A DNA stretch of 63,141 nucleotides from Campylobacterales bacterium (GTDB lineage Bacteria; Campylobacterota; Campylobacteria; Campylobacterales; JALSKU01): the NCBI GenBank assembly GCA_027044945.1, contig JALUBK010000046.1:1-63141 (forward strand), read 5' to 3'. The notes under the pieces were generated by a model. That model was not told where the DNA came from. It was given only the letters and a program-made list of their open reading frames with translations, and did not search any database. Made by a program: the position numbers and the translations under genes. Numbering within the stretch: position 1 is the first letter of the stretch; the number at the start of each line of letters is the position of its first letter. This document shows, in pieces, positions 1 to 63,141 of this stretch.

Positions 1-140
1 GGAGAATTTGATAAAATAACAGGTTTTAAAAATGCAACTTTTCTTATTTTCCTTTTTAAAAATTCCATAAGCCCCATAGAAATCACCAATCCACCAGCAC
101 CTTTTTCAAGAGATGTCACAAAAAGAGTTTTTAGTTTCAT
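1..140 (-). CDS. pta: Phosphate acetyltransferase, N-terminal start only (runs off the window)
   Basis: Only the first 46 or so codons are in the window; the gene continues beyond base 1. The reading frame begins at an ATG (138-140) with an AGGA ribosome site 8 bases upstream. The visible residues start MKLKTLFVTSLEKGAG and go on with a short hydrophobic-basic stretch ending KVAFLKPVI, which resembles the P-loop/dethiobiotin-synthetase-like N-terminal domain of long-form Pta, the enzyme that makes acetyl-phosphate from acetyl-CoA. It lies on the same strand as murF, 105 bases downstream of it. The fragment is too short to exclude another member of the same ATPase-like fold. Confidence 0.6.
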   Translation of the reverse strand, partial: MKLKTLFVTSLEKGAGGLVISMGLMEFLKRKIRKVAFLKPVILSNS

Positions 141-245
141 TTTTAATATCCTAATTTTTTTATATCATTCTTAACATTTGTCTTTTTTTTGATTTATCAA
201 GATACAATTTTTTTAAATTTGGTATTTTGTCAATAGATCACTTTA

Positions 246-1691
246 TCATACAAAAGTCGGTGCATCATTGGAAAAAAGTATCAAATCCCCTTCTCTCGTC
301 TCTTTTGCAAGAATTTCTTGCATTTTACTTTTATCCGAAAGAATTAATTTTTTACATTTTTTTAAATTTTCTAATAAAATTATACTATTTGCCTTTCCCG
401 TAATAATAGATAAATCAAATATTTCATCAATTTTTTTAGCAAGTTTTATATTTGCTTCTTTTGTGCTTTCAATAATCCCCGGAGTTATGATAACTTTTCT
501 ACCTGAATATTGTTTTATTAATTCATAAGAACTTATCATACCTTCCAAATTTCCATTATAACTATCATCAATAATCAACTTTCCATTGCTTTGAATAAGT
601 TGCAGACGATGTTCAACCTGTTTCAAAGCTCGAACTCTTTTTTTTATTGTATCCAAATCCATTCCAAGTTCTTTTGCCATCAAAATTGATGCAGTAATAT
701 TTATTGCATTAAAATCGCCAAGTATATTTTTTGCTTCAAACTCTTCAAGATTTCCATTTATTTCAACTTTAAAACTCAATCCTTCGAGTGTAGCATTTAT
801 CTCTTTTATCTCATCTCCAAAAATTTGAACTTTTTCATTCGGTTTTACATTAGCATTTTTATACACATAAGCTTTTATAAGATTTTTACTTTGCAAAATC
901 TCCATTTTTGTGTCTCTGATATTTTCTAAAGTTTTAAAATATTCTATATGAGCAGGTCCAATTTTACCGACAATTGCATAATGATTTTGCACGATATTAA
1001 CTATTTTTTTTATGTCTCCTCTTTGTCTTGCTCCAGCTTCCACTATATAAACTTCTGTCCCTTTCGGTAATAAAGTATTAATATCTTTAACAATACCGGC
1101 TTCAGTATTTACACTTTTTGGAGTTTTATAGGTTTCAAAATTATTTTTTATAATTTGATAAAGAAAATTTTTCATACTTGTTTTACCATAACTAGCAGTT
1201 ATTCCAATAATTTTTAAATTTGTCATGGAAGAAATTTTTCTTTTAGCCTCTTTTTTAAATCCTTCAAATAAAATTTTTTCAAAAATATCACTCACAAAAA
1301 CTGTTACCACAAGAGGTAGAATAACTCCATAAATATAACATTTTTGAGTTGCTAAACATAAAATATCTTGAAAAGTAGTTGCCAAAATCAAAAATAAAAA
1401 AAATCTTTTAACTCTAGGAGTAAAAACTAATTTTTTATCAAGTTTTCTTTGCCACATATAATAAGTAGGTAAAAGTGCAAAATAAAAAAATATCCAAAAA
1501 TATTCTTTTGTAAAATAATATGAAAAAACAGGCACGATAAATAAAAAAATATGCCATAATGGTTTTGTATGTTTAAAAATAACTCTATCAAGTTTATAAT
1601 TATACCATTGCAAGTTTATTATTAAATACCAACCAAGAGAAACAGTAAAAAGAATATGAGAAAATATTATAAAAATAGTCATATAATTCAA
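246..1691 (-). CDS. murF: UDP-N-acetylmuramoyl-tripeptide--D-alanyl-D-alanine ligase (MurF) with N-terminal membrane region
   Basis: MurF joins D-Ala-D-Ala to the UDP-MurNAc-tripeptide, the last cytoplasmic step of peptidoglycan precursor synthesis. Residues about 163-171 (GITASYGKT) form the Mur-ligase P-loop, followed by the EAGARQRGDI and HRLQ...DDSYNGN stretches of the central and C-terminal domains. The first roughly 135 residues are not the usual UDP-substrate domain: they contain several hydrophobic helices, an arrangement known in Campylobacterota MurF, and suggest membrane attachment near MraY/MurG. The start is TTG at 1691, with AAGGAG six bases upstream; it overlaps the upstream hydrolase stop by four bases, so the two are probably translationally coupled. 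The substrate Ddl makes is encoded two genes upstream. Confidence 0.93.
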   Translation of the reverse strand: MNYMTIFIIFSHILFTVSLGWYLIINLQWYNYKLDRVIFKHTKPLWHIFLFIVPVFSYYFTKEYFWIFFYFALLPTYYMWQRKLDKKLVFTPRVKRFFLFLILATTFQDILCLATQKCYIYGVILPLVVTVFVSDIFEKILFEGFKKEAKRKISSMTNLKIIGITASYGKTSMKNFLYQIIKNNFETYKTPKSVNTEAGIVKDINTLLPKGTEVYIVEAGARQRGDIKKIVNIVQNHYAIVGKIGPAHIEYFKTLENIRDTKMEILQSKNLIKAYVYKNANVKPNEKVQIFGDEIKEINATLEGLSFKVEINGNLEEFEAKNILGDFNAINITASILMAKELGMDLDTIKKRVRALKQVEHRLQLIQSNGKLIIDDSYNGNLEGMISSYELIKQYSGRKVIITPGIIESTKEANIKLAKKIDEIFDLSIITGKANSIILLENLKKCKKLILSDKSKMQEILAKETREGDLILFSNDAPTFV

Positions 1692-2407
1692 ATCATACTC
1701 CTTAATATTTCATGTGATATAAATTCACCTTGTTTTAAAAAAAAGAAATGCTCTCCCGGCAATGGATAAAATTTAGAATTTTTTATAAAAACATGAATTT
1801 GTTTTCCTGAGCTTAAAGGTGTAGTTTTATCATCTTTACCCCAAAATATAAGTGCTTGATTTGAAAAATCTTTAAATTGGTTTGAAAAATCTTCATTTAT
1901 TACATTTTTAAAAGTTTCATACATGTTTTTAGATAAATTTTGTGCATCTTTTGAAACAAATATTTTATACATACGAGACAATCCTATATTTTTAAAAATT
2001 TTAAAAATAATTATTTTCATTTTAACACTTAAAGATTTTTTTTCAACGATTCCTGCACTGCTTAAAAGAACCAAAATATTTGGATTTAATAACAATGCAA
2101 CTTTTCCTCCGAAAGAATGGCCTGCTATTATATCTGTTTTTGCTTTTATATCTTGTAAAAAAATTTTAATAATATTTGCATAATCTTTTGTATTTAAAAT
2201 TATATTATTTGAACTTTTACCAAATCCGGGAAGATCTATATAAATATGTCTAAAATTTTTCATTTTTTTTTCAAAAGCTTGTTTCATGATCTCTTTATTG
2301 CTTCCCCATCCATGCAACACAATAAAATCAATAGATTTATCCGGATTTATTATCTCATAAGAAATATTAAAATTATGGTTTTTATAAAAAATTTCTCTTA
2401 TAGCCAA
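1688..2407 (-). CDS. Alpha/beta-fold hydrolase
   Basis: A 239-residue protein with the alpha/beta-hydrolase pattern: HGWGSN oxyanion region near residue 32, the nucleophile elbow GHSFGG (about residues 96-101), an acid region FWGKDDKTTP, and a late histidine in PGEHFFF. The catalytic Ser-Asp-His set is therefore visible, but the substrate is not. TTG start with GAGGAG six bases upstream. The stop overlaps the start of murF, and homologues sit beside murF in Campylobacter, which hints at a linked envelope role but does not prove one. Could be an esterase, thioesterase or BioH-like enzyme. Confidence 0.85.
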   Translation of the reverse strand: MAIREIFYKNHNFNISYEIINPDKSIDFIVLHGWGSNKEIMKQAFEKKMKNFRHIYIDLPGFGKSSNNIILNTKDYANIIKIFLQDIKAKTDIIAGHSFGGKVALLLNPNILVLLSSAGIVEKKSLSVKMKIIIFKIFKNIGLSRMYKIFVSKDAQNLSKNMYETFKNVINEDFSNQFKDFSNQALIFWGKDDKTTPLSSGKQIHVFIKNSKFYPLPGEHFFFLKQGEFISHEILRSMI

Positions 2408-2424
2408 GAAAAACTCCTCTGTTT

Positions 2425-2670
2425 TTATTTTAAAACATTTATTTTTTGAGATGTTCTTTTATTTTTTTCATAAAGTTTTTGAATAATTTCATAAGCATCT
2501 TTTAATTTTTCATATTCATCTATATGTAAAAGAATTGCTTCAAATTTATTATTTTTTACAATAACCACCCTATCCTTTTCCTTTTTTACAACAGATTTTA
2601 AAATGGAACTAAAATTTCTTACAACTTCAGTAGCAGTATATATTTCATCTTTTTTATATAAAGTTGCCAT
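2425..2670 (-). CDS. Phd/YefM-family antitoxin-like DNA-binding protein, no toxin beside it
   Basis: An 81-residue protein with the Phd/YefM N-terminal fold (TATEVVRNFSSILKSV, then VVIVKNNKFEAILLHIDEYEKL). In classical toxin-antitoxin pairs this domain binds the operon's own promoter and the C-terminus neutralises a toxin. Here the tail after residue 60 is short and lysine-rich, and the next gene downstream is a hydrolase, not a Doc, YoeB or RelE toxin. ATG start with AAGG seven bases upstream. The 57-base gap before it holds a TATAAT box and two sets of direct repeats (listed separately), consistent with self-regulation. A similar gene occupies this place in Campylobacter, so it appears to be part of the core order rather than a mobile module. 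Confidence 0.75.
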   Translation of the reverse strand: MATLYKKDEIYTATEVVRNFSSILKSVVKKEKDRVVIVKNNKFEAILLHIDEYEKLKDAYEIIQKLYEKNKRTSQKINVLK

Positions 2671-2692
2671 GATGATACCTTTTGTAATTCGT

Positions 2693-2732
2693 AAAATAAT
2701 ACATAAAATAATACATATTATAACATATTATT
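2693..2732 (-). promoter_or_regulatory. Putative promoter and operator repeats of the Phd-like gene
   Basis: On the minus strand a TATAAT -10 box lies at 2722-2717, about 47 bases before the ATG. Directly downstream of it are two perfect 12-base direct repeats (plus-strand AAAATAATACAT at 2693-2704 and 2705-2716). A second near-perfect pair (ACATATTATA at 2713-2722 and ACATATTATT at 2723-2732) covers the -10 box and runs into the 3' end of ddl. The two repeat families are imperfect inverses of each other. The layout is what a repressor site over a promoter would look like; binding by the Phd-like protein is inferred. Confidence 0.5.
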
Positions 2733-3765
2733 TACATTTTACGGCATTTATAGAATTAATATATTTATAATCTATATCTATTTTTCTTTGTTTTGGCAAA
2801 TTTAGAGATATCATAGATAAAATATCATTAAAATCATCAAATAAATAATTAGCCAAACTTCCGGGAATTGGATTGATTTCATTTAAATAAATTTTATCAT
2901 CTTTGTAAAAAAAATCACACCTTATAATAGCTCCTTCAAAAAGTGTTCCATATATATTTTTAAAGTTATTTTGTATTCTTTTTTTCAATTCTTTTGAAAG
3001 ATCTGCCTTGTTAGCTCCTTCGCTTCTTGAAAAATCAAGATATTTTTTATCAAAATCCAAAATACTTTCTTTTCTTGGCTCTTCTATCATAGAAAAAATA
3101 AATCCATCTTTTGATTTAATACCTGCTAAATTATATTCTTTAATATTGTCATAAAAAGGCTCTATTAAAATATCATCATCAAATTCATAAGCAACATCTA
3201 ATGCATATTCCAACTCAGAATTTTTTTTAACGACACTCAATCCTATGGAACTTCCAAGCCTCAAAGGTTTTATTATTATTGGAAAATCAAAATCTATAGT
3301 TTGTTTAAAATTTTTATTTAAAACTTGATATGGTAAAGTTTCTACATTTTTACTTTTAGCATATAATTTTGTAAATTCCTTATTGAAACTTATCACACTT
3401 CCTTCTGTTCTAGGTCCAATATAATTAATATTGAAAAAATCCAACAAAGAGGGGATTGTTCCATCTTCTCCATCTTTTCCATGAATTAGATTGACAATCA
3501 AATCAAATTCTATTTTTTTTTCTTTTAAAAGTAATTTTTGATAAAATCCGCCTTTTTTTAAAATTAATTTTTGTGCTTTTTTATATTCAAAACTACTAAA
3601 ATATTTTGCTTTTAACTTTTCTTCATCTATAAGATAAAATTCTCTATCTTTGTCGCAAAAAATATAAATTTTTTCTTCATTTATTACATTTTTCAATGTT
3701 ATAGCACTTACAATACTTATTTCATGCTCATAACTATTTGCTCCAAACAATATAGCATATTTCAT
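2728..3765 (-). CDS. ddl: D-alanine--D-alanine ligase
   Basis: Makes the D-Ala-D-Ala dipeptide that MurF attaches to the peptidoglycan precursor. The 345-residue ATP-grasp enzyme shows the N-terminal EHEISIVSA (about 13-21), the substrate loop HGKDGEDGT (95-103), the ATP-grasp strand KPLRLGSSIG (166-175) and the metal-binding NEINPIPG near residue 313. ATG start preceded by AGGA. It follows ruvA by 12 bases and precedes the Phd-like gene on the same strand; murF lies two genes further on, so the dipeptide maker and user are co-located. Confidence 0.95.
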   Translation of the reverse strand: MKYAILFGANSYEHEISIVSAITLKNVINEEKIYIFCDKDREFYLIDEEKLKAKYFSSFEYKKAQKLILKKGGFYQKLLLKEKKIEFDLIVNLIHGKDGEDGTIPSLLDFFNINYIGPRTEGSVISFNKEFTKLYAKSKNVETLPYQVLNKNFKQTIDFDFPIIIKPLRLGSSIGLSVVKKNSELEYALDVAYEFDDDILIEPFYDNIKEYNLAGIKSKDGFIFSMIEEPRKESILDFDKKYLDFSRSEGANKADLSKELKKRIQNNFKNIYGTLFEGAIIRCDFFYKDDKIYLNEINPIPGSLANYLFDDFNDILSMISLNLPKQRKIDIDYKYINSINAVKCK

Positions 3766-3777
3766 TTTTTTTCCTAT

Positions 3778-4326
3778 TTAACTAAGTTTTTTTAATGCTT
3801 CTTTTATTAAAGAAGAGGTTTCAGTGCTAACACATCCTGTAAGCACTTTTATTATTTTATCTTTTTTAAACCCAAGACTTTCTAATGCCTGTAAAGTTTC
3901 ATTATAACTTGTATTTTCAGAAGTTGCAAAATCAAGAGAAAAATCACTAAGTTCTACTAAAATTCTTTTAGCACTTTTTGGTCCAATACCTGGAACCATT
4001 TTTATACTACTTATATCATTTGAAGCAATAGCTTTAGCAAAATCAGAAGGAGTAAAAGTAGAACAAATAGCCATCGCAATACTTGGACCAACTCCATTTA
4101 TTTTGATAACTTTATCAAACATGAGTTTTTCCTGAATATCTATAAAACCATATAAATTATTACTCTCTTCTTTTATAATCTGTGTAATATACAAAGATAT
4201 ATTATTTTTATCTATTTTTGAATTACAGTTTAAAGAAATATGAATTTTTCTTGTTATTCCATAAGTTTTTAAATATAAAAAAGTAGGATCTTTTTTTATT
4301 ATTTCACCCTCTATTGCTACTATCAT
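3778..4326 (-). CDS. ruvA: Holliday junction branch-migration protein RuvA
   Basis: RuvA binds four-way DNA junctions and loads the RuvB motor during recombinational repair. The 182-residue protein has an N-terminal OB domain (1 to about 62, with LYGFIDIQEKLMFDKV), two helix-hairpin-helix motifs (INGVGPSIAMAI and VPGIGPKSAKRILVEL), and a short C-terminal domain III (ETLQALESLGFKKDKI) that contacts RuvB. No ruvB or ruvC is in the window. The start is ATG, three bases after the fapA stop. Confidence 0.95.
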   Translation of the reverse strand: MIVAIEGEIIKKDPTFLYLKTYGITRKIHISLNCNSKIDKNNISLYITQIIKEESNNLYGFIDIQEKLMFDKVIKINGVGPSIAMAICSTFTPSDFAKAIASNDISSIKMVPGIGPKSAKRILVELSDFSLDFATSENTSYNETLQALESLGFKKDKIIKVLTGCVSTETSSLIKEALKKLS

Positions 4327-4329
4327 CGA

Positions 4330-6243
4330 CTATCCAAACTCATTTTTTCTTTCTATCTGATACTTATCTTCTTCAATTTTACTCAAAGTAATTTTTTTGA
4401 ACAATTCTCCCTTTTTTGTTGTATATGTTATTTCTATTTTTGGAGAAAGTAAAACAAATTTAATTTCATTATATTCTGTCCAAATAGAATGATTTATAAT
4501 CTTTGCATTAAGAACAGCAGATTGTATATTTTCTATTTTTTCTTTTAAAACTTTTCTCTCATTTTTTTCATTTTTAAGTTTTTCCAATAGAGAATTATAT
4601 AGATTAACCAAAGAATGATAATCTTTTATTTTTTTAATAAGTGCGATTGGTGGTTCTTTTCCATCTTTTTTTAATTCAATTATTTTTTGCTTAACCATGA
4701 TTGCTGGTTCTTTGTTTTTTTCTATTAATAACTTTTTATTTTTTATCATATCCATAGTAGCTTTAATATTTGCATCATTCTTTTTCATTTGTTGTTCTAA
4801 TTCTATAATTTTGTCATGACAGCCTAAAATCTTAGAAGGATCTATTATAAATTTATTATTTTCTCCTTTTAGTTCTGAAATCTCAATAAGCTCAGATGCT
4901 ATCAATGTTGTATTTGAAACAAGTTGCTTTATAAAAATTTTTTCTGCGATAATTTCTCCGCCTATCATTTGATCAACTTTTACATCCTTGCCGTTAACTT
5001 TTCCGCCTTCTATTCGTTTTATATCAATATTTTTTCCTTCAGCATATCCTCTGTGAACACTAATCTTTAATTCATCTGCAAATATTTTTGAACTTTTATG
5101 AGTTTGCCCGCCTATTTCAGCTTTTTTTGCTTTTACGATTGCTCCACTTCCGATATTTCCTTCTACTTTAATTTCTGTAGATTCTACATTCATTCCAGGA
5201 CCAACTGCATCTTTTAAAAAATCATTTTCTTTAATGTTTATTTTTGTATTTGTGTTTAAATCAGCTTCTATGGAACCAGTTGTCTTAAAAGATATTTCTT
5301 CAAGCTCCATGTTGTCACTAATATCATATTTATCACCCTCTTTATTAACAAATCCATCTTTTTTAGCTACAAAAATTATTCTATTTTCATCCTCTTTTCT
5401 TTCAATATTTTCACTAATATTAAAATCTATATTATATTTTTCTTTCGCTTCTCGAACTTTTAAAAAATCACCCTTGCAGTTTCTACCATTTTTTCCATTT
5501 TTTGCTTTTATATATTCGATAATAATATCTCCAGCTTGAACAGCTTGAACATATCCTCTTTTTGAGTAATCAATTTTACCCTGCTTGTCTTTTACATTTA
5601 AATTTTTTTTATAATGAAATATTAGTTTATCATCAATAGGCTGAATAGGGTCAACACAATGACAAACAATAAAATTATAATCTTCATCCAAAAAGCCATT
5701 TACTCGTATTTTTGAAATAATTTTTTCTACTTCTTTATCCATTTCACTTGAAAACATAGATAACAAAACTGATTGTTTCGCAATTCTTTTATTTATTTCA
5801 TTTATAATTAATTGTTTTAGATTGCTACTATATTTTACATCATAATTTTTCTTAACCGTAGCAATTATTTTTGTAAGATACTTATTTGTCCCTAAAGCAA
5901 TATCAAAAATTGGTTTATCTTCGTTTTCTTTTATAAATATTTCTATTTTGTATTGTTGTTTGATTAGTAATTCTTCATTCAAAAGAAAATCTTCATCTTT
6001 AAATTGTTCTATATTGTCTTTGTTTACTTCCATCCATTCATCATCTTTATGTGCTTTAAATACAGTTTTGACAGACATTAAATTGAAATCTAATTCATTT
6101 AAAGGAATATTCTTAGTAGAAGAAATATTTTTTAATTCTTGGTTTATGTTTTCAGTATCAACTACGATATTTTGAAACTCTGTTTGTTGAATATTATTCT
6201 CATCAATAGGATTGTTTTCTTTTGATTTGTTGAAAAAAGCCAA
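4330..6243 (-). CDS. fapA: FapA family (DUF342) polymer-like beta-helix protein
   Basis: A 637-residue protein of the DUF342/FapA family, often called flagellar assembly protein A. The family core is a right-handed beta-helix-like stretch, visible here in the middle third as repeated short GxxIxAxxxxI units (for example GSIEADLN, GNIGSGAIVKAKKAEIGG, GGEIIAEKI). It is followed by a lysine-rich coiled coil (about 470-575) and a small C-terminal beta domain. In some bacteria FapA acts in polar flagellum placement, but the group's copies are poorly studied, so its role here is open. TTG start with AAAGG eight bases upstream; divergent from murJ. Confidence 0.8.
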   Translation of the reverse strand: MAFFNKSKENNPIDENNIQQTEFQNIVVDTENINQELKNISSTKNIPLNELDFNLMSVKTVFKAHKDDEWMEVNKDNIEQFKDEDFLLNEELLIKQQYKIEIFIKENEDKPIFDIALGTNKYLTKIIATVKKNYDVKYSSNLKQLIINEINKRIAKQSVLLSMFSSEMDKEVEKIISKIRVNGFLDEDYNFIVCHCVDPIQPIDDKLIFHYKKNLNVKDKQGKIDYSKRGYVQAVQAGDIIIEYIKAKNGKNGRNCKGDFLKVREAKEKYNIDFNISENIERKEDENRIIFVAKKDGFVNKEGDKYDISDNMELEEISFKTTGSIEADLNTNTKINIKENDFLKDAVGPGMNVESTEIKVEGNIGSGAIVKAKKAEIGGQTHKSSKIFADELKISVHRGYAEGKNIDIKRIEGGKVNGKDVKVDQMIGGEIIAEKIFIKQLVSNTTLIASELIEISELKGENNKFIIDPSKILGCHDKIIELEQQMKKNDANIKATMDMIKNKKLLIEKNKEPAIMVKQKIIELKKDGKEPPIALIKKIKDYHSLVNLYNSLLEKLKNEKNERKVLKEKIENIQSAVLNAKIINHSIWTEYNEIKFVLLSPKIEITYTTKKGELFKKITLSKIEEDKYQIERKNEFG

Positions 6244-6357
6244 TTTTAAAACCTTTTTTAATTTTTATCTCATATTATATTAAAATTAAATTAAAACGAG
6301 GTAAATATAAGTATTTTTTTGTTATTATTTCATTAAAAAAAGAGATAAAAAAGATAA
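6244..6357. promoter_or_regulatory. Divergent intergenic region, fapA / murJ
   Basis: The 114-base gap drives genes outward both ways. For fapA a minus-strand TATAAT -10 box is visible at 6279-6274, with no recognisable -35, as is usual for sigma-70 promoters in this group. For murJ no clear -10 could be singled out in the A/T-rich sequence, and its ribosome site is weak (an AGAGAT stretch about 12 bases before the ATG). Confidence 0.4.
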
Positions 6358-7764
6358 ATGATAAAATCAATTTTTACAAACAGTTTTGGTATACTAATTT
6401 CTAGAATTTTTGGATTTATAAGAGATCTGTTGACTGCTTCTATCCTTGGAGCAAATATTTATAGCGATATGTTTTTTGTCGCATTTAAATTGCCAAATCT
6501 TTTTAGAAGAATATTTGCAGAAGGAGCTTTTACTCAAAGTTTTCTTCCATCTTTTAGTAAATCAAAGAACAAATCAGCATTTACAATATATATTTTAATC
6601 AGGTTTTTAATTATTATATCTATCTTAACAATTCTGGTAACAATATTTGATACTTTTTTTACAAAGCTTATAGCAATGGGTTTTTCAGAAAAAATTATAA
6701 AAGAAGCTGCCCCACTTGTAGCTATAAATTTTTATTATCTTATTTTTATTTTTTGTGTTACTTTTTTAGCTACACTTTTACAATATAAAAATCATTTTGC
6801 AACAACAGCTTTTTCAACCGCACTATTAAATATTTCTATTATTTTATCACTGCTTATTTCCAAAGGTGCTCAACCTAAAATTATTGTTTTTTATATGAGT
6901 TATGCAGTTGTTATTGGCGGTATTTTGCAATTATTTGTTCATATCATTGCTATAAAAAAACTCAAATTGGATAAAATATTTAAAACTGGATGCGAAGCAC
7001 TAAAAAGAAAAAAATATAATTTAAATAAAGAACTTAATTATTTTTACAGCCACTTTTTTCATGCAATTATAGGCAATTCAACCGCTCAAATATCAGCTTT
7101 TTTAGATACTTATCTTGCTACTTTTTTAATAAGCGGAAATATAAGTTATCTTTATTATGCAAATAGAATTTTTCAACTGCCTCTTGCTCTTTTTGCAATA
7201 GCAGTCTCAGTTGCAATTTTTCCAAAAATAGCAAAATATTTAAAAAATAAAAATTTTTTAGAAGCTACCTTAATGATAAAAAAAAGTTTTTGGATATTAA
7301 TTTATCTTTTAAGCATATCAACTGTTGGGGGTATAATTTTATCGAAAGAGATTATTTGGCTTCTTTTTCAAAGAGGAGCTTTTAGTGCATCTGATACAAC
7401 ACATACGGCTTTTATACTTAGCATGTATATGATAGGACTTTTGCCTTTTGGACTTACTAAAATATTTTCATTATGGCTTTATTCGTTAAATAAGCAAAAA
7501 ACAGCAGCAAAAATATCTTCTATATCATTAGGGGTAAATATAATTTTGTCTTTAATTTTTATAGCACCGTTAAAGGCTGGAGGATTGGCTTTGGCTAGTT
7601 CCTTATCAGGATTTGTTCTTTTCTATTTAACAATCAAAGAATTTGGAAAAAAAGAGTTTTTTGATATAATAATAGATAAAAAAATTATATATCTTTTTGT
7701 TATTTTAATACTTGAAATTGTAATTTTATATATGTTAAAAGGTTTTATTGATGTTTATATATGA
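6358..7764 (+). CDS. murJ: Lipid II flippase MurJ (MviN)
   Basis: MurJ moves lipid II across the inner membrane so that peptidoglycan can be polymerised outside. The 468-residue MOP-superfamily protein has about 13-14 hydrophobic helices and the diagnostic N-terminal block RIFGFIRDLLTASILGANIYSDMFFVAFKLPNLFRRIFAEGAF..SFLPSF, containing the arginines lining the cavity. It starts at ATG 6358. Its last codons overlap the cysS start, so the two form an operon. Being next to the murF/ddl run on the other strand, it extends the peptidoglycan cluster. Confidence 0.95.
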   Translation: MIKSIFTNSFGILISRIFGFIRDLLTASILGANIYSDMFFVAFKLPNLFRRIFAEGAFTQSFLPSFSKSKNKSAFTIYILIRFLIIISILTILVTIFDTFFTKLIAMGFSEKIIKEAAPLVAINFYYLIFIFCVTFLATLLQYKNHFATTAFSTALLNISIILSLLISKGAQPKIIVFYMSYAVVIGGILQLFVHIIAIKKLKLDKIFKTGCEALKRKKYNLNKELNYFYSHFFHAIIGNSTAQISAFLDTYLATFLISGNISYLYYANRIFQLPLALFAIAVSVAIFPKIAKYLKNKNFLEATLMIKKSFWILIYLLSISTVGGIILSKEIIWLLFQRGAFSASDTTHTAFILSMYMIGLLPFGLTKIFSLWLYSLNKQKTAAKISSISLGVNIILSLIFIAPLKAGGLALASSLSGFVLFYLTIKEFGKKEFFDIIIDKKIIYLFVILILEIVILYMLKGFIDVYI

Positions 7765-9136
7765 TTCTCATGCTAGAAAAAAGTTAAAATTTGAACCTTT
7801 AGAAGAAGGTAAAGTTTCTATTTATGTATGTGGTCCGACTGTTTATGACGATGCTCATTTAGGACATGCAAGAAGTTCTATCGTATTTGATCTTTTAAGA
7901 AGAGTTTTAAAAGAGTTGGGATATGAAGTAACTTTTGTAAAAAATTTTACCGATATTGACGATAAAATTATTAACAAAATGAAACAAAACAACCAATCAT
8001 TAAAAGATATTACAACTCATTTTATAAAAAGATACAAAGAAGATATGCATGCTTTAAATGTTTTGGATGCTGATATAGAACCAAAAGCAACTGAAACTTT
8101 AGATGAAATAAAAGATATGGTAAGCACTCTTATAAAAAACGGATATGCTTATACATTAAAAGATGGTGTATATTTTGATACAAGCAAAGATAAAGATTAC
8201 TTAACTTTGACACATAAAAATCAAGATGAAACTCAAAATAGAATAAAATGCAATTTTGGAAAAAAAGATCAAAAAGATTTTGCTTTGTGGAAATATGCCA
8301 AGCAAGGTGAGCCAAGTTTTCAAGCTTCTTTCGGAGGAGGACGACCGGGATGGCATATAGAGTGTTCTGCGATGATAAAAAAATATTTAGCAAAAAATGG
8401 AAAATATCAAATAGATATACACGGTGGCGGTTCTGACTTATTTTTTCCTCATCATGAGAACGAAGCTGCACAAACTAGATGTGCCACTCATCAAATTTTA
8501 TCAAAATATTGGATGCATAATAATTTTGTTAATATAAATGGTGAAAAAATGAGTAAATCTTTAGGAAATAGCTTTTTTATAAAGGATGCTTTAAAAGTTT
8601 ATGATGGAGAAATTTTAAGATTTTATCTTTTATCGACTCATTATAGATCCAGTTTTAACTTCAATGAAGAAGATTTATTAAATTCAAAAAAAAGACTTGA
8701 TAAACTTTATAGACTTAAAAAAAGAGTTTATGGGAAGAATGGAAATACCGTTAATAAAAAATTTAAAAAAGATATGCTTGAGGCTTTAAGCGATGATTTA
8801 AACATTTCAAAAGCTTTAAGTATTATTGATGAAATGATTTCTGTATCAAATGAAAAATTGGATTTAAATTCTAAAGACAAATATTTGCAACAAGAGATAA
8901 TTGCAAATATTTCATTTATTTCAAATATATTGGGAATTGGCTTAAAAGATAGTTTTAAATATTTTCAATTAGGAATTACCACCGAAGAAAAAGAGATAAT
9001 AGAAAAGCTTATTTTAGAAAGAGATGAAGCAAAAAAAAGCAAAAATTATCAAAAAGCTGATAAAATAAGAGAAAAACTTTTGAAAATGGATATTAAAATA
9101 ATGGATACTCATAAAGGAACAGTATGGGAAAAATAA
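7751..9136 (+). CDS. cysS: Cysteinyl-tRNA synthetase
   Basis: Class I aminoacyl-tRNA synthetase charging tRNA-Cys. From the chosen ATG the 461-residue protein shows Cys27 (YVCGPTVYD), HLGH (36-39), C205, the HHENE zinc/active-site block (234-238) and KMSKS (266-270). A TTG codon at 7748 also starts the frame, but ATG 7751 gives the normal N-terminus and lies eight bases after AAAAGG. The gene starts 14 bases inside the end of murJ. The msbA gene that I recall following cysS in C. jejuni is absent; pyrD comes next. Confidence 0.95.
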   Translation: MFIYDSHARKKLKFEPLEEGKVSIYVCGPTVYDDAHLGHARSSIVFDLLRRVLKELGYEVTFVKNFTDIDDKIINKMKQNNQSLKDITTHFIKRYKEDMHALNVLDADIEPKATETLDEIKDMVSTLIKNGYAYTLKDGVYFDTSKDKDYLTLTHKNQDETQNRIKCNFGKKDQKDFALWKYAKQGEPSFQASFGGGRPGWHIECSAMIKKYLAKNGKYQIDIHGGGSDLFFPHHENEAAQTRCATHQILSKYWMHNNFVNINGEKMSKSLGNSFFIKDALKVYDGEILRFYLLSTHYRSSFNFNEEDLLNSKKRLDKLYRLKKRVYGKNGNTVNKKFKKDMLEALSDDLNISKALSIIDEMISVSNEKLDLNSKDKYLQQEIIANISFISNILGIGLKDSFKYFQLGITTEEKEIIEKLILERDEAKKSKNYQKADKIREKLLKMDIKIMDTHKGTVWEK

Positions 9137-9165
9137 TTTTTTATTTTTATCTTTTATTAAAAATA

Positions 9166-9185
9166 TATAATAAATGAGATACAAT
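9166..9185 (+). promoter_or_regulatory. Promoter candidates before pyrD
   Basis: The 74-base gap after cysS contains a perfect TATAAT at 9166-9171 and a TACAAT at 9180-9185. Either could be the -10 box of the pyrD-to-yggS run; no convincing -35 is seen. An AAGGG ribosome site follows eight bases before the ATG. Confidence 0.45.
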
Positions 9186-9210
9186 AACAAATCCAATTTA
9201 AGGGCTTAAA

Positions 9211-10269
9211 ATGTATGAATATCTAAAGAAAATTATGTTTTTATTGTCACCTGAAGATGCTCATGGCATAGCAGAATTTTTTCTTTCAAACGGAGAAAAA
9301 ATATGTCCTGCTTGTTTTTCTGCATATGCAAAAACACATTTTATAGATGATGAGATTTTACAGCAAGAAATTGAAGGTATTAAATTTTTAAACCCTGTCG
9401 GTTTAGCCGCAGGATTTGATAAAAATGCAACAATGATAAAAGCATTAAGAGCATTAGGTTTTGGATATATTGAATATGGAACTTTTACACCTAAACCTCA
9501 AAGTGGAAATGAAAAACCAAGACTTTTCAGATATCCAAAATTTAATTCTCTTCAAAATGCTATGGGTTTTAACAACGAAGGAATGGAGAAAATTGCTTCA
9601 AGATTAGAAAAAATATATCCATATTGTATTCCACTTGGAGCAAATATAGGTAAAAATAAAATTACACCAAACAAAGATGCCTTAAAAGATTACGAACAAC
9701 TTATAGAAAGATTTAAAAATTTATGTGATTTTTTTGTTATCAATATCTCTTCACCAAACACAAAAGGATTAAGAGACTTGCAAAATGAAGAATTTGTAAA
9801 ATCTGTTTTTGACATGGGCTTATCAATAACAAATAAACCTATTTTTCTAAAAATAGCTCCTGATATGCAAATAGATCAGGCAATTTCGATATCAAAAACA
9901 GCTCAAGAAAATGGAGCAAAAGGAATTATTGCCACAAATACAACCATAGATTATTCACTTTTACCAAATCCAAGAAATTTTGGTGGAATTAGCGGAGAAG
10001 TTTTAAAAGAAAAAAGTTATAATTTTTTTAAAGCATTAGCACAAGAATTATTTGGCAAAATTACACTTGTTGGAGTTGGAGGAATATCTTCAAGTGAAGA
10101 TGCTTATAAAAGAATAAAAGCTGGAGCTTCATTGGTTCAAGTTTACAGTTCTTTTATTTTTGAAGGACCAAATGTTGCAGAAAAAATAAATCTTGGGCTT
10201 ATAAAACTTTTAAAACAAGATGGTTACAACAATATAAAAGATGCTATTGGAGCTGATCTTAAAAAATAA
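9211..10269 (+). CDS. pyrD: Dihydroorotate dehydrogenase (quinone), class 2
   Basis: Oxidises dihydroorotate to orotate in pyrimidine synthesis and passes electrons to the quinone pool. The 352-residue protein has the class-2 N-terminal amphipathic helices (about 1-40, MYEYLKKIMFLLSPEDAHGIAEFF) for membrane docking. FMN-barrel motifs follow: NPVGLAAGFDKNA, the catalytic-serine segment NISSPNTKGLRDLQ, and GVGGISSSEDAYKRIKAGASLVQVYS. It starts at ATG with AAGGG upstream and heads a seven-gene run of closely spaced genes down to yggS. Confidence 0.96.
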   Translation: MYEYLKKIMFLLSPEDAHGIAEFFLSNGEKICPACFSAYAKTHFIDDEILQQEIEGIKFLNPVGLAAGFDKNATMIKALRALGFGYIEYGTFTPKPQSGNEKPRLFRYPKFNSLQNAMGFNNEGMEKIASRLEKIYPYCIPLGANIGKNKITPNKDALKDYEQLIERFKNLCDFFVINISSPNTKGLRDLQNEEFVKSVFDMGLSITNKPIFLKIAPDMQIDQAISISKTAQENGAKGIIATNTTIDYSLLPNPRNFGGISGEVLKEKSYNFFKALAQELFGKITLVGVGGISSSEDAYKRIKAGASLVQVYSSFIFEGPNVAEKINLGLIKLLKQDGYNNIKDAIGADLKK

Positions 10270-10284
10270 AAATTAGGAGCCTTA

Positions 10285-11544
10285 ATGGGAAATATCCTGC
10301 CAAAATATTACACAAAAACATTGAAAAATGATTTACAAATTGTTGTTATACCTATCAATAAAGATAGTAATGTCATAACAACAGATATCTTCTACAAAGT
10401 TGGAAGTGGCGATGAAACAATGGGAAAAAGTGGCATTGCCCATATGTTAGAACATTTGAATTTTAAATCTACTAAAAATTTAAAAGCTGGAGAATTTGAT
10501 AAAATTGTTAAAGGATTTGGAGGTGTTGATAATGCTTCCACAGGTTTTGATTATACTCATTATTTTATAAAAAGTAATTCTAAAAATGTAGGAAAATCAC
10601 TTAAACTCTTTGCAGAATTGATGAAAAATCTTAGTTTAAAAAATAGTGAATTTCAAACTGAAAGAAAAGTTGTTTTAGAAGAGAGGTATTGGAGAACAGA
10701 TAATTCTCCTATGGGATATCTTTATTTTAGACTTTTTAATAATGCTTATATTTACAATTCATATCATTGGACACCAATAGGTTTTGTAAATGATATAAAA
10801 AATTGGAATATACAAGATATAAAAGATTTTCATAAAATGTATTATCAACCACAAAATGCTATTATTGTAGTAGCAGGAGATATAGATCCACAATCTGTTT
10901 TTGATAAAAGTGAAAAATATTTTGGAAATATAAAAAATAGTATAGAGATAAAAAAATATCATCAAACAGAACCTCCTCAAAATGGTGAAAAAGTTATAAC
11001 AATTCATAAAGATTCCCAAGTGCAAATGGTCGGTATAGCCTACCACATACCTGATTTTAAAAGCAAAGATCAGGTTGCACTTTCAGCTATTGGAGAATTA
11101 TTAAGCAGAGGAAAAAGTAGCAGACTTATAAAAAAATTAATCAATAAAAAACAAGAGGTTAATCAAGTTTTTGCATACAACATGATAAATAAATATCCTG
11201 GTGTTTTTATAATTTTAGCTGTTTGCAATCCTGAAATTAATGCAAAAAATGTTCAAAAAGATATATTAAAAGAGATAAACAAGATAAAAAATGGTAATAT
11301 TACGCAAAAAGAACTCGAAAAGATAAAAATTAACACAAAAGCTGATTTTATTTATTCACTTGAAAGCTCTTCAAGTGTAGCTTCTTTATTTGGAAGTTAT
11401 TTTGCAAAAGGTGATATAGAGCCTTTATTGGAATACGAAAGCAATATAAATAAATTGAATTTGGAAGAAATAAAACAGATTGCGAATAAATATTTTATCA
11501 AAAGCAATAGAACAACAATAATATTAAAAAAGGATACTAAATGA
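10285..11544 (+). CDS. M16 family zinc metallopeptidase
   Basis: A 419-residue pitrilysin/insulinase-type (M16) protein. The inverted zinc motif HMLEH lies near residue 53, with the downstream glutamate region ERKVVLEERYWRTDNSP, then the inactive-like second half (VVAGDIDPQSV, GLLSRGKSSRL-type element ELLSRGKSSRLI). Length fits the single-chain bacterial family. No signal peptide is evident, so a cytoplasmic or unconventional location is likely; the natural substrate is unknown. ATG with AGGAG five bases upstream; its stop overlaps the dapA start by four bases. Confidence 0.9.
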   Translation: MGNILPKYYTKTLKNDLQIVVIPINKDSNVITTDIFYKVGSGDETMGKSGIAHMLEHLNFKSTKNLKAGEFDKIVKGFGGVDNASTGFDYTHYFIKSNSKNVGKSLKLFAELMKNLSLKNSEFQTERKVVLEERYWRTDNSPMGYLYFRLFNNAYIYNSYHWTPIGFVNDIKNWNIQDIKDFHKMYYQPQNAIIVVAGDIDPQSVFDKSEKYFGNIKNSIEIKKYHQTEPPQNGEKVITIHKDSQVQMVGIAYHIPDFKSKDQVALSAIGELLSRGKSSRLIKKLINKKQEVNQVFAYNMINKYPGVFIILAVCNPEINAKNVQKDILKEINKIKNGNITQKELEKIKINTKADFIYSLESSSSVASLFGSYFAKGDIEPLLEYESNINKLNLEEIKQIANKYFIKSNRTTIILKKDTK

Positions 11545-12431
11545 AATATTTTCAAGGAGCTATGACAGCTTTAATAACACCATTTAAAGATGGAAAACTT
11601 GATGAAGTTTCTTATGAAAAATTAATAAGAAGACAGATAAAAAATGGTATTGATGTTGTTGTTCCAGTTGGAACAACCGGAGAAAGTGCCACGCTCACTC
11701 ACAAAGAACATAAAAGATGTATAGAAATAGCTGTAAATATTTGTAAAAATACAAATGTAAAAGTTTTAGCTGGAGCTGGAAGTAATGCAACAGCAGAAGC
11801 AATTGACTTAGCAAAATTTGCTCAACTACAAGGAGCTGATGGTATTCTTTCTGTAACACCTTATTACAATAAACCAACTCAGGAAGGATTATATCAACAT
11901 TATAAAACTATAGCCAATGCGGTTGACATACCGACCGTTCTTTATAATGTTCCAAGCAGAACAGGAGTTGATTTATTGCCTGAAACGATTTTTAGACTTT
12001 ATGATGATGTTCCAAATATATTTGCTGTCAAAGAAGCCACAGGATCGATAGACAGAGCTGTTAATTTACTTAGCGAGAGAGAAGATTTGTATCTATTTTG
12101 TGGTGATGATCCAATAGATTATCCAATGCTTGCTAATGGGGCAAGAGGAATTATATCTGTTACTGCCAATTTACTTCCAAAACTAAAAAGCGAAATGGTT
12201 CATAGTGCTTTAGAAGGCAATTTTGAAAAAGCTAAAGAGATAAATGATAAATTATATCATATCAATAAAATACTTTTTATAGAAAGCAATCCAATTCCAA
12301 TAAAAGCGGCGATGTATATAGCGGGATTAATAGACACTTTAGAATATCGACTTCCTTTGACAATGCCTAGTAATAAAAATTTGGTAAGAATAGAAAAAGT
12401 TATGAGTGAATATAATATTGAAGGATTTTAA
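11541..12431 (+). CDS. dapA: 4-hydroxy-tetrahydrodipicolinate synthase
   Basis: Condenses pyruvate with aspartate semialdehyde at the entry to lysine and meso-diaminopimelate synthesis, the latter being a peptidoglycan component. The 296-residue TIM barrel shows GTTGESATL (pyruvate site), YYNKPTQEGLY, the catalytic tyrosine in YNVPSRTG and the Schiff-base lysine in VKEATGS. ATG overlaps the M16 gene stop (ATGA) and its own stop overlaps the next gene start by one base, so the run is tightly coupled. Confidence 0.97.
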   Translation: MKYFQGAMTALITPFKDGKLDEVSYEKLIRRQIKNGIDVVVPVGTTGESATLTHKEHKRCIEIAVNICKNTNVKVLAGAGSNATAEAIDLAKFAQLQGADGILSVTPYYNKPTQEGLYQHYKTIANAVDIPTVLYNVPSRTGVDLLPETIFRLYDDVPNIFAVKEATGSIDRAVNLLSEREDLYLFCGDDPIDYPMLANGARGIISVTANLLPKLKSEMVHSALEGNFEKAKEINDKLYHINKILFIESNPIPIKAAMYIAGLIDTLEYRLPLTMPSNKNLVRIEKVMSEYNIEGF

Positions 12432-13216
12432 TGAGTGTTGAATGCAGTATAAAAGGAAAAACATTAGTTATAAGTGGCGGAACTAGAGGAATAGGAAAAG
12501 CAATAGTTTATGAGTTTGCAAAAGCAGGAGCAAATATAGCTTTTACATATAATTCAAATGAAGATATAGCAAAAGATATTGTTAAAGATTTAGAAAAAAA
12601 ATATAACATAAAAGCTAAATACTATAAACTTAATATTTTAGAACCTGAAACTTATAAAGATATTTTTAAACAAATTGATGAAGATTTTTCACAAATTCAT
12701 TTTTTTATTTCAAATGCTATTATTTCCGGCAGAGCTGTTGTTGGAGGATATGGTAAATTCATGAGATTAAAGCCTAGAGGTCTTAACAATATTTACACAG
12801 CAACTGTCATTGCTTTTGTCATTGGAGCACAAGAAGCTGCAAAAAGAATGCAAAAAATAGGCAAAGGCAGTATCATATCTATAAGCAGCACAGGAAATTT
12901 AGTATATATTGATAATTATGCAGGACATGGAACAAATAAAGCAGCAGTAGAAGCAATGGTAAGATATGGAGCAGTAGAACTTGGGGCAATGGGCATAAGA
13001 GTCAATGCAGTCAGTGGAGGACCAATAGATACAGATGCATTAAAAGCATTTGTAAATTATAAAGAAGTTAAAGAAAAAACCGAAGAACTTTCATCTCTAG
13101 GAAGAATGGGAAAACCAGAAGATATGGCTGGAGCTTGTCTTTTTTTGTGTAGCGAAAAGGCTAATTGGATAACAGGTCAAACACTTATCATAGATGGTGG
13201 AACAACTTTTAAATAA
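12431..13216 (+). CDS. FabL/FabI-like enoyl-ACP reductase (SDR family)
   Basis: A 261-residue short-chain dehydrogenase. The cofactor loop GGTRGIG lies at about 16-22. The active site has Y163 followed by six residues and K170 (Y-x6-K) rather than the ordinary Y-x3-K spacing; Y-x6-K is the hallmark of enoyl-ACP reductases FabI and FabL. The segment RVNAVSGGPIDTDALKAF closely resembles the FabL family (known from Bacillus subtilis), whose members reduce enoyl-ACP in fatty-acid elongation. It is set between dapA and pgsA, agreeing with a membrane-lipid role. The exact substrate and whether the genome also has a classical FabI are unknown from this window. Confidence 0.8.
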   Translation: MSVECSIKGKTLVISGGTRGIGKAIVYEFAKAGANIAFTYNSNEDIAKDIVKDLEKKYNIKAKYYKLNILEPETYKDIFKQIDEDFSQIHFFISNAIISGRAVVGGYGKFMRLKPRGLNNIYTATVIAFVIGAQEAAKRMQKIGKGSIISISSTGNLVYIDNYAGHGTNKAAVEAMVRYGAVELGAMGIRVNAVSGGPIDTDALKAFVNYKEVKEKTEELSSLGRMGKPEDMAGACLFLCSEKANWITGQTLIIDGGTTFK

Positions 13217-13232
13217 TAAACAGGAAAAACTT

Positions 13233-13766
13233 TTGAATTTACCTAATATTTTAGCTTTTTGTCGTATATGTATAGCTCCAATAATGTTTTTTTTATTAGT
13301 AGATAGAAATTTATCTATGTTTAAAAATATAGATCCGAGTTGGATTGACTATTTTACTGCACTTTTATTTGTAATCGCCAGTATAACTGATTTTTTTGAT
13401 GGATATATTGCTAGAAGTTGGAATCAAATAACTAAATTGGGTGCTATATTAGATCCTCTTGCAGACAAAATGCTCATTTTGGGTGCATTGTTAGGGCTTA
13501 TGTATATAGACAGAGCTAGTCCTTGGGCTATTTTTATAATACTTGTCAGAGAGTTTTTTGTAACGGGATTAAGAGTAATCATGGCAAGTGAAAACAAAAG
13601 TGTGAAAGCTTCTATTTTTGGTAAAATAAAAACAGTTACTCAAATGTTTGCCATAGGATTTTTAATGATGAATTGGCCTTATGGCTCTATCCTTTTATGG
13701 ATAGCTGTTTTTGCAACTATTTATTCCGGTTTTGAATATATATTTTTATATATAAAAGAGAGTTAA
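13233..13766 (+). CDS. pgsA: CDP-diacylglycerol--glycerol-3-phosphate 3-phosphatidyltransferase
   Basis: Makes phosphatidylglycerophosphate, the precursor of phosphatidylglycerol. The CDP-alcohol phosphotransferase signature is complete: D53-x2-D56-G57-x2-A60-R61-x8-G70-x3-D74-x3-D78 in the 177-residue product, within a protein with several membrane helices. I set the start at TTG 13233, which has AGGA seven bases upstream and gives the typical MNLPNILAFCRI N-terminus. An upstream ATG at 13194 in frame lies inside the reductase gene and has no ribosome site. Ends directly against rseP. Confidence 0.93.
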   Translation: MNLPNILAFCRICIAPIMFFLLVDRNLSMFKNIDPSWIDYFTALLFVIASITDFFDGYIARSWNQITKLGAILDPLADKMLILGALLGLMYIDRASPWAIFIILVREFFVTGLRVIMASENKSVKASIFGKIKTVTQMFAIGFLMMNWPYGSILLWIAVFATIYSGFEYIFLYIKES

Positions 13767-14822
13767 ATGAATTTTTTAATATCACTATTTATTTTATCAT
13801 TTTTGATTTTTTTTCATGAACTTGGTCATTTTTTGGTTGCAAAATTTTTTGGAGTAAAAATCGAAGTTTTTAGCATAGGATTTGGTAAAAAAATTATCAA
13901 AAAAAATTTTAAAGGAACACAATATTGCATTAGTGCTATTCCACTTGGTGGATATGTGCAAATGAAAGGGCAAAATGACACAGATCCTACAAAAAAAAGT
14001 TTTGATAAAGACAGTTATAATTCAAAAACACCTTTGCAAAGAATTGCTATTTTATTAGCTGGTCCAGGTGCAAATTTTTTATTGGCTTTTTTACTTTATA
14101 TTGTTATAGGAAATATAGGCATAAGCAGATTGGCTCCAATAATAGGAAAAGTAGAGTTAAATTCTCCTGCATATAATGCAAAATTACAAAAAAATGATAG
14201 AATATTGCAAATCAATAATATCAAAATAACAACTTGGAATGATATTAAAAAAGCTATTGAAACATCAAAAAATAATAAAATTACTTTATCAATAGAAAGA
14301 AATAATACTATTTTTAAAAAAATATTATTCCCTAAAATGGAAGAGACAAAAACAATTTTCAATGAAAAGACAAAGAGAAAAATAATTGGAATTTTACCTA
14401 CTGGTAAAACTGTTAAAATTAAATATTCATTTTTTAAATCAATAAGTTTTGCATATAATGAAACTTTGAGAGCATCAACTTTTATACTTCAAGGTTTAAA
14501 AAAAATGATTCAAGGCATCGTTCCTGCAAAAGATATGGGAGGAGTTATATCTATAGTTAAAATAACTTCTGAAGCTGTAAATACAGGAATAGTCGCTCTT
14601 TTGGGATTGACGGCTTTGATTTCAGTCAATCTTGGAATATTAAATTTATTTCCTATTCCTGCGCTTGATGGTGGACATATAATGTTTAATTTATATGAAA
14701 TTATTTTCAACAAAGCACCAAGTGAAAAAATTTTTATTAGATTGACTTATGTAGGTTGGGCATTTTTATTAAGTTTAATGATATTTTCAACCTATAATGA
14801 TATAAATAGAATAATAAAATAG
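13767..14822 (+). CDS. rseP: RseP/RIP-type site-2 membrane metalloprotease
   Basis: Intramembrane zinc protease (M50B). The 351-residue protein has HELGH at residues 17-21 in the first membrane helix, one PDZ domain (about 110-190, with LNSPAYNAKLQKNDRIL) and the C-terminal zinc-ligand helix NLFPIPALDGGH. Members of the family cut membrane-bound anti-sigma factors or remnant signal peptides; one PDZ rather than two fits the shorter form. It follows pgsA without a gap (TAA then ATG). No RseA-like substrate gene is in the window. Confidence 0.94.
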   Translation: MNFLISLFILSFLIFFHELGHFLVAKFFGVKIEVFSIGFGKKIIKKNFKGTQYCISAIPLGGYVQMKGQNDTDPTKKSFDKDSYNSKTPLQRIAILLAGPGANFLLAFLLYIVIGNIGISRLAPIIGKVELNSPAYNAKLQKNDRILQINNIKITTWNDIKKAIETSKNNKITLSIERNNTIFKKILFPKMEETKTIFNEKTKRKIIGILPTGKTVKIKYSFFKSISFAYNETLRASTFILQGLKKMIQGIVPAKDMGGVISIVKITSEAVNTGIVALLGLTALISVNLGILNLFPIPALDGGHIMFNLYEIIFNKAPSEKIFIRLTYVGWAFLLSLMIFSTYNDINRIIK

Positions 14823-14831
14823 GGGTTTAAA

Positions 14832-15503
14832 ATGAATAAATATGAAGAAAAATTTGATAATGTTTTAAAAAAAATAGAAAAAGCAAGAATTCAAACAAAT
14901 GAATATAATATCATTGATATAGTAGCCGTTAGTAAATATAGCACTTCTGATGATATAAAAAATTTTTACCATATTGGACAAAGAGCTTTTGGCGAAAATA
15001 AAGTTCAGGATTTAAAACAAAAAATGATTGATTTGGAAAATTTACCTTTAGCTTGGCATTTTATAGGCAGATTACAGAAAAATAAAATAAATGCTTTACT
15101 TGATTTGCACCCTATTCTTTGTCAATCTTGTGATAGTTTAGAATTGGCTAAAGAGATCAACAAAAGAGCTAAAATAAAAAATATTACATTAAATACTTTA
15201 CTTCAAATAAATAGTGCAAAAGAAGAGTCCAAAGCAGGAGTTATGCCCGAAAATGCTATCGATATATATTATCAAATTAAAGAAGAATGTCCAAATATTA
15301 ATTTAAAAGGCATCATGAGCATAGGTGCACACACAAATGATCAAAAAGAGATACAAAAAAGTTTTGAAATAAGTTATAAAATATTTGAAAATCTTAAAAA
15401 AGATGGAGCAAAAATTTGCTCTATGGGAATGAGTAATGATTTTGAATTGGCCATAAAATGTGGTTCAAATATGTTAAGATTAGGTTCTATTTTATTTAAA
15501 TAA
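14832..15503 (+). CDS. yggS: YggS/PLPBP family pyridoxal-phosphate homeostasis protein
   Basis: A 223-residue single-domain PLP-binding protein of the alanine-racemase barrel type, involved in controlling free PLP. The PLP lysine is K35 (VAVSKY). FGENKVQDL, WHFIGRLQKNK and the phosphate-binding SMGMSNDFELAIKCGSNMLRLGS segment are the family marks. ATG with AGGGG upstream, ten bases after rseP. It is the last gene of the run that begins at pyrD; the next gene is convergent after 29 bases with no clear hairpin. Confidence 0.95.
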   Translation: MNKYEEKFDNVLKKIEKARIQTNEYNIIDIVAVSKYSTSDDIKNFYHIGQRAFGENKVQDLKQKMIDLENLPLAWHFIGRLQKNKINALLDLHPILCQSCDSLELAKEINKRAKIKNITLNTLLQINSAKEESKAGVMPENAIDIYYQIKEECPNINLKGIMSIGAHTNDQKEIQKSFEISYKIFENLKKDGAKICSMGMSNDFELAIKCGSNMLRLGSILFK

Positions 15504-15532
15504 TATCTACCATTATTATCTACAATCAACTT

Positions 15533-16420
15533 CTAAGATTTTAACAAATCATTTAAACTTTGAAGTGGAGATTTTCCTTCTAGTATTTTATATACTTCAA
15601 AAGCTATAGGAGTATAAATATTTTTTTCAATAGAAATTTTATATATAGCTTTTGATGTTGCAACACCTTCAGCAACTTCTCCTAAATTTTTTAAAATATT
15701 TTCAAGTTTCTCATTTTGCGCCAAAAATTTTCCAACTCTATAATTTCTAGAAAGTTCACTACTTGCAGTTAAAAATAGATCTCCTGATCCACTTAAACCC
15801 AAAAATGTATTTTCTTTTGCATTAAAAATTTTACCAAACCTACTCATTTCAACCAAACCTCTTGAAATTAGACTGGCTCTTGCATTATTTCCAAGTTTTA
15901 ATCCATCACAAATACCACTCGCAATTGCCAAAACATTTTTATAAGCTCCTGCTATTTCGGCTCCTATTACATCATCATCAATATAAGTTTTGATATATTT
16001 TGGGAAAAAAGCACTAAATTTTGAAGATAATTTTCTATTTTTAGAACTAATAACTAATGCTGTAGGAAGTTTTTTAACAACTTCCGATGCAAAAGAAGGT
16101 CCAGAAATAAATGCTAAATTATCTTTTGGTAAAAATTCACTAAAAATTTCATTCAAAAATTTACCGCTATTTGATTCTATGCCTTTAGATGCAACTAAAA
16201 TTTTTTGATTTGTCCATTTGAAATTTTTTTTCATCCATTCTCTTGCATGTTGTGCTGACAAAGCAAACACAAGATATTCTATTTGTAAAACTTTTTCCAA
16301 TGTCGTAAAATTTTTAATATCTCTTTTGGTTCTTGATGTTATAAAAGAATTATGATTTTCTAAAAAAGAAAAATGCAATGCTTGTCCCCATTTACCCGCT
16401 CCTATTACACCTATATTCAT
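15533..16420 (-). CDS. gpsA: Glycerol-3-phosphate dehydrogenase [NAD(P)+]
   Basis: Reduces dihydroxyacetone phosphate to glycerol-3-phosphate for phospholipid synthesis. The 295-residue protein begins with the Rossmann motif IGVIGAGKWGQAL and shows SGPSFASEV, the catalytic-lysine block EIAGAYKNVLAIASGICDGL, and GLSGSGDLFLTA. Slightly shorter than the E. coli enzyme (about 339). Start ATG, with GGAG six bases upstream, abuts the stop of the RCK gene. In Campylobacter, as I recall, gpsA is next to gatB; here two potassium-channel genes lie between them. Confidence 0.96.
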   Translation of the reverse strand: MNIGVIGAGKWGQALHFSFLENHNSFITSRTKRDIKNFTTLEKVLQIEYLVFALSAQHAREWMKKNFKWTNQKILVASKGIESNSGKFLNEIFSEFLPKDNLAFISGPSFASEVVKKLPTALVISSKNRKLSSKFSAFFPKYIKTYIDDDVIGAEIAGAYKNVLAIASGICDGLKLGNNARASLISRGLVEMSRFGKIFNAKENTFLGLSGSGDLFLTASSELSRNYRVGKFLAQNEKLENILKNLGEVAEGVATSKAIYKISIEKNIYTPIAFEVYKILEGKSPLQSLNDLLKS

Positions 16421-17137
16421 TTAATTCTCCATAACACTTTGCAGTAATTTTTCTCTAAAATTATCCAAGTCATCTTTTAAGCCAATCAATAAAAGAATGT
16501 CTTTGGCATCTATTTTATGATTAATACCTTTTGTAGCAAATACAAATTTATCAACAGAGGTATTTTCAACTAAACCTAACAAAATTATATTAAATTGTTG
16601 TTTAAAATCTATCTCTTTTATAAATTTTCCACTTAAAAAAGAATTTTCTGGAACTTCAAACTCAACAAAGTCAATATCAGAATTAAAATATAAAATATTT
16701 TCAATAGCTTCTATCATAACAGGATTTTTTAAAAGATGAAATATATTTTGAGCAGTTGATTCAAGAGTATTTAAAATACTTTTAACACCAGCAAGTTCCA
16801 ATTTTTGTTCACTATCTTTAGATTGACATATAGAAACAATATTCATATCGCTATCAATAGATTTCATAGTAATCGCAAGATATATATTTTCTTCATCATT
16901 ATCCATAGCACAAAGAACATGGCTAAAAGTATAAGAAACAAGTATTTGCACTATATCTTCATCATTTTCTATATCTATATAATAAGCTTTATGTCCATTT
17001 TTCAAAGCTTTTTCTATGCTTTCTTTATTATTATCAGCAACTATAACTTGATAATTATTTTTTTCAAGAGATATGGCTATCTTTTCTCCATATTTCTTAT
17101 ATCCAAAAAGCAAAATGCTATCTTTTGTTTCTTGCAT
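16421..17137 (-). CDS. Stand-alone RCK (TrkA-N/TrkA-C) domain protein
   Basis: A 238-residue soluble protein with an RCK_N Rossmann domain (about 6-125) and a C-terminal TrkA_C domain (about 150-235, VEFEVPENSFLSGKFIKEI then DILLLIGLKDDLDNF). RCK domains assemble as octameric gating rings on K+ channels and transporters. The glycine motif is degenerate: G12-Y-K-K-Y-G17 instead of GxGxxG, though an acidic residue ends strand two (VIVADNN). The gene starts 20 bases inside the end of the channel gene, so both are made together. It may form a mixed ring with the channel's own RCK domain; that is inference. Confidence 0.85.
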   Translation of the reverse strand: MQETKDSILLFGYKKYGEKIAISLEKNNYQVIVADNNKESIEKALKNGHKAYYIDIENDEDIVQILVSYTFSHVLCAMDNDEENIYLAITMKSIDSDMNIVSICQSKDSEQKLELAGVKSILNTLESTAQNIFHLLKNPVMIEAIENILYFNSDIDFVEFEVPENSFLSGKFIKEIDFKQQFNIILLGLVENTSVDKFVFATKGINHKIDAKDILLLIGLKDDLDNFREKLLQSVMEN

Positions 17138-18698
17138 ATCTTATACTTCTTTTTTTCATAACATTTTTAAAATTTGAAATACTAATATTATATCCCAAAA
17201 CAACCAAAATATCTCCTTCATTTAAAACAAAATCATCCTTTGGATTAAATATAAAGTCTCTTATCATATCATATTTTTTGGATACTCCCAAAAGTATCAA
17301 TTTATAAAAATCCATATTAATTTCACCTATTTTCTTACCTGTCAAAGGAGAATCTTTATATATAATTATCTCTTCGCATCTTGCATTTTTTTTCCCTGAC
17401 AATATGCTATTAATTGCTTCTATAGCCAAAGGTTTATTAATAAGAGTAGAAATAAGCATGGAAGACATATTAACTGCAGAAATAATTTTATCAACACCTG
17501 CAAGTTTTAATTTTTTATAAGAATGTTTATGCCTCATTCTAGAAATCAACATTATACTTTTTGATAAACTTCTAACACTTAATGATATAAAAATATTTTG
17601 TATATCATCATGTGCTAATGTTATAACCGCCAAAGCTTTTTGACTCATCTGTAACTCAAGTAATACATTTTTTTTACTGGCATCAGCTTTATAAGCAAAA
17701 TACCCATCTTTTGTAGCCTTTTCAACTCTTTCGGAGTCATTGTCTATAATAATAAAATCATCACCTGATGTTTTTAATCTTACAGCCAATAATTCAGCCA
17801 AATGACTATATCCACATATAAGATAATAATTTGAAAATTTATCTATTAATCCTTTGATTTTATCAGCTTTTAGTTCTTCATCATTTTCATTAAAAGCTGA
17901 TACAATAATAGATGTAGCCAAAGCAACAAGACCTATGCCAATAAAAACAATAATAGCTGCGACACTTCTACCTTCGCTACTTACAGGCACAATATCACCA
18001 TAACCAACTGATGTTATAGTTATCAAAGACCAATAAAATGCATCATAAATAGTTTTTATATGAGGATTAATATGTGCCTCAAATACATATATACTAACTC
18101 CTGAAATAAATATGGCAAACAAAAAAAGAAAAACAATCATCAAAAGTTCTGATTTTTTTGAGGATAAAATTCTCATAAAATGTGTTATATTGTTAGAATA
18201 TCTAAGAAGCTTAAATGCTCTAAAAAGGATAAAAATTCTAAGTATCCTAAACTCACGGAAACTTGGAATTATTGCTAATATATCTATAACAGCTAAAGGA
18301 GAAAGTATATATTCTATTTTTTTGGCTATTATTTTATTGACAACTTCAAAAATATTAAATTTTTTTTCAAGAAATAAACTATCTTGAAACTCTTCTATAA
18401 TTATTTTATGTATATCGTTATATACCCAAAATCTTGCACTATATTCTACAATAAAAACACTTGTAACAATATACAAATCATAAAAAACTAGCCAATGTTC
18501 AAGTGGATGTTTGACTTCATCTATGACAATACCAACACTAGATATAATTAAAAATATCATAAAATAATTAAAATATCTACCATATTTATAATTTTGGTCT
18601 TCAAGTATTTTTTTGCATGATTTTTTTATTTTATTGTATTTAACTGAATCATTTAAAAAAAATGATAAATTGACTAAAATTTTAGTTATTTTATTCAA
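17118..18698 (-). CDS. Voltage-sensor-type potassium channel with C-terminal RCK domain
   Basis: A 526-residue inner-membrane channel. Six membrane helices precede a pore. The fourth helix carries basic residues at about every third position (R148, R151, R154, R160, K163, R166), a voltage-sensor pattern. The selectivity filter is TSVGYGD (229-235). Residues 290-526 form RCK_N and TrkA_C domains. The nucleotide motif is GYSHLA (296-301), lacking the second and third glycines, which recalls the calcium-gated MthK RCK rather than NAD-binding KtrA. TTG start overlapping the gatB stop by four bases. Ligand and physiological role are not readable from sequence. Confidence 0.9.
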
Positions 18699-20119
18699 GT
18701 AAGTCTCTTTTTTAATAATTGATTTATTTTAGCTGGATTTGCTTTCCCATGACTTGCCTTCATGCACTGTCCAACAAAAAAACCTAAAAGTTTTTCTTTA
18801 CCAGCTTTGTATTCAGCTACCTTATCCAAATTATTTTCAAGTATTTTATCTATGATAGAAAAAAGCGAATCTTCATCGCTAACTTGTTTTAGTCCAAGTT
18901 TTTCTATAACATTATCAACACTTTCATCATTCTCCATTAGATAATCAAGAACATCTTTTGCGGCTTTTCCACTTATTGTATTATCTTCAATTCTTTTTAC
19001 TAAAGTTGCTAATTTTTTAGCATTTACTGGCGATGTTTCTATATTTAAACCATTTTTCAATCTTCCTTGAAGTTCTACTATAAGCCAAGTAACACTATTT
19101 TTAGGACTGGCTCCTTCTTTTATCATCTCTTCAAAAAAATTAGCCACAGACAATAATGAAGTGATTATAACAGCATCGCATTCTTTTATTTTAAAATCTT
19201 TTACATATCTGTCTTTTTTTTCATCTGGAAGTTCAGGTATATTTTTACCATCTTCTATTATTTCATTACTTAATTCAACTGGCAATAAATCAGGCTCAGG
19301 AAAATATCTATATTCAGCACTGTCTTCTTTGCCTCTCATACTTTTAGTTTTTCCGGAAGCTATATCAAAAAGCCTTGTTTCTTGAACAATTTCTTTTTCA
19401 TAAATATTATCTTCCCAAGCTTCAATTTGTCTTTGAACTTCATATTCAATGGCTTTTTGAATAAACCTAAAAGAATTCATATTTTTTATTTCTACCTTAG
19501 TATAAAGTTTTTTATCACCTTTGGGTCTAATAGAGACATTAACATCGCATCTAAAAGAACCTTCTTGCATATTTGCATCGCTAATATCCAAATATTTAAC
19601 TATAGAATGAAGTTTTTTAAGATATCTTATGGCTTCATCAGCACTTCTCATATCAGGCTCACTTACTATTTCCAAAAGAGGAGTTCCGGCACGGTTCAAA
19701 TCAATTTTACTATAATTTTCTTCATGAATACTTTTACCAGCATCTTCTTCTAAATGAGCTCTTGTAATACCGATTCTTTTTTTACTTCCATCGTCAAAAT
19801 CTATAAACAACTCTCCACTTTCCACTATAGGTATTTCAAATTGACTAATTTGATATCCTTTTGGCAAATCAGGATAAAAATAATTTTTTCTATTAAAAAT
19901 AGATTTTTTATGGACAATAGCATTTACTGCATGTCCAAATTTAATAGCTTTTTTTACTGCTTCCATATTTAATACTGGCAAAGCACCAGGAAGTCCTAAA
20001 CAAACAGGGCATACATTTGTATTTGCTTTTTCGCCAAAAGATGTTGGACAAGAACAGAAAATTTTTGTTTTTGTGTTTAATTGTATGTGAATTTCTAAAC
20101 CAATAATAACTTCAAACAT
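18695..20119 (-). CDS. gatB: Aspartyl/glutamyl-tRNA(Asn/Gln) amidotransferase subunit B
   Basis: Subunit of GatCAB, which converts misacylated Glu-tRNA-Gln or Asp-tRNA-Asn to the correct amide. The 474-residue protein starts [16 protein letters not shown] and has the tRNA-kinase-like core with the signature [21 protein letters not shown]-terminal YqeY-like tail (about 330-474) binds tRNA. ATG start with AAGG about nine bases upstream. gatA and gatC are not in the window. Its stop is overlapped by the channel gene. Confidence 0.97.
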
Positions 20120-20192
20120 TATATAAGCCTTTATCTAAAATAAAAGGATATTTTATCACTTTTTTCTTTTAAAGACTATTAAAAAGACTTTT

Positions 20193-20450
20193 TTAAAGCT
20201 TTTCTTTTATCTCTTTTAAAAGTTTTATTTGCTCTTCCAAAAGAGTTATTTTTTTCATTTGCAGTTTAGCTATTTCAAAGAAAATTACAAAAAATAACCC
20301 TAAACAAGCTCCAAAAAAAGAAGAAAATACTGCAAGAAACAATCCATATGGATACATTTTAATAAACAATAAAGCAGATACTATTATAACAAGAGCCCAA
20401 GAAGACCCTTGTAAAAAATCAATTAAAATGTTGTAACAAGATCGTTTCAT
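20193..20450 (-). CDS. Small membrane protein next to atpB
   Basis: An 85-residue protein with two hydrophobic helices (about 12-32 and 37-60) and a charged helical tail (KLQMKKITLLEEQIKLLKEIKEKL) that could form a coiled coil. Its ATG shares one base with the atpB stop (TAATG), so it is co-translated with the ATP synthase a subunit. A comparable small membrane protein follows atpB in Campylobacter. A helper role in a/c-ring assembly, like AtpI, is a guess from position; sequence identity to AtpI is not evident. Confidence 0.7.
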   Translation of the reverse strand: MKRSCYNILIDFLQGSSWALVIIVSALLFIKMYPYGLFLAVFSSFFGACLGLFFVIFFEIAKLQMKKITLLEEQIKLLKEIKEKL

Positions 20451-21136
20451 TAAAGAGTTTCAGTTTCACCACTTATAGTTACTGCTCCTGCTAAATAAAC
20501 ATATGTTAAAATCATAAAAATAAATGTTTGAAGAATTGCAGAAAAACTCATTAAAGCGAAGCCTGGAAGTGGAGCAATCCAAGGCACTAGCATCAAGAGA
20601 ACAGCAACAAATAAATCATCTCCTTTTATGTTTCCAAAAAGCCTAAATGAAAGAGATATTATTCTTGATAAGTGAGAAACTATTTCTATAGGAAACATTA
20701 ATGGAGCAAGAACAGGAACAGGCCCCATAAAATGAGCAAAATAATGTATAACACCTTTTTTTCTGATACCTTCAAAATTATAATAAAAAAATACAATTAA
20801 GGCTAGTGCTAAAGTCATATTGATATTACCTGAAGGAGGTTCAAAACCAGGTATGATTTCCATCATATTAGATACAAATATAAAAAGACCCAAAGTTGCT
20901 ACAAGCGGTAAATATTTTTTTGCCAACTTTTTACCAATTACATCGGTTCCCATAGAAATAATGCCTTTCAAATATGCTTCCATAATATTTTGCAAACCCT
21001 TGGGAATAATTTGCAAAGATGATGTTGCACTTTTTGCCAAAAACAATACTATTAATATAGCCAATACAACATGAGAAACAAACAAATATGTTTGTCCATG
21101 TCCAAAGAGTCCTAAAAAAGTAAAAACTTCATTCAT
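20450..21136 (-). CDS. atpB: F0F1 ATP synthase subunit a
   Basis: The a subunit forms the proton half-channels against the c-ring in the membrane. The 228-residue protein has five to six membrane helices and the conserved [15 protein letters not shown] segment, which contains the essential arginine in helix four, followed by [13 protein letters not shown]-like final helix. ATG with GAGGA eight bases upstream. As is usual in this group, atpB is separate from the remaining atp genes. Confidence 0.96.
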
Positions 21137-21209
21137 TTTTTAAATCCTCGAAAATTAGTTATGTAATTTTACCAAAATATTATTTAATAGTTCCTAAAAA
21201 TATTGTAAA

Positions 21210-21944
21210 TTAAATTATTTTTTCTTGACCTAATCTATAAATTGCAAAATCATATTTCACAGGGTCATGAGAATCAAATTCTTTTAATTTATTTGTTAAT
21301 TCCACAACTGCTTTGAAATCATATGTTTTTCTTTTTAATAAGCCAATTTTTTTGGAAACATTAAAGGTATGAGTATCTAGAGGAATAAGAAGATCTTTTT
21401 TATCTATATTTTTCCACAATCCAAGATCTATATTATCATTTCTAACCATCCATCTAAAATACATATTCCATCTTTTATATGGAGATTTAATTTTATCTTT
21501 TGGAATTTTTCCAAGTAAAAATTCATAACCTTTGGATCTATATGAATTCACATCATACAAGAACTCCAATAATTCTTGCAATCCATTAATTATTTGTCTA
21601 TTCTTTTTGTATCCTTGATAAAAAATATCTTCAATAGAACTCAAAGATTTAACTCTTTTAAGTGTTATAAAAAATTGTATCAAATCTTCATTGCTTTGAA
21701 ATCTATAATAAAAATTATTTAATTCCAATTTTATTTTTGTTTCATTTTCTTCAAGTAAAGAAAAATCCAAACTATTTAAAAATTTTACTATTTGCTTTAC
21801 ATTTCCATAAGCAAACAATGCACATATCAAAGAAATAAATTCATTTTTATATTTCTTTGCAACTATAATAGGATCCAATTTGTTTAAATTTAATTCTGCT
21901 TTATTATTTCTTATATTATATTCATTATCAAGAAATTCTTTCAT
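21210..21944 (-). CDS. TIGR02757 family protein of unknown function
   Basis: A 244-residue protein of the family annotated TIGR02757, marked here by the motifs FISLICALFAYGNVKQI, KRWNMYFRWMVRNDNIDLGLW and PLDTHTFNVSKKIGLLKRK. The last resembles helix-hairpin-helix DNA-glycosylase folds (the LDTH segment), so a nucleic-acid role is conceivable but unproven. I start it at ATG 21944, one base after the flgK stop; an earlier in-frame start at 22010 lies inside flgK. No ribosome site is visible, so translation is probably coupled to flgK. Confidence 0.8.
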   Translation of the reverse strand: MKEFLDNEYNIRNNKAELNLNKLDPIIVAKKYKNEFISLICALFAYGNVKQIVKFLNSLDFSLLEENETKIKLELNNFYYRFQSNEDLIQFFITLKRVKSLSSIEDIFYQGYKKNRQIINGLQELLEFLYDVNSYRSKGYEFLLGKIPKDKIKSPYKRWNMYFRWMVRNDNIDLGLWKNIDKKDLLIPLDTHTFNVSKKIGLLKRKTYDFKAVVELTNKLKEFDSHDPVKYDFAIYRLGQEKII

Positions 21945-21945
21945 A

Positions 21946-23757
21946 TCATATAGCAAGTAAAGAAGATAACATCTTATCAATTGTTGTAATAACCTTTGCA
22001 TTTGCACCATAAGATGTTTGATATTTCATTAAATTTGCAAGTTCTTCATCAAGATTAACTCCGCTTATTGATTGCTGTTCATTATTTACTGTATTAAAAA
22101 CGGCTTTGCTTGTATCTGTATCTCTTCCACTTTTTTGGGCATCCAAAGCTACTTTAGAAGCTAATTTTCTATAAAAACCGTCCGGTTTATCATTGATAAT
22201 TGTGCCGTCTTTGCTTTCAAAAGATATATCATGATATTGTATTTGAGTCATATCATTTGCCAATTCATTATTTCCATCTATTGGTGCTTTAAAAGCATTT
22301 ATTTGTGTAGGATCATTTTTAAATTTAGTTTTTAAATCCATATCAGAAGCATTTTCTCCAGTAAAAAAACTACTTATTCCAGTAACTCCCGCAAAATTAG
22401 TTCCATTATCTTCTATAGCTATTTTATATTCATTATTTGATGTATGATTAAAAGATAATATATTATTAGAATAATCTGCTTTGAAATTATCATCTATATC
22501 ATCTGTAGAATCATTATCATGATTATCATCTGTATTACTATTAAATTGAGTAACTATATCATTCATGGTTGTAGTTTCATCAATTTTAATAGATTTTTTA
22601 CCTATTTCATTTCCGTTATTATCATACATTATAACATCAAAACTACCTTTATTAATTCCATATCCATTATTTAACAATCCAGAATTTGCTGATATATTTA
22701 ACTCTGGAGAAATCATTTTGCTAACAGCACTACTTGCATATGTAGAATTTGTTTTTTGTATTAATCCTTTAGCAAAACTATCCAGCTCATCAATATAGCC
22801 TTGCAATTTTCCATCTTCTGGATAAGAGGTTTTGCTATCCAGTTTTCTTCCTCTCAAATCCAAAATAGCTCCTATTTTTCCACCCTGTATCTTTGTAGTC
22901 ATATCAAATTTTGTTCCATCTGCTGTTTTATGGTAAATAGAATAATAAGCACTTTTGTTGCCATTATTGTCTATCGTTAAAGGATGAAAAGATGTTCCAT
23001 CGATAAATGATTCACCTGCAATATTTAAAGTATATTTTGCTCCTCCATCAACTAAATTTGGATTTACACTCATATCACTACTTAAATTTCCTTTAAAAAC
23101 AGAAATATTTAAAAGTTTAGATAATGATAATTCTAATCTATCTCTTTGATCTCTTAAATCATTTGCATTGTTACCTTTTATTGATTCAACATTTTCTATT
23201 TGTCCGTTCAAATCAGCAATTTTTTTACCGATATTATTTACTTCATCAATATTTATTTTAAGCTGATTATTTAAAGCATCTTGAGAATTTCTAACCTCGT
23301 TTCTTGTTTCTTTTATATCATTGCTTAAAGTCATGGCAGACTGAGCTAAAGCTGTTTTTTTTGCAGAACTTGTTGGATTTGAAGAAAATGAATTCCAAGC
23401 ATCAAAATAATTTTTTATATCATTTTGCAATCCGACACCATCGGTATCTGGAAAATATCCTGCAATATTATCTAATGTTGTTTTTGAAAATTGATTGTAT
23501 TCTAAAGAATTTGAACTATTTCTAAGCCTTGCAAAAACAAATTCATTATGAATTCTTTTTATTTGTGTAGCTTGAACCCCTGCACCCATGTCGCCAGGAG
23601 TTACATTATGCAAAGGTGTTTTTGCTCTCAAGATCGCTCTTTCTCTTGTATATCCTTTTGTATTTGCATTGGAAACATTTTGACTTGTTACATTCATTTC
23701 TAACTGTGAAACATTTAATCCTGTGTAGCTAGTATCAAGTGCACTAAAAAGACTCAT
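21946..23757 (-). CDS. flgK: Flagellar hook-associated protein 1
   Basis: FlgK is the first junction protein between hook and filament and is exported through the flagellar type III apparatus. The 603-residue protein has the conserved N-terminal rod/hook domain (SALDTSYTGLNVSQLEMNVTSQNVSNANTKGYTRE) and C-terminal helix (EELANLMKYQTSYGANAKVITTIDKMLSSLL), with a variable middle. ATG overlaps the stop of the upstream flgN-like chaperone gene (TAATG). No sigma-54 site was found directly before it. Confidence 0.96.
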   Translation of the reverse strand: MSLFSALDTSYTGLNVSQLEMNVTSQNVSNANTKGYTRERAILRAKTPLHNVTPGDMGAGVQATQIKRIHNEFVFARLRNSSNSLEYNQFSKTTLDNIAGYFPDTDGVGLQNDIKNYFDAWNSFSSNPTSSAKKTALAQSAMTLSNDIKETRNEVRNSQDALNNQLKINIDEVNNIGKKIADLNGQIENVESIKGNNANDLRDQRDRLELSLSKLLNISVFKGNLSSDMSVNPNLVDGGAKYTLNIAGESFIDGTSFHPLTIDNNGNKSAYYSIYHKTADGTKFDMTTKIQGGKIGAILDLRGRKLDSKTSYPEDGKLQGYIDELDSFAKGLIQKTNSTYASSAVSKMISPELNISANSGLLNNGYGINKGSFDVIMYDNNGNEIGKKSIKIDETTTMNDIVTQFNSNTDDNHDNDSTDDIDDNFKADYSNNILSFNHTSNNEYKIAIEDNGTNFAGVTGISSFFTGENASDMDLKTKFKNDPTQINAFKAPIDGNNELANDMTQIQYHDISFESKDGTIINDKPDGFYRKLASKVALDAQKSGRDTDTSKAVFNTVNNEQQSISGVNLDEELANLMKYQTSYGANAKVITTIDKMLSSLLAI

Positions 23758-24185
23758 TATGCACTCACTCTTAAAAGTGAAAAACTTTTTGGATTTATTT
23801 TTTTATAATTTTCCATTTCAGTTGGAAAAATTTTATCAAATAAGGAACTATAAAATTCATTTACTGCAACAACCAGTTTAGCATAATTTTTATTTAAAAT
23901 CTGTAATTCTTTTAATTTGTTTTTTAATATTTCGAGATCTTCTTTTTCATTTTTTACAAGCAAATCAGATAATTCTTTATCTGGATTTTTTTCAATTAAT
24001 TTAATTAATTCACTATCTAAAAGAGATTTATTATTTTCAAATAAACTGATAATTTCATCTTTTATTTTTGTTCTATTATATATTGCTTCATTTTTGGCAT
24101 TTTTTATATCATCGATATCTTCTTTGGTAAGCCCAATTAAATCATCAATATTTTTAGTAACACCTTTTATATAGTAAGATATCAT
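23757..24185 (-). CDS. flgN: FlgN-like flagellar export chaperone
   Basis: A 142-residue, almost entirely helical, charged protein placed between flgM and flgK, the position of the FlgN chaperone for FlgK/FlgL in Campylobacter. Central helices (NKNYAKLVVAVNEFYSSLFDKIFP) fit a FlgN-type chaperone. I choose ATG 24185 because GAGGAGC lies just upstream; a longer frame from 24212 begins in weak sequence. The assignment leans on position; sequence similarity in this family is low. Confidence 0.65.
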   Translation of the reverse strand: MISYYIKGVTKNIDDLIGLTKEDIDDIKNAKNEAIYNRTKIKDEIISLFENNKSLLDSELIKLIEKNPDKELSDLLVKNEKEDLEILKNKLKELQILNKNYAKLVVAVNEFYSSLFDKIFPTEMENYKKINPKSFSLLRVSA

Positions 24186-24231
24186 TATTTTGCTCCTCTT
24201 GGTTTTTAGCAAAAAAAGAGAAGATTAGAGA

Positions 24232-24432
24232 TCAAAGCAAAGCATCAGCCACTTTTTGTGCTGTTTTTGATATATCTATTTGATATTCTCCATTTTTAAT
24301 ACTTTTTTTTATAGATTCTAATCTATCACTATTTTTGTTTTTTATTTCTCTTTGAATTTCTTCATTTTTTTTATTATTGGATATTTTGCTATTTTGTATA
24401 GCAATATTTCCAACTCCTATTTTTGAAATCAT
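24232..24432 (-). CDS. flgM: Anti-sigma-28 factor FlgM
   Basis: A 66-residue protein whose C-terminal half (RLESIKKSIKNGEYQIDISKTAQKVADALL) is the FlgM sigma-28-binding helix set. FlgM holds FliA inactive until the hook is finished and FlgM is exported. ATG with AAGGA seven bases upstream. A sigma-28-like promoter lies in the gap before it (listed separately), which would make flgM subject to its own target. fliA itself is not in the window. Confidence 0.93.
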   Translation of the reverse strand: MISKIGVGNIAIQNSKISNNKKNEEIQREIKNKNSDRLESIKKSIKNGEYQIDISKTAQKVADALL

Positions 24433-24468
24433 TATTTAATCCTTTATCAATATATTTTGTTACCTTAT

Positions 24469-24495
24469 ATATCGACTTTTTAAAAAAAATATTAA
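24469..24495 (-). promoter_or_regulatory. Sigma-28-like promoter of flgM
   Basis: Minus strand: TTAA (24495-24492), 15 bases, then GTCGATAT (24476-24469). This matches the flagellar sigma-28 form TAAA-N15-GCCGATAA, and the CGATAT core is the -10 seen in Campylobacter. The -35 overlaps the stop codon of flgJ, and the start codon of flgM is about 37 bases after the -10. Confidence 0.6.
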
Positions 24496-24785
24496 CCTTT
24501 TTCTTTGGACTTTAAATAATTAAATAATAATTTACTAAAACCAAAATGACCGCTCATTTTATTACTTATAGCACCATTATACATTGACTGATATATCTCT
24601 TCCCCTGCACTTTTTGGAAATAAAGAGTTATTGCTTTTTATTGAAACATCTAATATCTCTTTTATAAAAATTGCTTCAAATTTATTTGTTTCTTCTTTCA
24701 GTTTTGCATCATTATCTGTTTTAACTATATTTGGTATTTGGTTTAATTCCTGTAAAGCTTCATAATTATCTATTTTCATCTTCAT
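24492..24785 (-). CDS. flgJ: Rod-binding protein FlgJ, short form without a muramidase domain
   Basis: A 97-residue protein that matches only the N-terminal rod-capping half of FlgJ (FEAIFIKEILDVSIKSNNSLFPKSAGEEIYQSMYNGAIS...FGFSKLLFNYL). The C-terminal peptidoglycan hydrolase domain of the enterobacterial protein (about 313 residues) is missing, as is normal in Campylobacterota. Another enzyme must therefore open the wall for the rod. ATG with GGAG six bases upstream, 13 bases after flgI. Confidence 0.9.
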   Translation of the reverse strand: MKMKIDNYEALQELNQIPNIVKTDNDAKLKEETNKFEAIFIKEILDVSIKSNNSLFPKSAGEEIYQSMYNGAISNKMSGHFGFSKLLFNYLKSKEKG

Positions 24786-24798
24786 TTATTGCTCCATT

Positions 24799-25848
24799 CT
24801 ATATAATATCTACTTCAGCATTAATGGCACCAGCTCTCTTAATCCCCTCAATAATTGAAATTATATCTTTTGGCTGAGCTCCCAATTTTTGTAATGCTCT
24901 GGCCAAATTTGCAACAGTTACACTATTTTTTTGCATTTGTAATAAATTATTATTGGTATTAATAGAAATATTTTTACCTACTGAGATATTGTTTTTATTA
25001 TTTTGTATTTTATTTACCGGTTCAATTTGTATAGTAATATCCTTATGGGTTATAACAACAGGACTTATTTTTATATTAACCCCTGCGACTATTGTTCCTG
25101 TTCTTTCATCTATAACAACTTTTTCTATTGGTTGATAATTAATATTTGTATTTAAAACTTTAGCCATAAAGGAGATAACACTAGTATTTTCTGGCTTTAT
25201 TAATTTAATTGTTTTTGGGTCAATCGCCAAAGCTACTTTCTCATCAAATTCTTTATTTAAATCATTTTGTATTTCAATAGCAGTTTGAAAATTAGATTTA
25301 TTTAAAGATAATTTCAAATATCTTTTATCATATATATCATAAGCAACACCTCTTTCTACTAATGCTCCTCCCAAAATGCTACCTGCGGTAGCATGATTTA
25401 ATTCTCCTCTTCCTCTTCCATTTCGTCCTCCAATACTCACAGATCCTTGAGCTAAAGCATATATATTTCCATCAACACCTTTTAATGGAGTCATAAGAAG
25501 AGTTCCACCTTCTAAAGATTTGGCATCTCCTATTGAAGAAACTATTACATTAAGTTTATCTCCTTGTCTTGCAAAAGGAGGAAGTTTTGCTGTTACAATA
25601 ACTGCGGCAATATTTTTAGATTTGATATCTTTTGGATTTATTTTTACATTAACTGTTTGAAGAAGATTTGATAATGATCTAACAGTAAAAGCAGAAGTGG
25701 AACCATCTCCAGTTCCGTTTAAGCCGACAACAAGTCCATAGCCTATAAGTTGATTATTTCTAACTCCAACAACACTTGCAATATTTTCTATTTTTTCAGC
25801 ATGTAAAAGAAGAAGAGCAAATACAAAATAAACCAGCAATTTTTTCAA
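24799..25848 (-). CDS. flgI: Flagellar P-ring protein
   Basis: FlgI forms the P-ring bushing of the rod in the peptidoglycan layer and is secreted by Sec. The mature region starts at about KIENIASVVGVRNNQLIGYGLVVGLNGTGDGS, after a short signal peptide with a leucine-rich core. I choose TTG 25848, which has AAGGA seven bases upstream and gives MKKLLVYFVFALLLLHA. A TTG five codons earlier (25863) would lie before that ribosome site. A strong sigma-54 site precedes it. Heads the flgI-J-M-N-K run. Confidence 0.93.
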   Translation of the reverse strand: MKKLLVYFVFALLLLHAEKIENIASVVGVRNNQLIGYGLVVGLNGTGDGSTSAFTVRSLSNLLQTVNVKINPKDIKSKNIAAVIVTAKLPPFARQGDKLNVIVSSIGDAKSLEGGTLLMTPLKGVDGNIYALAQGSVSIGGRNGRGRGELNHATAGSILGGALVERGVAYDIYDKRYLKLSLNKSNFQTAIEIQNDLNKEFDEKVALAIDPKTIKLIKPENTSVISFMAKVLNTNINYQPIEKVVIDERTGTIVAGVNIKISPVVITHKDITIQIEPVNKIQNNKNNISVGKNISINTNNNLLQMQKNSVTVANLARALQKLGAQPKDIISIIEGIKRAGAINAEVDII

Positions 25849-25882
25849 CTTTTTATCCTTCAAAATCTTTATTGAAAGATTG

Positions 25883-25900
25883 AAGCAAAATGTGTTCCAA
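25883..25900 (-). promoter_or_regulatory. Sigma-54 promoter of flgI
   Basis: Minus strand reads TTGGAACACATTTTGCTTC: GG at 25898-25897, exactly ten bases, and GC at 25886-25885, with the favoured GGAA and TTGCT contexts of RpoN sites. Transcription would begin near 25873, about 25 bases before the TTG of flgI. RpoN is encoded in the same window at 55.8-57.0 kb. Middle flagellar genes of Campylobacter are known to use RpoN. Confidence 0.85.
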
Positions 25901-25909
25901 GAAAAAATT

Positions 25910-26482
25910 TTATTTATAATAACTTAATGTAGTTTTACCAAATTTTTTACTTTTTTGTTTTTGAAAAATTCCAATTTCATTAGGCATTTTTATGTTGCTC
26001 ATGTGCTCTATTGTGATAAGATCACAAATATTTAAAGGTATATTATTTATAAGAGCAAAAGTTTTATTGTATATTTCATTCATTCCTTCTCTTATTTCAA
26101 ATGGTGGGTCAAAATAAAAATATGTTTTTTCTTCAATATTTTTTATTATTTTTGAAAATTCTTTAAAACTATCTGCTTGTATAGCCATACAATTATCACA
26201 TTTCATATTTTCAATATTTAATTTTAATATTTCAAAAGCTGAAAAATCTTTTTCAATAAAATATATTTTTTTAGCACCTCTACTGAAAGCTTCCAGTCCT
26301 ATAGAACCACTTCCTGCAAAAACTTCAAAAAAATTTTTACCAATTATTTCAAATTGAATAGTATTAAAATAAGACTCTTTTATAATTGATTTTGTGCTTC
26401 TTGTTGTTTTTAATGAAGGCAAAATAATTTTTCTACCTTTGTTTTTGCCACTTAATATAGTTGTATATAATTTATTTTTCAT
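25910..26482 (-). CDS. rsmD: 16S rRNA (guanine966-N2)-methyltransferase RsmD
   Basis: A 190-residue SAM-dependent methyltransferase. FEVFAGSGSIGLEAFSRGAKK is the SAM loop and FDPPF the target-base motif of N2-guanine methylases; the N-terminus GKNKGRKI is the RsmD rRNA-binding start. I choose ATG 26482 with AAGGA four bases upstream; a longer frame from 26503 lies inside the preceding gene. It overlaps that gene by 11 bases and ends just before the flgI promoter. Confidence 0.93.
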   Translation of the reverse strand: MKNKLYTTILSGKNKGRKIILPSLKTTRSTKSIIKESYFNTIQFEIIGKNFFEVFAGSGSIGLEAFSRGAKKIYFIEKDFSAFEILKLNIENMKCDNCMAIQADSFKEFSKIIKNIEEKTYFYFDPPFEIREGMNEIYNKTFALINNIPLNICDLITIEHMSNIKMPNEIGIFQKQKSKKFGKTTLSYYK

Positions 26483-26855
26483 AAAATTCCTTAATAAGGT
26501 CAATAAGATTTTCTCGAAAATCCAAAGTCAATTTATCAATTTTTCTTGTCAAAAGCCACAAATCTTTTTTATTTTTCTTATCCTTTTTATTGTCTAATTT
26601 TTTTATTTTATTATTTTTATTATCTTTTTTTTGATTATATATTTTTTTCAAATCCATCAATAAAGACGATTTTGAAAAAGGTTTTTTTATATCTGCATTA
26701 TTATTGGAAGAAATTATAGCCAATAGTTTATCTGTGTCAATTTTTTTATCACTTATTACAATATCACAATTTTTATATGAAGATATATAATCTTTTAAAA
26801 AAATTTCCAAACTATTTTTCAACAATAATGAATCACATAATATTGCTATTTTCAT
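26472..26855 (-). CDS. Hypothetical protein with lysine/asparagine-rich linker, upstream of rsmD
   Basis: I do not recognise a family with certainty. The 127-residue protein has an N-terminal alpha/beta segment (MKIAILCDSLLLKNSLEIFLKDYIS, then DIVISDKK) resembling a small receiver-like or Rossmann start. A low-complexity lysine/asparagine stretch follows (about 73-98), then a C-terminal helix (LTRKIDKLTLDFRENLIDLIKEFYEK). In Campylobacter a comparable small gene stands in front of the flgI-side methylase. Ribosome site weak; a TAAAAT box at 26892-26887 could be its -10. Confidence 0.6.
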   Translation of the reverse strand: MKIAILCDSLLLKNSLEIFLKDYISSYKNCDIVISDKKIDTDKLLAIISSNNNADIKKPFSKSSLLMDLKKIYNQKKDNKNNKIKKLDNKKDKKNKKDLWLLTRKIDKLTLDFRENLIDLIKEFYEK

Positions 26856-26916
26856 ATTTTTGTCTTCACTTTTTATCCTTTTTGTTATTTTATCAAAAAT
26901 TTAATAAATATAAAAC

Positions 26917-26943
26917 TAAACTTTATTTTTTATTTGACGATTT
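26917..26943 (+). promoter_or_regulatory. Sigma-28 promoter of flaG-fliD-fliS
   Basis: TAAA at 26917-26920, exactly 15 bases, then GACGATTT at 26936-26943: a close match to TAAA-N15-GCCGATAA. It is 31 bases before the flaG ATG, whose AAGGAG ribosome site is at 26963-26968. Filament-cap and filament-associated genes are classical sigma-28 targets. The surrounding 119-base gap also carries the minus-strand start region of the opposite gene. Confidence 0.7.
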
Positions 26944-26974
26944 ATGGTTTGATAAATAAGATAAGGAGTTGAAA

Positions 26975-27370
26975 ATGGATATTTTTAATGCGGTGAGCAA
27001 ACAAATTGATTCGGCTCAAAGTTACGGACATGATTATGCAAAAACTTCAAAAGCAACAAAAATAGAACAGCCAAAAGAAACACAACAAAATGCATCTAAA
27101 ACGAATAGCACTAATAGTGTTAAAGGAAAACAAAATAACAAAGAGATTCAAAAGAAGTTAAGCGATACCGTTAAAAAATTAAACGATCAAATGAGTTCTT
27201 TGAATATCGATGTCAAGTTTGGTTTTAATGATAAAATTGATACAATGTTTGTAGATGTTACAGAAAAAAGCACAGGACAATTAATCAGAACTATACCCTC
27301 AAAAGAAACAATGCAACTAGCAGAAAAAATGAAAGAAGTTATAGGTATGATATTTGACAAGAAAGGATAA
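26975..27370 (+). CDS. flaG: FlaG family flagellar protein
   Basis: A 131-residue protein with a disordered N-terminal half (Gln/Thr/Ser/Asn-rich) and the FlaG domain at about 70-131 (SLNIDVKFGFNDKIDTMFVDVTEKSTGQLIRTIPSKETMQLAEKM). FlaG limits filament length in Campylobacter. Start is ATG 26975 with AAGGAG six bases upstream; a TTG two codons earlier overlaps that site. First gene of flaG-fliD-fliS-fliT-like, four bases before fliD. Confidence 0.93.
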   Translation: MDIFNAVSKQIDSAQSYGHDYAKTSKATKIEQPKETQQNASKTNSTNSVKGKQNNKEIQKKLSDTVKKLNDQMSSLNIDVKFGFNDKIDTMFVDVTEKSTGQLIRTIPSKETMQLAEKMKEVIGMIFDKKG

Positions 27371-27373
27371 TAA

Positions 27374-28747
27374 ATGAGTGATTTAGGAGCATTAAGCAGT
27401 TTAGGAATTGGTAGTAAAGGAGCTCTTAGCTACGACACTATTGACAAATTAAAAAAAGCAGATGAAAGTGCTATCATTCAGCCCATTGACGATAAAATAA
27501 CTCTTACGAAAAAAAAAGAGGATAGTCTAAATACTTTAACAACTTTATTAGCATCTTTAAAAGAATCAGCTAGCACATTATCATATGATAATATATATTC
27601 AAAAGTAACCACAGACATATCTGGAACTTCTGCAACTGCAACAGTTGAAAATGGTGTTCCAAGCCAAACTATCAATTTGAATGTTTCAAATATAGCAACA
27701 CGAGATATACAAGAATCAAAATCTTTTAGCTCTCAAACAAGCACTTTTACAAGCAGTAATGATACATTAAACTTTAAACTTGCAAGTGGAGAAAGTTTTG
27801 ATATAAATGTAGATAGCACTACAACTATATCATCTCTTGAAGAACAGATTAACAATAAATCAAATGGCACAATATCAGCTTCAATTTTAAATGTCGGAGG
27901 AAGTGATCCTTATAAACTTGTTATCAAGTCTGATAAAACAGGAGCAGAGAATGCTATTACAGTCTCTTCAACAGGTGGAGGAACTGCTGCAAATGATCTA
28001 GGTTTAAGCGAAGTTGGGAGTGGAGCACAAGATGCTAATTTTACTTATAATGGAATATCTATAACAAGAAGTTCAAATGATATTAGTGATTTAATTACAG
28101 GAGTTACATTAAAACTGCAAGACAGCGGAAATACAACAATAAAAATAAAAAAAGATAATCAAAGTATTATTGATGGAGTAAATGATTTTATTAAAAATTA
28201 TAATAGCCTAATAGATAGCCTTGATGATTCCACAAAATATGATCCAGATACTAAAAAAGCTGGTATTTTTCAAGGTGTTAGCCAAATAAGAAGTATAAAA
28301 AATGAAATTAACAATGTTGTTTTTAGTCTCGATAGCAATAATGAATCATTATCTACTTTTGGTATTACACAAAACAAGACAGGGCATTTAGAATTAAATA
28401 GTTCAATACTTCAAGACAAATTAGACAATAACCCAAATGAAGTTAAAAATTTTTTTGAAGGAGAAACCTCTACTCATCCAAGTGAAGGAATTTTTCCAAA
28501 ATTAAACGATAAATTAAAATCTATTTTTATGGACCCAAACAGTCAAATTGATTTATATAAAAATTATCTTGAAAACAGTTTAAAAAATTTGAATACCCAA
28601 AAAAGTAATCAAACTGCTTTTTTAAATCAAAAATATGACATAATGGCAAAAAAATTTGCGGCATATGATACTATGATTTCAAATTTTGATTCTGCTTCTC
28701 AAACTTTGCAAATGCAAATAGCAAGTTATACTTCAACAAAACATTAA
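27374..28747 (+). CDS. fliD: Flagellar filament cap protein
   Basis: FliD caps the growing filament and folds flagellin subunits. The 457-residue protein has the conserved N-terminal export helix (LSSLGIGSKGALSYDTIDKLKKADESAIIQPIDDKI), a FliD_N domain with NLNVSNIATRD, threonine/serine-rich D2/D3 domains, and the C-terminal coiled coil (LENSLKNLNTQKSNQ..YDIMAKKFAAYDTMISNF). Somewhat short versus C. jejuni FliD (about 640), mainly in the variable middle. Confidence 0.95.
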   Translation: MSDLGALSSLGIGSKGALSYDTIDKLKKADESAIIQPIDDKITLTKKKEDSLNTLTTLLASLKESASTLSYDNIYSKVTTDISGTSATATVENGVPSQTINLNVSNIATRDIQESKSFSSQTSTFTSSNDTLNFKLASGESFDINVDSTTTISSLEEQINNKSNGTISASILNVGGSDPYKLVIKSDKTGAENAITVSSTGGGTAANDLGLSEVGSGAQDANFTYNGISITRSSNDISDLITGVTLKLQDSGNTTIKIKKDNQSIIDGVNDFIKNYNSLIDSLDDSTKYDPDTKKAGIFQGVSQIRSIKNEINNVVFSLDSNNESLSTFGITQNKTGHLELNSSILQDKLDNNPNEVKNFFEGETSTHPSEGIFPKLNDKLKSIFMDPNSQIDLYKNYLENSLKNLNTQKSNQTAFLNQKYDIMAKKFAAYDTMISNFDSASQTLQMQIASYTSTKH

Positions 28748-28757
28748 AGGATTATAA

Positions 28758-29126
28758 ATGATTTCTAATTTAGCTTATAATGAATATACTCAAAATAATA
28801 TTTCAATCGAATCAAAAGAAAGATTAATTGAAATGCTATATGAAGGAATACTTAGGTTTAATTACCAAACAAAAAAAGCTATCATGGCAAAAAATTATGA
28901 AAAAAAATCATATTGGATCAATAGATCTGTTGATATTTTCATAGAACTTATAAATTCTTTAGATCTTACAGAAGGAAATGTTGGAAAATACCTAAATGGT
29001 TTATATTTATATCAAATAGAACTTTTAGCAAGTGCAAACATAGACAATGATCTTAAAAAAATAGAAACAGTAAACAAAGTAATAAAAGGATTATTGGAAA
29101 CATGGAGAGAATTAAATGTCAATTAA
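28758..29126 (+). CDS. fliS: Flagellin export chaperone
   Basis: A 122-residue four-helix protein that binds flagellin's C-terminus before export. YNEYTQNNISIESKERLIEMLYEGILRFNYQTKKAI is the family N-terminus, and LNGLYLYQIELLASANI the later helix. Ten bases after fliD; its end overlaps the next gene by 11 bases. Confidence 0.94.
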   Translation: MISNLAYNEYTQNNISIESKERLIEMLYEGILRFNYQTKKAIMAKNYEKKSYWINRSVDIFIELINSLDLTEGNVGKYLNGLYLYQIELLASANIDNDLKKIETVNKVIKGLLETWRELNVN

Positions 29127-29346
29127 TGATAAAAAATGGCTCGACACTTTAAAGACAGGAATCATAAATGAAGATACTTATTGTTTGTCCAAAGTTATAA
29201 AAAAGATTCCTGTCTTTAAAAACTTAGAAGATGCAACAACTGCTTTAGCATTAGTCAATAGTGCTAAAACAATTATAATAAATAAACAAAATAAATTAAG
29301 ACTTGATATGAAAAAAATAAGACAAATGAAAGAATTTTTACAATAA
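29116..29346 (+). CDS. Small helical protein downstream of fliS, FliT-position
   Basis: A 76-residue helical, basic protein starting inside the end of fliS. A gene of this size sits after fliS in Campylobacter and is often guessed to be a FliT-like chaperone for FliD. Sequence alone does not prove it. The gene ends five bases before the convergent ubiD stop, with only an A/T-only stem (29347-29370) at the junction, so termination there is uncertain. Confidence 0.6.
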   Translation: MSINDKKWLDTLKTGIINEDTYCLSKVIKKIPVFKNLEDATTALALVNSAKTIIINKQNKLRLDMKKIRQMKEFLQ

Positions 29347-29351
29347 AAAAA

Positions 29352-31166
29352 TTAAATATAAAATTTTTTTAAAAATTCATCATCAACATTTATTAAATTA
29401 CTATTTTGTAGCTTTTTAATTATTTTTTTGTCACACTCGACATCTCCAGGCCATTGTCTTGTATAATTATCAATATTATTTTTAGTTGTAGCATCTATCC
29501 CTATAAACTCTTCTTCCAAAAAAATATCTCTTTTAGCATCTATGTTATTTACTATTCGCCAAACAAGCATATAAATATTTTCTAAATCATTCTTGGCTTT
29601 GTCAATAAAAACTAAAAGTTTTGTATGTTTTTTTATAGGTTTTAAATTGTTATATATTTTTAAAACATTTTTTGTTTTATTGACTTTTAAAATCGTTATT
29701 GGGGTTTTAGTGTTAGTTTTATACTGTTTTATTTCAGATACATTATTATCTAAATTATTTATTTTTTCAAAAAGCTTTGAATCATCCAAAATCTCTTTTG
29801 AAATAAAATCTACATTATCTTTAGTGCAATCAATTCCCAATTTTCCACCATAGCAACTTCCAGGAGAAGAATGATCAAGTGCATCGCAAATACCTTCACT
29901 GATGAGAATATTTTTTACACTAATTCTATTTAATATATAATCACTAAGCTTATCATAATCACTTAAAGAAGGAGCATTTTCATCAACAAAAATAGCATGC
30001 TTTACAAAACTCATCTGCCCTACTCCCCAAAAAGCATGCATAAATTGCTTTGCATGTCCGGGATACATAGTTTTCATTTTTGCTATAATAAGATTATGGA
30101 AAACACCATTTTCAGGCATACGATAATCAATCAATTCAGGAGCAGTTGTTTTTAGAAGCGGAAGAAATATCCTTTCTGTTGCCCACCCCATATACTTATC
30201 CTCCAAAGGAGGTTTGCCGACAACAGTAGCTTGATAAATAGGATTTTTTTTATGTGTAATACAAGTTACATCCATTACAGGATATGGTTCTTTTAAAGTA
30301 TAATATCCTGTATGATCTCCGAAAGGTCCTTCAATTTCCATTTTAGTTGGATCGACAAAGCCTTCTATAACAATATCTACATCATTTGGAATATATATAT
30401 CATTTGTTATTGATTTAACAAGCCTTGGATTTTTTTCTTTAATCAAGCCATAAAGCATTAATTCAAACATTCCATTTGGCATAGGAGCTTGCCCACACCA
30501 AATATAAAGAGGATCTCCGCCAATTCCTATTGATACTGGCATTTTTTTACCGGCATTTTTATATTCATGAAAAAAGTGAGCACCATCTTTATGAATTTGC
30601 CAATGCATACCCAATCTATTTTTATCATAAACTTGAAGTCTATACATTCCTAAATTTTGTTTTGAGCCATCAAGAGAAACAGTATAAACTTGTCCCATTG
30701 TGATAAAAGGGCCTCCATCATCACTCCAAGTTTTTAAAATAGGTAAATCATAAAGATTTACTTCATTATCTTTTTTTATAAATTCTTGACAAACACCCCT
30801 TTTGTTTTCTCTTTTAGGAAAAACTTTTCTTAATTCAAAAAGCTTTGCAAACATTTCTATTTTTTTAGAAAAACCTTTTGGAGGCTTTAAATGTAAAAGT
30901 TCATCTATAAAAGAAGCTATATCATCAGGTTTTTTCCCAAATAAAAGTTCAGTCGCTTCAAATGAACAAAAAGTATTCATTAAAACTGGCATATTAAATT
31001 TCTTGCCAAGTTTTTTGGAAATTACATTGGTAAAAAGCAATGCTTTTGAATTATCTTTTTTAACTTCAATATAAGCGATATGTCCAATTTCCAAATCTAT
31101 ATCTACTTCTTTATCTATAATTCTCAATAATCCATACTTTTTAAAAAGCTCAATGGTTCTTTTCAT
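29352..31166 (-). CDS. ubiD: UbiD family decarboxylase (menaquinone pathway)
   Basis: A 604-residue prenyl-FMN-dependent decarboxylase. The active-site glutamate block EGPFGDHTGYY is present, and the arginine-bearing loop (LGMYRLQVYDKNRLGMHWQIHKDGAHFF) is the prenyl-FMN site. In Campylobacterota the menaquinone precursor is made by the futalosine route, where a UbiD-like enzyme removes the carboxylate; that role is inferred, as ubiquinone is not normally made here. Nine bases after hemC on the same strand. Confidence 0.9.
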   Translation of the reverse strand: MKRTIELFKKYGLLRIIDKEVDIDLEIGHIAYIEVKKDNSKALLFTNVISKKLGKKFNMPVLMNTFCSFEATELLFGKKPDDIASFIDELLHLKPPKGFSKKIEMFAKLFELRKVFPKRENKRGVCQEFIKKDNEVNLYDLPILKTWSDDGGPFITMGQVYTVSLDGSKQNLGMYRLQVYDKNRLGMHWQIHKDGAHFFHEYKNAGKKMPVSIGIGGDPLYIWCGQAPMPNGMFELMLYGLIKEKNPRLVKSITNDIYIPNDVDIVIEGFVDPTKMEIEGPFGDHTGYYTLKEPYPVMDVTCITHKKNPIYQATVVGKPPLEDKYMGWATERIFLPLLKTTAPELIDYRMPENGVFHNLIIAKMKTMYPGHAKQFMHAFWGVGQMSFVKHAIFVDENAPSLSDYDKLSDYILNRISVKNILISEGICDALDHSSPGSCYGGKLGIDCTKDNVDFISKEILDDSKLFEKINNLDNNVSEIKQYKTNTKTPITILKVNKTKNVLKIYNNLKPIKKHTKLLVFIDKAKNDLENIYMLVWRIVNNIDAKRDIFLEEEFIGIDATTKNNIDNYTRQWPGDVECDKKIIKKLQNSNLINVDDEFLKKFYI

Positions 31167-31174
31167 GCTATCCC

Positions 31175-32146
31175 TTATAATCTTTCTGTTCTTTCATCTT
31201 TAAAAGCTAATTTTTCCGCATCTTTTAAAACTTTCAAAGCACCTTTTTTTATTAATAAATCTGAAATAACAATTCCCAAACCAGAAGATTCATCTTTTTT
31301 TGCACTTATTTTCTCTTTTATTATATGAGTTCCATCAGGATATCCAACCATAGCTCGAACAACAATTTCATCGTTTTCAATTCTGGCATTGATAGAAACA
31401 GGAGCTGAACATCCAGCACCGATATTTCTTACAAAATCTCTTTCTATTTTGCTACAAAGAGATGTATCTTTGTCATTTAATGACAAAACAATATCTTTTA
31501 TTTTTTTATTATTGCTCAATATCTCTATCCCTAACGAGGCTTGTCCCATAGGCGGAGTCATTATTTCAAAAGGCATTTTTTCAACAAAAGGAATATTTTT
31601 TAATAAATCAAGTCTTTTCAAGCCTATATAAGCCAAAATAATAGCATCATATTGCCCTTCTTTTAATTTTCTAAGTCTTGTATTTATATTTCCTCTTAAA
31701 TCTTTCATGATTAAATCATTTCTTATTGCTTTAATTTGCATTCTTCTTCTAAGACTTGTAGTTCCTATGATTGCATTTTTTGGTAAATCTTTAAAATTTT
31801 TATATTTATGAGATAAAAAAACATCACTTTGATCTTCTCTTTTTGTTATAGCTGCAAGCTCTAATCCCTCAGGCATAAAACTTGGAACATCTTTAAGGGA
31901 ATGGACCGCTATATCAGCATTTCCGAGTAACATTTCATCTTCAAGCTCTTTGGTAAAATGCCCCTTCCCTCCTATTAAAGCTAAAGGCTTATCCAATATT
32001 TTATCGCCTCTGCTTGTTATTTTATTTAATTCAACTTTGATATTTGGAAATTGTTTTTCTATTTTATTTTTTACAAAATATGCCTGCCAAAGAGCTAAAT
32101 CGCTAGCTCTTGTTGCTATAACTATTTTTTCTTCATTTATATTCAT
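31175..32146 (-). CDS. hemC: Porphobilinogen deaminase (hydroxymethylbilane synthase)
   Basis: Polymerises four porphobilinogens into hydroxymethylbilane in haem synthesis. The 323-residue protein has IATRASDLALWQAYFVK, LRGNINTRLRKL, and the dipyrromethane-cofactor cysteine in IGAGCSAPVS. ATG start overlaps the stop of the thioredoxin-fold gene by 14 bases. hemA lies further upstream on the same strand, so two haem-pathway enzymes share the neighbourhood. Confidence 0.97.
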   Translation of the reverse strand: MNINEEKIVIATRASDLALWQAYFVKNKIEKQFPNIKVELNKITSRGDKILDKPLALIGGKGHFTKELEDEMLLGNADIAVHSLKDVPSFMPEGLELAAITKREDQSDVFLSHKYKNFKDLPKNAIIGTTSLRRRMQIKAIRNDLIMKDLRGNINTRLRKLKEGQYDAIILAYIGLKRLDLLKNIPFVEKMPFEIMTPPMGQASLGIEILSNNKKIKDIVLSLNDKDTSLCSKIERDFVRNIGAGCSAPVSINARIENDEIVVRAMVGYPDGTHIIKEKISAKKDESSGLGIVISDLLIKKGALKVLKDAEKLAFKDERTERL

Positions 32147-32996
32147 TCATGAGCTTTGCTATTTTATTTCTATAAAGATCAAGTTTACCGTTAATATATA
32201 CTGTAGGAGTTCCATTTACCATAAGCTTATTGGATTTTTTCAAATCATTATTATATATATCTAATACTTTTTTACTTTGTATATCTTTTAATGTAATATT
32301 TGTATGTAAATCTTTATTAAATTTATCCAAGATAATTTTTGGATTTTTTGTATTTAAGTTTAAATCAACTCCATATACTTTTTCATATAAATTTTTATAT
32401 CCTTTTTCTCTTCCTGCTATTAAAGCTTTTACAACAACAGAAGAAGTCGGATGTATTATTAAAGGCAAATCATAATAATATAATACAAAATTTTTAGGAT
32501 GTTTTTTAATAAATTTTATCAAACCAGGAACAAAACCTGCACAAAAAGGACAGTTAGGATCACTAAAAACTAAAACTTTATATTTTGCATTTTTATCACC
32601 ATACAATAAATGTTCATTATCATAATATGACTTATCTGGGGCAATAGAAAAAGTATTAAGTATAGAATCTTTTATATTTTTTTTTGTTTGCAAATTAACA
32701 AAACCTCGACTTATATATTTTCCATTTGAAAATAAAACATCTTTTATAGTTATGATTCTATTATTTTGTTTTAAAAGCTCTAAATTTATCGTTAATATGT
32801 AAGCTTTCCATCCAGGAATTTTTTTTACATCTACAATTTTTACTATTTTATATCTTAAAACTTTAATATTTGGATTTGACCTTATAGAACTTGATAAAAA
32901 CTTTTCTATTTTTAATTCCGTATTATTACCTGTGGCACCAAATGCCAGTATAAAACTACTTGCTGTTATCATCAATAATCTCAACATCAATGACAT
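32133..32996 (-). CDS. Periplasmic thioredoxin-fold (DsbC/DsbG-like) protein
   Basis: A 287-residue exported protein. After a short hydrophobic signal ([18 protein letters not shown]) comes an N-terminal dimerisation-type domain (about 25-125), then a thioredoxin domain with CPFC in SDPNCPFCAGF and a cis-proline loop VNGTPTVYINGK. This fits a disulfide isomerase or thiol reductase. I choose ATG 32996, five bases after AGGAG; an ATG three bases earlier and a GTG are less well spaced. It lies between fxsA and hemC, where Campylobacter, as I remember, has no such gene. Confidence 0.85.
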   Translation of the reverse strand: MSLMLRLLMITASSFILAFGATGNNTELKIEKFLSSSIRSNPNIKVLRYKIVKIVDVKKIPGWKAYILTINLELLKQNNRIITIKDVLFSNGKYISRGFVNLQTKKNIKDSILNTFSIAPDKSYYDNEHLLYGDKNAKYKVLVFSDPNCPFCAGFVPGLIKFIKKHPKNFVLYYYDLPLIIHPTSSVVVKALIAGREKGYKNLYEKVYGVDLNLNTKNPKIILDKFNKDLHTNITLKDIQSKKVLDIYNNDLKKSNKLMVNGTPTVYINGKLDLYRNKIAKLMNEYK

Positions 32997-33351
32997 CATC
33001 ACTCCTTTTATTATTTTTTTTAAATCTGTAAAATTTCTTTGTAATCATCAAAGCAATATAAGGAAACTGAAATAATATTCCAACAATATCGCTAAAAAAT
33101 CCTGGAATAATCAACAAAATTGCACCTATAAATGAAAAAATATTAAGATTTATAAATTCTTCTTCGCTTATTCTTTTTTCTACTATTGCCCTAAAACCTT
33201 CTGATAAGGTATTTCTTAAATTTCCAATTATCAAAAATCCAGCAATTGCTGATATAATTACTTCCAAAAAAGTGTAAAATGATCCGATTTCTTTAGCAAT
33301 ATTTAATGTAATTGTAATTTCCAAAAAAAGATATATTAAAAAATAAATCAT
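32956..33351 (-). CDS. fxsA: FxsA family cytoplasmic membrane protein
   Basis: A 131-residue protein with three to four hydrophobic segments, the FxsA core ([23 protein letters not shown]), a membrane hairpin around [19 protein letters not shown] and an acidic tail. FxsA relieves phage-T7 exclusion in E. coli carrying F; its normal role is unknown. ATG with AGGAG upstream overlaps the proS stop (ATGA), and its end overlaps the next gene. Confidence 0.85.
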
Positions 33352-35051
33352 ATAACTCCTTTTAAAAATTCAATAATTTTATCTTTATCTATCAAAGTTT
33401 TCTTTAAAGTTTTTCTTTCAATCAATTCAACTTTATCATCTTTTAAAGATTTTCCAACGATCAAGGCATAAGGGAAACCAATCAATTCAAAATCTTTCAT
33501 TTTAAAACCAAATCTCTCTTTTCTGTCATCAATTATAACTTCTTTATCCAAATTTATCAATTCATTATATAATTTATTTGAAAAATTAAGTTCATCTTCA
33601 TTTTTAATGTTTGAGACAATAATATCCAACATATAAGGAGCACTTTCTTTTGTCCAAATACAACCTTTATCATCATGACTTTGTTCTATAATAACTGCTT
33701 CAAGCCTACTTATTCCAATACCATAAGTTCCCATTATAAAAGGTTGTGATTTACCATTCCTATCTAAAAAATTTGCTTTTAAAGGATCTGTATATCTGGT
33801 TCCGAGTTTAAAGATATGACCTACTTCTATACCTTTTGTTTTTGATAAAATTCCTCCACATTTTGGACATTTATCACCTTCTCGAACTTCAGCTATATCA
33901 GCAAATTTATTTTCAAATTTATCTTTTAAAGAATATCCAACCAAATGATAATCAACTTCATTTGCTCCACAAATTAAATTATCCTGTTCTTTTAAATCAA
34001 TATCAATAACAATATCTATATTTTTAACATCCAATCCTATAAAACCGGGGATTAAACCTGATTCTTTCAATTCTTCTTCACTTACATCAATAAGTTCAAT
34101 AGCTTTTAAAACATTAGCACCTTTTGTTTCTTCAAGATTATCATCTCCTCTTAAAAAGAAAATAACAATTTTGCTTGAAGCATCATCAAAAACAGCTCTT
34201 TTTGCAACAGCTTTAGCTATATAATATGGCTCGATACTAAAAAAATCAATTAAATCATTTATAGTTTTTATATTTGGTGTATAAAATTTTCCAGGAACCA
34301 TTTCTGGCTCTTCCTTATAAGGAGAAACTCTTTTTTCTCTTTTTGCAACTTCAACATTTGCTGCATTCGAGCAATTATCACAAATAATAATATCATCTTC
34401 TCCGTTTTGTGCCAAAACCATAAATTCTTTGCTTCCTGTTCCTCCTATTGCCCCGCTATCAGCTTCTACAATCCTAAAATCCAAACCAAGTTTTGTAAAA
34501 ATTTTAGAATAAGTTTTCTCCATCAATTCAAATTCTCTATCTAAATCTTCATAATTTTCATGAAAACTGTATCCATCTTCCATCAAAAATTCTCTGCCCC
34601 TTAAAAGACCAAATCTAGGTCTAGCTTCATCTCTAAATTTTGTATTTATTTGATAAAGATGCAAAGGTAATTGTTTATAACTTTTTACTTTATTTCTTAT
34701 CAAATCAACCATCATTTCTTCAGCAGTAGGACTCAAAACAAATTCATTATTTTTTCTATCTTTAATACGCAATAACTCTTTTCCATATTTTAAATACCTG
34801 CCACTTTCTATCCAAAGCTCACTAGGTGTTACAAAACCCAGTTGCACCTCAAGACATCCAGCCTTGTCTAACTCTTTTTTGACTATTGCTCTTATTTTAT
34901 CTAAAACAATTTTTCCAAGTGGCAAAAAATTATAAATACCGCTTCCTACTTGAGAAATAAAACCTGCCTGTATAAGTAATTTATGGCTAGGAAGCAATGC
35001 ATCATTTGGTGCTTGTTTGGTTGTTGGAATATAAAATTTTGAAAATCTCAC
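33348..35051 (-). CDS. proS: Prolyl-tRNA synthetase
   Basis: Class II synthetase charging tRNA-Pro. The 567-residue bacterial form has motif 2 ([25 protein letters not shown]), an inserted editing domain of YbaK type (about 225-385, with a zinc-ribbon-like CPKCGG after it), motif 3 ([10 protein letters not shown]) and an anticodon-binding C-terminus. GTG start with GGAG six bases upstream, abutting the hemA stop. Length is typical. Confidence 0.97.
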
Positions 35052-36401
35052 TTAATTCTCCTTCTTGTCTTCATTTCTTATTGAATGTTTTGTTATATCT
35101 TGCTCCATATGATATTCGCATTTATACATATTTATTCTTTTTTCTTTATCTTCATTTATGGAAAAAAGATATTGAAAAGATTGCACTATTGTATCAAATT
35201 CAGGATCATCAACTACTTTTTTTAAATTACAAGTAGGCTTATGCAAAAAAGCATTAAAGGATTGATGTAAAATTATCTCTACTTCATTTTTATATTCTTT
35301 TGGCAAGTAACCTTTTTTAATAGCTTTTTCAAGCTCTTTTTGAGCACTTCTTTTAGCCATAGTTCTCATTTTCTTAATAATTGGATCAATCTGAAGTGTT
35401 TGTAGCCATTTAAAAAAATCTATAGTAAATTTACCTATTATTTTATAAGCGGTGGCTACTTGTTTTTCTCTACAAGTTTTATTTTTCAAAACTACATTTT
35501 TCAAATCATCAACTGTAAAAAGTTTTATATTTTTATTTTTACAATCATTTTCTATATCTCTTGGAACAGCTATATCAAACCAATATCTTTTAAAATCAAC
35601 TTCTTTTATCATATTGCTTTTTATAACAAAGTCATCAGCACTTGTTGCAGAAAAGAGTAATCTGTATTTATTTATAAAAGTTTCAAGCTTGCTAAAATCT
35701 TCTGCTATTGTTGTTCCACCAAGCTCATTTGCAAGTTTTTGTGCTTTTTGAAGATTTCTGCTTATAATAATAACATTTGAACCATTTTTTAAAAGATATT
35801 CAGCACAAATTCTACTCATTTCTCCGGCTCCCACCACTATTGCCGAAAAACCTGACAAAGTTTTACCAAAAAATTCTTTTGCCTTATTAACTGCTACACT
35901 TGAAACAGAAATAGCGGCAGAAGATATTTGAGTGCTACTTCTTACAGTTGCTGCACATCTAAAAGCATAATGCATAACTCTAGCTATCTTTTGTGAACAA
36001 AAGCCATTATCAAAACTAAATTTAAATGCATTTTTCATTTGCCCTACGATTTGTGTTTCACCCAAAACAACACTATCAAGTGAAGACACAACTGAAAATA
36101 TATGATGAATAGCACTGCTATCTTCATAAATTAACGCTTTTTCTTCAAGAATATCTTTTGGAATATTTAAATTTTTAGATAAAACTTCAAAAACATGTGC
36201 TAATGATTCAATACACTCTTTTGAACTTAAAATTACCTCTACCCTATTGCAAGTAGATAATAATAAAACTTCGTTTATATTTTTATTTTTCAATATTTTA
36301 TTAGAAAAATCTATTTTTTTTTCATCACTATTGAAAGCTAATTTCTCTCTGGTCTCCAAATCACAATTTTTATGAGAATAACTTATTACCAAATAATTCA
36401 T
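35052..36401 (-). CDS. hemA: Glutamyl-tRNA reductase
   Basis: Reduces glutamyl-tRNA to glutamate-1-semialdehyde, the first step of the C5 haem route. The 449-residue protein has YSHKNCDLETREKLAF, the catalytic cysteine in LSTCNRVEV, SVVLGETQIVGQMK, and the Rossmann motif VVGAGEMSRICAEYLL. It follows ispB by 12 bases and precedes proS directly. In this group HemA is often controlled through haem-dependent protein turnover; nothing in the sequence shows that here. Confidence 0.97.
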   Translation of the reverse strand: MNYLVISYSHKNCDLETREKLAFNSDEKKIDFSNKILKNKNINEVLLLSTCNRVEVILSSKECIESLAHVFEVLSKNLNIPKDILEEKALIYEDSSAIHHIFSVVSSLDSVVLGETQIVGQMKNAFKFSFDNGFCSQKIARVMHYAFRCAATVRSSTQISSAAISVSSVAVNKAKEFFGKTLSGFSAIVVGAGEMSRICAEYLLKNGSNVIIISRNLQKAQKLANELGGTTIAEDFSKLETFINKYRLLFSATSADDFVIKSNMIKEVDFKRYWFDIAVPRDIENDCKNKNIKLFTVDDLKNVVLKNKTCREKQVATAYKIIGKFTIDFFKWLQTLQIDPIIKKMRTMAKRSAQKELEKAIKKGYLPKEYKNEVEIILHQSFNAFLHKPTCNLKKVVDDPEFDTIVQSFQYLFSINEDKEKRINMYKCEYHMEQDITKHSIRNEDKKEN

Positions 36402-36413
36402 TTAAATACCTTT

Positions 36414-37310
36414 TTAATAAGACCTTTGAATCATATTATTTATAATATCTTCCAAATCTTTATTTTTATACTTTTTTATATTTTCTTTTGCTTCAAAAGC
36501 CAACTCTTTTGCAATTTTTAAAGACTCTTCAATAACTCCATTTTTTTTCATTTCTGACAAAAGCCAAGTTTTTTCATTATCATTTAAATCTTTTTTAAAT
36601 AATTTTTTCAATTTGAGTTTATCATTATTTGATAATTTTTCATACAACAAAATATATGGTAAAGTTGTCTTCCCCTCTTTAAAATCATGCAAAGCAGGTT
36701 TTCCAAGTGTTTTTGAATCAGATGTAATATCCAAAATATCATCTATTATTTGAAAAGCTATACCTAAATTTTTTCCATACAAAGAAAAACTTTTTTCATC
36801 TTTCTTGGAAATAATTGCTGCGGATTTGGCAGAAGCCTGTATCAATGAAGCTGTTTTTTTATATATCATTTCAAAATATAATTTTTTATTGGGATTAAAA
36901 TTTTTTGACAATTCAACATCTAAAAGTTCACCTATGGAAAGTTCTGTAACACCATTTGATATAACTTTTGCAACTTCTTTTGAAATAGAATTAAGCTCAT
37001 AATAAGCTTTTGAGTAAAGTATATCACCAAGCATAATAGCAGTTTTATTTCCAAAAATAGCATTTATTGATTTTTGACCTCTTCTTGTGTTAGAATCATC
37101 AATAACATCATCATGAAGTAAGCTAGCAACTTGAATCATTTCAACAATAGCAGCCAAAGCCAAAGCTTGATCACTTTCTCCTGCGATTTTAAGTATTAAT
37201 TTTGCTCTTAATTTTTTTCCAGATGAGATATTTGCAAATAATTTACAAACAATATCCGAATCCAAATCTTTTAAAAAAATATTTATAATTTCATCTACTT
37301 TTTTAACCAT
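36414..37310 (-). CDS. ispB: Polyprenyl (octaprenyl-type) diphosphate synthase
   Basis: Trans-isoprenyl diphosphate synthase that probably makes the side chain for menaquinone. The first aspartate-rich motif DDVIDD is at about 67-72 and the second, IIDDILD, near residue 188, with GKTTLPYILLYEK after it. Chain length is not certain from sequence. ATG shares a base with the preceding stop (TAATG). It sits with ubiD in the same gene run, both in quinone synthesis. Confidence 0.92.
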   Translation of the reverse strand: MVKKVDEIINIFLKDLDSDIVCKLFANISSGKKLRAKLILKIAGESDQALALAAIVEMIQVASLLHDDVIDDSNTRRGQKSINAIFGNKTAIMLGDILYSKAYYELNSISKEVAKVISNGVTELSIGELLDVELSKNFNPNKKLYFEMIYKKTASLIQASAKSAAIISKKDEKSFSLYGKNLGIAFQIIDDILDITSDSKTLGKPALHDFKEGKTTLPYILLYEKLSNNDKLKLKKLFKKDLNDNEKTWLLSEMKKNGVIEESLKIAKELAFEAKENIKKYKNKDLEDIINNMIQRSY

Positions 37311-37744
37311 TAATTTCCTTCCGTAACTGATTTTATCAAAATTTTATTGTTATTATCTTTAATATATATATCAATTCTTGCTTTCTTGGCTTTATTATCA
37401 AATTTAGAAAAAATCAACCATAAATATACTTGGTCGTTTGGTAAATTACCAGCAGGAATAAGTTGAACTTCAAAACTATTTAAAATATTTGTTAAATAAA
37501 GAACATGTTGAGATTTAACTTTTTGATATGAACTAAATGTAACAAGGGCATTATTTTTATATAATGTCCATCTAAAAGTAAAAATCCCATTTCTCAAAAA
37601 TATTTTTTTATCGCGATAAGATACAAATATCTTAATGCTTTGATCTTTTTTCAAATCAAAACTATATTTATATTTATATTTATCTGCTAAAATTGGCTGA
37701 GTCAAACAAAACAAAAAAAATATTAGAAAAAATATTTTATTCAT
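37310..37744 (-). CDS. Exported protein of unknown function
   Basis: A 144-residue protein with a clear signal peptide (KIFFLIFFLFCLTQPILA), then a beta-rich mature part with repeated lysine/aromatic pairs (KYKYKYSFDLKKDQSIKIFVSY, RWTLYKNNALVTF). No enzyme motif is seen. A comparable exported protein lies between ispB and the DUF2018 gene in Campylobacter. It overlaps the DUF2018 stop by eight bases. Confidence 0.75.
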   Translation of the reverse strand: MNKIFFLIFFLFCLTQPILADKYKYKYSFDLKKDQSIKIFVSYRDKKIFLRNGIFTFRWTLYKNNALVTFSSYQKVKSQHVLYLTNILNSFEVQLIPAGNLPNDQVYLWLIFSKFDNKAKKARIDIYIKDNNNKILIKSVTEGN

Positions 37745-38015
37745 TTTGAGTTAAAATATTTCCTGTCAATTCAATATATAAATTATTTGCTCTTTCATTT
37801 ACTTTATCTTGATTATTTGAAATATAATTTGCCAAAACAATATCACTGTCTTCATCTTTTTCTATCATTTCTTCTATCATAAGTTCCATAGCTGCTGTTC
37901 TTGTAATATTATTGGCAAGTTCATTTTTTACCAAATTTTTATTTGCATTATAAACAATATCAAAAAATTTATCTTCAGGCTTTCCGCCAAATATATCTTC
38001 ATCTTCTAACCACAT
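37737..38015 (-). CDS. DUF2018 family protein
   Basis: A 92-residue helical acidic protein matching DUF2018, a family restricted to Campylobacterota. DKFFDIVYNANKNLVKNELAN and AMELMIEEMIEKDED are the conserved helices. The Helicobacter pylori HP0242 structure, from memory of this family, is a dimer with an interlocked (knotted) fold. Function is unknown. ATG with AAGGA upstream; an inverted repeat separates it from the RND gene. Confidence 0.8.
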   Translation of the reverse strand: MWLEDEDIFGGKPEDKFFDIVYNANKNLVKNELANNITRTAAMELMIEEMIEKDEDSDIVLANYISNNQDKVNERANNLYIELTGNILTQNE

Positions 38016-38029
38016 AAATCTTCCTTTAA

Positions 38030-38059
38030 AAATAAGATAATATGAATTATATCTTATTT
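38030..38059. terminator. AT-rich inverted repeat at the end of the RND gene
   Basis: Ten-base arms AAATAAGATA (38030-38039) and TATCTTATTT (38050-38059) with a ten-base loop. On the minus strand it contains the RND stop codon and is followed by further T residues, as a weak intrinsic terminator would be. It also contains a GATATAAT that could be the -10 box of the DUF2018 gene. With only two G/C pairs the stem is of doubtful strength. Confidence 0.45.
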
Positions 38060-41000
38060 CACCCTATATATTACTGAATACAAAATAGGAACATAAAACA
38101 GATTTAATATCGTAGACCAAGCAACTCCAAATCCAAGAGCTACTGCCATTGGTTGCAAAATAACTGATTGACCAGAAGGAAAAAACATAAGTGTAATAAG
38201 ACCTAAAACTGTTGTAATAGATGTCAAAAATATAGGTCTTAATCTCATCGAAGACAAAACAGCTATTTTATGTAAATCTTTATTGTTTTTAATAAAGTCA
38301 ATCATAACAATGCCATCATTTACAACAACTCCACTAAGCCCCACAAGACCTAAAAGTCCAGGCATTGTCATATTTAATCCTAAAATAATATTACCTATAT
38401 AGACTCCTAAAATAGAAAGAGGTATTGTGCTTAAAACAATAAGGGACAAAATAGCTGAATTAAACATCCACACAAGTGCTATAAAAATTAAAAAGATTGC
38501 TATAATTCCAGCCTCAGCCATCTCTTTTTGAATTTGATTATCAGATTTTTGTTCCCCTTTTATATAAATTTTTACACCAAGTTTTTTAACTTTTTTAAAA
38601 GTTGTTTGCATATTTCTCAAAAATTCAGATGAAGTTAATTTTTTCTTATTTAATGAGCCATAAACAGTTCTTATTCTTTCTCCATTATCTTTAAAAATTT
38701 CAGTATAACTAGGTTTAAAAATAAAATCAACAACTTCTTTCAATCGAACTCTTTTGTTTGTTTTAGGTATATCAATAATAAAATTCTTTATCTTGGAAAA
38801 ATTATCTTTATTAATCATTTCAGATTTTATTTTTATTAAATCTCCATCTTTAAACATTTGCCCTATTTCTCTTTTTTGAAAAAAATCTCTCAATATAGAA
38901 GAAATAATAGCTTCATTAAATCCTAAACTTTGTCCATATTTATTTACTCTTAATTTTAATTCTCTTTCCCCAGTTAACATATCATCACTAACATTAAAAA
39001 CTCCATCTATTTTATTCATTTTTTGTTCGATTAATTTGATCGCTTTTTTAATATTATCTGTTTTACCTGCAAGAGAAATTTCTATATCACTTTTAATTAT
39101 TCCTGCTTGAGGAACTACAATGTTAAATTCTTCATAAGATTTATTTTTAGCTATATTTTTTGTAATTTTTTTTATAACTTTAGCTATTTCTCTAGCACTA
39201 TGAGTTCTTTTCATGTCACTATTATCATATTCTGGAGAAAGATAAGGATTAATATATTTATTAAAAAAATTACTTGGTTTTCTTTCGTGCAAATTTACAA
39301 ATATTTGAAAATTATTTTCAGCTATATCAGGTCTAAATTTATTATCAAGTTCCATGCCTGTTATAGATGTAATAGAGGCCACATCATTTTTTGATAATTT
39401 TTTTAATAATATTTTTTCTACTTTTGTTACCAATTTTTGTGTTTGCAAAAGATTGTTATTTACATTTACTTTCCCTTTAATAAAAATTTGAGTGGTATCA
39501 AAATCAGGAAAAAGTTGAAATTTACTATATTTTACTAAATAAAAAGTCAAAAATACAGTAGGAATTAAAAAAATCATAAGTGCTGTTTTTTTATTTTTTA
39601 AAGAAATAAGCATAATTTTAGCATAAATTTTTTTAGAAAAATTCCAGAATCTTTTTGTTCTATCTTTTTGCTTATGGACTTTCAAAAAATCTTTCGCATG
39701 TAAAGGCAAAAAGAAAAAAGCCTCAAAAAGAGAACTTAAAAGTAAAACAGATATCATAATAGGCACTATTTTAATAAAAGCTCCCATTTCTCCACTCATA
39801 AGCAAAAGTGGTAAAAAAGCAAAAATAGTTGTAGAAGTCGATGTTAAAACGGCAGGAAACATTTCACTTGCACCTTTTATTGCTGCGGTTTTGCTATCGT
39901 CTCCATTTTCTAAATGCCTATATATGTTTTCCGAAACAACTATAGCTTCATCTACTAACATACCAAGTGCCATTAAAACTCCAAGCAAGGAAAGCATATT
40001 TAATGAATATCCCAACATTTTAGTAGCTATCAATCCAATCATGAAGCTAACAGGTATTCCTATACCAACAACAAAAGCTATTCTTCCATTGACAAAAATA
40101 TAAACCGCAAGCATTACCATAATAATTCCAAAAATAATATTGGATATGACAACATTAAGACGATTTCTTATCCATACAGATGTATCAGCATATGTATTAA
40201 AATCATAATTTTTATATTGTTTTTTATAAACTTTAAGTAAATTTTTTATTTTTTTAACAAGCTTAATAGCATCACCATTTTTAGCTTTTTGAATATTTAT
40301 TGATATATTAGGATTTCCATTAAAATGAGAAACTTCGTTCAGATCACTCAATTTAAAAGATACTTTTGCTATATCTTTTATTCTAATTTTTTTACCATTT
40401 ATATCAATAATACTGTTTTTAATATCATTTAATTTTTTTTCACCATTAATAGTGCTTACATATAGATGATTACCTTTTTGTTTTATTGTTCCTATCGGAA
40501 AAATTGAGCTAAGCTCAGACAATGCAGATATAACAGATGATTGATTTAATCCATAGGCTAAAAGTTTTTGATTGTTTATATCAAAAACAAGTTCTGTGTC
40601 TGCATTACCTCTTATAGATATATTATTAAGATTTGGTATTTCAAATAATTTATTTTTTAAATTTTTTGCCAAATCCAACATATTTTTTCTTGAAGCTGTT
40701 TTAGAAGATATAGCTACAGTTATTAATGGAAAACTCTTTTTAAGTATTCTTGCAGTTGGCTCATTCATGTCGCTTGGAAGATATCTTCTTTGATTACTGA
40801 TAACATCTTTTACATCATTCAACATATCAACTACTTGAGTTCCACTTTTAAGATCAACTTTGATACTAAAAAAACCATTTTTTATAGTAGTTACAATATC
40901 ACTTACACCACTAAGATTTTTAATTCCATCTTCTATATTTGTAACGACTAATTTATCAAGTATATCAGGACTAGCACCAGCATAAGAGCCTGTAATAATT

Positions 41001-41140
41001 ATGGCATCAAGTGTGGATGAAGGAAATATCTCTTTTGGAATTTTATTATATGAAAAGATAGAAAGAATTAACAAAAAAATTAAAAAAATATGATTTAAAA
41101 TCGGTCTATCAATGCTAAAAGCTATAAATTTTTTTATCAT
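38054..41140 (-). CDS. RND superfamily efflux transporter permease
   Basis: A 1028-residue AcrB-like inner-membrane pump. There is one helix at the N-terminus, two large periplasmic loops and a repeated set of helices. The proton-relay helix reads GMLVDEAIVVSENI, with D-E where AcrB has D-D, and the matching helix in the second half reads VVVNDGIVMIDF, without AcrB's lysine, a pattern seen in several non-AcrB subgroups. No membrane-fusion or outer-membrane partner gene is adjacent, so its substrates are unknown. It starts seven bases after the ftsL-like gene and so may be co-transcribed with rsmH-ftsL. Confidence 0.92.
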   Translation of the reverse strand: MIKKFIAFSIDRPILNHIFLIFLLILSIFSYNKIPKEIFPSSTLDAIIITGSYAGASPDILDKLVVTNIEDGIKNLSGVSDIVTTIKNGFFSIKVDLKSGTQVVDMLNDVKDVISNQRRYLPSDMNEPTARILKKSFPLITVAISSKTASRKNMLDLAKNLKNKLFEIPNLNNISIRGNADTELVFDINNQKLLAYGLNQSSVISALSELSSIFPIGTIKQKGNHLYVSTINGEKKLNDIKNSIIDINGKKIRIKDIAKVSFKLSDLNEVSHFNGNPNISINIQKAKNGDAIKLVKKIKNLLKVYKKQYKNYDFNTYADTSVWIRNRLNVVISNIIFGIIMVMLAVYIFVNGRIAFVVGIGIPVSFMIGLIATKMLGYSLNMLSLLGVLMALGMLVDEAIVVSENIYRHLENGDDSKTAAIKGASEMFPAVLTSTSTTIFAFLPLLLMSGEMGAFIKIVPIMISVLLLSSLFEAFFFLPLHAKDFLKVHKQKDRTKRFWNFSKKIYAKIMLISLKNKKTALMIFLIPTVFLTFYLVKYSKFQLFPDFDTTQIFIKGKVNVNNNLLQTQKLVTKVEKILLKKLSKNDVASITSITGMELDNKFRPDIAENNFQIFVNLHERKPSNFFNKYINPYLSPEYDNSDMKRTHSAREIAKVIKKITKNIAKNKSYEEFNIVVPQAGIIKSDIEISLAGKTDNIKKAIKLIEQKMNKIDGVFNVSDDMLTGERELKLRVNKYGQSLGFNEAIISSILRDFFQKREIGQMFKDGDLIKIKSEMINKDNFSKIKNFIIDIPKTNKRVRLKEVVDFIFKPSYTEIFKDNGERIRTVYGSLNKKKLTSSEFLRNMQTTFKKVKKLGVKIYIKGEQKSDNQIQKEMAEAGIIAIFLIFIALVWMFNSAILSLIVLSTIPLSILGVYIGNIILGLNMTMPGLLGLVGLSGVVVNDGIVMIDFIKNNKDLHKIAVLSSMRLRPIFLTSITTVLGLITLMFFPSGQSVILQPMAVALGFGVAWSTILNLFYVPILYSVIYRVK

Positions 41141-41147
41141 TTCAATC

Positions 41148-41450
41148 CTAAAAAATTGTATCTAAAACTTGATTTTTAAACTTGATATATTCCAATTTTC
41201 GTTTTAGCATTATATTTTCTTCTTTTAATATATTATACTCATTGTATAGTTTACTTATATCTCTGCTATTATAATAAATTTCATTTTTTAGGTAAATTTT
41301 AGGCAATATTATAAAAAGAACACTAAAAAGCACTAAAAAAACACTAAATAATAATTTGATGTTTAAATTTTTTTCACTTTTTCCTCTGCTATGCTCTACT
41401 TCATCAAGCAAATCATATTTAACATTTTTTTTATCTTTAATCTTTTTCAA
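41148..41450 (-). CDS. ftsL: FtsL-like bitopic membrane protein
   Basis: A 100-residue protein with a basic cytoplasmic N-terminus (1-30), one membrane helix (about 31-51) and a periplasmic coiled coil (about 58-96, ISKLYNEYNILKEENIMLKRKLEYIKFKNQVL). This layout, directly after rsmH, is that of the divisome protein FtsL. FtsL is poorly conserved in sequence, so the call rests on topology and position. TTG start inside the last 14 bases of rsmH. Confidence 0.65.
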   Translation of the reverse strand: MKKIKDKKNVKYDLLDEVEHSRGKSEKNLNIKLLFSVFLVLFSVLFIILPKIYLKNEIYYNSRDISKLYNEYNILKEENIMLKRKLEYIKFKNQVLDTIF

Positions 41451-42348
41451 TATTAAAAACTCTCATTTTGGCACTTCTGCTTCTTGGATTATTTTTTATC
41501 TCATTGCTTGTAGGAACAATAGGTTTTTTTGTTAAAATTTGACCAATAGAATGATTGTTTCCGCAAGTGCATTTATAAGCACCAACAGAACAAATACAAC
41601 TTTTTTGCCATTCTTTAAATGTTCTTTTCACAATTCTATCTTCCAAAGAATGAAATGATATAATAGCCACTTTGCAATTATTTAAAGATGATTTTTCTAT
41701 TGATTTTAGCAATTTATTCAATTCTCCCAATTCATCATTTACTTCTATTCTAATAGCTTGAAATACTAATGTTGCAGAATGTATTCTTCCTCTTTTTTTA
41801 AAATTTTTTTCGATTGCCTGTGATAATTCTCTAGCACTTACAAAAGGTCTATTTTTACATATAATATCTGCTACTTTTTTATATTCTCGTATTTCGCCAT
41901 ATTCTCTAAAAATATCTTCTAACTGTTTTTTTGAATAAGAATTTACAACTTCAGCTGCACTTAGTGGATTGCTTTGATCCATTCTCATGTCAAGAACATC
42001 GCAATCAAATCCAAAACCTCTATCTTTTTTATCTAATTGCAAAGATGATACTCCAATATCAGCTAAAATACCTTTTATCTTTTTATTTTGATATTTTTGC
42101 ACAACATTAGAAAATTTATCATTTTCAAATATTACTCTTTCTTGAAATTTTTTAAGTCTTTTTTTTGAAAACTCTATAGCTTCTTTATCCTGATCTATGC
42201 CTATAATTTTAATATTTTTATTATATTTTAATAATGCTTCGCTATGCCCTCCATATCCAAGAGTGCAATCAATAATATATCCTTCTTTTATATCACCTAA
42301 TACTCCAACAACTTCATTTAGTAAAACTGGTATATGAGGACTTTTCAA
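41437..42348 (-). CDS. rsmH: 16S rRNA (cytosine1402-N4)-methyltransferase RsmH
   Basis: MraW-type methylase: HIPVLLNEVV start, SAM loop CTLGYGGHSEALL, DIGVSSLQLDKKDRGF, and ISFHSLEDRIVKRTF, all diagnostic. Length 303 is typical. TTG start with AAAGG six bases upstream and a GATATAAT promoter (listed) just before it. Bacteria often place it first in the division/cell-wall cluster, and here ftsL follows while ftsA/ftsZ are close by on the other strand. Confidence 0.97.
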   Translation of the reverse strand: MKSPHIPVLLNEVVGVLGDIKEGYIIDCTLGYGGHSEALLKYNKNIKIIGIDQDKEAIEFSKKRLKKFQERVIFENDKFSNVVQKYQNKKIKGILADIGVSSLQLDKKDRGFGFDCDVLDMRMDQSNPLSAAEVVNSYSKKQLEDIFREYGEIREYKKVADIICKNRPFVSARELSQAIEKNFKKRGRIHSATLVFQAIRIEVNDELGELNKLLKSIEKSSLNNCKVAIISFHSLEDRIVKRTFKEWQKSCICSVGAYKCTCGNNHSIGQILTKKPIVPTSNEIKNNPRSRSAKMRVFNIEKD

Positions 42349-42371
42349 ATGTAGCCTTTTATTTTTTTATA

Positions 42372-42377
42372 ATTATA
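42372..42377 (-). promoter_or_regulatory. Promoter -10 box of rsmH
   Basis: TATAAT on the minus strand, in a TTGATATAATTAT context, 23 bases before the TTG start. It would place the transcript start near 42365. No -35 is apparent. Confidence 0.5.
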
Positions 42378-42388
42378 TCAAAAAAATC

Positions 42389-43690
42389 TTATGATAACAA
42401 TTCTTTTATACCATCAAATGCAACTTTCATCATTTTGTCAATCTCTTCAAAAGTTATAATGTATGGAGGCATAAAATATATTACATTCCCAAGCGGTCTT
42501 AGTAAAACTCCGTGTTTCAATCCATATTCATAAATCTTTAAACCTATTCTTTCTGTTGCACTATATCCTTTGATTGTAATAGCAGCTATCATACCTGTTT
42601 GTCTAATACTTTCAACATTTTCCAAATTTAAGAAATTTTGTAATTTTTTATTTATATATTCACTTTTTTCTCTATTTTTTTCAATAATATTTTCATTTTC
42701 AAAAATATCAAGCACTGCATTTGCCGCAGAACAAGAAAGAGCATTTCCTGTATATGAATGAGAATGCAAAAAAGATTTGTTTAAATTATAATCACAATAA
42801 AAACCATCATATATTTTTTGGCTCAGCATGACAACAGACAAAGGAAGATATCCACCTGTGATACCTTTGCTAAGTGCCATAAAATCAGGCTCTATATCAG
42901 CACTTTGTATTGCAAACATATTTCCTGTTCTTCCAAAACCCACAGCAATTTCATCTGCTATAAAATGTATATCGAATTCTTTACACAACTGATAAGAAAG
43001 TTTCAAAAACAATGGAGAATACATATGCATTCCTCCAGCACATTGAACAAGAGGCTCAACAATAAAAGCTGAAATTTCATTTGCTCTTTTTTCAAAAAGT
43101 TTTCTTAATTTATTAGCTGCCTCAATAGATGCTTCATCACTTTTATCAATGGGCACTTCTGTTTTAATTGTTTTTATCAAAATTTCTTTATAACTTTCTT
43201 TATATATACCCAAATCTCCTAAAGATAATGCACCTATTGTTTCTCCATGATAAGCATTTGTTAGTGAAACAAAATATGGTTTTGTTTTACCTCTATTTTT
43301 GTTATAATGAAAACTCATTTTAATAGCAACTTCTATTGCACTAGAACCATTATCAGCATAAAAACATTTTGTTAGATTTTTTGGTGTTAGCTTTACAAGT
43401 CTTTCTGATAACCTTACTATGGGTTCATGAGTAAAACCTGCAAAAATAACATGCTCTAATGATTGAAGTTGTTCTATAATTTTTTGATTTATATATGGAT
43501 TTCTATGACCAAATAAATTTACCCACCAAGAACTAATAGCATCAATATATTTATTTCCGTCAAAATCTTCAAGATAAACACCTTTTGCACTTTTAATTGG
43601 AATTAAAGGAAGTCTTTCATGATCTTTCATTTGTGTGCAAGGATGCCATATATTACTCAAATCTCTATTTTTTAAAGACAAATTATCCAT
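42389..43690 (-). CDS. bioA: Adenosylmethionine-8-amino-7-oxononanoate aminotransferase
   Basis: PLP enzyme making 7,8-diaminopelargonate in biotin synthesis. The 433-residue protein has IWHPCTQMKDHE, AISSWWVNLFGHRNP, the aspartate block FIADEIAVGFGRTG and the PLP lysine in LSKGITGGYLPLS. I choose ATG 43690, with GGAGG about six bases upstream; a longer frame starting at 43828 would run through the promoter and the divergent gene. No other bio gene is in the window. Confidence 0.96.
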   Translation of the reverse strand: MDNLSLKNRDLSNIWHPCTQMKDHERLPLIPIKSAKGVYLEDFDGNKYIDAISSWWVNLFGHRNPYINQKIIEQLQSLEHVIFAGFTHEPIVRLSERLVKLTPKNLTKCFYADNGSSAIEVAIKMSFHYNKNRGKTKPYFVSLTNAYHGETIGALSLGDLGIYKESYKEILIKTIKTEVPIDKSDEASIEAANKLRKLFEKRANEISAFIVEPLVQCAGGMHMYSPLFLKLSYQLCKEFDIHFIADEIAVGFGRTGNMFAIQSADIEPDFMALSKGITGGYLPLSVVMLSQKIYDGFYCDYNLNKSFLHSHSYTGNALSCSAANAVLDIFENENIIEKNREKSEYINKKLQNFLNLENVESIRQTGMIAAITIKGYSATERIGLKIYEYGLKHGVLLRPLGNVIYFMPPYIITFEEIDKMMKVAFDGIKELLS

Positions 43691-43769
43691 ATTTAACCTC
43701 CTATTTATAATAAATAATATAGAATTATAACCAAATTTGTTTATACAATATAAAAATAGAGGATTTTTA
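43691..43769. promoter_or_regulatory. Divergent promoter region, bioA / ppiD
   Basis: Minus strand: TATAAT at 43729-43724, with bioA starting 34 bases later. Plus strand: TACAAT at 43744-43749, then an AGAGGA site before the ppiD ATG. The outward boxes lie only 15 bases apart, so the two polymerases could not occupy them together. Confidence 0.5.
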
Positions 43770-45233
43770 ATGATTACTTGGATGCAAAAACATAGAAAAT
43801 ATCTTGTTGTTACTATTTGGATTAGCACTATTGCTTTTGTCGGAGCAGGATTTGTTGGATGGGGAGCATATAGCTATAATTCAAAAAAATCTGGAGCGGT
43901 AGCAACTGTCGGAAATGTAAAAATAACAAAAACAGAATTAAATAGAGAATATACAAATATCTATAATTTTTATCAAGAAAAAACTAATAATGCCTTAACT
44001 GAAGAAAAAGCCAAAAAAATTGGGCTTCAAAAAATAGCTTTTGAAAAACTTGTTGATGATGCATTATTGTTAAATTATGCACATCAGATTGGATTAACAA
44101 CATTGGACAGTGAAGTCGAACAAGCCCTTGAAAACACAAAAGCTTTTCAAAAAAATGGAGTTTTTAACAAAGATCAATATTATAGAATTTTACAAAGTGT
44201 TGATTTATTGCCAAAAGATTATGAAAATTCATTAAGAAAAGAGATAACACTCAACAAACTTGATGCTTTATTGCATCTTCCTCAAACTCCATTAGAAATT
44301 GAAGTTTTTGGTGCTTCTTTATTTATGCAAGATAAATTAATAACAAAAATCATAACCATAAGCAATTCAAATATAAAAATAACCAACAATCAACTTAAAA
44401 AATATTGGGAACAAAATAAAAAATCATATTTAACAACAAAATCATATAAACTAGGTATTATAAAAATTCCAGTATCTTTTATAGAAGTTGACGAAAATGA
44501 AAGCAAACAATACTATAAAATACATAGATATGATTATACAAACAAAGATGGAAAAATAGAAAGTTTTAAAGATGCAAAAAATAAAATTATACAAGATGTT
44601 CAATTTAAAAAAGGAAAATTATTTGCACTCAAAAAATATCTCGCACTCAAAGAAGAAAAAATTACTCCTGACGAAAATATAACCATAACAATCAATAACA
44701 ATATATATCCTCAAAATAAATTAAAAATGGCTAATGTTGGAAAAGTTCTAAAACCTTTTAAAGTAAAAGATGCTTATGTTATTGCAAAACTTTTAAAAAT
44801 AAATAATCCTAAAACAATGACTTTCAAAGAAGCAAAAAAATATGTAAAACAAGATTATATTCAAGAATTAAAAATGAATTTATTAAAAAAAGATGCAGAG
44901 AAAAATTTAAAATCTTGGACAAAAGGAACAAATATAGGTTTTGTAAGTAGAGATGATATAAAAAAGATAAAAGGATTAAATGAAATAGAAGCCATAAATT
45001 TCTTAAATCAAGTTTTTAACTCAAACAAAAAAAGCGGATACGAAATATTTGCCAATAAAGCTATTATATATAAAGTTTTGGAACAAAAGTTGCTTGATAA
45101 AAATAAGCTTAAAACTTACAAAAAATTTTTAAGTGGGGATGTCAAAAATATTAAAGCAGAAGAGATAAAACAAAAATTAATTAAATTTTTGAAAAATAAA
45201 TACAAAATAACAAGTTATTATAAAGGACTATAG
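43770..45233 (+). CDS. ppiD: PpiD/SurA-type periplasmic chaperone with one membrane anchor
   Basis: A 487-residue protein with an N-terminal membrane helix (about 11-34) and the SurA_N-type domain (about 45-200, VATVGNVKITKTELNREYTNIYNFYQ). The centre, where PpiD carries a parvulin prolyl isomerase domain, is hard to recognise and may be degenerate; a helical C-terminus follows. It would assist outer-membrane or secreted protein folding. ATG 43770 chosen for its AGAGGA site; the frame also opens earlier at 43737. It ends one base before ftsA. In Campylobacter the same triplet with ftsA-ftsZ occurs. Confidence 0.85.
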   Translation: MITWMQKHRKYLVVTIWISTIAFVGAGFVGWGAYSYNSKKSGAVATVGNVKITKTELNREYTNIYNFYQEKTNNALTEEKAKKIGLQKIAFEKLVDDALLLNYAHQIGLTTLDSEVEQALENTKAFQKNGVFNKDQYYRILQSVDLLPKDYENSLRKEITLNKLDALLHLPQTPLEIEVFGASLFMQDKLITKIITISNSNIKITNNQLKKYWEQNKKSYLTTKSYKLGIIKIPVSFIEVDENESKQYYKIHRYDYTNKDGKIESFKDAKNKIIQDVQFKKGKLFALKKYLALKEEKITPDENITITINNNIYPQNKLKMANVGKVLKPFKVKDAYVIAKLLKINNPKTMTFKEAKKYVKQDYIQELKMNLLKKDAEKNLKSWTKGTNIGFVSRDDIKKIKGLNEIEAINFLNQVFNSNKKSGYEIFANKAIIYKVLEQKLLDKNKLKTYKKFLSGDVKNIKAEEIKQKLIKFLKNKYKITSYYKGL

Positions 45234-45234
45234 T

Positions 45235-46602
45235 TTGAGTAAAACCATTTTAGGCATAGATATCGGCTCAACCAAAATATGTGCAATTATTGCTCAAAAA
45301 AACAGTGAATCTATAAAAATAGTCGGTAGTGGTCTTGTCAAATCAAAAGGTATTAAAAAAGGCATCATAACAAATATAGAACTTGCCTCTAAAACTATAA
45401 AAGATGCTTTGGAAGAAGCCAAAAAAGTTGCCGGAACCAATATAGATCAAGTTATTATTTCTATTTCTGGAACATACACAAAAAGTGTTGAAAGTTATGG
45501 TGTAGTCAATATTCCAGATAAAGATATAGGAATTAAAGAGATAAATCGAGTCATGATGATGGCTGACCACAATGCAAATATACCAAATGATTACGAAAGA
45601 ATACATCTTCTTCCATATAATTTTAAAGTAGATAATCAAGAATTTATAGATGATCCTCTTGGAATGAATGGAAATAGACTAGAAGTTCATGTTCATATTA
45701 TAATAGCTCAAAAAACTTCACTCAACAATTTAAAAAAAGCTGTAGAATTGGCAGGAATCAAGATTGATAATATTGTTTTAACAAGTTATGCTTCAAGTCT
45801 TGCAGTTTTAAATGAAGATGAAAAAGAGTTGGGAGCTGGAGTTATCGATATAGGAGGAGCTACTTGTAACTTGGCTATTAATGCAAACAATAGCATAAGA
45901 TATAATGATTTTTTAGGAGTTGGGTCAAATAATATAACTAACGACTTGTCTATGGCTCTTCATACTCCACTAAGTGCTGCGGAAGAAGTAAAACTAAAGT
46001 ATGGATCTTTAAAAAAAATCAGTAGCGAACTTATAGAATTACCTCTTATAGGGGATGATAATCACACAAACGAAGTTTCTCTTGAAATAGTTTCAAATGT
46101 TATATATGCTAGGGTTGAAGAAACACTTATGATACTTGCAAAATCCATAGATGAAAGTGGCTTTAAAGATCAAATTGGAGCTGGTATTATTTTGACTGGA
46201 GGTTTTACAAAATTGGAAGGCTTAAGGGAATTAGCAGTAGCGATATTTGATAATATGCCAGTGAGAATAGCTAAACCGAAAAATTTAAGCGGAATGTTTG
46301 AAGCTTTAAAAGATCCAATTTATTCAACAGCTGTCGGACTTGTCCTTTATGGTGGGGGTTGCTTTACACCTTATGAAATAGATTCAAACAAAAAATTAAG
46401 ATATAAAAATGAAATCATGGAAGTATCACAAAATATACAAAATATTATTGAAGAAACACAAGAGGTAAAGCTTGAAACAAAATTAAAAAAAGACGATATT
46501 ACTAATATTAAAAAAATAAAAATAAAAAACGAAAATAAATTTAAAAATAAATTTAAAAATGAAATTTCTAAATTTTGGAATACTGTAACACAACTATTTT
46601 GA
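45235..46602 (+). CDS. ftsA: Cell division protein FtsA
   Basis: Actin-fold protein tethering FtsZ to the membrane. GIDIGSTKICAIIA is the phosphate-1 loop, GAGVIDIGGATCNLAI phosphate-2, and GAGIILTGGFTKLEGL the adenosine motif. A 60-residue lysine/asparagine-rich linker leads to a C-terminal amphipathic helix (ISKFWNTVTQLF) for membrane binding. TTG start with AAGGA seven bases upstream. The linker DNA contains two copies of a 12-base repeat (46534-46557). Confidence 0.96.
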   Translation: MSKTILGIDIGSTKICAIIAQKNSESIKIVGSGLVKSKGIKKGIITNIELASKTIKDALEEAKKVAGTNIDQVIISISGTYTKSVESYGVVNIPDKDIGIKEINRVMMMADHNANIPNDYERIHLLPYNFKVDNQEFIDDPLGMNGNRLEVHVHIIIAQKTSLNNLKKAVELAGIKIDNIVLTSYASSLAVLNEDEKELGAGVIDIGGATCNLAINANNSIRYNDFLGVGSNNITNDLSMALHTPLSAAEEVKLKYGSLKKISSELIELPLIGDDNHTNEVSLEIVSNVIYARVEETLMILAKSIDESGFKDQIGAGIILTGGFTKLEGLRELAVAIFDNMPVRIAKPKNLSGMFEALKDPIYSTAVGLVLYGGGCFTPYEIDSNKKLRYKNEIMEVSQNIQNIIEETQEVKLETKLKKDDITNIKKIKIKNENKFKNKFKNEISKFWNTVTQLF

Positions 46603-46613
46603 GGAGTATATAA

Positions 46614-47735
46614 ATGAATGGTTTTAAAGTAGAAGAAGCAAAACAAATAACTGGAGCTTGCATAAAAGTTGTTGGTATTGGTGGTGGTGGTGGAAATATG
46701 ATAAATCATATGATCAGCGAAGGTGTATCTGGTATAGATTTAATTGCTGCCAATACTGATGCTCAAGCACTTGATGCTTCACTTGCTCCAACAAAAATAC
46801 AATTAGGCGAAAAAACAACAAAAGGTTTGGGAGCTGGAATGAAGCCCGAAATTGGAAGAGAATCAGCTCTTGAAAACTATGAAGAAATAAGAAGTTCTTT
46901 AGAAGGTGCAGATATCATCTTTATAGCTTCTGGTTTTGGAGGAGGGACAGGAACAGGTGCGGCTCCAATAATAGCACAAGCAGCAAAAGAGATAGGAGCA
47001 TTAACTGTATCAGTCGTAACAAAACCTTTTATGTTTGAAGGAAGACGAAGATCTAAGTTAGCTGAAGAAGGTTTAAAAGAATTAAAAAAAGAGAGTGATT
47101 CAATAGTTGTCATACCAAATGAAAAACTTTTAAGCATCATAGATAAAAATCTAGGAATAAAAGATAGCTTCAAAATAGTTGATAATATTTTAAGTCGTGC
47201 TGTTGGAGGTATGAGTTCAGTTGTTTTATCTTATGGAAACAATGATATAAACCTTGATTTTGCAGATGTTCAAACCGTAATGAGCCATAGAGGTATGGCA
47301 CTTCTTGGAGTGGGAGAATTTGAAGGAGAAAATGCAGCTGCAGAAGCCATGAAGAATGCCATAGAATCTCCGCTACTAGACAATATGAATATTAATGGAG
47401 CACTAGGTGTTCTTATTCATTTTAATATTCATCCAAATTGCCCTCTTAGCCAAATAAGCGAAGCCATGGGGATAGTATATGATAATGCAGATGAAGATGC
47501 TCATGTAATTTTTGGAACAACAACTGATGAAAATATGCCTGAAAACAAAGTAAAAATCACCATAGTTGCCACAGGATTTGAAAGCGAAAAAGAAAAAGAA
47601 GAATTAACTTTAATTGACCCCGCAGAAACAGCAAGAAAAGAAAGAATAAATAAACTGAAAAAAGTAAGTGGAGGATATGAATGCCAAGAAGATTTACTCG
47701 ATATTCCTACTTTTATAAGAAATCAAATGGATTAA
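46614..47735 (+). CDS. ftsZ: Cell division protein FtsZ
   Basis: Tubulin-like GTPase forming the Z-ring. KVVGIGGGGGNMINHM is the first GTP loop, GFGGGTGTGAAPII the T4 glycine-rich signature and GNNDINLDFADVQTVM the T7 synergy region. The last residues DLLDIPTFIRNQMD are the conserved C-terminal peptide that binds FtsA. ATG with GAGGAG upstream, 11 bases after ftsA. A strong terminator follows. Confidence 0.98.
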   Translation: MNGFKVEEAKQITGACIKVVGIGGGGGNMINHMISEGVSGIDLIAANTDAQALDASLAPTKIQLGEKTTKGLGAGMKPEIGRESALENYEEIRSSLEGADIIFIASGFGGGTGTGAAPIIAQAAKEIGALTVSVVTKPFMFEGRRRSKLAEEGLKELKKESDSIVVIPNEKLLSIIDKNLGIKDSFKIVDNILSRAVGGMSSVVLSYGNNDINLDFADVQTVMSHRGMALLGVGEFEGENAAAEAMKNAIESPLLDNMNINGALGVLIHFNIHPNCPLSQISEAMGIVYDNADEDAHVIFGTTTDENMPENKVKITIVATGFESEKEKEELTLIDPAETARKERINKLKKVSGGYECQEDLLDIPTFIRNQMD

Positions 47736-47758
47736 TACTACTATTTTAAACCAACTCT

Positions 47759-47789
47759 AATCACTCTCTATAAAAGAGAGTGATTTTTT
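47759..47789 (+). terminator. Intrinsic terminator after ftsZ
   Basis: Stem TCACTCTC (47761-47768) pairs with GAGAGTGA (47776-47783), extended by AA-TT, loop of seven, followed by a T run. It ends transcription of ppiD-ftsA-ftsZ. The left arm also holds the last codons and the stop of convergent prmC (47768-47770 is its stop), so the hairpin reaches into the other gene. Confidence 0.85.
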
Positions 47790-48601
47790 ACAATAAATCC
47801 TCTATCCAATTTTGCCAAATCTTTATAAAAATAAAAATTTTTAAAACCTTTTTCTTGAAGTATTAAAGATATTGGTTTTTTTTGGTCATATCCCATTTCA
47901 CAAGATAAAAGTTTTACATTTTTTTCTTTTGCTATTTGGATTATATTTTTATATATTTCATACCCCTTTTCACCACCAAAAATAGCTTCTTTTGGTTCAT
48001 ATTCAAGCGATTTATCAATTTTAAATTCATTAGCCACATATGGTGGATTTGAAATCAATATATCTATATTATCAGAAATATTATCAAGATATGAAGTTTG
48101 AAATAATTCTATTTTATCTTTTAAATGAAATTTATTGATATTTTTTTCTGCAATTTTTAATGCATCACTTGAAATATCAGTTGCAACAAAATGAGCATTT
48201 TTTAAACTTAAGGCTAATATTATAGAAATAATGCCACTACCTATTCCAATTTCTGCTATATTTAAAATTTTATTTTTATTCTCAATATTTTTCAATATTT
48301 CATCAATAAGCAGTTCTGTTTCAGGTCTTGGTATCAATGCTCCTTTATCTATAAAAAATTGTTTTGAATAAAAACTGACACTGTTTGTTATATATTCTAT
48401 GGGTTCAAAAGCAATTCTTCTTTTTAAAATCTCTTTATATTCATCCAAAAAATTAAATTCATCATTTTCATGCAAAAAAATATATACATTATCTTTTTTT
48501 AAAATAAAAGATAAAAGTATCATGGCTTCTTTTTTAGGATTATCCACGACATCTTTAAGCTCTTTAGTTCCATATAACAATGCTTCTTTTATACTAATCA
48601 A
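47768..48601 (-). CDS. prmC: Peptide chain release factor N5-glutamine methyltransferase
   Basis: Methylates the GGQ glutamine of release factors. Catalytic NPPY is visible in DILISNPPYVANEF, and the SAM loop in AEIGIGSGIISIILAL; the N-terminal helical domain has RPETELLIDEIL. The 277-residue length fits. TTG start overlaps the M48 stop by eight bases with a poor ribosome site, so translation is probably coupled. Its last codons lie inside the ftsZ terminator. Confidence 0.94.
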   Translation of the reverse strand: MISIKEALLYGTKELKDVVDNPKKEAMILLSFILKKDNVYIFLHENDEFNFLDEYKEILKRRIAFEPIEYITNSVSFYSKQFFIDKGALIPRPETELLIDEILKNIENKNKILNIAEIGIGSGIISIILALSLKNAHFVATDISSDALKIAEKNINKFHLKDKIELFQTSYLDNISDNIDILISNPPYVANEFKIDKSLEYEPKEAIFGGEKGYEIYKNIIQIAKEKNVKLLSCEMGYDQKKPISLILQEKGFKNFYFYKDLAKLDRGFIVKNHSLL

Positions 48602-49796
48602 CTTTCATACCAAGCTTTTCAAGTCTTTTAATAAGCGGAGGATGTGTAAAATAAAAAAAGATATAGATAGGATGAGATCTTGGAAAACTTTTATTTTCAG
48701 TAGCCAATTTTTTTAAAGCACTTGCCAAAGTAGATGGACTCTCACATTCACTTCCATATTCATCTGCTGCATATTCGTTTGATCTGCTAAGAAGACCCAT
48801 TATTGGCATAAAAATGAAAGCAACGATAGGAGATAAAAGCAAAAAGAAAACAATTTGCATATATGGAGTTTTTTCCAAGCCAAAAGCACCGAAAAGTTGG
48901 ACAGGCAAATTTCCAAAAATTGCAAACATTAAAAATATCAATAACCCCATGATGAAAATATTTTTTATTATATCTTTATGTTTAAAATGCCCCAATTCAT
49001 GGCCTAATACAGCAAGTAATTCATTTTTATTTAATTTTTTAATAAGTGTATCAAAAAGAACAACTCTTTTAGAACTGCCCAAACCTCCAAAATAAGCATT
49101 CAATCTATTATCCCTTTTACTTGCATCCATTGTAAAAATTCCACTACTTTTTAATCCTGCTTTTTGCATAAGATTTTCTATAGATTCTTTTAAATCATCA
49201 TTTTCAAGGGGAATAAATTTATTAAAAAGTGGTGCTATAAAAGTTGGGTATATTAAATTTATAATAAGAATTATTGCAAAAATAAAAACAAAACCCCATA
49301 TCCACCACATATCAAATGTTTGAATAATATAACTGATAGCATATATAATGCTTGATCCTACAATATAAAACATAATAGCTGTTTTTATCAAATCTTGTGC
49401 AAAAATTTTCATAGTTATATTGCTAAATCCATATTTTTTATCAAGATAAAACTTTGAATATATTTCAAAAGGAAGAGAAAATATATAATTGATTGTGATA
49501 AATAAATCGACATAAATAACTGATTTGAGTAACTCATTATCAATTTGTATAATATTATTTAACCATCTTAATCCAAAACCAACCCAAAAAATAAATAATA
49601 CATAATCAAACAAAGAGTTTAGTATATTTATTCTTTCGCTTGATATTCTATATTGTGCTGCTTCTAAATATTCTTTTGGTGGCAAAATAACAGGTGTCAT
49701 GTTTTTTGCCTTAGAAACATATCCAATTTCCATAATAGAAATATAAACTTTTGCCAAAATATATAAAAAATATATTATTCCAATGCATAAAACCAT
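48594..49796 (-). CDS. M48 family (Ste24-like) membrane metalloprotease
   Basis: A 400-residue protein with six to seven membrane helices and the catalytic HELGH in VLGHELGHFKHKD, plus the third zinc ligand in RSNEYAADEYGS. The size and the long membrane N-terminus fit Ste24/CAAX-protease type rather than short HtpX; natural substrates in bacteria of this kind are unclear. ATG with AAGG upstream, after a 68-base gap from pyk. Confidence 0.92.
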   Translation of the reverse strand: MVLCIGIIYFLYILAKVYISIMEIGYVSKAKNMTPVILPPKEYLEAAQYRISSERINILNSLFDYVLFIFWVGFGLRWLNNIIQIDNELLKSVIYVDLFITINYIFSLPFEIYSKFYLDKKYGFSNITMKIFAQDLIKTAIMFYIVGSSIIYAISYIIQTFDMWWIWGFVFIFAIILIINLIYPTFIAPLFNKFIPLENDDLKESIENLMQKAGLKSSGIFTMDASKRDNRLNAYFGGLGSSKRVVLFDTLIKKLNKNELLAVLGHELGHFKHKDIIKNIFIMGLLIFLMFAIFGNLPVQLFGAFGLEKTPYMQIVFFLLLSPIVAFIFMPIMGLLSRSNEYAADEYGSECESPSTLASALKKLATENKSFPRSHPIYIFFYFTHPPLIKRLEKLGMKVD

Positions 49797-49864
49797 AAAT
49801 AAAACCTTAAATAAAATTGCAGTATTTTATCTAAAAGTAATTAAAAAGAGTTAAAAATCATTTT

Positions 49865-51310
49865 TTATATAGTCAAGTCAATATAATTTTCAATCTGTTC
49901 TTTTTTCAAAATTCTAATAAAATTAGTGCTTCCTTCTATACCAGTAGGAAAACCTGCAGTTACTATATATGTTTCATTTAAGTTTATTATCTTCTCTTTT
50001 AAAGCCTTTTTTAACACATCTGCAAGCATAAAATCCAAATTTCTTTGTTTTACTGTCATGATGGGTTCAACTCCCCAAACCAAAGTAAGAGTTTTGGATA
50101 TTTTTTCATTATGAGTTACTGCATATATTTGTTCTTTTATTCTATATCTTGCCAATTTTTTTGCTGATTTTCCTGAACTTGTTAAAGATATTATTGCTTT
50201 TACTTTCAAATCAGTTGCCAATTTAGCTGTAGCAGAAGAGATTATATCTGTATCATCTAAAAATTTATATCTACCAAATTTGTTATAAGGATATACACTT
50301 TCTGTTTCTTTAATAGTATTTGCCATAACTTCTACAACATGAACTGGATCTTTACCGATAGCACTCTCCTCTGAAAGCATAACAGCATCAGTTCCATCTA
50401 AAACAGCATTGGCAACATCACTTATTTCAGCTCTTGTTGCCATCTCTTTTTCTGCCATTGATAAAAGCATTTGTGTTGCAGTTATAACTGGCTTCGATGC
50501 AGCATTTGCTTTTCTTATAATCTTTTTTTGAATGCTAGGAACTTTATAATAAGGCACTTCAATACCAAGATCTCCTCGTGCCACCATAACTCCATCACTT
50601 ATTTTTATAATTTCATCTATATTTTCAACAGCATCAAATTTTTCTATTTTGGAAATAACTTGAGCGGTTGAACCAAACTCTTTTAAAAGTTTTTTAGCTT
50701 TTTTAACATCATTTGCATTTTGAACAAAAGAGATAGCAACAAAATTTACACCGTTTTCTGCCCCCCATTTCATATCGAGTTTATCTTTTGGAGTAATAAT
50801 ATCTATATTTATAAAAGTATTTGGAAAATTCACTCCTTTATTTGAGGAAAGTTTTCCACTATTTTCAATAATTGTTTCTATACAATCGCCTATTTTAACC
50901 ACTTTTGCTTTAATATTTCCATCATAAAGATAAATATATTCTCCAATTTTTAATAAATTTAAAATTTTTGGTTGATTGATAGAAATTACATAATTATTTT
51001 CATCAATTTTTTTACCTATTATATCCTTTCTTTCAACAATCAATCTATCATCTTTTTTAAAATAAAAATCTTCTTCCAATTCACCCACTCTTATCTTCGG
51101 TCCGCAAATATCTTGTAAAACACTTATTACTTTTTTTGCTCTTTTTTCAGCTATTTGAATATTTTTTAAAACTTTAGAATGGTATTCATGGTTGCCATGG
51201 CTAAAATTAAGTCTAAATACATTAACTCCAGCCTTAATAAGCCCTTCAAGCACTTCTACACTATCGCTGGCTGGTCCTACTGTTGCCAATATTTTTGTTT
51301 TTTTAGTCAC
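49865..51310 (-). CDS. pyk: Pyruvate kinase
   Basis: Converts phosphoenolpyruvate and ADP to pyruvate and ATP. The 481-residue protein has ILATVGPASDSVEVLEGLIKAGVNVFRLNFSHG, the catalytic-lysine segment QVISKIEKFDAVENIDEI, VMVARGDLGIEVPYYKVP and TRAEISDVANAVLDGTDAVMLSEESAIG. GTG start with AGGAGG five bases upstream. Two TATAAA boxes in the 68-base gap before it suggest its own promoter. Confidence 0.97.
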   Translation of the reverse strand: MTKKTKILATVGPASDSVEVLEGLIKAGVNVFRLNFSHGNHEYHSKVLKNIQIAEKRAKKVISVLQDICGPKIRVGELEEDFYFKKDDRLIVERKDIIGKKIDENNYVISINQPKILNLLKIGEYIYLYDGNIKAKVVKIGDCIETIIENSGKLSSNKGVNFPNTFINIDIITPKDKLDMKWGAENGVNFVAISFVQNANDVKKAKKLLKEFGSTAQVISKIEKFDAVENIDEIIKISDGVMVARGDLGIEVPYYKVPSIQKKIIRKANAASKPVITATQMLLSMAEKEMATRAEISDVANAVLDGTDAVMLSEESAIGKDPVHVVEVMANTIKETESVYPYNKFGRYKFLDDTDIISSATAKLATDLKVKAIISLTSSGKSAKKLARYRIKEQIYAVTHNEKISKTLTLVWGVEPIMTVKQRNLDFMLADVLKKALKEKIINLNETYIVTAGFPTGIEGSTNFIRILKKEQIENYIDLTI

Positions 51311-51378
51311 AAAAACCTCCTTTATTTTATTTTATACACTTTATACCATATTTTAATTACGAAACAGTTACAAAAAAA

Positions 51379-51879
51379 TTATGAAAGATTTTTTATATAT
51401 TTTGGTATCATATTTTTTATTTTTTTAAATACTTGTAAAAATTCGGTAGAATAAACTCGAGATTCCCCTATAGTGGTTATAAAATTCGTATCTCTTTCCC
51501 ATCTTGGAACTATATGAAGATGCACATGTTCTGCTATACCTGCTCCGGCACTACTTCCCAAATTCATACCTATATTAACACCTTTTGCCCCAAAACCTTC
51601 TTTCATCATTTGGACTGATTTTCTTGCCAATTTTGAAATTCTAATCCAAATTTTTTCATCAAGATTTTCAATAGCATCAGTATGAAAATGAGGAATTATC
51701 ATAAAATGTCCCGGATTATAGGGATATTTATTCATTACCATAAAACAAAATTCATCTCTGTATAAAACAAAAGATTCTTCATCATTTTCGGGGTGTTTTG
51801 ATATATAACAAAAAACACAACCTTTTATCTTTTTTTTAGTTACATATTCGCTTCTCCAAGGTGCATATAAATATTCCAT
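51379..51879 (-). CDS. HIT family nucleotide-binding hydrolase/transferase
   Basis: A 166-residue histidine-triad protein with the active-site block HVHLHIVPRW and a zinc-ribbon-like pair CVFCYISKHP near residue 21. Members cleave or phosphorolyse dinucleotides such as Ap4A; the substrate here is not readable. ATG shares a base with the trpC stop (TAATG). The order HIT-trpC-TPR is also found in Campylobacter. Confidence 0.93.
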   Translation of the reverse strand: MEYLYAPWRSEYVTKKKIKGCVFCYISKHPENDEESFVLYRDEFCFMVMNKYPYNPGHFMIIPHFHTDAIENLDEKIWIRISKLARKSVQMMKEGFGAKGVNIGMNLGSSAGAGIAEHVHLHIVPRWERDTNFITTIGESRVYSTEFLQVFKKIKNMIPKYIKNLS

Positions 51880-52667
51880 TAAAACTCCTCCTTAAACTCT
51901 CTTAAACTGGTTTCTATATCATCTTGTCTCATAAAATATTCACCTATTAAAAAAGCATCAACTCCTGCTTTACTAAGCCTCTTAATAGTTTCTTTATCAT
52001 TTATTCCACTCTCAGCAACAATTATTTTATTATTTGGTATCAAAGGTATAAGTTGATCACAAAGTTCCATATTCATTTTAAAAGTTTCTAAATTTCTATG
52101 ATTTATACCTATAATATCGGCTCCTGCATAAATAGCTTTTGTCAAATCTTTTTTATCATGAACTTCCACCAAAGCCTCTAAACCAAGATGTCTTGCATAA
52201 TTTAATAATTCTTTTAACTCTTTTTTACTCAAAGCTTTTGCAATTAATAAAACAAAATCAGCTCCATAAACCAAAGATTCAACAAGTTGATATTTGTCTA
52301 TAATAAAATCTTTTCTTAATAAAGGTGTTTTAACATATCTTCTAATACCTGTAAGATATTCTATATTTCCTTGAAAGAAAAAAGGCTCAGTCAAAACAGA
52401 AATTGCATTTGCTCCTGCTTTTTCATAAGATTGGGCTATAACAAGAGGGTCAAAATCCTCTTTTATAACACCTTTGCTAGGACTTGCTTTTTTAACTTCA
52501 GCAATAATTCGATAAGGTTCCTCTTTTGTAGCACTTAAATACGGTTTTATATCTCTTGGAACATAAGGATTATAAGCTAAACTTTGTCCCAACCAATCAA
52601 TAGAAAACTCTTTTTTTTTCTTTTTTAACTCTTCTTTTGTTTTTTTAAGTATTTCATCCAATATCAT
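51879..52667 (-). CDS. trpC: Indole-3-glycerol phosphate synthase
   Basis: Ring-closing step of tryptophan synthesis. The 262-residue TIM barrel contains [44 protein letters not shown] and VAESGIND, all diagnostic. The early coding sequence holds a run of nine T on the plus strand (52611-52619), encoding lysines. ATG overlaps the TPR stop by four bases. trpD is 5.5 kb away, so the trp genes are dispersed. Confidence 0.97.
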
Positions 52668-53932
52668 TTTTCCTCTTTTCTAATACATTTTTTGATTTTG
52701 TTATAATGTTTTTTTACTTCACTATCTTGAGACATTTGATAAACTTTATCAATAATTTTTTCTGCCTTTTTACATAAACCAAGTTTATAATATCCCCATG
52801 CTAAAGAATCAAGATAATATGGAGAATTAGGATTATTTTTCAATGCCTCTTTAACCAATTTAATACCTTTTTTTATGTTTATGTTATAGTTAATTAAAAT
52901 ATATCCATAATAGTTTAAATATAATGGATTTTTTATTTTTTTAATAACCTTTTCAAATTTATGCGATACCGACTTAACAAGTTTTTTATTTTTTATTTTA
53001 GCACCCTCAAACTCATATATTGCCATTTTTCCCAAATAATTAAGATTATTTGTTTTAATATATAATTTTTTAGCTACATTGTAAGCATTTTTAAAATCTT
53101 GCATAGAAAGATAAACATGAAGAAGTAGTTTTTCATTATTATCATTATATTTCAAAAATCTTATTGCACCTTGTCTATCTCCTTGATACATTAATAATTC
53201 TACAATTTTATGAGCAGTTTCTGGATTTTTTGTTTTTTTATACAATCTTTCATATACAGAAATTAATCCGTTTATATCATTATCTTGTCCATAAATCGCA
53301 AGTAATTGATGGCAAATTTTTTCCGAACATCCTATAAGTCTGATATGTGTTTCAAGATATGCAATAGCATCTTTTTTTCTATTCAAATATTTATATAAAA
53401 TATCCGAAATAACACTTAAAATATTTTCATTATAATTAACACTATAAGCTCTTTCAAAAAATTTAAGGGCAAGATTATAATTTTTCATTGTCAAAAAAAC
53501 AAAACCTGCAAATTCATAATTTTTTTCACTTTTATTATTTTTTAAAAGTTTAAGTGTAAGTTTTTCGCTCTTTTTATATTGCTTTTTATATAATAAATAT
53601 TTTATATTTTCTTTTTGCAATTTTATATTGTTTGGATAATCTTTTAATCCTTCTTTTATATACATTTCAGCATTGTCGAAATCTTTAATTTTGATAGATA
53701 ATTCTATAGCTTCTTTTAAATATTCGATTTTCTTAGTATGTTCATAAAGTAAATAAAAATATTTTTTTGCTTGTTTATAATCGCCCTCTTGTGCCAACAT
53801 GCTTCCGTAAAGAATATATCTGTTTTCATATTTATACGATTTTATAATTTGTTTTTTTATATTTGGTGCTTTAGTAGCACATCCCGCAAAAAAGAAAAAT
53901 ATTAACAAAAATACTACACTATACCTGGACAT
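52664..53932 (-). CDS. TPR-repeat lipoprotein
   Basis: A 422-residue protein with a lipoprotein signal (hydrophobic run then FAGC, cysteine 18) and a helical solenoid of tetratricopeptide-like repeats ([59 protein letters not shown]). It is likely an anchored periplasmic scaffold; partners unknown. ATG inside the end of the YkgJ gene, and its stop overlaps trpC. A lipoprotein holds the same position in Campylobacter. Confidence 0.88.
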
Positions 53933-54300
53933 TCTTCTCTTACCTCTTTTTCATGTGTTTTAAAATAATCCCAAAATGGAAATGTTTTACATTGTTTTGG
54001 TCTTACTTCATAAATTTGACATTTTTTCTCTTTATCGTCAAAAAAAATGCACTCATAGCTCCCTCCAATCAAAACCTCTTTAATTGAAAACTTGTATTTT
54101 ACCTTATTTAAGTAATTTTGTCTAAATTCATTTTCATTTAATTTTAAAAATTCAGAAATTTTCTTAATTTCTTCAGAAGTTACCCATATATAGCCACTTT
54201 CTCCTACACAACATTTACCTTCACATTCTTTACAGGCAAAAGAATCAAATCCATAATCAAATCCTTCAACTCTTATTATTTTATCTTCTGAATTATTCAT
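53914..54300 (-). CDS. YkgJ family cysteine-cluster protein
   Basis: A 128-residue protein of the UPF0153/YkgJ family. The cysteine set C-x2-C-x3-CC (CKECEGKCC) and later CIFFDDKEKKCQIYEVRPKQCKTFP are the family's metal-binding elements, probably zinc or iron-sulfur. Function unknown. ATG 54300 chosen for AGGA seven bases upstream; a TTG just before it is unlikely. It overlaps both neighbours and sits between a methyltransferase and the TPR lipoprotein. Confidence 0.85.
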   Translation of the reverse strand: MNNSEDKIIRVEGFDYGFDSFACKECEGKCCVGESGYIWVTSEEIKKISEFLKLNENEFRQNYLNKVKYKFSIKEVLIGGSYECIFFDDKEKKCQIYEVRPKQCKTFPFWDYFKTHEKEVREECPGIV

Positions 54301-55000
54301 CAAGTTTTCCTAATTCACATTTTAAACTTTTTAACCCTATTTTTTTATAAATATTTTGGACTTCTTCACTAAAATCTTTTCCATCATGAGTAATCAAAGG
54401 AGGTAAAATCTCAGTTAAACTTTTTGAGTTTTTCCTAGCTTCCACCATAAAAACAGTTGCTTTTTTATCTTTTTTAGGATGAATAAATCTCATTTTTTCG
54501 ACCCTCAATTTATATTTATCAAGATTTGTCAAAACATCTTGCACATGACTAGTATCATAACAAAAAATAAATTTTCCTCTTGGTTTTAATAAAAAATTAC
54601 TTTTTTCAATAAATTTTTCTAACGGCATAGAATCACTAAACCTGCTTATTTTTTTTGATAAATTATTACTTTGTTGACTCTCGCTTCTGTAAAAAGGAGG
54701 ATTTGAAACTATAAAATCAAATTTTTTATCGAAATTATACTCTAAAAAATCATCAAATATAAAATTTGTTTTAAAATGATTATTTTTAGCATTAATTTTT
54801 GATAAAAAAATATTATTTTTTTGTATATCAATACCAGTTAAATCTACTAAAAATTTATCTTTTATCAATAAACCCAATATGCCACATCCACAACCAATAT
54901 CCAAAACATCGCCTTTTAAACTCTGTTTTGAAATAAAATCATATAAAAAAAGAGTATCACTATTGTAACAATAACCATCTTTTTCTTGATAAATAAACAA
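54293..55000 (-). CDS. TrmN6-like class I methyltransferase
   Basis: A 235-residue SAM methyltransferase. The start YQEKDGYCYNSDTLFLYDF, SAM loop LDIGCGCGILGLLI and N6-adenine-type catalytic NPPFY (VSNPPFYRSESQQ) match the tRNA1(Val) adenine-37 methylase family (TrmN6/YfiC). The exact tRNA target is inference. TTG start with GAGGA seven bases upstream. First gene of the operon leading to HIT. Confidence 0.85.
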   Translation of the reverse strand: MFIYQEKDGYCYNSDTLFLYDFISKQSLKGDVLDIGCGCGILGLLIKDKFLVDLTGIDIQKNNIFLSKINAKNNHFKTNFIFDDFLEYNFDKKFDFIVSNPPFYRSESQQSNNLSKKISRFSDSMPLEKFIEKSNFLLKPRGKFIFCYDTSHVQDVLTNLDKYKLRVEKMRFIHPKKDKKATVFMVEARKNSKSLTEILPPLITHDGKDFSEEVQNIYKKIGLKSLKCELGKLDE

Positions 55001-55019
55001 AATCTTATCCTCTTTTAGA

Positions 55020-55025
55020 TATAAT
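55020..55025 (+). promoter_or_regulatory. Promoter -10 box of kdsB
   Basis: TATAAT 31 bases before the kdsB ATG, in a 56-base divergent gap with the methyltransferase; followed by an AAGGG ribosome site. No -35 is clear. Confidence 0.5.
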
Positions 55026-55056
55026 AAATGAATTTTATCATAAAGGGTATTAAAAA

Positions 55057-55782
55057 ATGATAATTATACCAGCAAGACTTGCATCCAATAGATTTCCTAG
55101 AAAAGTTTTGGCAAATATAAATGGATTACCCATGGTGATAGCTACGGCAAATCAAGTAAAAGAGTTAGATGAAGTAATTATAGCAACCGATTCAAAAGAG
55201 ATAATATCAATAGCAAATAGTTATGGATATAAAGCGATTATTACAAGTGATTCTCATAAAAGCGGAACAGATAGGGTTAATGAAGTCGCCACGAAATTAA
55301 ATCTTAAAGATGATGAAATAATCATAAATGTTCAAGCAGATGAGCCTTTTATAGAACCTTATATTATACAAAAAGTTATAAATAGATTAAAAACTGCTCA
55401 AAAAAACAAAGAAAATATTTTTATGGTAAGTTGTTATAAAATCATTTCAAACGAAGAAGCAAATGACCCAAATTTAGTTAAAGTAATAACCAATTATTCA
55501 AATAATGCTATATATTTTTCAAGAAGCAAAATACCATACGATAGAGAAAAACATTTAAAATATTTTGGACATATAGGAATTTATGGTTTTACAAAAAAAT
55601 CTCTTCAAGAATTTTGCACATTACCCAAATCTCCTTTGGAAGACATAGAAAAACTAGAACAATTAAGAGCTATATATTTCGATAAAAAGATAGCCATGAT
55701 AGAAGTAAAAAGTAAAAGTTACGGAATAGATACAAAAGAAGATTTAAAAAAAGTTTTAAAAGAATTTGGAAAATTACGATAA
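55057..55782 (+). CDS. kdsB: 3-deoxy-manno-octulosonate cytidylyltransferase
   Basis: Makes CMP-KDO, the activated sugar for the LPS inner core. The 241-residue protein starts IIIPARLASNRFPRKVLANINGLPM and shows IINVQADEPFIEP, YFSRSKIPYDR and GIDTKEDL. ATG with AAGGG upstream. Its last nine bases overlap the 3' end of convergent rpoN. LptB, also for LPS export, is two genes further along on the minus strand. Confidence 0.97.
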   Translation: MIIIPARLASNRFPRKVLANINGLPMVIATANQVKELDEVIIATDSKEIISIANSYGYKAIITSDSHKSGTDRVNEVATKLNLKDDEIIINVQADEPFIEPYIIQKVINRLKTAQKNKENIFMVSCYKIISNEEANDPNLVKVITNYSNNAIYFSRSKIPYDREKHLKYFGHIGIYGFTKKSLQEFCTLPKSPLEDIEKLEQLRAIYFDKKIAMIEVKSKSYGIDTKEDLKKVLKEFGKLR

Positions 55783-57012
55783 TAAATATAATTTTTTCCG
55801 CTCACTAGAACCAGCAATATTAAGTTGTTTTCTATATTTTGTTATAGTTCTCCTAACGATTTTAATACCAAATTTTTTTTCTATTTTATCTAATATTTTA
55901 CTATCACTTAATGGTTTTGTTCTTTCTTCTGATTTTATAAGTTGAACAATAAAATCTTTAATCAATGTATTTGATATATCTTCATTTATTGCGGTGCTAA
56001 AAAAATCTTTAAGCAAAAAAATTCCTCTGTTGCAAGAAAGATATTTATTTGAAATTGCTCTTGAGATAGTCGATGGATTTCTATCTAATTCTTGTGCTAA
56101 ATCCTTTAATCTCATAGGTTTTATATCTCCTCCTTTAAAAAAATCATATTGATATTCTAAAATCATTAATCCAATTTTATATAATGTTGCTTTTCTCATT
56201 TTCAGAGCATCCATCAAATCTTTTGCACTTTTTATTTTCTCTTGAACATATTTCTCTTTTATTTCCACACCGTCTAAGTCCAATATAATTTCAGGATAAT
56301 AGTCATTATTGATTTTTATTTCTATTTTATCTTCTTTCTCAAAAACAAAAATATCAGGAGTTATCTGTTTTGATTCTTCAAAATATTCCAATGCTGGAGG
56401 AGATGTAAATTTTTTAATTATTTTAATAGCTTTATTAAAATCAACTTCTTTGGCATAAGTTTCAATATTTTCAAAATCTTGTATAAGTTTTTTTGTTAAT
56501 TTATATAAATTATTGTCTATATCCATATCATTTAATTGAAACAAAAAACTTTCTTTTAAATTTTTTGCTCCAACACCTATGGGTTCTAAATAGCTAAATC
56601 TTTTTCTTATTTTTTCAATTTCATCACTTTTACAGTTATATCGCATAGCCAATGCAGAAATATTTCCAATAAAATAACCATTTTCATCTATATTTTCTAT
56701 AATTCCAAAAGCTATATTTTGAGATTTGCTTGTAGGAAAAAGTGGGGGAGAAATTTGATCATACAAAATATCATAAAGAGATTTTTTAGAAAAAGTTAAA
56801 GATTCTATTGCATCTGCCGTCCAACTTTTATCTGTATGAGTATGAGATTTATTTTTTTCAAAACCTGATTTTACATTTACAAAAGGATTATCTTTTACAA
56901 AAGTTTCGATTGTTTCTTCTAAGGTTTCTATATCTGATTGCAAAATAGGCAACCAACTTCTTAGAGTTGAGGAAAAAGAAAGTTTATTGCTTTGATTTTG
57001 CCTAAGTTTCAC
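55774..57012 (-). CDS. rpoN: RNA polymerase sigma-54 factor
   Basis: A 412-residue RpoN. The N-terminal region I is divergent and not glutamine-rich, with an acidic segment after it, as in other Campylobacterota. The core-binding region (LREPIGVG-like LEPIGVGAKNLKESFLFQL) is followed by the helix-turn-helix (RLKDLAQELDRNPSTISRAISNKYL) and the RpoN box RRTITKYRKQ. It drives mid-class flagellar genes in this group; a matching site precedes flgI in the window. Eleven bases after lptB. Confidence 0.95.
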   Translation of the reverse strand: MKLRQNQSNKLSFSSTLRSWLPILQSDIETLEETIETFVKDNPFVNVKSGFEKNKSHTHTDKSWTADAIESLTFSKKSLYDILYDQISPPLFPTSKSQNIAFGIIENIDENGYFIGNISALAMRYNCKSDEIEKIRKRFSYLEPIGVGAKNLKESFLFQLNDMDIDNNLYKLTKKLIQDFENIETYAKEVDFNKAIKIIKKFTSPPALEYFEESKQITPDIFVFEKEDKIEIKINNDYYPEIILDLDGVEIKEKYVQEKIKSAKDLMDALKMRKATLYKIGLMILEYQYDFFKGGDIKPMRLKDLAQELDRNPSTISRAISNKYLSCNRGIFLLKDFFSTAINEDISNTLIKDFIVQLIKSEERTKPLSDSKILDKIEKKFGIKIVRRTITKYRKQLNIAGSSERKKLYLLS

Positions 57013-57022
57013 TATTCACCTT

Positions 57023-57745
57023 TTATAGTTTAAAATTATTTCCCAAATAATATGTTTTAACTAATTTGTTATTGAATATCTCTTCGGATTTTCCACTTGC
57101 TAACAAAGAACCATCTTTAATAACATAAGCTTTATCACAAATAGAAAGAGTTTCCCGCACATTATGATCAGTAATTAAAATACCTATTTTTAACTTGACT
57201 AATTCTTTTATAATATCTTGAATATCGAAAATTGCAATAGGATCTACACCTGCGAAAGGTTCATCTAAAAGTAAAAATTTTGGCTTCAAGGACAAAGCTC
57301 TTGCTATCTCACATCTTCTTCTCTCACCTCCGCTTAAATTTTGAGCTTTTCTTCTTCTAATAGGCTCTATATTTAAAAGATTTAAAAGTTCTTCAGTTCT
57401 TTTTTCAACCTCTTCTTTTGTTTTATAAATAACTTCACAAGCAAGCATAATATTTTCTTCAACACTTAAATCTTTAAATATACTTGATTCTTGCGGAAGA
57501 TACCCTATACCCTCTTTAGCTCTTTTGTGTAAAGACAAATAAGAGATATCTTTATTATCAAGATATATCTTCCCACTATTTGCCTCAATAAGTCCACAAA
57601 TCATATAAAATATTGTTGTTTTTCCTGCTCCATTTGGGCCTAAAAGACCTACAATTTCTCTACTATTTACTTCAAGTGAAATTTTATTTACAATTTTTGT
57701 TTTTTTTATAATTTTTTCTATTTTATCGACTTTTAATTTATGCAT
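57023..57745 (-). CDS. lptB: LPS export ABC transporter ATP-binding protein LptB
   Basis: ATPase powering LPS transport to the outer surface. The 240-residue protein has Walker A GPNGAGKTT, Q-loop YLPQESSIFKDLSVEENI, signature LSGGERRR, Walker B LLLDEPFAGVDP and the H-loop ITDHNV. The SIFKDLSVEENI string and rpoN linkage point to LptB specifically. ATG overlaps the tsaE stop by eight bases. Confidence 0.95.
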   Translation of the reverse strand: MHKLKVDKIEKIIKKTKIVNKISLEVNSREIVGLLGPNGAGKTTIFYMICGLIEANSGKIYLDNKDISYLSLHKRAKEGIGYLPQESSIFKDLSVEENIMLACEVIYKTKEEVEKRTEELLNLLNIEPIRRRKAQNLSGGERRRCEIARALSLKPKFLLLDEPFAGVDPIAIFDIQDIIKELVKLKIGILITDHNVRETLSICDKAYVIKDGSLLASGKSEEIFNNKLVKTYYLGNNFKL

Positions 57746-58151
57746 TTATAACATACTCTCTTTTTTGATTTTTTGGAATTATTTGAACAGTTATAACTTG
57801 AAATCCATATTTTTTTAACAGTTTTTCAAGATTTTCATCTCCCCATTCTACAAAATGAACACCTTTTTTTTCAAACTCTTCAAATAGCCCTAATGCTAAA
57901 AATTCATTTAATGTTTTATTATAAACATCATAATGAAAAATTTTATCTCCATAGACACTTTGCAACGAAAAAGTAGGACTTGTTACTTCGTCTTTGATAC
58001 CAATATATTTTACATACTCTTTCACAAATGTAGTTTTTCCGCTTCCTAAATCCCCCTGAAGCAAAACTATAATATTTTGATTTTTTATACTATTTTGAAG
58101 TTTTTCTATAACTTTCCAAACTTCATTAATTCCTACAATCATTTTATTCAT
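57738..58151 (-). CDS. tsaE: tRNA threonylcarbamoyladenosine synthesis ATPase TsaE
   Basis: A 137-residue P-loop protein with Walker A GDLGSGKTT, VTSPTFSLQSVYG and the aspartate of Walker B in FHYDVYN. TsaE works with TsaB and TsaD in making t6A37 on tRNAs; the partners are not in the window. ATG overlaps the trpD stop by four bases. Confidence 0.93.
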   Translation of the reverse strand: MNKMIVGINEVWKVIEKLQNSIKNQNIIVLLQGDLGSGKTTFVKEYVKYIGIKDEVTSPTFSLQSVYGDKIFHYDVYNKTLNEFLALGLFEEFEKKGVHFVEWGDENLEKLLKKYGFQVITVQIIPKNQKREYVINA

Positions 58152-59128
58152 AATTTATTGCTAATATCAATAATCTCTTGAAGTTTTTGTATCGCTTTGC
58201 CACTATCTATGGCTTCTTTTGCCATTTCAATACCCTCTTTCATGTCTCTTGCTTTTCCATCTACATATAAAGCACCCGCACTATTTAAAAGAACGATATC
58301 TCTTTTTGCACCTTTTTCTTTTCCACTTAAAATGGATTTTGTTATCAAAGCATTTTGTTTGGAATCTCCACCTTTTATAGTATCTTTTGGATAAAGTTTA
58401 AAACCAAGTTCTTGTGGATCTATAATAAAATCTTTTGTTTTTTTGTCTTTAAGTATTGTGGCATAAGTTATATCGCAAATACTAATTTCGTCCAATCCAT
58501 CTCTACTGCTAACTGCCATGGCTGATTTTGTATCAAGCATACTAAGAGCTGTAACTATTTTATTTAAAAATTCATTGCTAAATACACCAATTAAATATTT
58601 TTTAGCTCCTGCCGGATTTGTCAATGGCCCCAAAATATTAAAAATTGTTCTATGGTTTAAGCTTTTTCTAATTGGCATGATATACTTCATAGCCGGATGA
58701 TGATTGATAGCAAATAAAAAAGTAAATCCACACTCTTTTAGCATAATTGCTTGTTTTTTTATATCAAGATTTAAATTAATCCCTAAAGCCTCCAACATAT
58801 CTGCACTTCCGCTTTTACTAGTTATTGCTCTGTTTCCATGCTTTGCTACAGCACAACCCAACGAAGGCAAAATCAACGCAACAGTGCTTGAAATATTAAA
58901 TGAATTACTCTTATCTCCTCCTGTTCCGACTACATCTATCAATTTATCTTTCAATTCTTCATCAATATCAAGTTTGATAGAATGTTCTCTCATGACTTCC
59001 GTTGCAGCCGCAATTTCTTCTGCACTTTCTCCTTTTTTATATAATTGAACAAGATATTTTTTAGCTGACTGGGCATCCATTTTATTTTCAAAAATATCTT
59101 CAAATTTTTTTTTCGCTTCATCAAACAT
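58148..59128 (-). CDS. trpD: Anthranilate phosphoribosyltransferase
   Basis: Second step of tryptophan synthesis. The 326-residue protein shows DVVGTGGDKSNSFNISSTVALILP (PRPP site), AVAKHGNRAITSKSGSAD, HHPAMKYIMPIRKSL and RTIFNILGPLTNPAG. ATG 59128 chosen with GGAG five bases upstream; a TTG one codon earlier is too close to the site. A stand-alone gene, not fused to trpG. Confidence 0.96.
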   Translation of the reverse strand: MFDEAKKKFEDIFENKMDAQSAKKYLVQLYKKGESAEEIAAATEVMREHSIKLDIDEELKDKLIDVVGTGGDKSNSFNISSTVALILPSLGCAVAKHGNRAITSKSGSADMLEALGINLNLDIKKQAIMLKECGFTFLFAINHHPAMKYIMPIRKSLNHRTIFNILGPLTNPAGAKKYLIGVFSNEFLNKIVTALSMLDTKSAMAVSSRDGLDEISICDITYATILKDKKTKDFIIDPQELGFKLYPKDTIKGGDSKQNALITKSILSGKEKGAKRDIVLLNSAGALYVDGKARDMKEGIEMAKEAIDSGKAIQKLQEIIDISNKL

Positions 59129-59372
59129 CAATTCTCCTTACATATTCATCTTTTTTACTTTTTGGAATACTTTTAGTTGTAGGAATTTGCAAAACTTCAT
59201 ATGTTTCTATTTTTTCAAGATATTTTACCTTTATTATATCTCCTATTTTTACATCTTTTGCAGGTTTTACAACTTTATTGTTTATACTAACAATTCCACT
59301 TTTGCACATATCCTCTGATATGGCTCTTCTTTTTGTAATATTTACACTGTTTAAAAATTTATCTATTCTCAT
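59121..59372 (-). CDS. S4-domain RNA-binding protein (RqcP/Hsp15-like)
   Basis: An 83-residue protein made up of one S4 RNA-binding domain (MRIDKFLNSVNITKRRAISEDMCKSGIVSINNKVVKPAKDVKIGDIIKV). The size and layout resemble RqcP, which works with RqcH in rescue of stalled 50S subunits, or a short Hsp15; which one cannot be decided here. No ribosome site precedes the ATG, and a TAAAAT box lies just seven bases upstream, so the mRNA may be leaderless. Confidence 0.8.
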   Translation of the reverse strand: MRIDKFLNSVNITKRRAISEDMCKSGIVSINNKVVKPAKDVKIGDIIKVKYLEKIETYEVLQIPTTKSIPKSKKDEYVRRIDV

Positions 59373-59379
59373 AATAAGT

Positions 59380-59385
59380 ATTTTA
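59380..59385 (-). promoter_or_regulatory. Possible -10 box for a leaderless S4-gene transcript
   Basis: TAAAAT on the minus strand, ending seven bases before the ATG. A start seven to eight bases downstream would fall on the A of the ATG. No Shine-Dalgarno sequence is present. The wider gap 59373-59493 also carries a plus-strand promoter (59435-59462). Confidence 0.35.
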
Positions 59386-59434
59386 TAAAAAGTTTATATA
59401 AAAAGTGCTTATATGGGTTTAAAAAATAGTTATT

Positions 59435-59462
59435 TTGTTAATTTTTTAAAAAATGGTATAAT
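59435..59462 (+). promoter_or_regulatory. Promoter of the DUF59 gene
   Basis: TTGTTA at 59435-59440, 16 bases, then a perfect TATAAT at 59457-59462. The ATG is 31 bases downstream with AAGGA before it. One of the clearest sigma-70-type pairs in the window. Confidence 0.65.
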
Positions 59463-59493
59463 TTTGAACAAAAAATTACAAAAGGATTAAAAT

Positions 59494-59790
59494 ATGGATT
59501 TTGCAAAAATTATTTCAATAATTGAAGAAGTTCAGCATCCAGCCATTAATGCAAGTCTAACAACTCTTGGTATACTGCAAAATGTAGATATAATTCCTGA
59601 AGAAAATAAAGTAACAGCCACATTTGCTTGGCCATTTGAGGGAATACCGATAAGAGATATGCTCATAAATTCAGTTTCGCAATCTTTAAAAAATTTAAAT
59701 ATAACTTTCGAATTTGACGAAAAAATAATGAGCGAAGGAGAAAGACAAAAATTTTTACAAATAGAAAAGGCTAATTGGAAAGGAATGTAA
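59494..59790 (+). CDS. DUF59/MIP18-like iron-sulfur assembly-type protein
   Basis: A 98-residue protein resembling the DUF59 domain (SufT/PaaD/Mrp N-terminus): IISIIEEVQHPAINASLTTLGILQNVDI, then IPIRDMLINSVSQSLKNL. The usual DUF59 cysteine or histidine core is not evident beyond QHP, so a role in Fe-S assembly is plausible but unproven. ATG with AAGGA upstream; argG follows after 51 bases on the same strand. Confidence 0.65.
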   Translation: MDFAKIISIIEEVQHPAINASLTTLGILQNVDIIPEENKVTATFAWPFEGIPIRDMLINSVSQSLKNLNITFEFDEKIMSEGERQKFLQIEKANWKGM

Positions 59791-59841
59791 TTCTTTGCTA
59801 ATACTTTAAAAATTGTTAAAATAAATTCCATTGGAGAAAAA

Positions 59842-61056
59842 ATGAAAAAAGATGTAAAAAAAGTAGTATTGGCTTATAGCGGAGGGCTTGACACAAGTGT
59901 AATTGTAAAATGGCTTCAAGATGAATACAAAGCAGAAGTTGTAACTTTTACCGCTGATATAGGACAAGGTGAAGAGGTAGAGCCAGCAAGAAAAAAAGCT
60001 TTGGCTTTTGGTATAAAACCTGAAAATATTTTTATAGAAGACTTAACAGAAGAATTTGTTAAAGATTATGTTTTTCCAATGTTTAGAGCAAATGCTATCT
60101 ATGAGGGAGAATATCTTCTTGGAACTTCTATCGCCAGACCTTTAATAGCAAAAAGACAAGTTGAGATAGCTAAAATAACAGGAGCTGATGCAGTCAGTCA
60201 TGGAGCAACCGGCAAAGGAAATGATCAAGTCAGATTTGAACTTGGATATTTAAGTAATGATCCAAATCTTACTGTTATTGCTCCTTGGAGAGAATGGGAT
60301 TTAAACAGTAGAGAAAAACTTTTAGCTTATGCAGAAAAAAATGGTATCCCAATAGAAGGACATGGTCAAAAATCACCATATTCAATGGATGCAAATTTAC
60401 TTCATATTTCTTATGAAGGAGGAATCTTAGAAGACCCAAGTGCAGAACCAGAAGAAAGCATGTGGAGATGGACAAATTCTCTTGAATTTGCACCAAATAA
60501 ACCAGAATATATAGAAATAGGTTTTAAAAATGGAGATCCAATTAGCATCAATGGTGAAAATTTAAGTGCTGGAAAACTTTTGAAAAAGCTTAATGATTTA
60601 GGTTCTACTCATGGCATAGGAAGAGTTGATATGGTTGAAAATAGATTTGTTGGAATGAAAAGCAGAGGTTGCTATGAAACACCGGGAGGAACAATTCTTT
60701 TAAAGGCTCATCGTGCAATAGAAAGTATTACACTTGACAGAGAAGAAGCCCATAGCAAAGATGAAATAATGCCAAAATATGCTACTTTAGTTTATAATGG
60801 TTTTTGGTTTTCTCCAGAAAGAGAAATGCTTCAAGCAGCCATAGACAAAACTCAAAAAAATGTTAATGGGACAGTAAAATTAAAACTTTATAAAGGAAAT
60901 GTTATTGTAGTTGGGAGAAATTCTCCAAATTCACTTTTTAATGCTGCATATTGCACTTTTGAAGAAGATGAAGTTTATAATCAAAAAGATGCTGCAGGTT
61001 TTATAAAACTTAATGCACTCAGATTTATTATAGAAGGCAAAGCAAAAAAACATTAA
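59842..61056 (+). CDS. argG: Argininosuccinate synthase
   Basis: Joins citrulline and aspartate in arginine synthesis. The 404-residue protein starts with [16 protein letters not shown] (PP-loop) and has [42 protein letters not shown] and [18 protein letters not shown]. Length is typical. ATG with GGAG upstream. Its last codons and stop lie in a hairpin shared with the convergent glycosyltransferase. Confidence 0.98.
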
Positions 61057-61086
61057 GAAGAGGTTTTTACCTTTTCTTAATGTTTT
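61047..61086. terminator. Bidirectional terminator between argG and the glycosyltransferase
   Basis: Arms of 17 bases (61047-61063 and 61070-61086), pairing throughout apart from one G-T wobble, with a six-base loop TTTTTA. The stop codons of both genes (argG 61054-61056, glycosyltransferase 61067-61069) are inside it. On the minus strand a run of seven T follows; on the plus strand TTTT closes the stem. Confidence 0.85.
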
Positions 61087-61843
61087 GACAAAATTGTATA
61101 ACTTTTTGATTGTTGTATTTTTTTGCACCTTTCATTAGTATTTCTATTTTTTTTTCTATTACATCTCGCACTTTTTTATCATTTTCAAATTTCAATAATG
61201 ATTTTACATGATATAAATCTATCAATTTGATAGTTTTTGAAAGTTGATCATCTCCTGCATATTTTGTAATAAGTTTTTCATCAATAAGTCCTATTTCAAA
61301 TTTTTTACTTATTCTCAACCAAAAATCATAATCCTCACATACTCTAAAATGTTCATCAAAATATCCCACTTCTTTGAAAATATCACGATGCACAATTACA
61401 CTACTCACTGCTATTTTACAAGTTTGTAAGTTATCATAAAAACACCATCCATTTGGCTTTTTAAGTCTTTTTGGATATTTTATTTCTTTATTTTCTCGTA
61501 TCCATTTTTCTCCTGTATGACAAAATTTTATAGTTGGATATTTTTCTAAAAAATTTAATTGTTTTTGAAGTTTATTTTCACACCAAACATCATCACTGTC
61601 TAAAAAAGCTATCCATTCTCCTTTTGCTTTTTTGATACCTTTATTTCTTGCACAACTGACACCACTATTTTTTTGATAAATATATGTTAGATTAAAATCA
61701 TTTTTAATATTGGAGGTTTCATCAACAGAACCATCATCAACTACTATAATTTCTATATCTTTATAAGTTTGATTTAAAATTGATTTTATAGCTCTTCTTA
61801 AAAGAGAGTAACGATTGAAAGTAGGGATAATAACACTTATCAA
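61067..61843 (-). CDS. Family 2 glycosyltransferase
   Basis: A 258-residue GT-A enzyme: VIIPTFNRYSLLRRAIKSILNQTY, DDGSVDETSN (nucleotide-sugar binding), ARNKGIKKAKGEWIAFLDSDDVW with the DxD metal motif, then a later acceptor-side ED pair (CEDYDFWLRIS). It would add a sugar to LPS or another surface glycan; sugar and acceptor unknown. TTG start after the oxidoreductase gene, with a poorly spaced ribosome site. Isolated from other glycan genes in this window. Confidence 0.9.
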   Translation of the reverse strand: MISVIIPTFNRYSLLRRAIKSILNQTYKDIEIIVVDDGSVDETSNIKNDFNLTYIYQKNSGVSCARNKGIKKAKGEWIAFLDSDDVWCENKLQKQLNFLEKYPTIKFCHTGEKWIRENKEIKYPKRLKKPNGWCFYDNLQTCKIAVSSVIVHRDIFKEVGYFDEHFRVCEDYDFWLRISKKFEIGLIDEKLITKYAGDDQLSKTIKLIDLYHVKSLLKFENDKKVRDVIEKKIEILMKGAKKYNNQKVIQFCQNIKKR

Positions 61844-61849
61844 TTTAGA

Positions 61850-63141
61850 TTATACCTTTTTAAGCATAACTTTTAACTCTTGAAAAACTGCATTATTTCC
61901 TTTCAAAGAACACATTGAAGGAGTTAAATAATTATAATATCTATTTCCCGCATGACACATTAAAGTATCCATTCTCAAATTCATATCAATTTTAACTAAA
62001 AATTCAGCTTTGCCATAATCTGATACAAGTTCTACTTTTTCATCATCTTTAAAACCAAGCAAGGGAGGAATATATAAAAAATTATCTATTTTAAAACTAC
62101 TGTTTAAAGAATTTTTATTTTTTTTGGTAATAAGAAAATATTTTTCATTATCTTTAAAATCATCTTCAAAATCATCTTCAAAATCATCCAAAAAAATAAA
62201 TTTACCATTATCGGTTAAAAAATTATTTTTATATGGAATTTTTGTATATGCTTTGGATATTAAATATCCATCTTTTTTTACAGTATTTGATTCTATTATC
62301 TCTTTTATATAATCTTTTTCACTTTTTATTTTTACATTAAAAAATTTTTGTATAAGATATTTTGTAAATTCATATTCGCTTATGCCGTTACAAGTATCTT
62401 TTTGCTTCGTCATCAATCCAATATACTCATGACCATAATTTGTTTTTACATCATTTTTAGATAAAAAATCAACAGCTGGTATAACTAAATCTGCAAGTTT
62501 TGAAGTTTCATTTTCATACAACCCAAAATATACCACAAATGAACTTTTTTTAAGAGATTCAATAACTTTTTTTGTATTTGGCAAACTAACTGCAGGATTG
62601 GCTCCTTGTATAAAAACTATATTAAATTTTGAAAAATCAACCGTAGGCAAAACTACTGTTTTTGAAAGCTTGGCAATACTGCTTTTAAATCCGTAAAAGC
62701 TATTGGCAAGATAGCTCACGCCACATCCTTCTTGCCCAAAAAGACCAAGCATTGCGGCAAACGAATCAACAGCTCTTAAAACTTGATTTCCTATAAAATA
62801 TTTTTGAACACCAATACCTACCAAAAAAACTATTTTTTTGTTTTTTATAAGATCAATAATTTCCCAAGCTTTATCTATCGCTATATCACACATTTCAGAT
62901 AATTTTTTCATGTGAAAACTCTCAAAGAGATTTACAAAATCATCAAAATTTTCTGTTTTATTTTTTATAAACTCAACATTTTCTCCCTGAGTTATATATA
63001 ATATTCTACTAAGTAATAAAGCTAAATAAAAATCTCCTCTTGGTTTTACTTGTAAATATATATCAGCTTTAAAACTAAGATTTGTTTTATAAGGATCTAT
63101 TATTATCAGTTTCTTATCTTTTAAATATGGCAACATGTGTG
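61850..63141 (-). CDS. Molybdopterin oxidoreductase family protein, C-terminal part (NuoG/formate dehydrogenase-like)
   Basis: The gene enters from beyond the right edge; 430 codons are visible. KKIVFLVGIGVQKYFIG, DSFAAMLGLFGQEGCGVSYL, IVFIQGANPAVSLPNTKKV and ENETSKLADLVIPAVDFL follow the molybdopterin-oxidoreductase pattern of the large NuoG subunit or of formate dehydrogenases. No cofactor-ligand residue can be assigned in this fragment. An ATG at 63136 opens the frame, but codons continue upstream and it is unlikely to be the true start. A 12-base tandem repeat (62156-62191) encodes an acidic DDFE stretch. Confidence 0.75.
   Translation of the reverse strand, partial: HMLPYLKDKKLIIIDPYKTNLSFKADIYLQVKPRGDFYLALLLSRILYITQGENVEFIKNKTENFDDFVNLFESFHMKKLSEMCDIAIDKAWEIIDLIKNKKIVFLVGIGVQKYFIGNQVLRAVDSFAAMLGLFGQEGCGVSYLANSFYGFKSSIAKLSKTVVLPTVDFSKFNIVFIQGANPAVSLPNTKKVIESLKKSSFVVYFGLYENETSKLADLVIPAVDFLSKNDVKTNYGHEYIGLMTKQKDTCNGISEYEFTKYLIQKFFNVKIKSEKDYIKEIIESNTVKKDGYLISKAYTKIPYKNNFLTDNGKFIFLDDFEDDFEDDFKDNEKYFLITKKNKNSLNSSFKIDNFLYIPPLLGFKDDEKVELVSDYGKAEFLVKIDMNLRMDTLMCHAGNRYYNYLTPSMCSLKGNNAVFQELKVMLKKV
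62156..62191 (+). repeat. 12-base tandem repeat inside the molybdopterin oxidoreductase gene
   Basis: Two perfect copies of AAAATCATCTTC (62156-62167, 62168-62179) and a third that diverges in its last three bases. In frame on the minus strand it encodes repeating Asp-Asp-Phe-Glu. As 12 is a multiple of three, copy-number change would alter length without breaking the frame. Confidence 0.75.

Follow-up and report, generated by a model that had tools for sequence, protein, structure and literature searches.

A solitary Phd/YefM-like gene in a campylobacterial cell-wall locus is preceded by a conserved array of predicted operator sites

Introduction

Does a Phd-like gene that stands in a cell-wall locus, with no toxin gene beside it, regulate its own promoter, and how far along the locus would such control reach? 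The question was raised by a preliminary description of a Campylobacterales genome, which reported two pairs of direct repeats across the promoter of such a gene, read them as an operator bound by the Phd-like protein and suggested that the protein may now control a cell-wall/recombination operon rather than a toxin. The window, as we call the whole stretch of 63,141 nucleotides that was analysed, carries on its minus strand fapA, ruvA (identified from its translation), ddl, the Phd-like gene (phd), a gene for an EstV-like hydrolase and murF, the last named from its locus position and pathway, with its start codon as mechanically listed (Table 1).

Comparison with related genomes makes it probable, in our judgement, that the gene encodes a solitary Phd/YefM autorepressor of phd, the hydrolase gene and, where adjacent, murF, and not of ddl or ruvA. 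Such a regulator is ordinary in kind; what is unusual is that a cell-wall locus holds it as a core gene. The orthologue in Campylobacter jejuni, Cj0797c, is a core gene, for which an operator conserved over three families gives a testable mechanism; the array also supplies a search motif for the targets of the Phd-like protein, and would show the DNA-binding half of an antitoxin outliving its toxin.

Table 1. Positions of the predicted operator, promoter and genes in the window
Feature	Position	Strand	Basis
Operator array (predicted), sub-sites TATGTA/TATGTA/TACGAA at a 12-bp pitch	2688..2717	-	Exact triple pattern; same pitch and place in relatives
Sub-site 1, TATGTA	2717-2712	-	
Sub-site 2, TATGTA	2705-2700	-	
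Sub-site 3, TACGAA	2693-2688	-	
-10 box TATAAT (predicted)	2717..2722	-	Sequence; TG one base upstream; last base common to sub-site 1
Two perfect 12-base repeats of the preliminary description	2693..2716	+	Repeat search of the window
Phd/YefM-like gene, 81 aa, solitary, Cj0797c orthologue	2425..2670	-	PF02604, 29-row alignment, AlphaFold model
ddl, D-Ala-D-Ala ligase; lies ahead of the internal promoter	2728..3765	-	NCBIfam NF002527, 363 bits
Alpha/beta hydrolase (EstV family), directly following phd	1688..2407	-	NCBIfam NF058580, 361 bits (cut-off 300)
murF, 4-base overlap with the hydrolase gene as called	246..1691	-	Mur_ligase_M, E 3.3e-22

The repeats between ddl and phd

The two perfect 12-base copies of AAAATAATACAT are present at 2693-2704 and 2705-2716. 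The 10-base pair described with them also exists, at 2713-2722 (ACATATTATA) and 2723-2732 (ACATATTATT), and is weak as a repeat: its first member consists of the -10 box and part of sub-site 1, and its second spans the ddl stop codon (2728-2730). The intergenic gap measures 57 bp, and the repeats extend into the end of ddl. Read on the minus strand, they form TATGTA-N6-TATGTA-N6-TACGAA, starting from the last base of the TATAAT box.

The period-12 match in the gap is 14 bases long. No period-12 run of at least 13 arose in 20 Markov simulations of the window, and four of the 20 each produced a single run of that length or more when periods of 8 to 30 were allowed. Elsewhere the window contains two longer period-12 runs, at 62157-62189 and 46533-46561 (21 and 17 matches), so the run in the gap is little proof by itself. 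A genome-wide search for further copies, as had been proposed, returned five exact 12-mers on the forward strand and none on the reverse (backwards control, four); the 12-mer is not rare, and this search was set aside as uninformative. The pattern TAYRTA N6 TAYRTA N6 TAYRWA occurs without mismatch at two places in the 1.42-Mb genome, the window array at 2688-2717 and C31:1233-1274. With one mismatch allowed there is no excess (8 matches vs 11 in the reversed control), so the case rests on the comparison with relatives and not on the single genome.

Other ways of describing the site were less useful. The window copy agrees with a 22-mer consensus derived from Campylobacter at 17 of 22 positions, and when the whole consensus was run over the window this copy did not stand out; the register of the array was needed instead. 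No larger palindrome surrounds the window array, whose palindrome score was reached by 420 of 500 shuffles. A generic promoter scan gave no excess (7 vs 5.4) and did not have the TATAAT box at 2717-2722 among its matches. When the surroundings of the array were scanned for -10 boxes, a perfect TATAAT was seen 5-20 bases ahead of the best pair at 10 of 44 loci; at 25 of the 44 the best -10 match is TAAAAT or similar within the array's own spacer, which is uninformative.

Conservation of the array among relatives

The gene was collected from 115 loci, same-genome copies included, one of which was dropped for too little upstream sequence, and 69 distinct upstream regions, differing in their last 60 bases, were recognized. 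The preliminary description had proposed a search of the same gap in relatives, and that search supports the operator: a pair of TAYRTA sub-sites at a 12-bp pitch, matching at least 11 of 12 positions, is found in 45 of the 69 regions, a count that overstates the number of events, related genomes not being independent. Shuffling (200 rounds) gave a mean of 1.95 such regions and a maximum of 6. Perfect pairs occur in 33 of 69 (shuffle mean 0.185); by spacing, they number 33 at 12, seven at 24 and one at 8, with none at any other spacing from 6 to 24. None of 180 control upstream regions from these loci (murF 42, hydrolase 61, ddl 45, ruvA 32) holds a 12-bp-pitch pair matching at 11 or more positions.

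When 43 loci were aligned, each of the eight T/A positions of the paired sub-sites was kept in 86-100% of them, and for seven positions the figure was 95% or more. The sub-site centres (n=86) are CA in 36, TG in 35, CG in 13 and TA in two, under a scoring that favours Y then R and not C/G over T/A in this AT-rich DNA. Since the centres vary (CA, TG, CG) and the number of sub-sites shifts between two and three, mere inheritance is disfavoured. As judged from these alignments, the conserved unit is TAYRTA at a 12-bp pitch, not the letters of the 12-base repeat, and the repeats of the window are real and represent one version of a conserved, predicted operator.

Within the genus, the gene is present in eight of nine genomes (the ninth is 80% complete), and the array precedes it in all eight; the array is found again in Campylobacter and Sulfurospirillum. 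The 24 regions scoring below 11 were sorted by eye into 14 gapless loci, nine divergent arrays and one region with no array (L188). In the gapless loci, which include C. volucris, C. troglodytis and Sulfurospirillum arcachonense, phd abuts ddl and leaves no room for a promoter; together with L188 they show that the protein is retained even at loci that lack the operator. Seven of the nine divergent arrays contain a 34-base palindrome whose score was reached by none or one of 500 shuffles, and two, L049 (51/500) and L040 (270/500), have no such palindrome.

Genes under the promoter

A scan of the genome collection gave 42 loci, and 39 remained after three distant ones (L054-L056) were set aside. 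The statement that no toxin gene adjoins phd holds: its neighbours in the window are ddl and the hydrolase gene, and the hydrolase gene follows phd at all 39 loci. ddl lies ahead of phd at 35 of them, the other four comprising two at contig edges and two with other genes upstream; murF is within reach at 37. At L020 and L040, phd, array and hydrolase gene sit away from ddl, behind a groEL-like and a leuA-like gene, respectively. As the array moves with phd and the hydrolase gene at these loci, it is tied to phd and not to ddl.

The proposed control of a cell-wall/recombination operon can be upheld in part. Being internal, the promoter has phd, the hydrolase gene and, where adjacent, murF downstream; ddl and ruvA lie upstream of it and fall outside the proposal. 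In the mechanism that we favour, the Phd-like protein would repress its own internal promoter, its dimers binding two or three successive TAYRTA palindromes at 12-bp intervals. The bound palindromes would cover the -10 box and the expected transcription start, and repression would shut off phd, the EstV-like hydrolase and adjacent murF. Binding of the protein to the array, repression through that binding and joint binding by several dimers are the steps that we infer.

The Phd-like protein and known systems

The window protein matches the PF02604 profile (E 7.4e-08; 32.5 bits, above the cut-off of 29.8) and scores 19.4 with NCBIfam phd_fam, just under its cut-off of 20.8. In a 29-row alignment, the N-terminal part hardly varies, and A13-S21 and K39-N41 show little or no variation. 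When YefM is aligned with the protein, R31 of YefM pairs with the invariant K39, and R10 lies one position off the invariant R18. The AlphaFold model has a mean pLDDT of 88.2 and a pTM of 0.62. Foldseek ranks 1-49 are all antitoxin chains, mostly of the YefM, Phd and RelB kinds, at probabilities of 0.90-1.00 and with a best E of only 6.9e-03; structural Z scores reach 7.7, and unrelated rows begin at 4.2 and run downward. Operator-bound Phd/YefM chains are among the fold matches. A PDB search by sequence profile returned no chain at E 0.01. The model thus suggests a Phd/YefM fold, for which the Foldseek E and the Z scores below 8 are modest evidence alone, yet above the unrelated rows.

The closest likeness is to the YefM-YoeB operator of Escherichia coli. 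According to PMC4803016, YefM is a repressor with two palindromes 12 bp apart from centre to centre, one of them over the -10 region, and its DNA binding needs two arginines. The pitch and the overlap with the predicted -10 box are the same here, and the same fold is predicted: in the window the sub-sites stand at 12 bp and TATAAT overlaps sub-site 1. The core differs, being TGTACA in E. coli and TAYRTA in the predicted operator, which often has a third sub-site; the gene here is moreover solitary, with no adjoining toxin gene, and the C-terminal tail of its product is shorter. The comparison, in its conserved array, YefM geometry and Phd/YefM fold, supports the suggestion that the repeats are an operator for the Phd-like protein, which would bind them and so repress the promoter.

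Phd of phage P1 has a similar fold, to which the model aligns from residue 8 (Z 7.2 over 61 residues, 4zm2). It differs from the protein described here, which has a seven-residue N-terminal extension, no adjoining Doc partner and a gene on the chromosome, within a cell-wall locus.

Cj0797c of Campylobacter jejuni

Cj0797c is the same gene, since the C. jejuni loci place it between ddl and the hydrolase gene; Cj0798c (Ddl) and Cj0796c are given as the genes on either side in PMC5530802. Its array is a variant, TACGCT-TACATA-AGCGTA (L035). A literature search by title or abstract start, mostly outside subscription journals, found nothing on a Cj0797c operator. PMC10077673 calls Cj0797c essential in C. 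jejuni and C. coli and describes its product as hypothetical, noting a Phd/YefM match; the gene is core and not called essential in C. lari and C. hyointestinalis. Essentiality was dropped as evidence for the operator, the gene being non-essential in the latter two species on that account and a polar effect on murF being possible. Of two C. jejuni 11168 variants, one had more of both MurF and Cj0796c, which may be essential (PMC5530802); this joint rise would fit one transcript. CJE0888, a 71-residue 'prevent-host-death family protein', is listed among the Campylobacter-specific proteins in PMC1557499, and its length suggests that it is the Cj0797c gene.

Alternative explanations

The array might instead be bound by some other regulator, with the Phd-like gene lying under that promoter by coincidence. 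The gene is kept in lineages with no array, arrays occur elsewhere too, and the link between array and protein is drawn from sequence comparison, all of which this explanation would accommodate. We nevertheless consider it unlikely, first because array and gene co-occur in three families. In a set of 398 genomes from the order, only families f1, f3, f10 and f20 gave matches at E 1e-27 or better; some match at 1e-8 was present in 178, the weaker ones being taken as other Phd proteins. Families f10 and f20 appear to be those holding Campylobacter and Sulfurospirillum, because loci in these families share identical upstream sequences with the named loci L030 and L031. A scan of the 398 genomes for strict triple arrays with at most two mismatches, counted by hand and with the families of strong orthologues taken from the gene scan, found them in 23 of 99 genomes of f1, f10 and f20 vs six in the reversed control, some of the 23 (e.g. 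G008, G123, G255 and G260) being unlike arrays. By family, the counts are 6/9 for f1, 4/46 for f10, whose arrays mostly have two sub-sites or variant outer ones and are missed by the strict pattern, and 13/44 for f20, with the reversed pattern in two, one and three genomes; seven of the 13 matches in f20 sit 9-12 bases ahead of the phd match. Families with no strong orthologue show no enrichment (28 of the other 299 genomes vs 31 in the reversed control). In addition, the array matches YefM in its 12-bp spacing across the -10 box. A second Phd in the same genome, which is paired with a toxin, has no TAYRTA pair scoring at least 11 upstream (best 10/12).

The Phd-like protein could also still be the antitoxin of a toxin encoded elsewhere, the array then serving ordinary toxin-antitoxin autoregulation, which we think improbable. 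The essential call for Cj0797c in C. jejuni and C. coli (PMC10077673) is what a live toxin would lead one to expect, and YoeB-like proteins were found in four of nine genomes searched (G001, G002, G003 and G008). The toxin search covered ParE-family and YoeB proteins. Against a distant partner, the window's own genome has no YoeB match and two PF02604 matches, the second of which, at C37, is followed by the sole ParE-family match of the genome; G011 and G012 (C. jejuni and C. coli) have no YoeB match either. The C37 genes (L098 501-1127) form a complete Phd-ParE toxin-antitoxin pair. Tail length may also speak against this explanation: from K39 to the C-terminus, 60 of 62 distinct orthologues have 33-43 residues (middle value 37; the other two have no KNN), the window protein being the longest of them at 43, vs 57 from the corresponding position of the toxin-paired Phd, the one paired Phd compared.

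Functionless repeats produced by chance or slippage, an idea that the AT-rich region, the commonness of the 12-mer and the other period-12 runs of the window might invite, are contradicted by the conservation, spacing and control counts and are exceedingly improbable.

Arrays elsewhere

Additional triple arrays were found in 16 of 39 genomes, vs two in the reversed control, one of them a TA run. They lie before hypA, trmA and tlyA, beside hypD, near proA and after a thiE-like gene. The names murA, hypA, hypD, cysE, trmA, tlyA and proA were confirmed by NCBIfam matches; TetR, thiE, hypE, ilvC, groEL and leuA were read from translations, TetR and thiE having no NCBIfam match at 1e-20. The arrays are mostly single and scattered, and a common regulon outside the genus is not claimed. 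Extra sites of a 20-mer in 23 genomes include some inside genes, and the flanks of 15 of these sites share no target gene.

Several individual arrays may be recorded. In C. bilis and C. jejuni an array precedes the same aminotransferase gene (L136 3000-3029 and L137 3009-3038), its position preserved despite differing letters, and cysE lies on the other flank in C. jejuni. Hydrogenase-maturation clusters of two genomes carry arrays, one before hypA (L134 3181-3210), the other beside hypD (L142 220-249). In two f20 genomes an array occupies matching places, about 10 bp upstream of trmA in the first (L195 2477-2506; L196 2371-2400). In the window's own genome a TTATGTAAAATTTTACAGAA site lies on the minus strand just upstream of an ilvC-like gene (L085 1864-1883 at C63).

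The second exact array of this genome (C31:1233-1274, L097) has four sub-sites and lies between a TetR-like gene and murA. Compared by eye with the dif site of Sulfurimonas denitrificans (PMC2731167), the adjacent TTTCAAGAGAATATATATTATGTTAACCAA has 3 differing bases out of 30. Among the five genus members with a readable dif (G000, G002, G003, G005 and G008), the best triples score 18, 18, 18 and 17 of 18 in G000, G003, G005 and G008, where the dif core follows the array start after 66, 51, 85 and 87 bp; G002 (L144) has dif and no array beside it (best 12). By simulation, a region would reach 18 by chance with probability 0.0001 and at least 17 with probability 0.0022, although the genomes are related. 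The dif-side arrays, at L097, L139, L141 and L143, all precede a classical dif site and start about 195-340 bp ahead of murA. G001 and G004 each have an array at a contig end, with the TetR-like gene about 370 and 308 bp away, respectively.

On a bolder view, a former antitoxin would have become a chromosomal regulator with a second, fixed site next to the chromosome-dimer resolution site: in the window's genus it would bind the array of three or four sub-sites that lies in front of dif and murA, tying the synthesis of peptidoglycan precursors (murA, murF) to the chromosome terminus. We hold this to be unlikely. Were the array next to dif and murA a genuine target, one regulator would serve both cell-wall synthesis and chromosome termination. 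Since the extra arrays outside the genus are single and at other places, the dif-side address would be a lineage-specific use, the protein elsewhere governing itself and a few other genes. One of those arrays stands 720 bp from difH in one genome, the only such array near difH within the flanks scanned. In G002, an inverted repeat after dif (L144, around 1728) copies the TTATGTTAA arm of that dif (TTATGTTAACCAAACTTTGTTTGTTTAACATAA).
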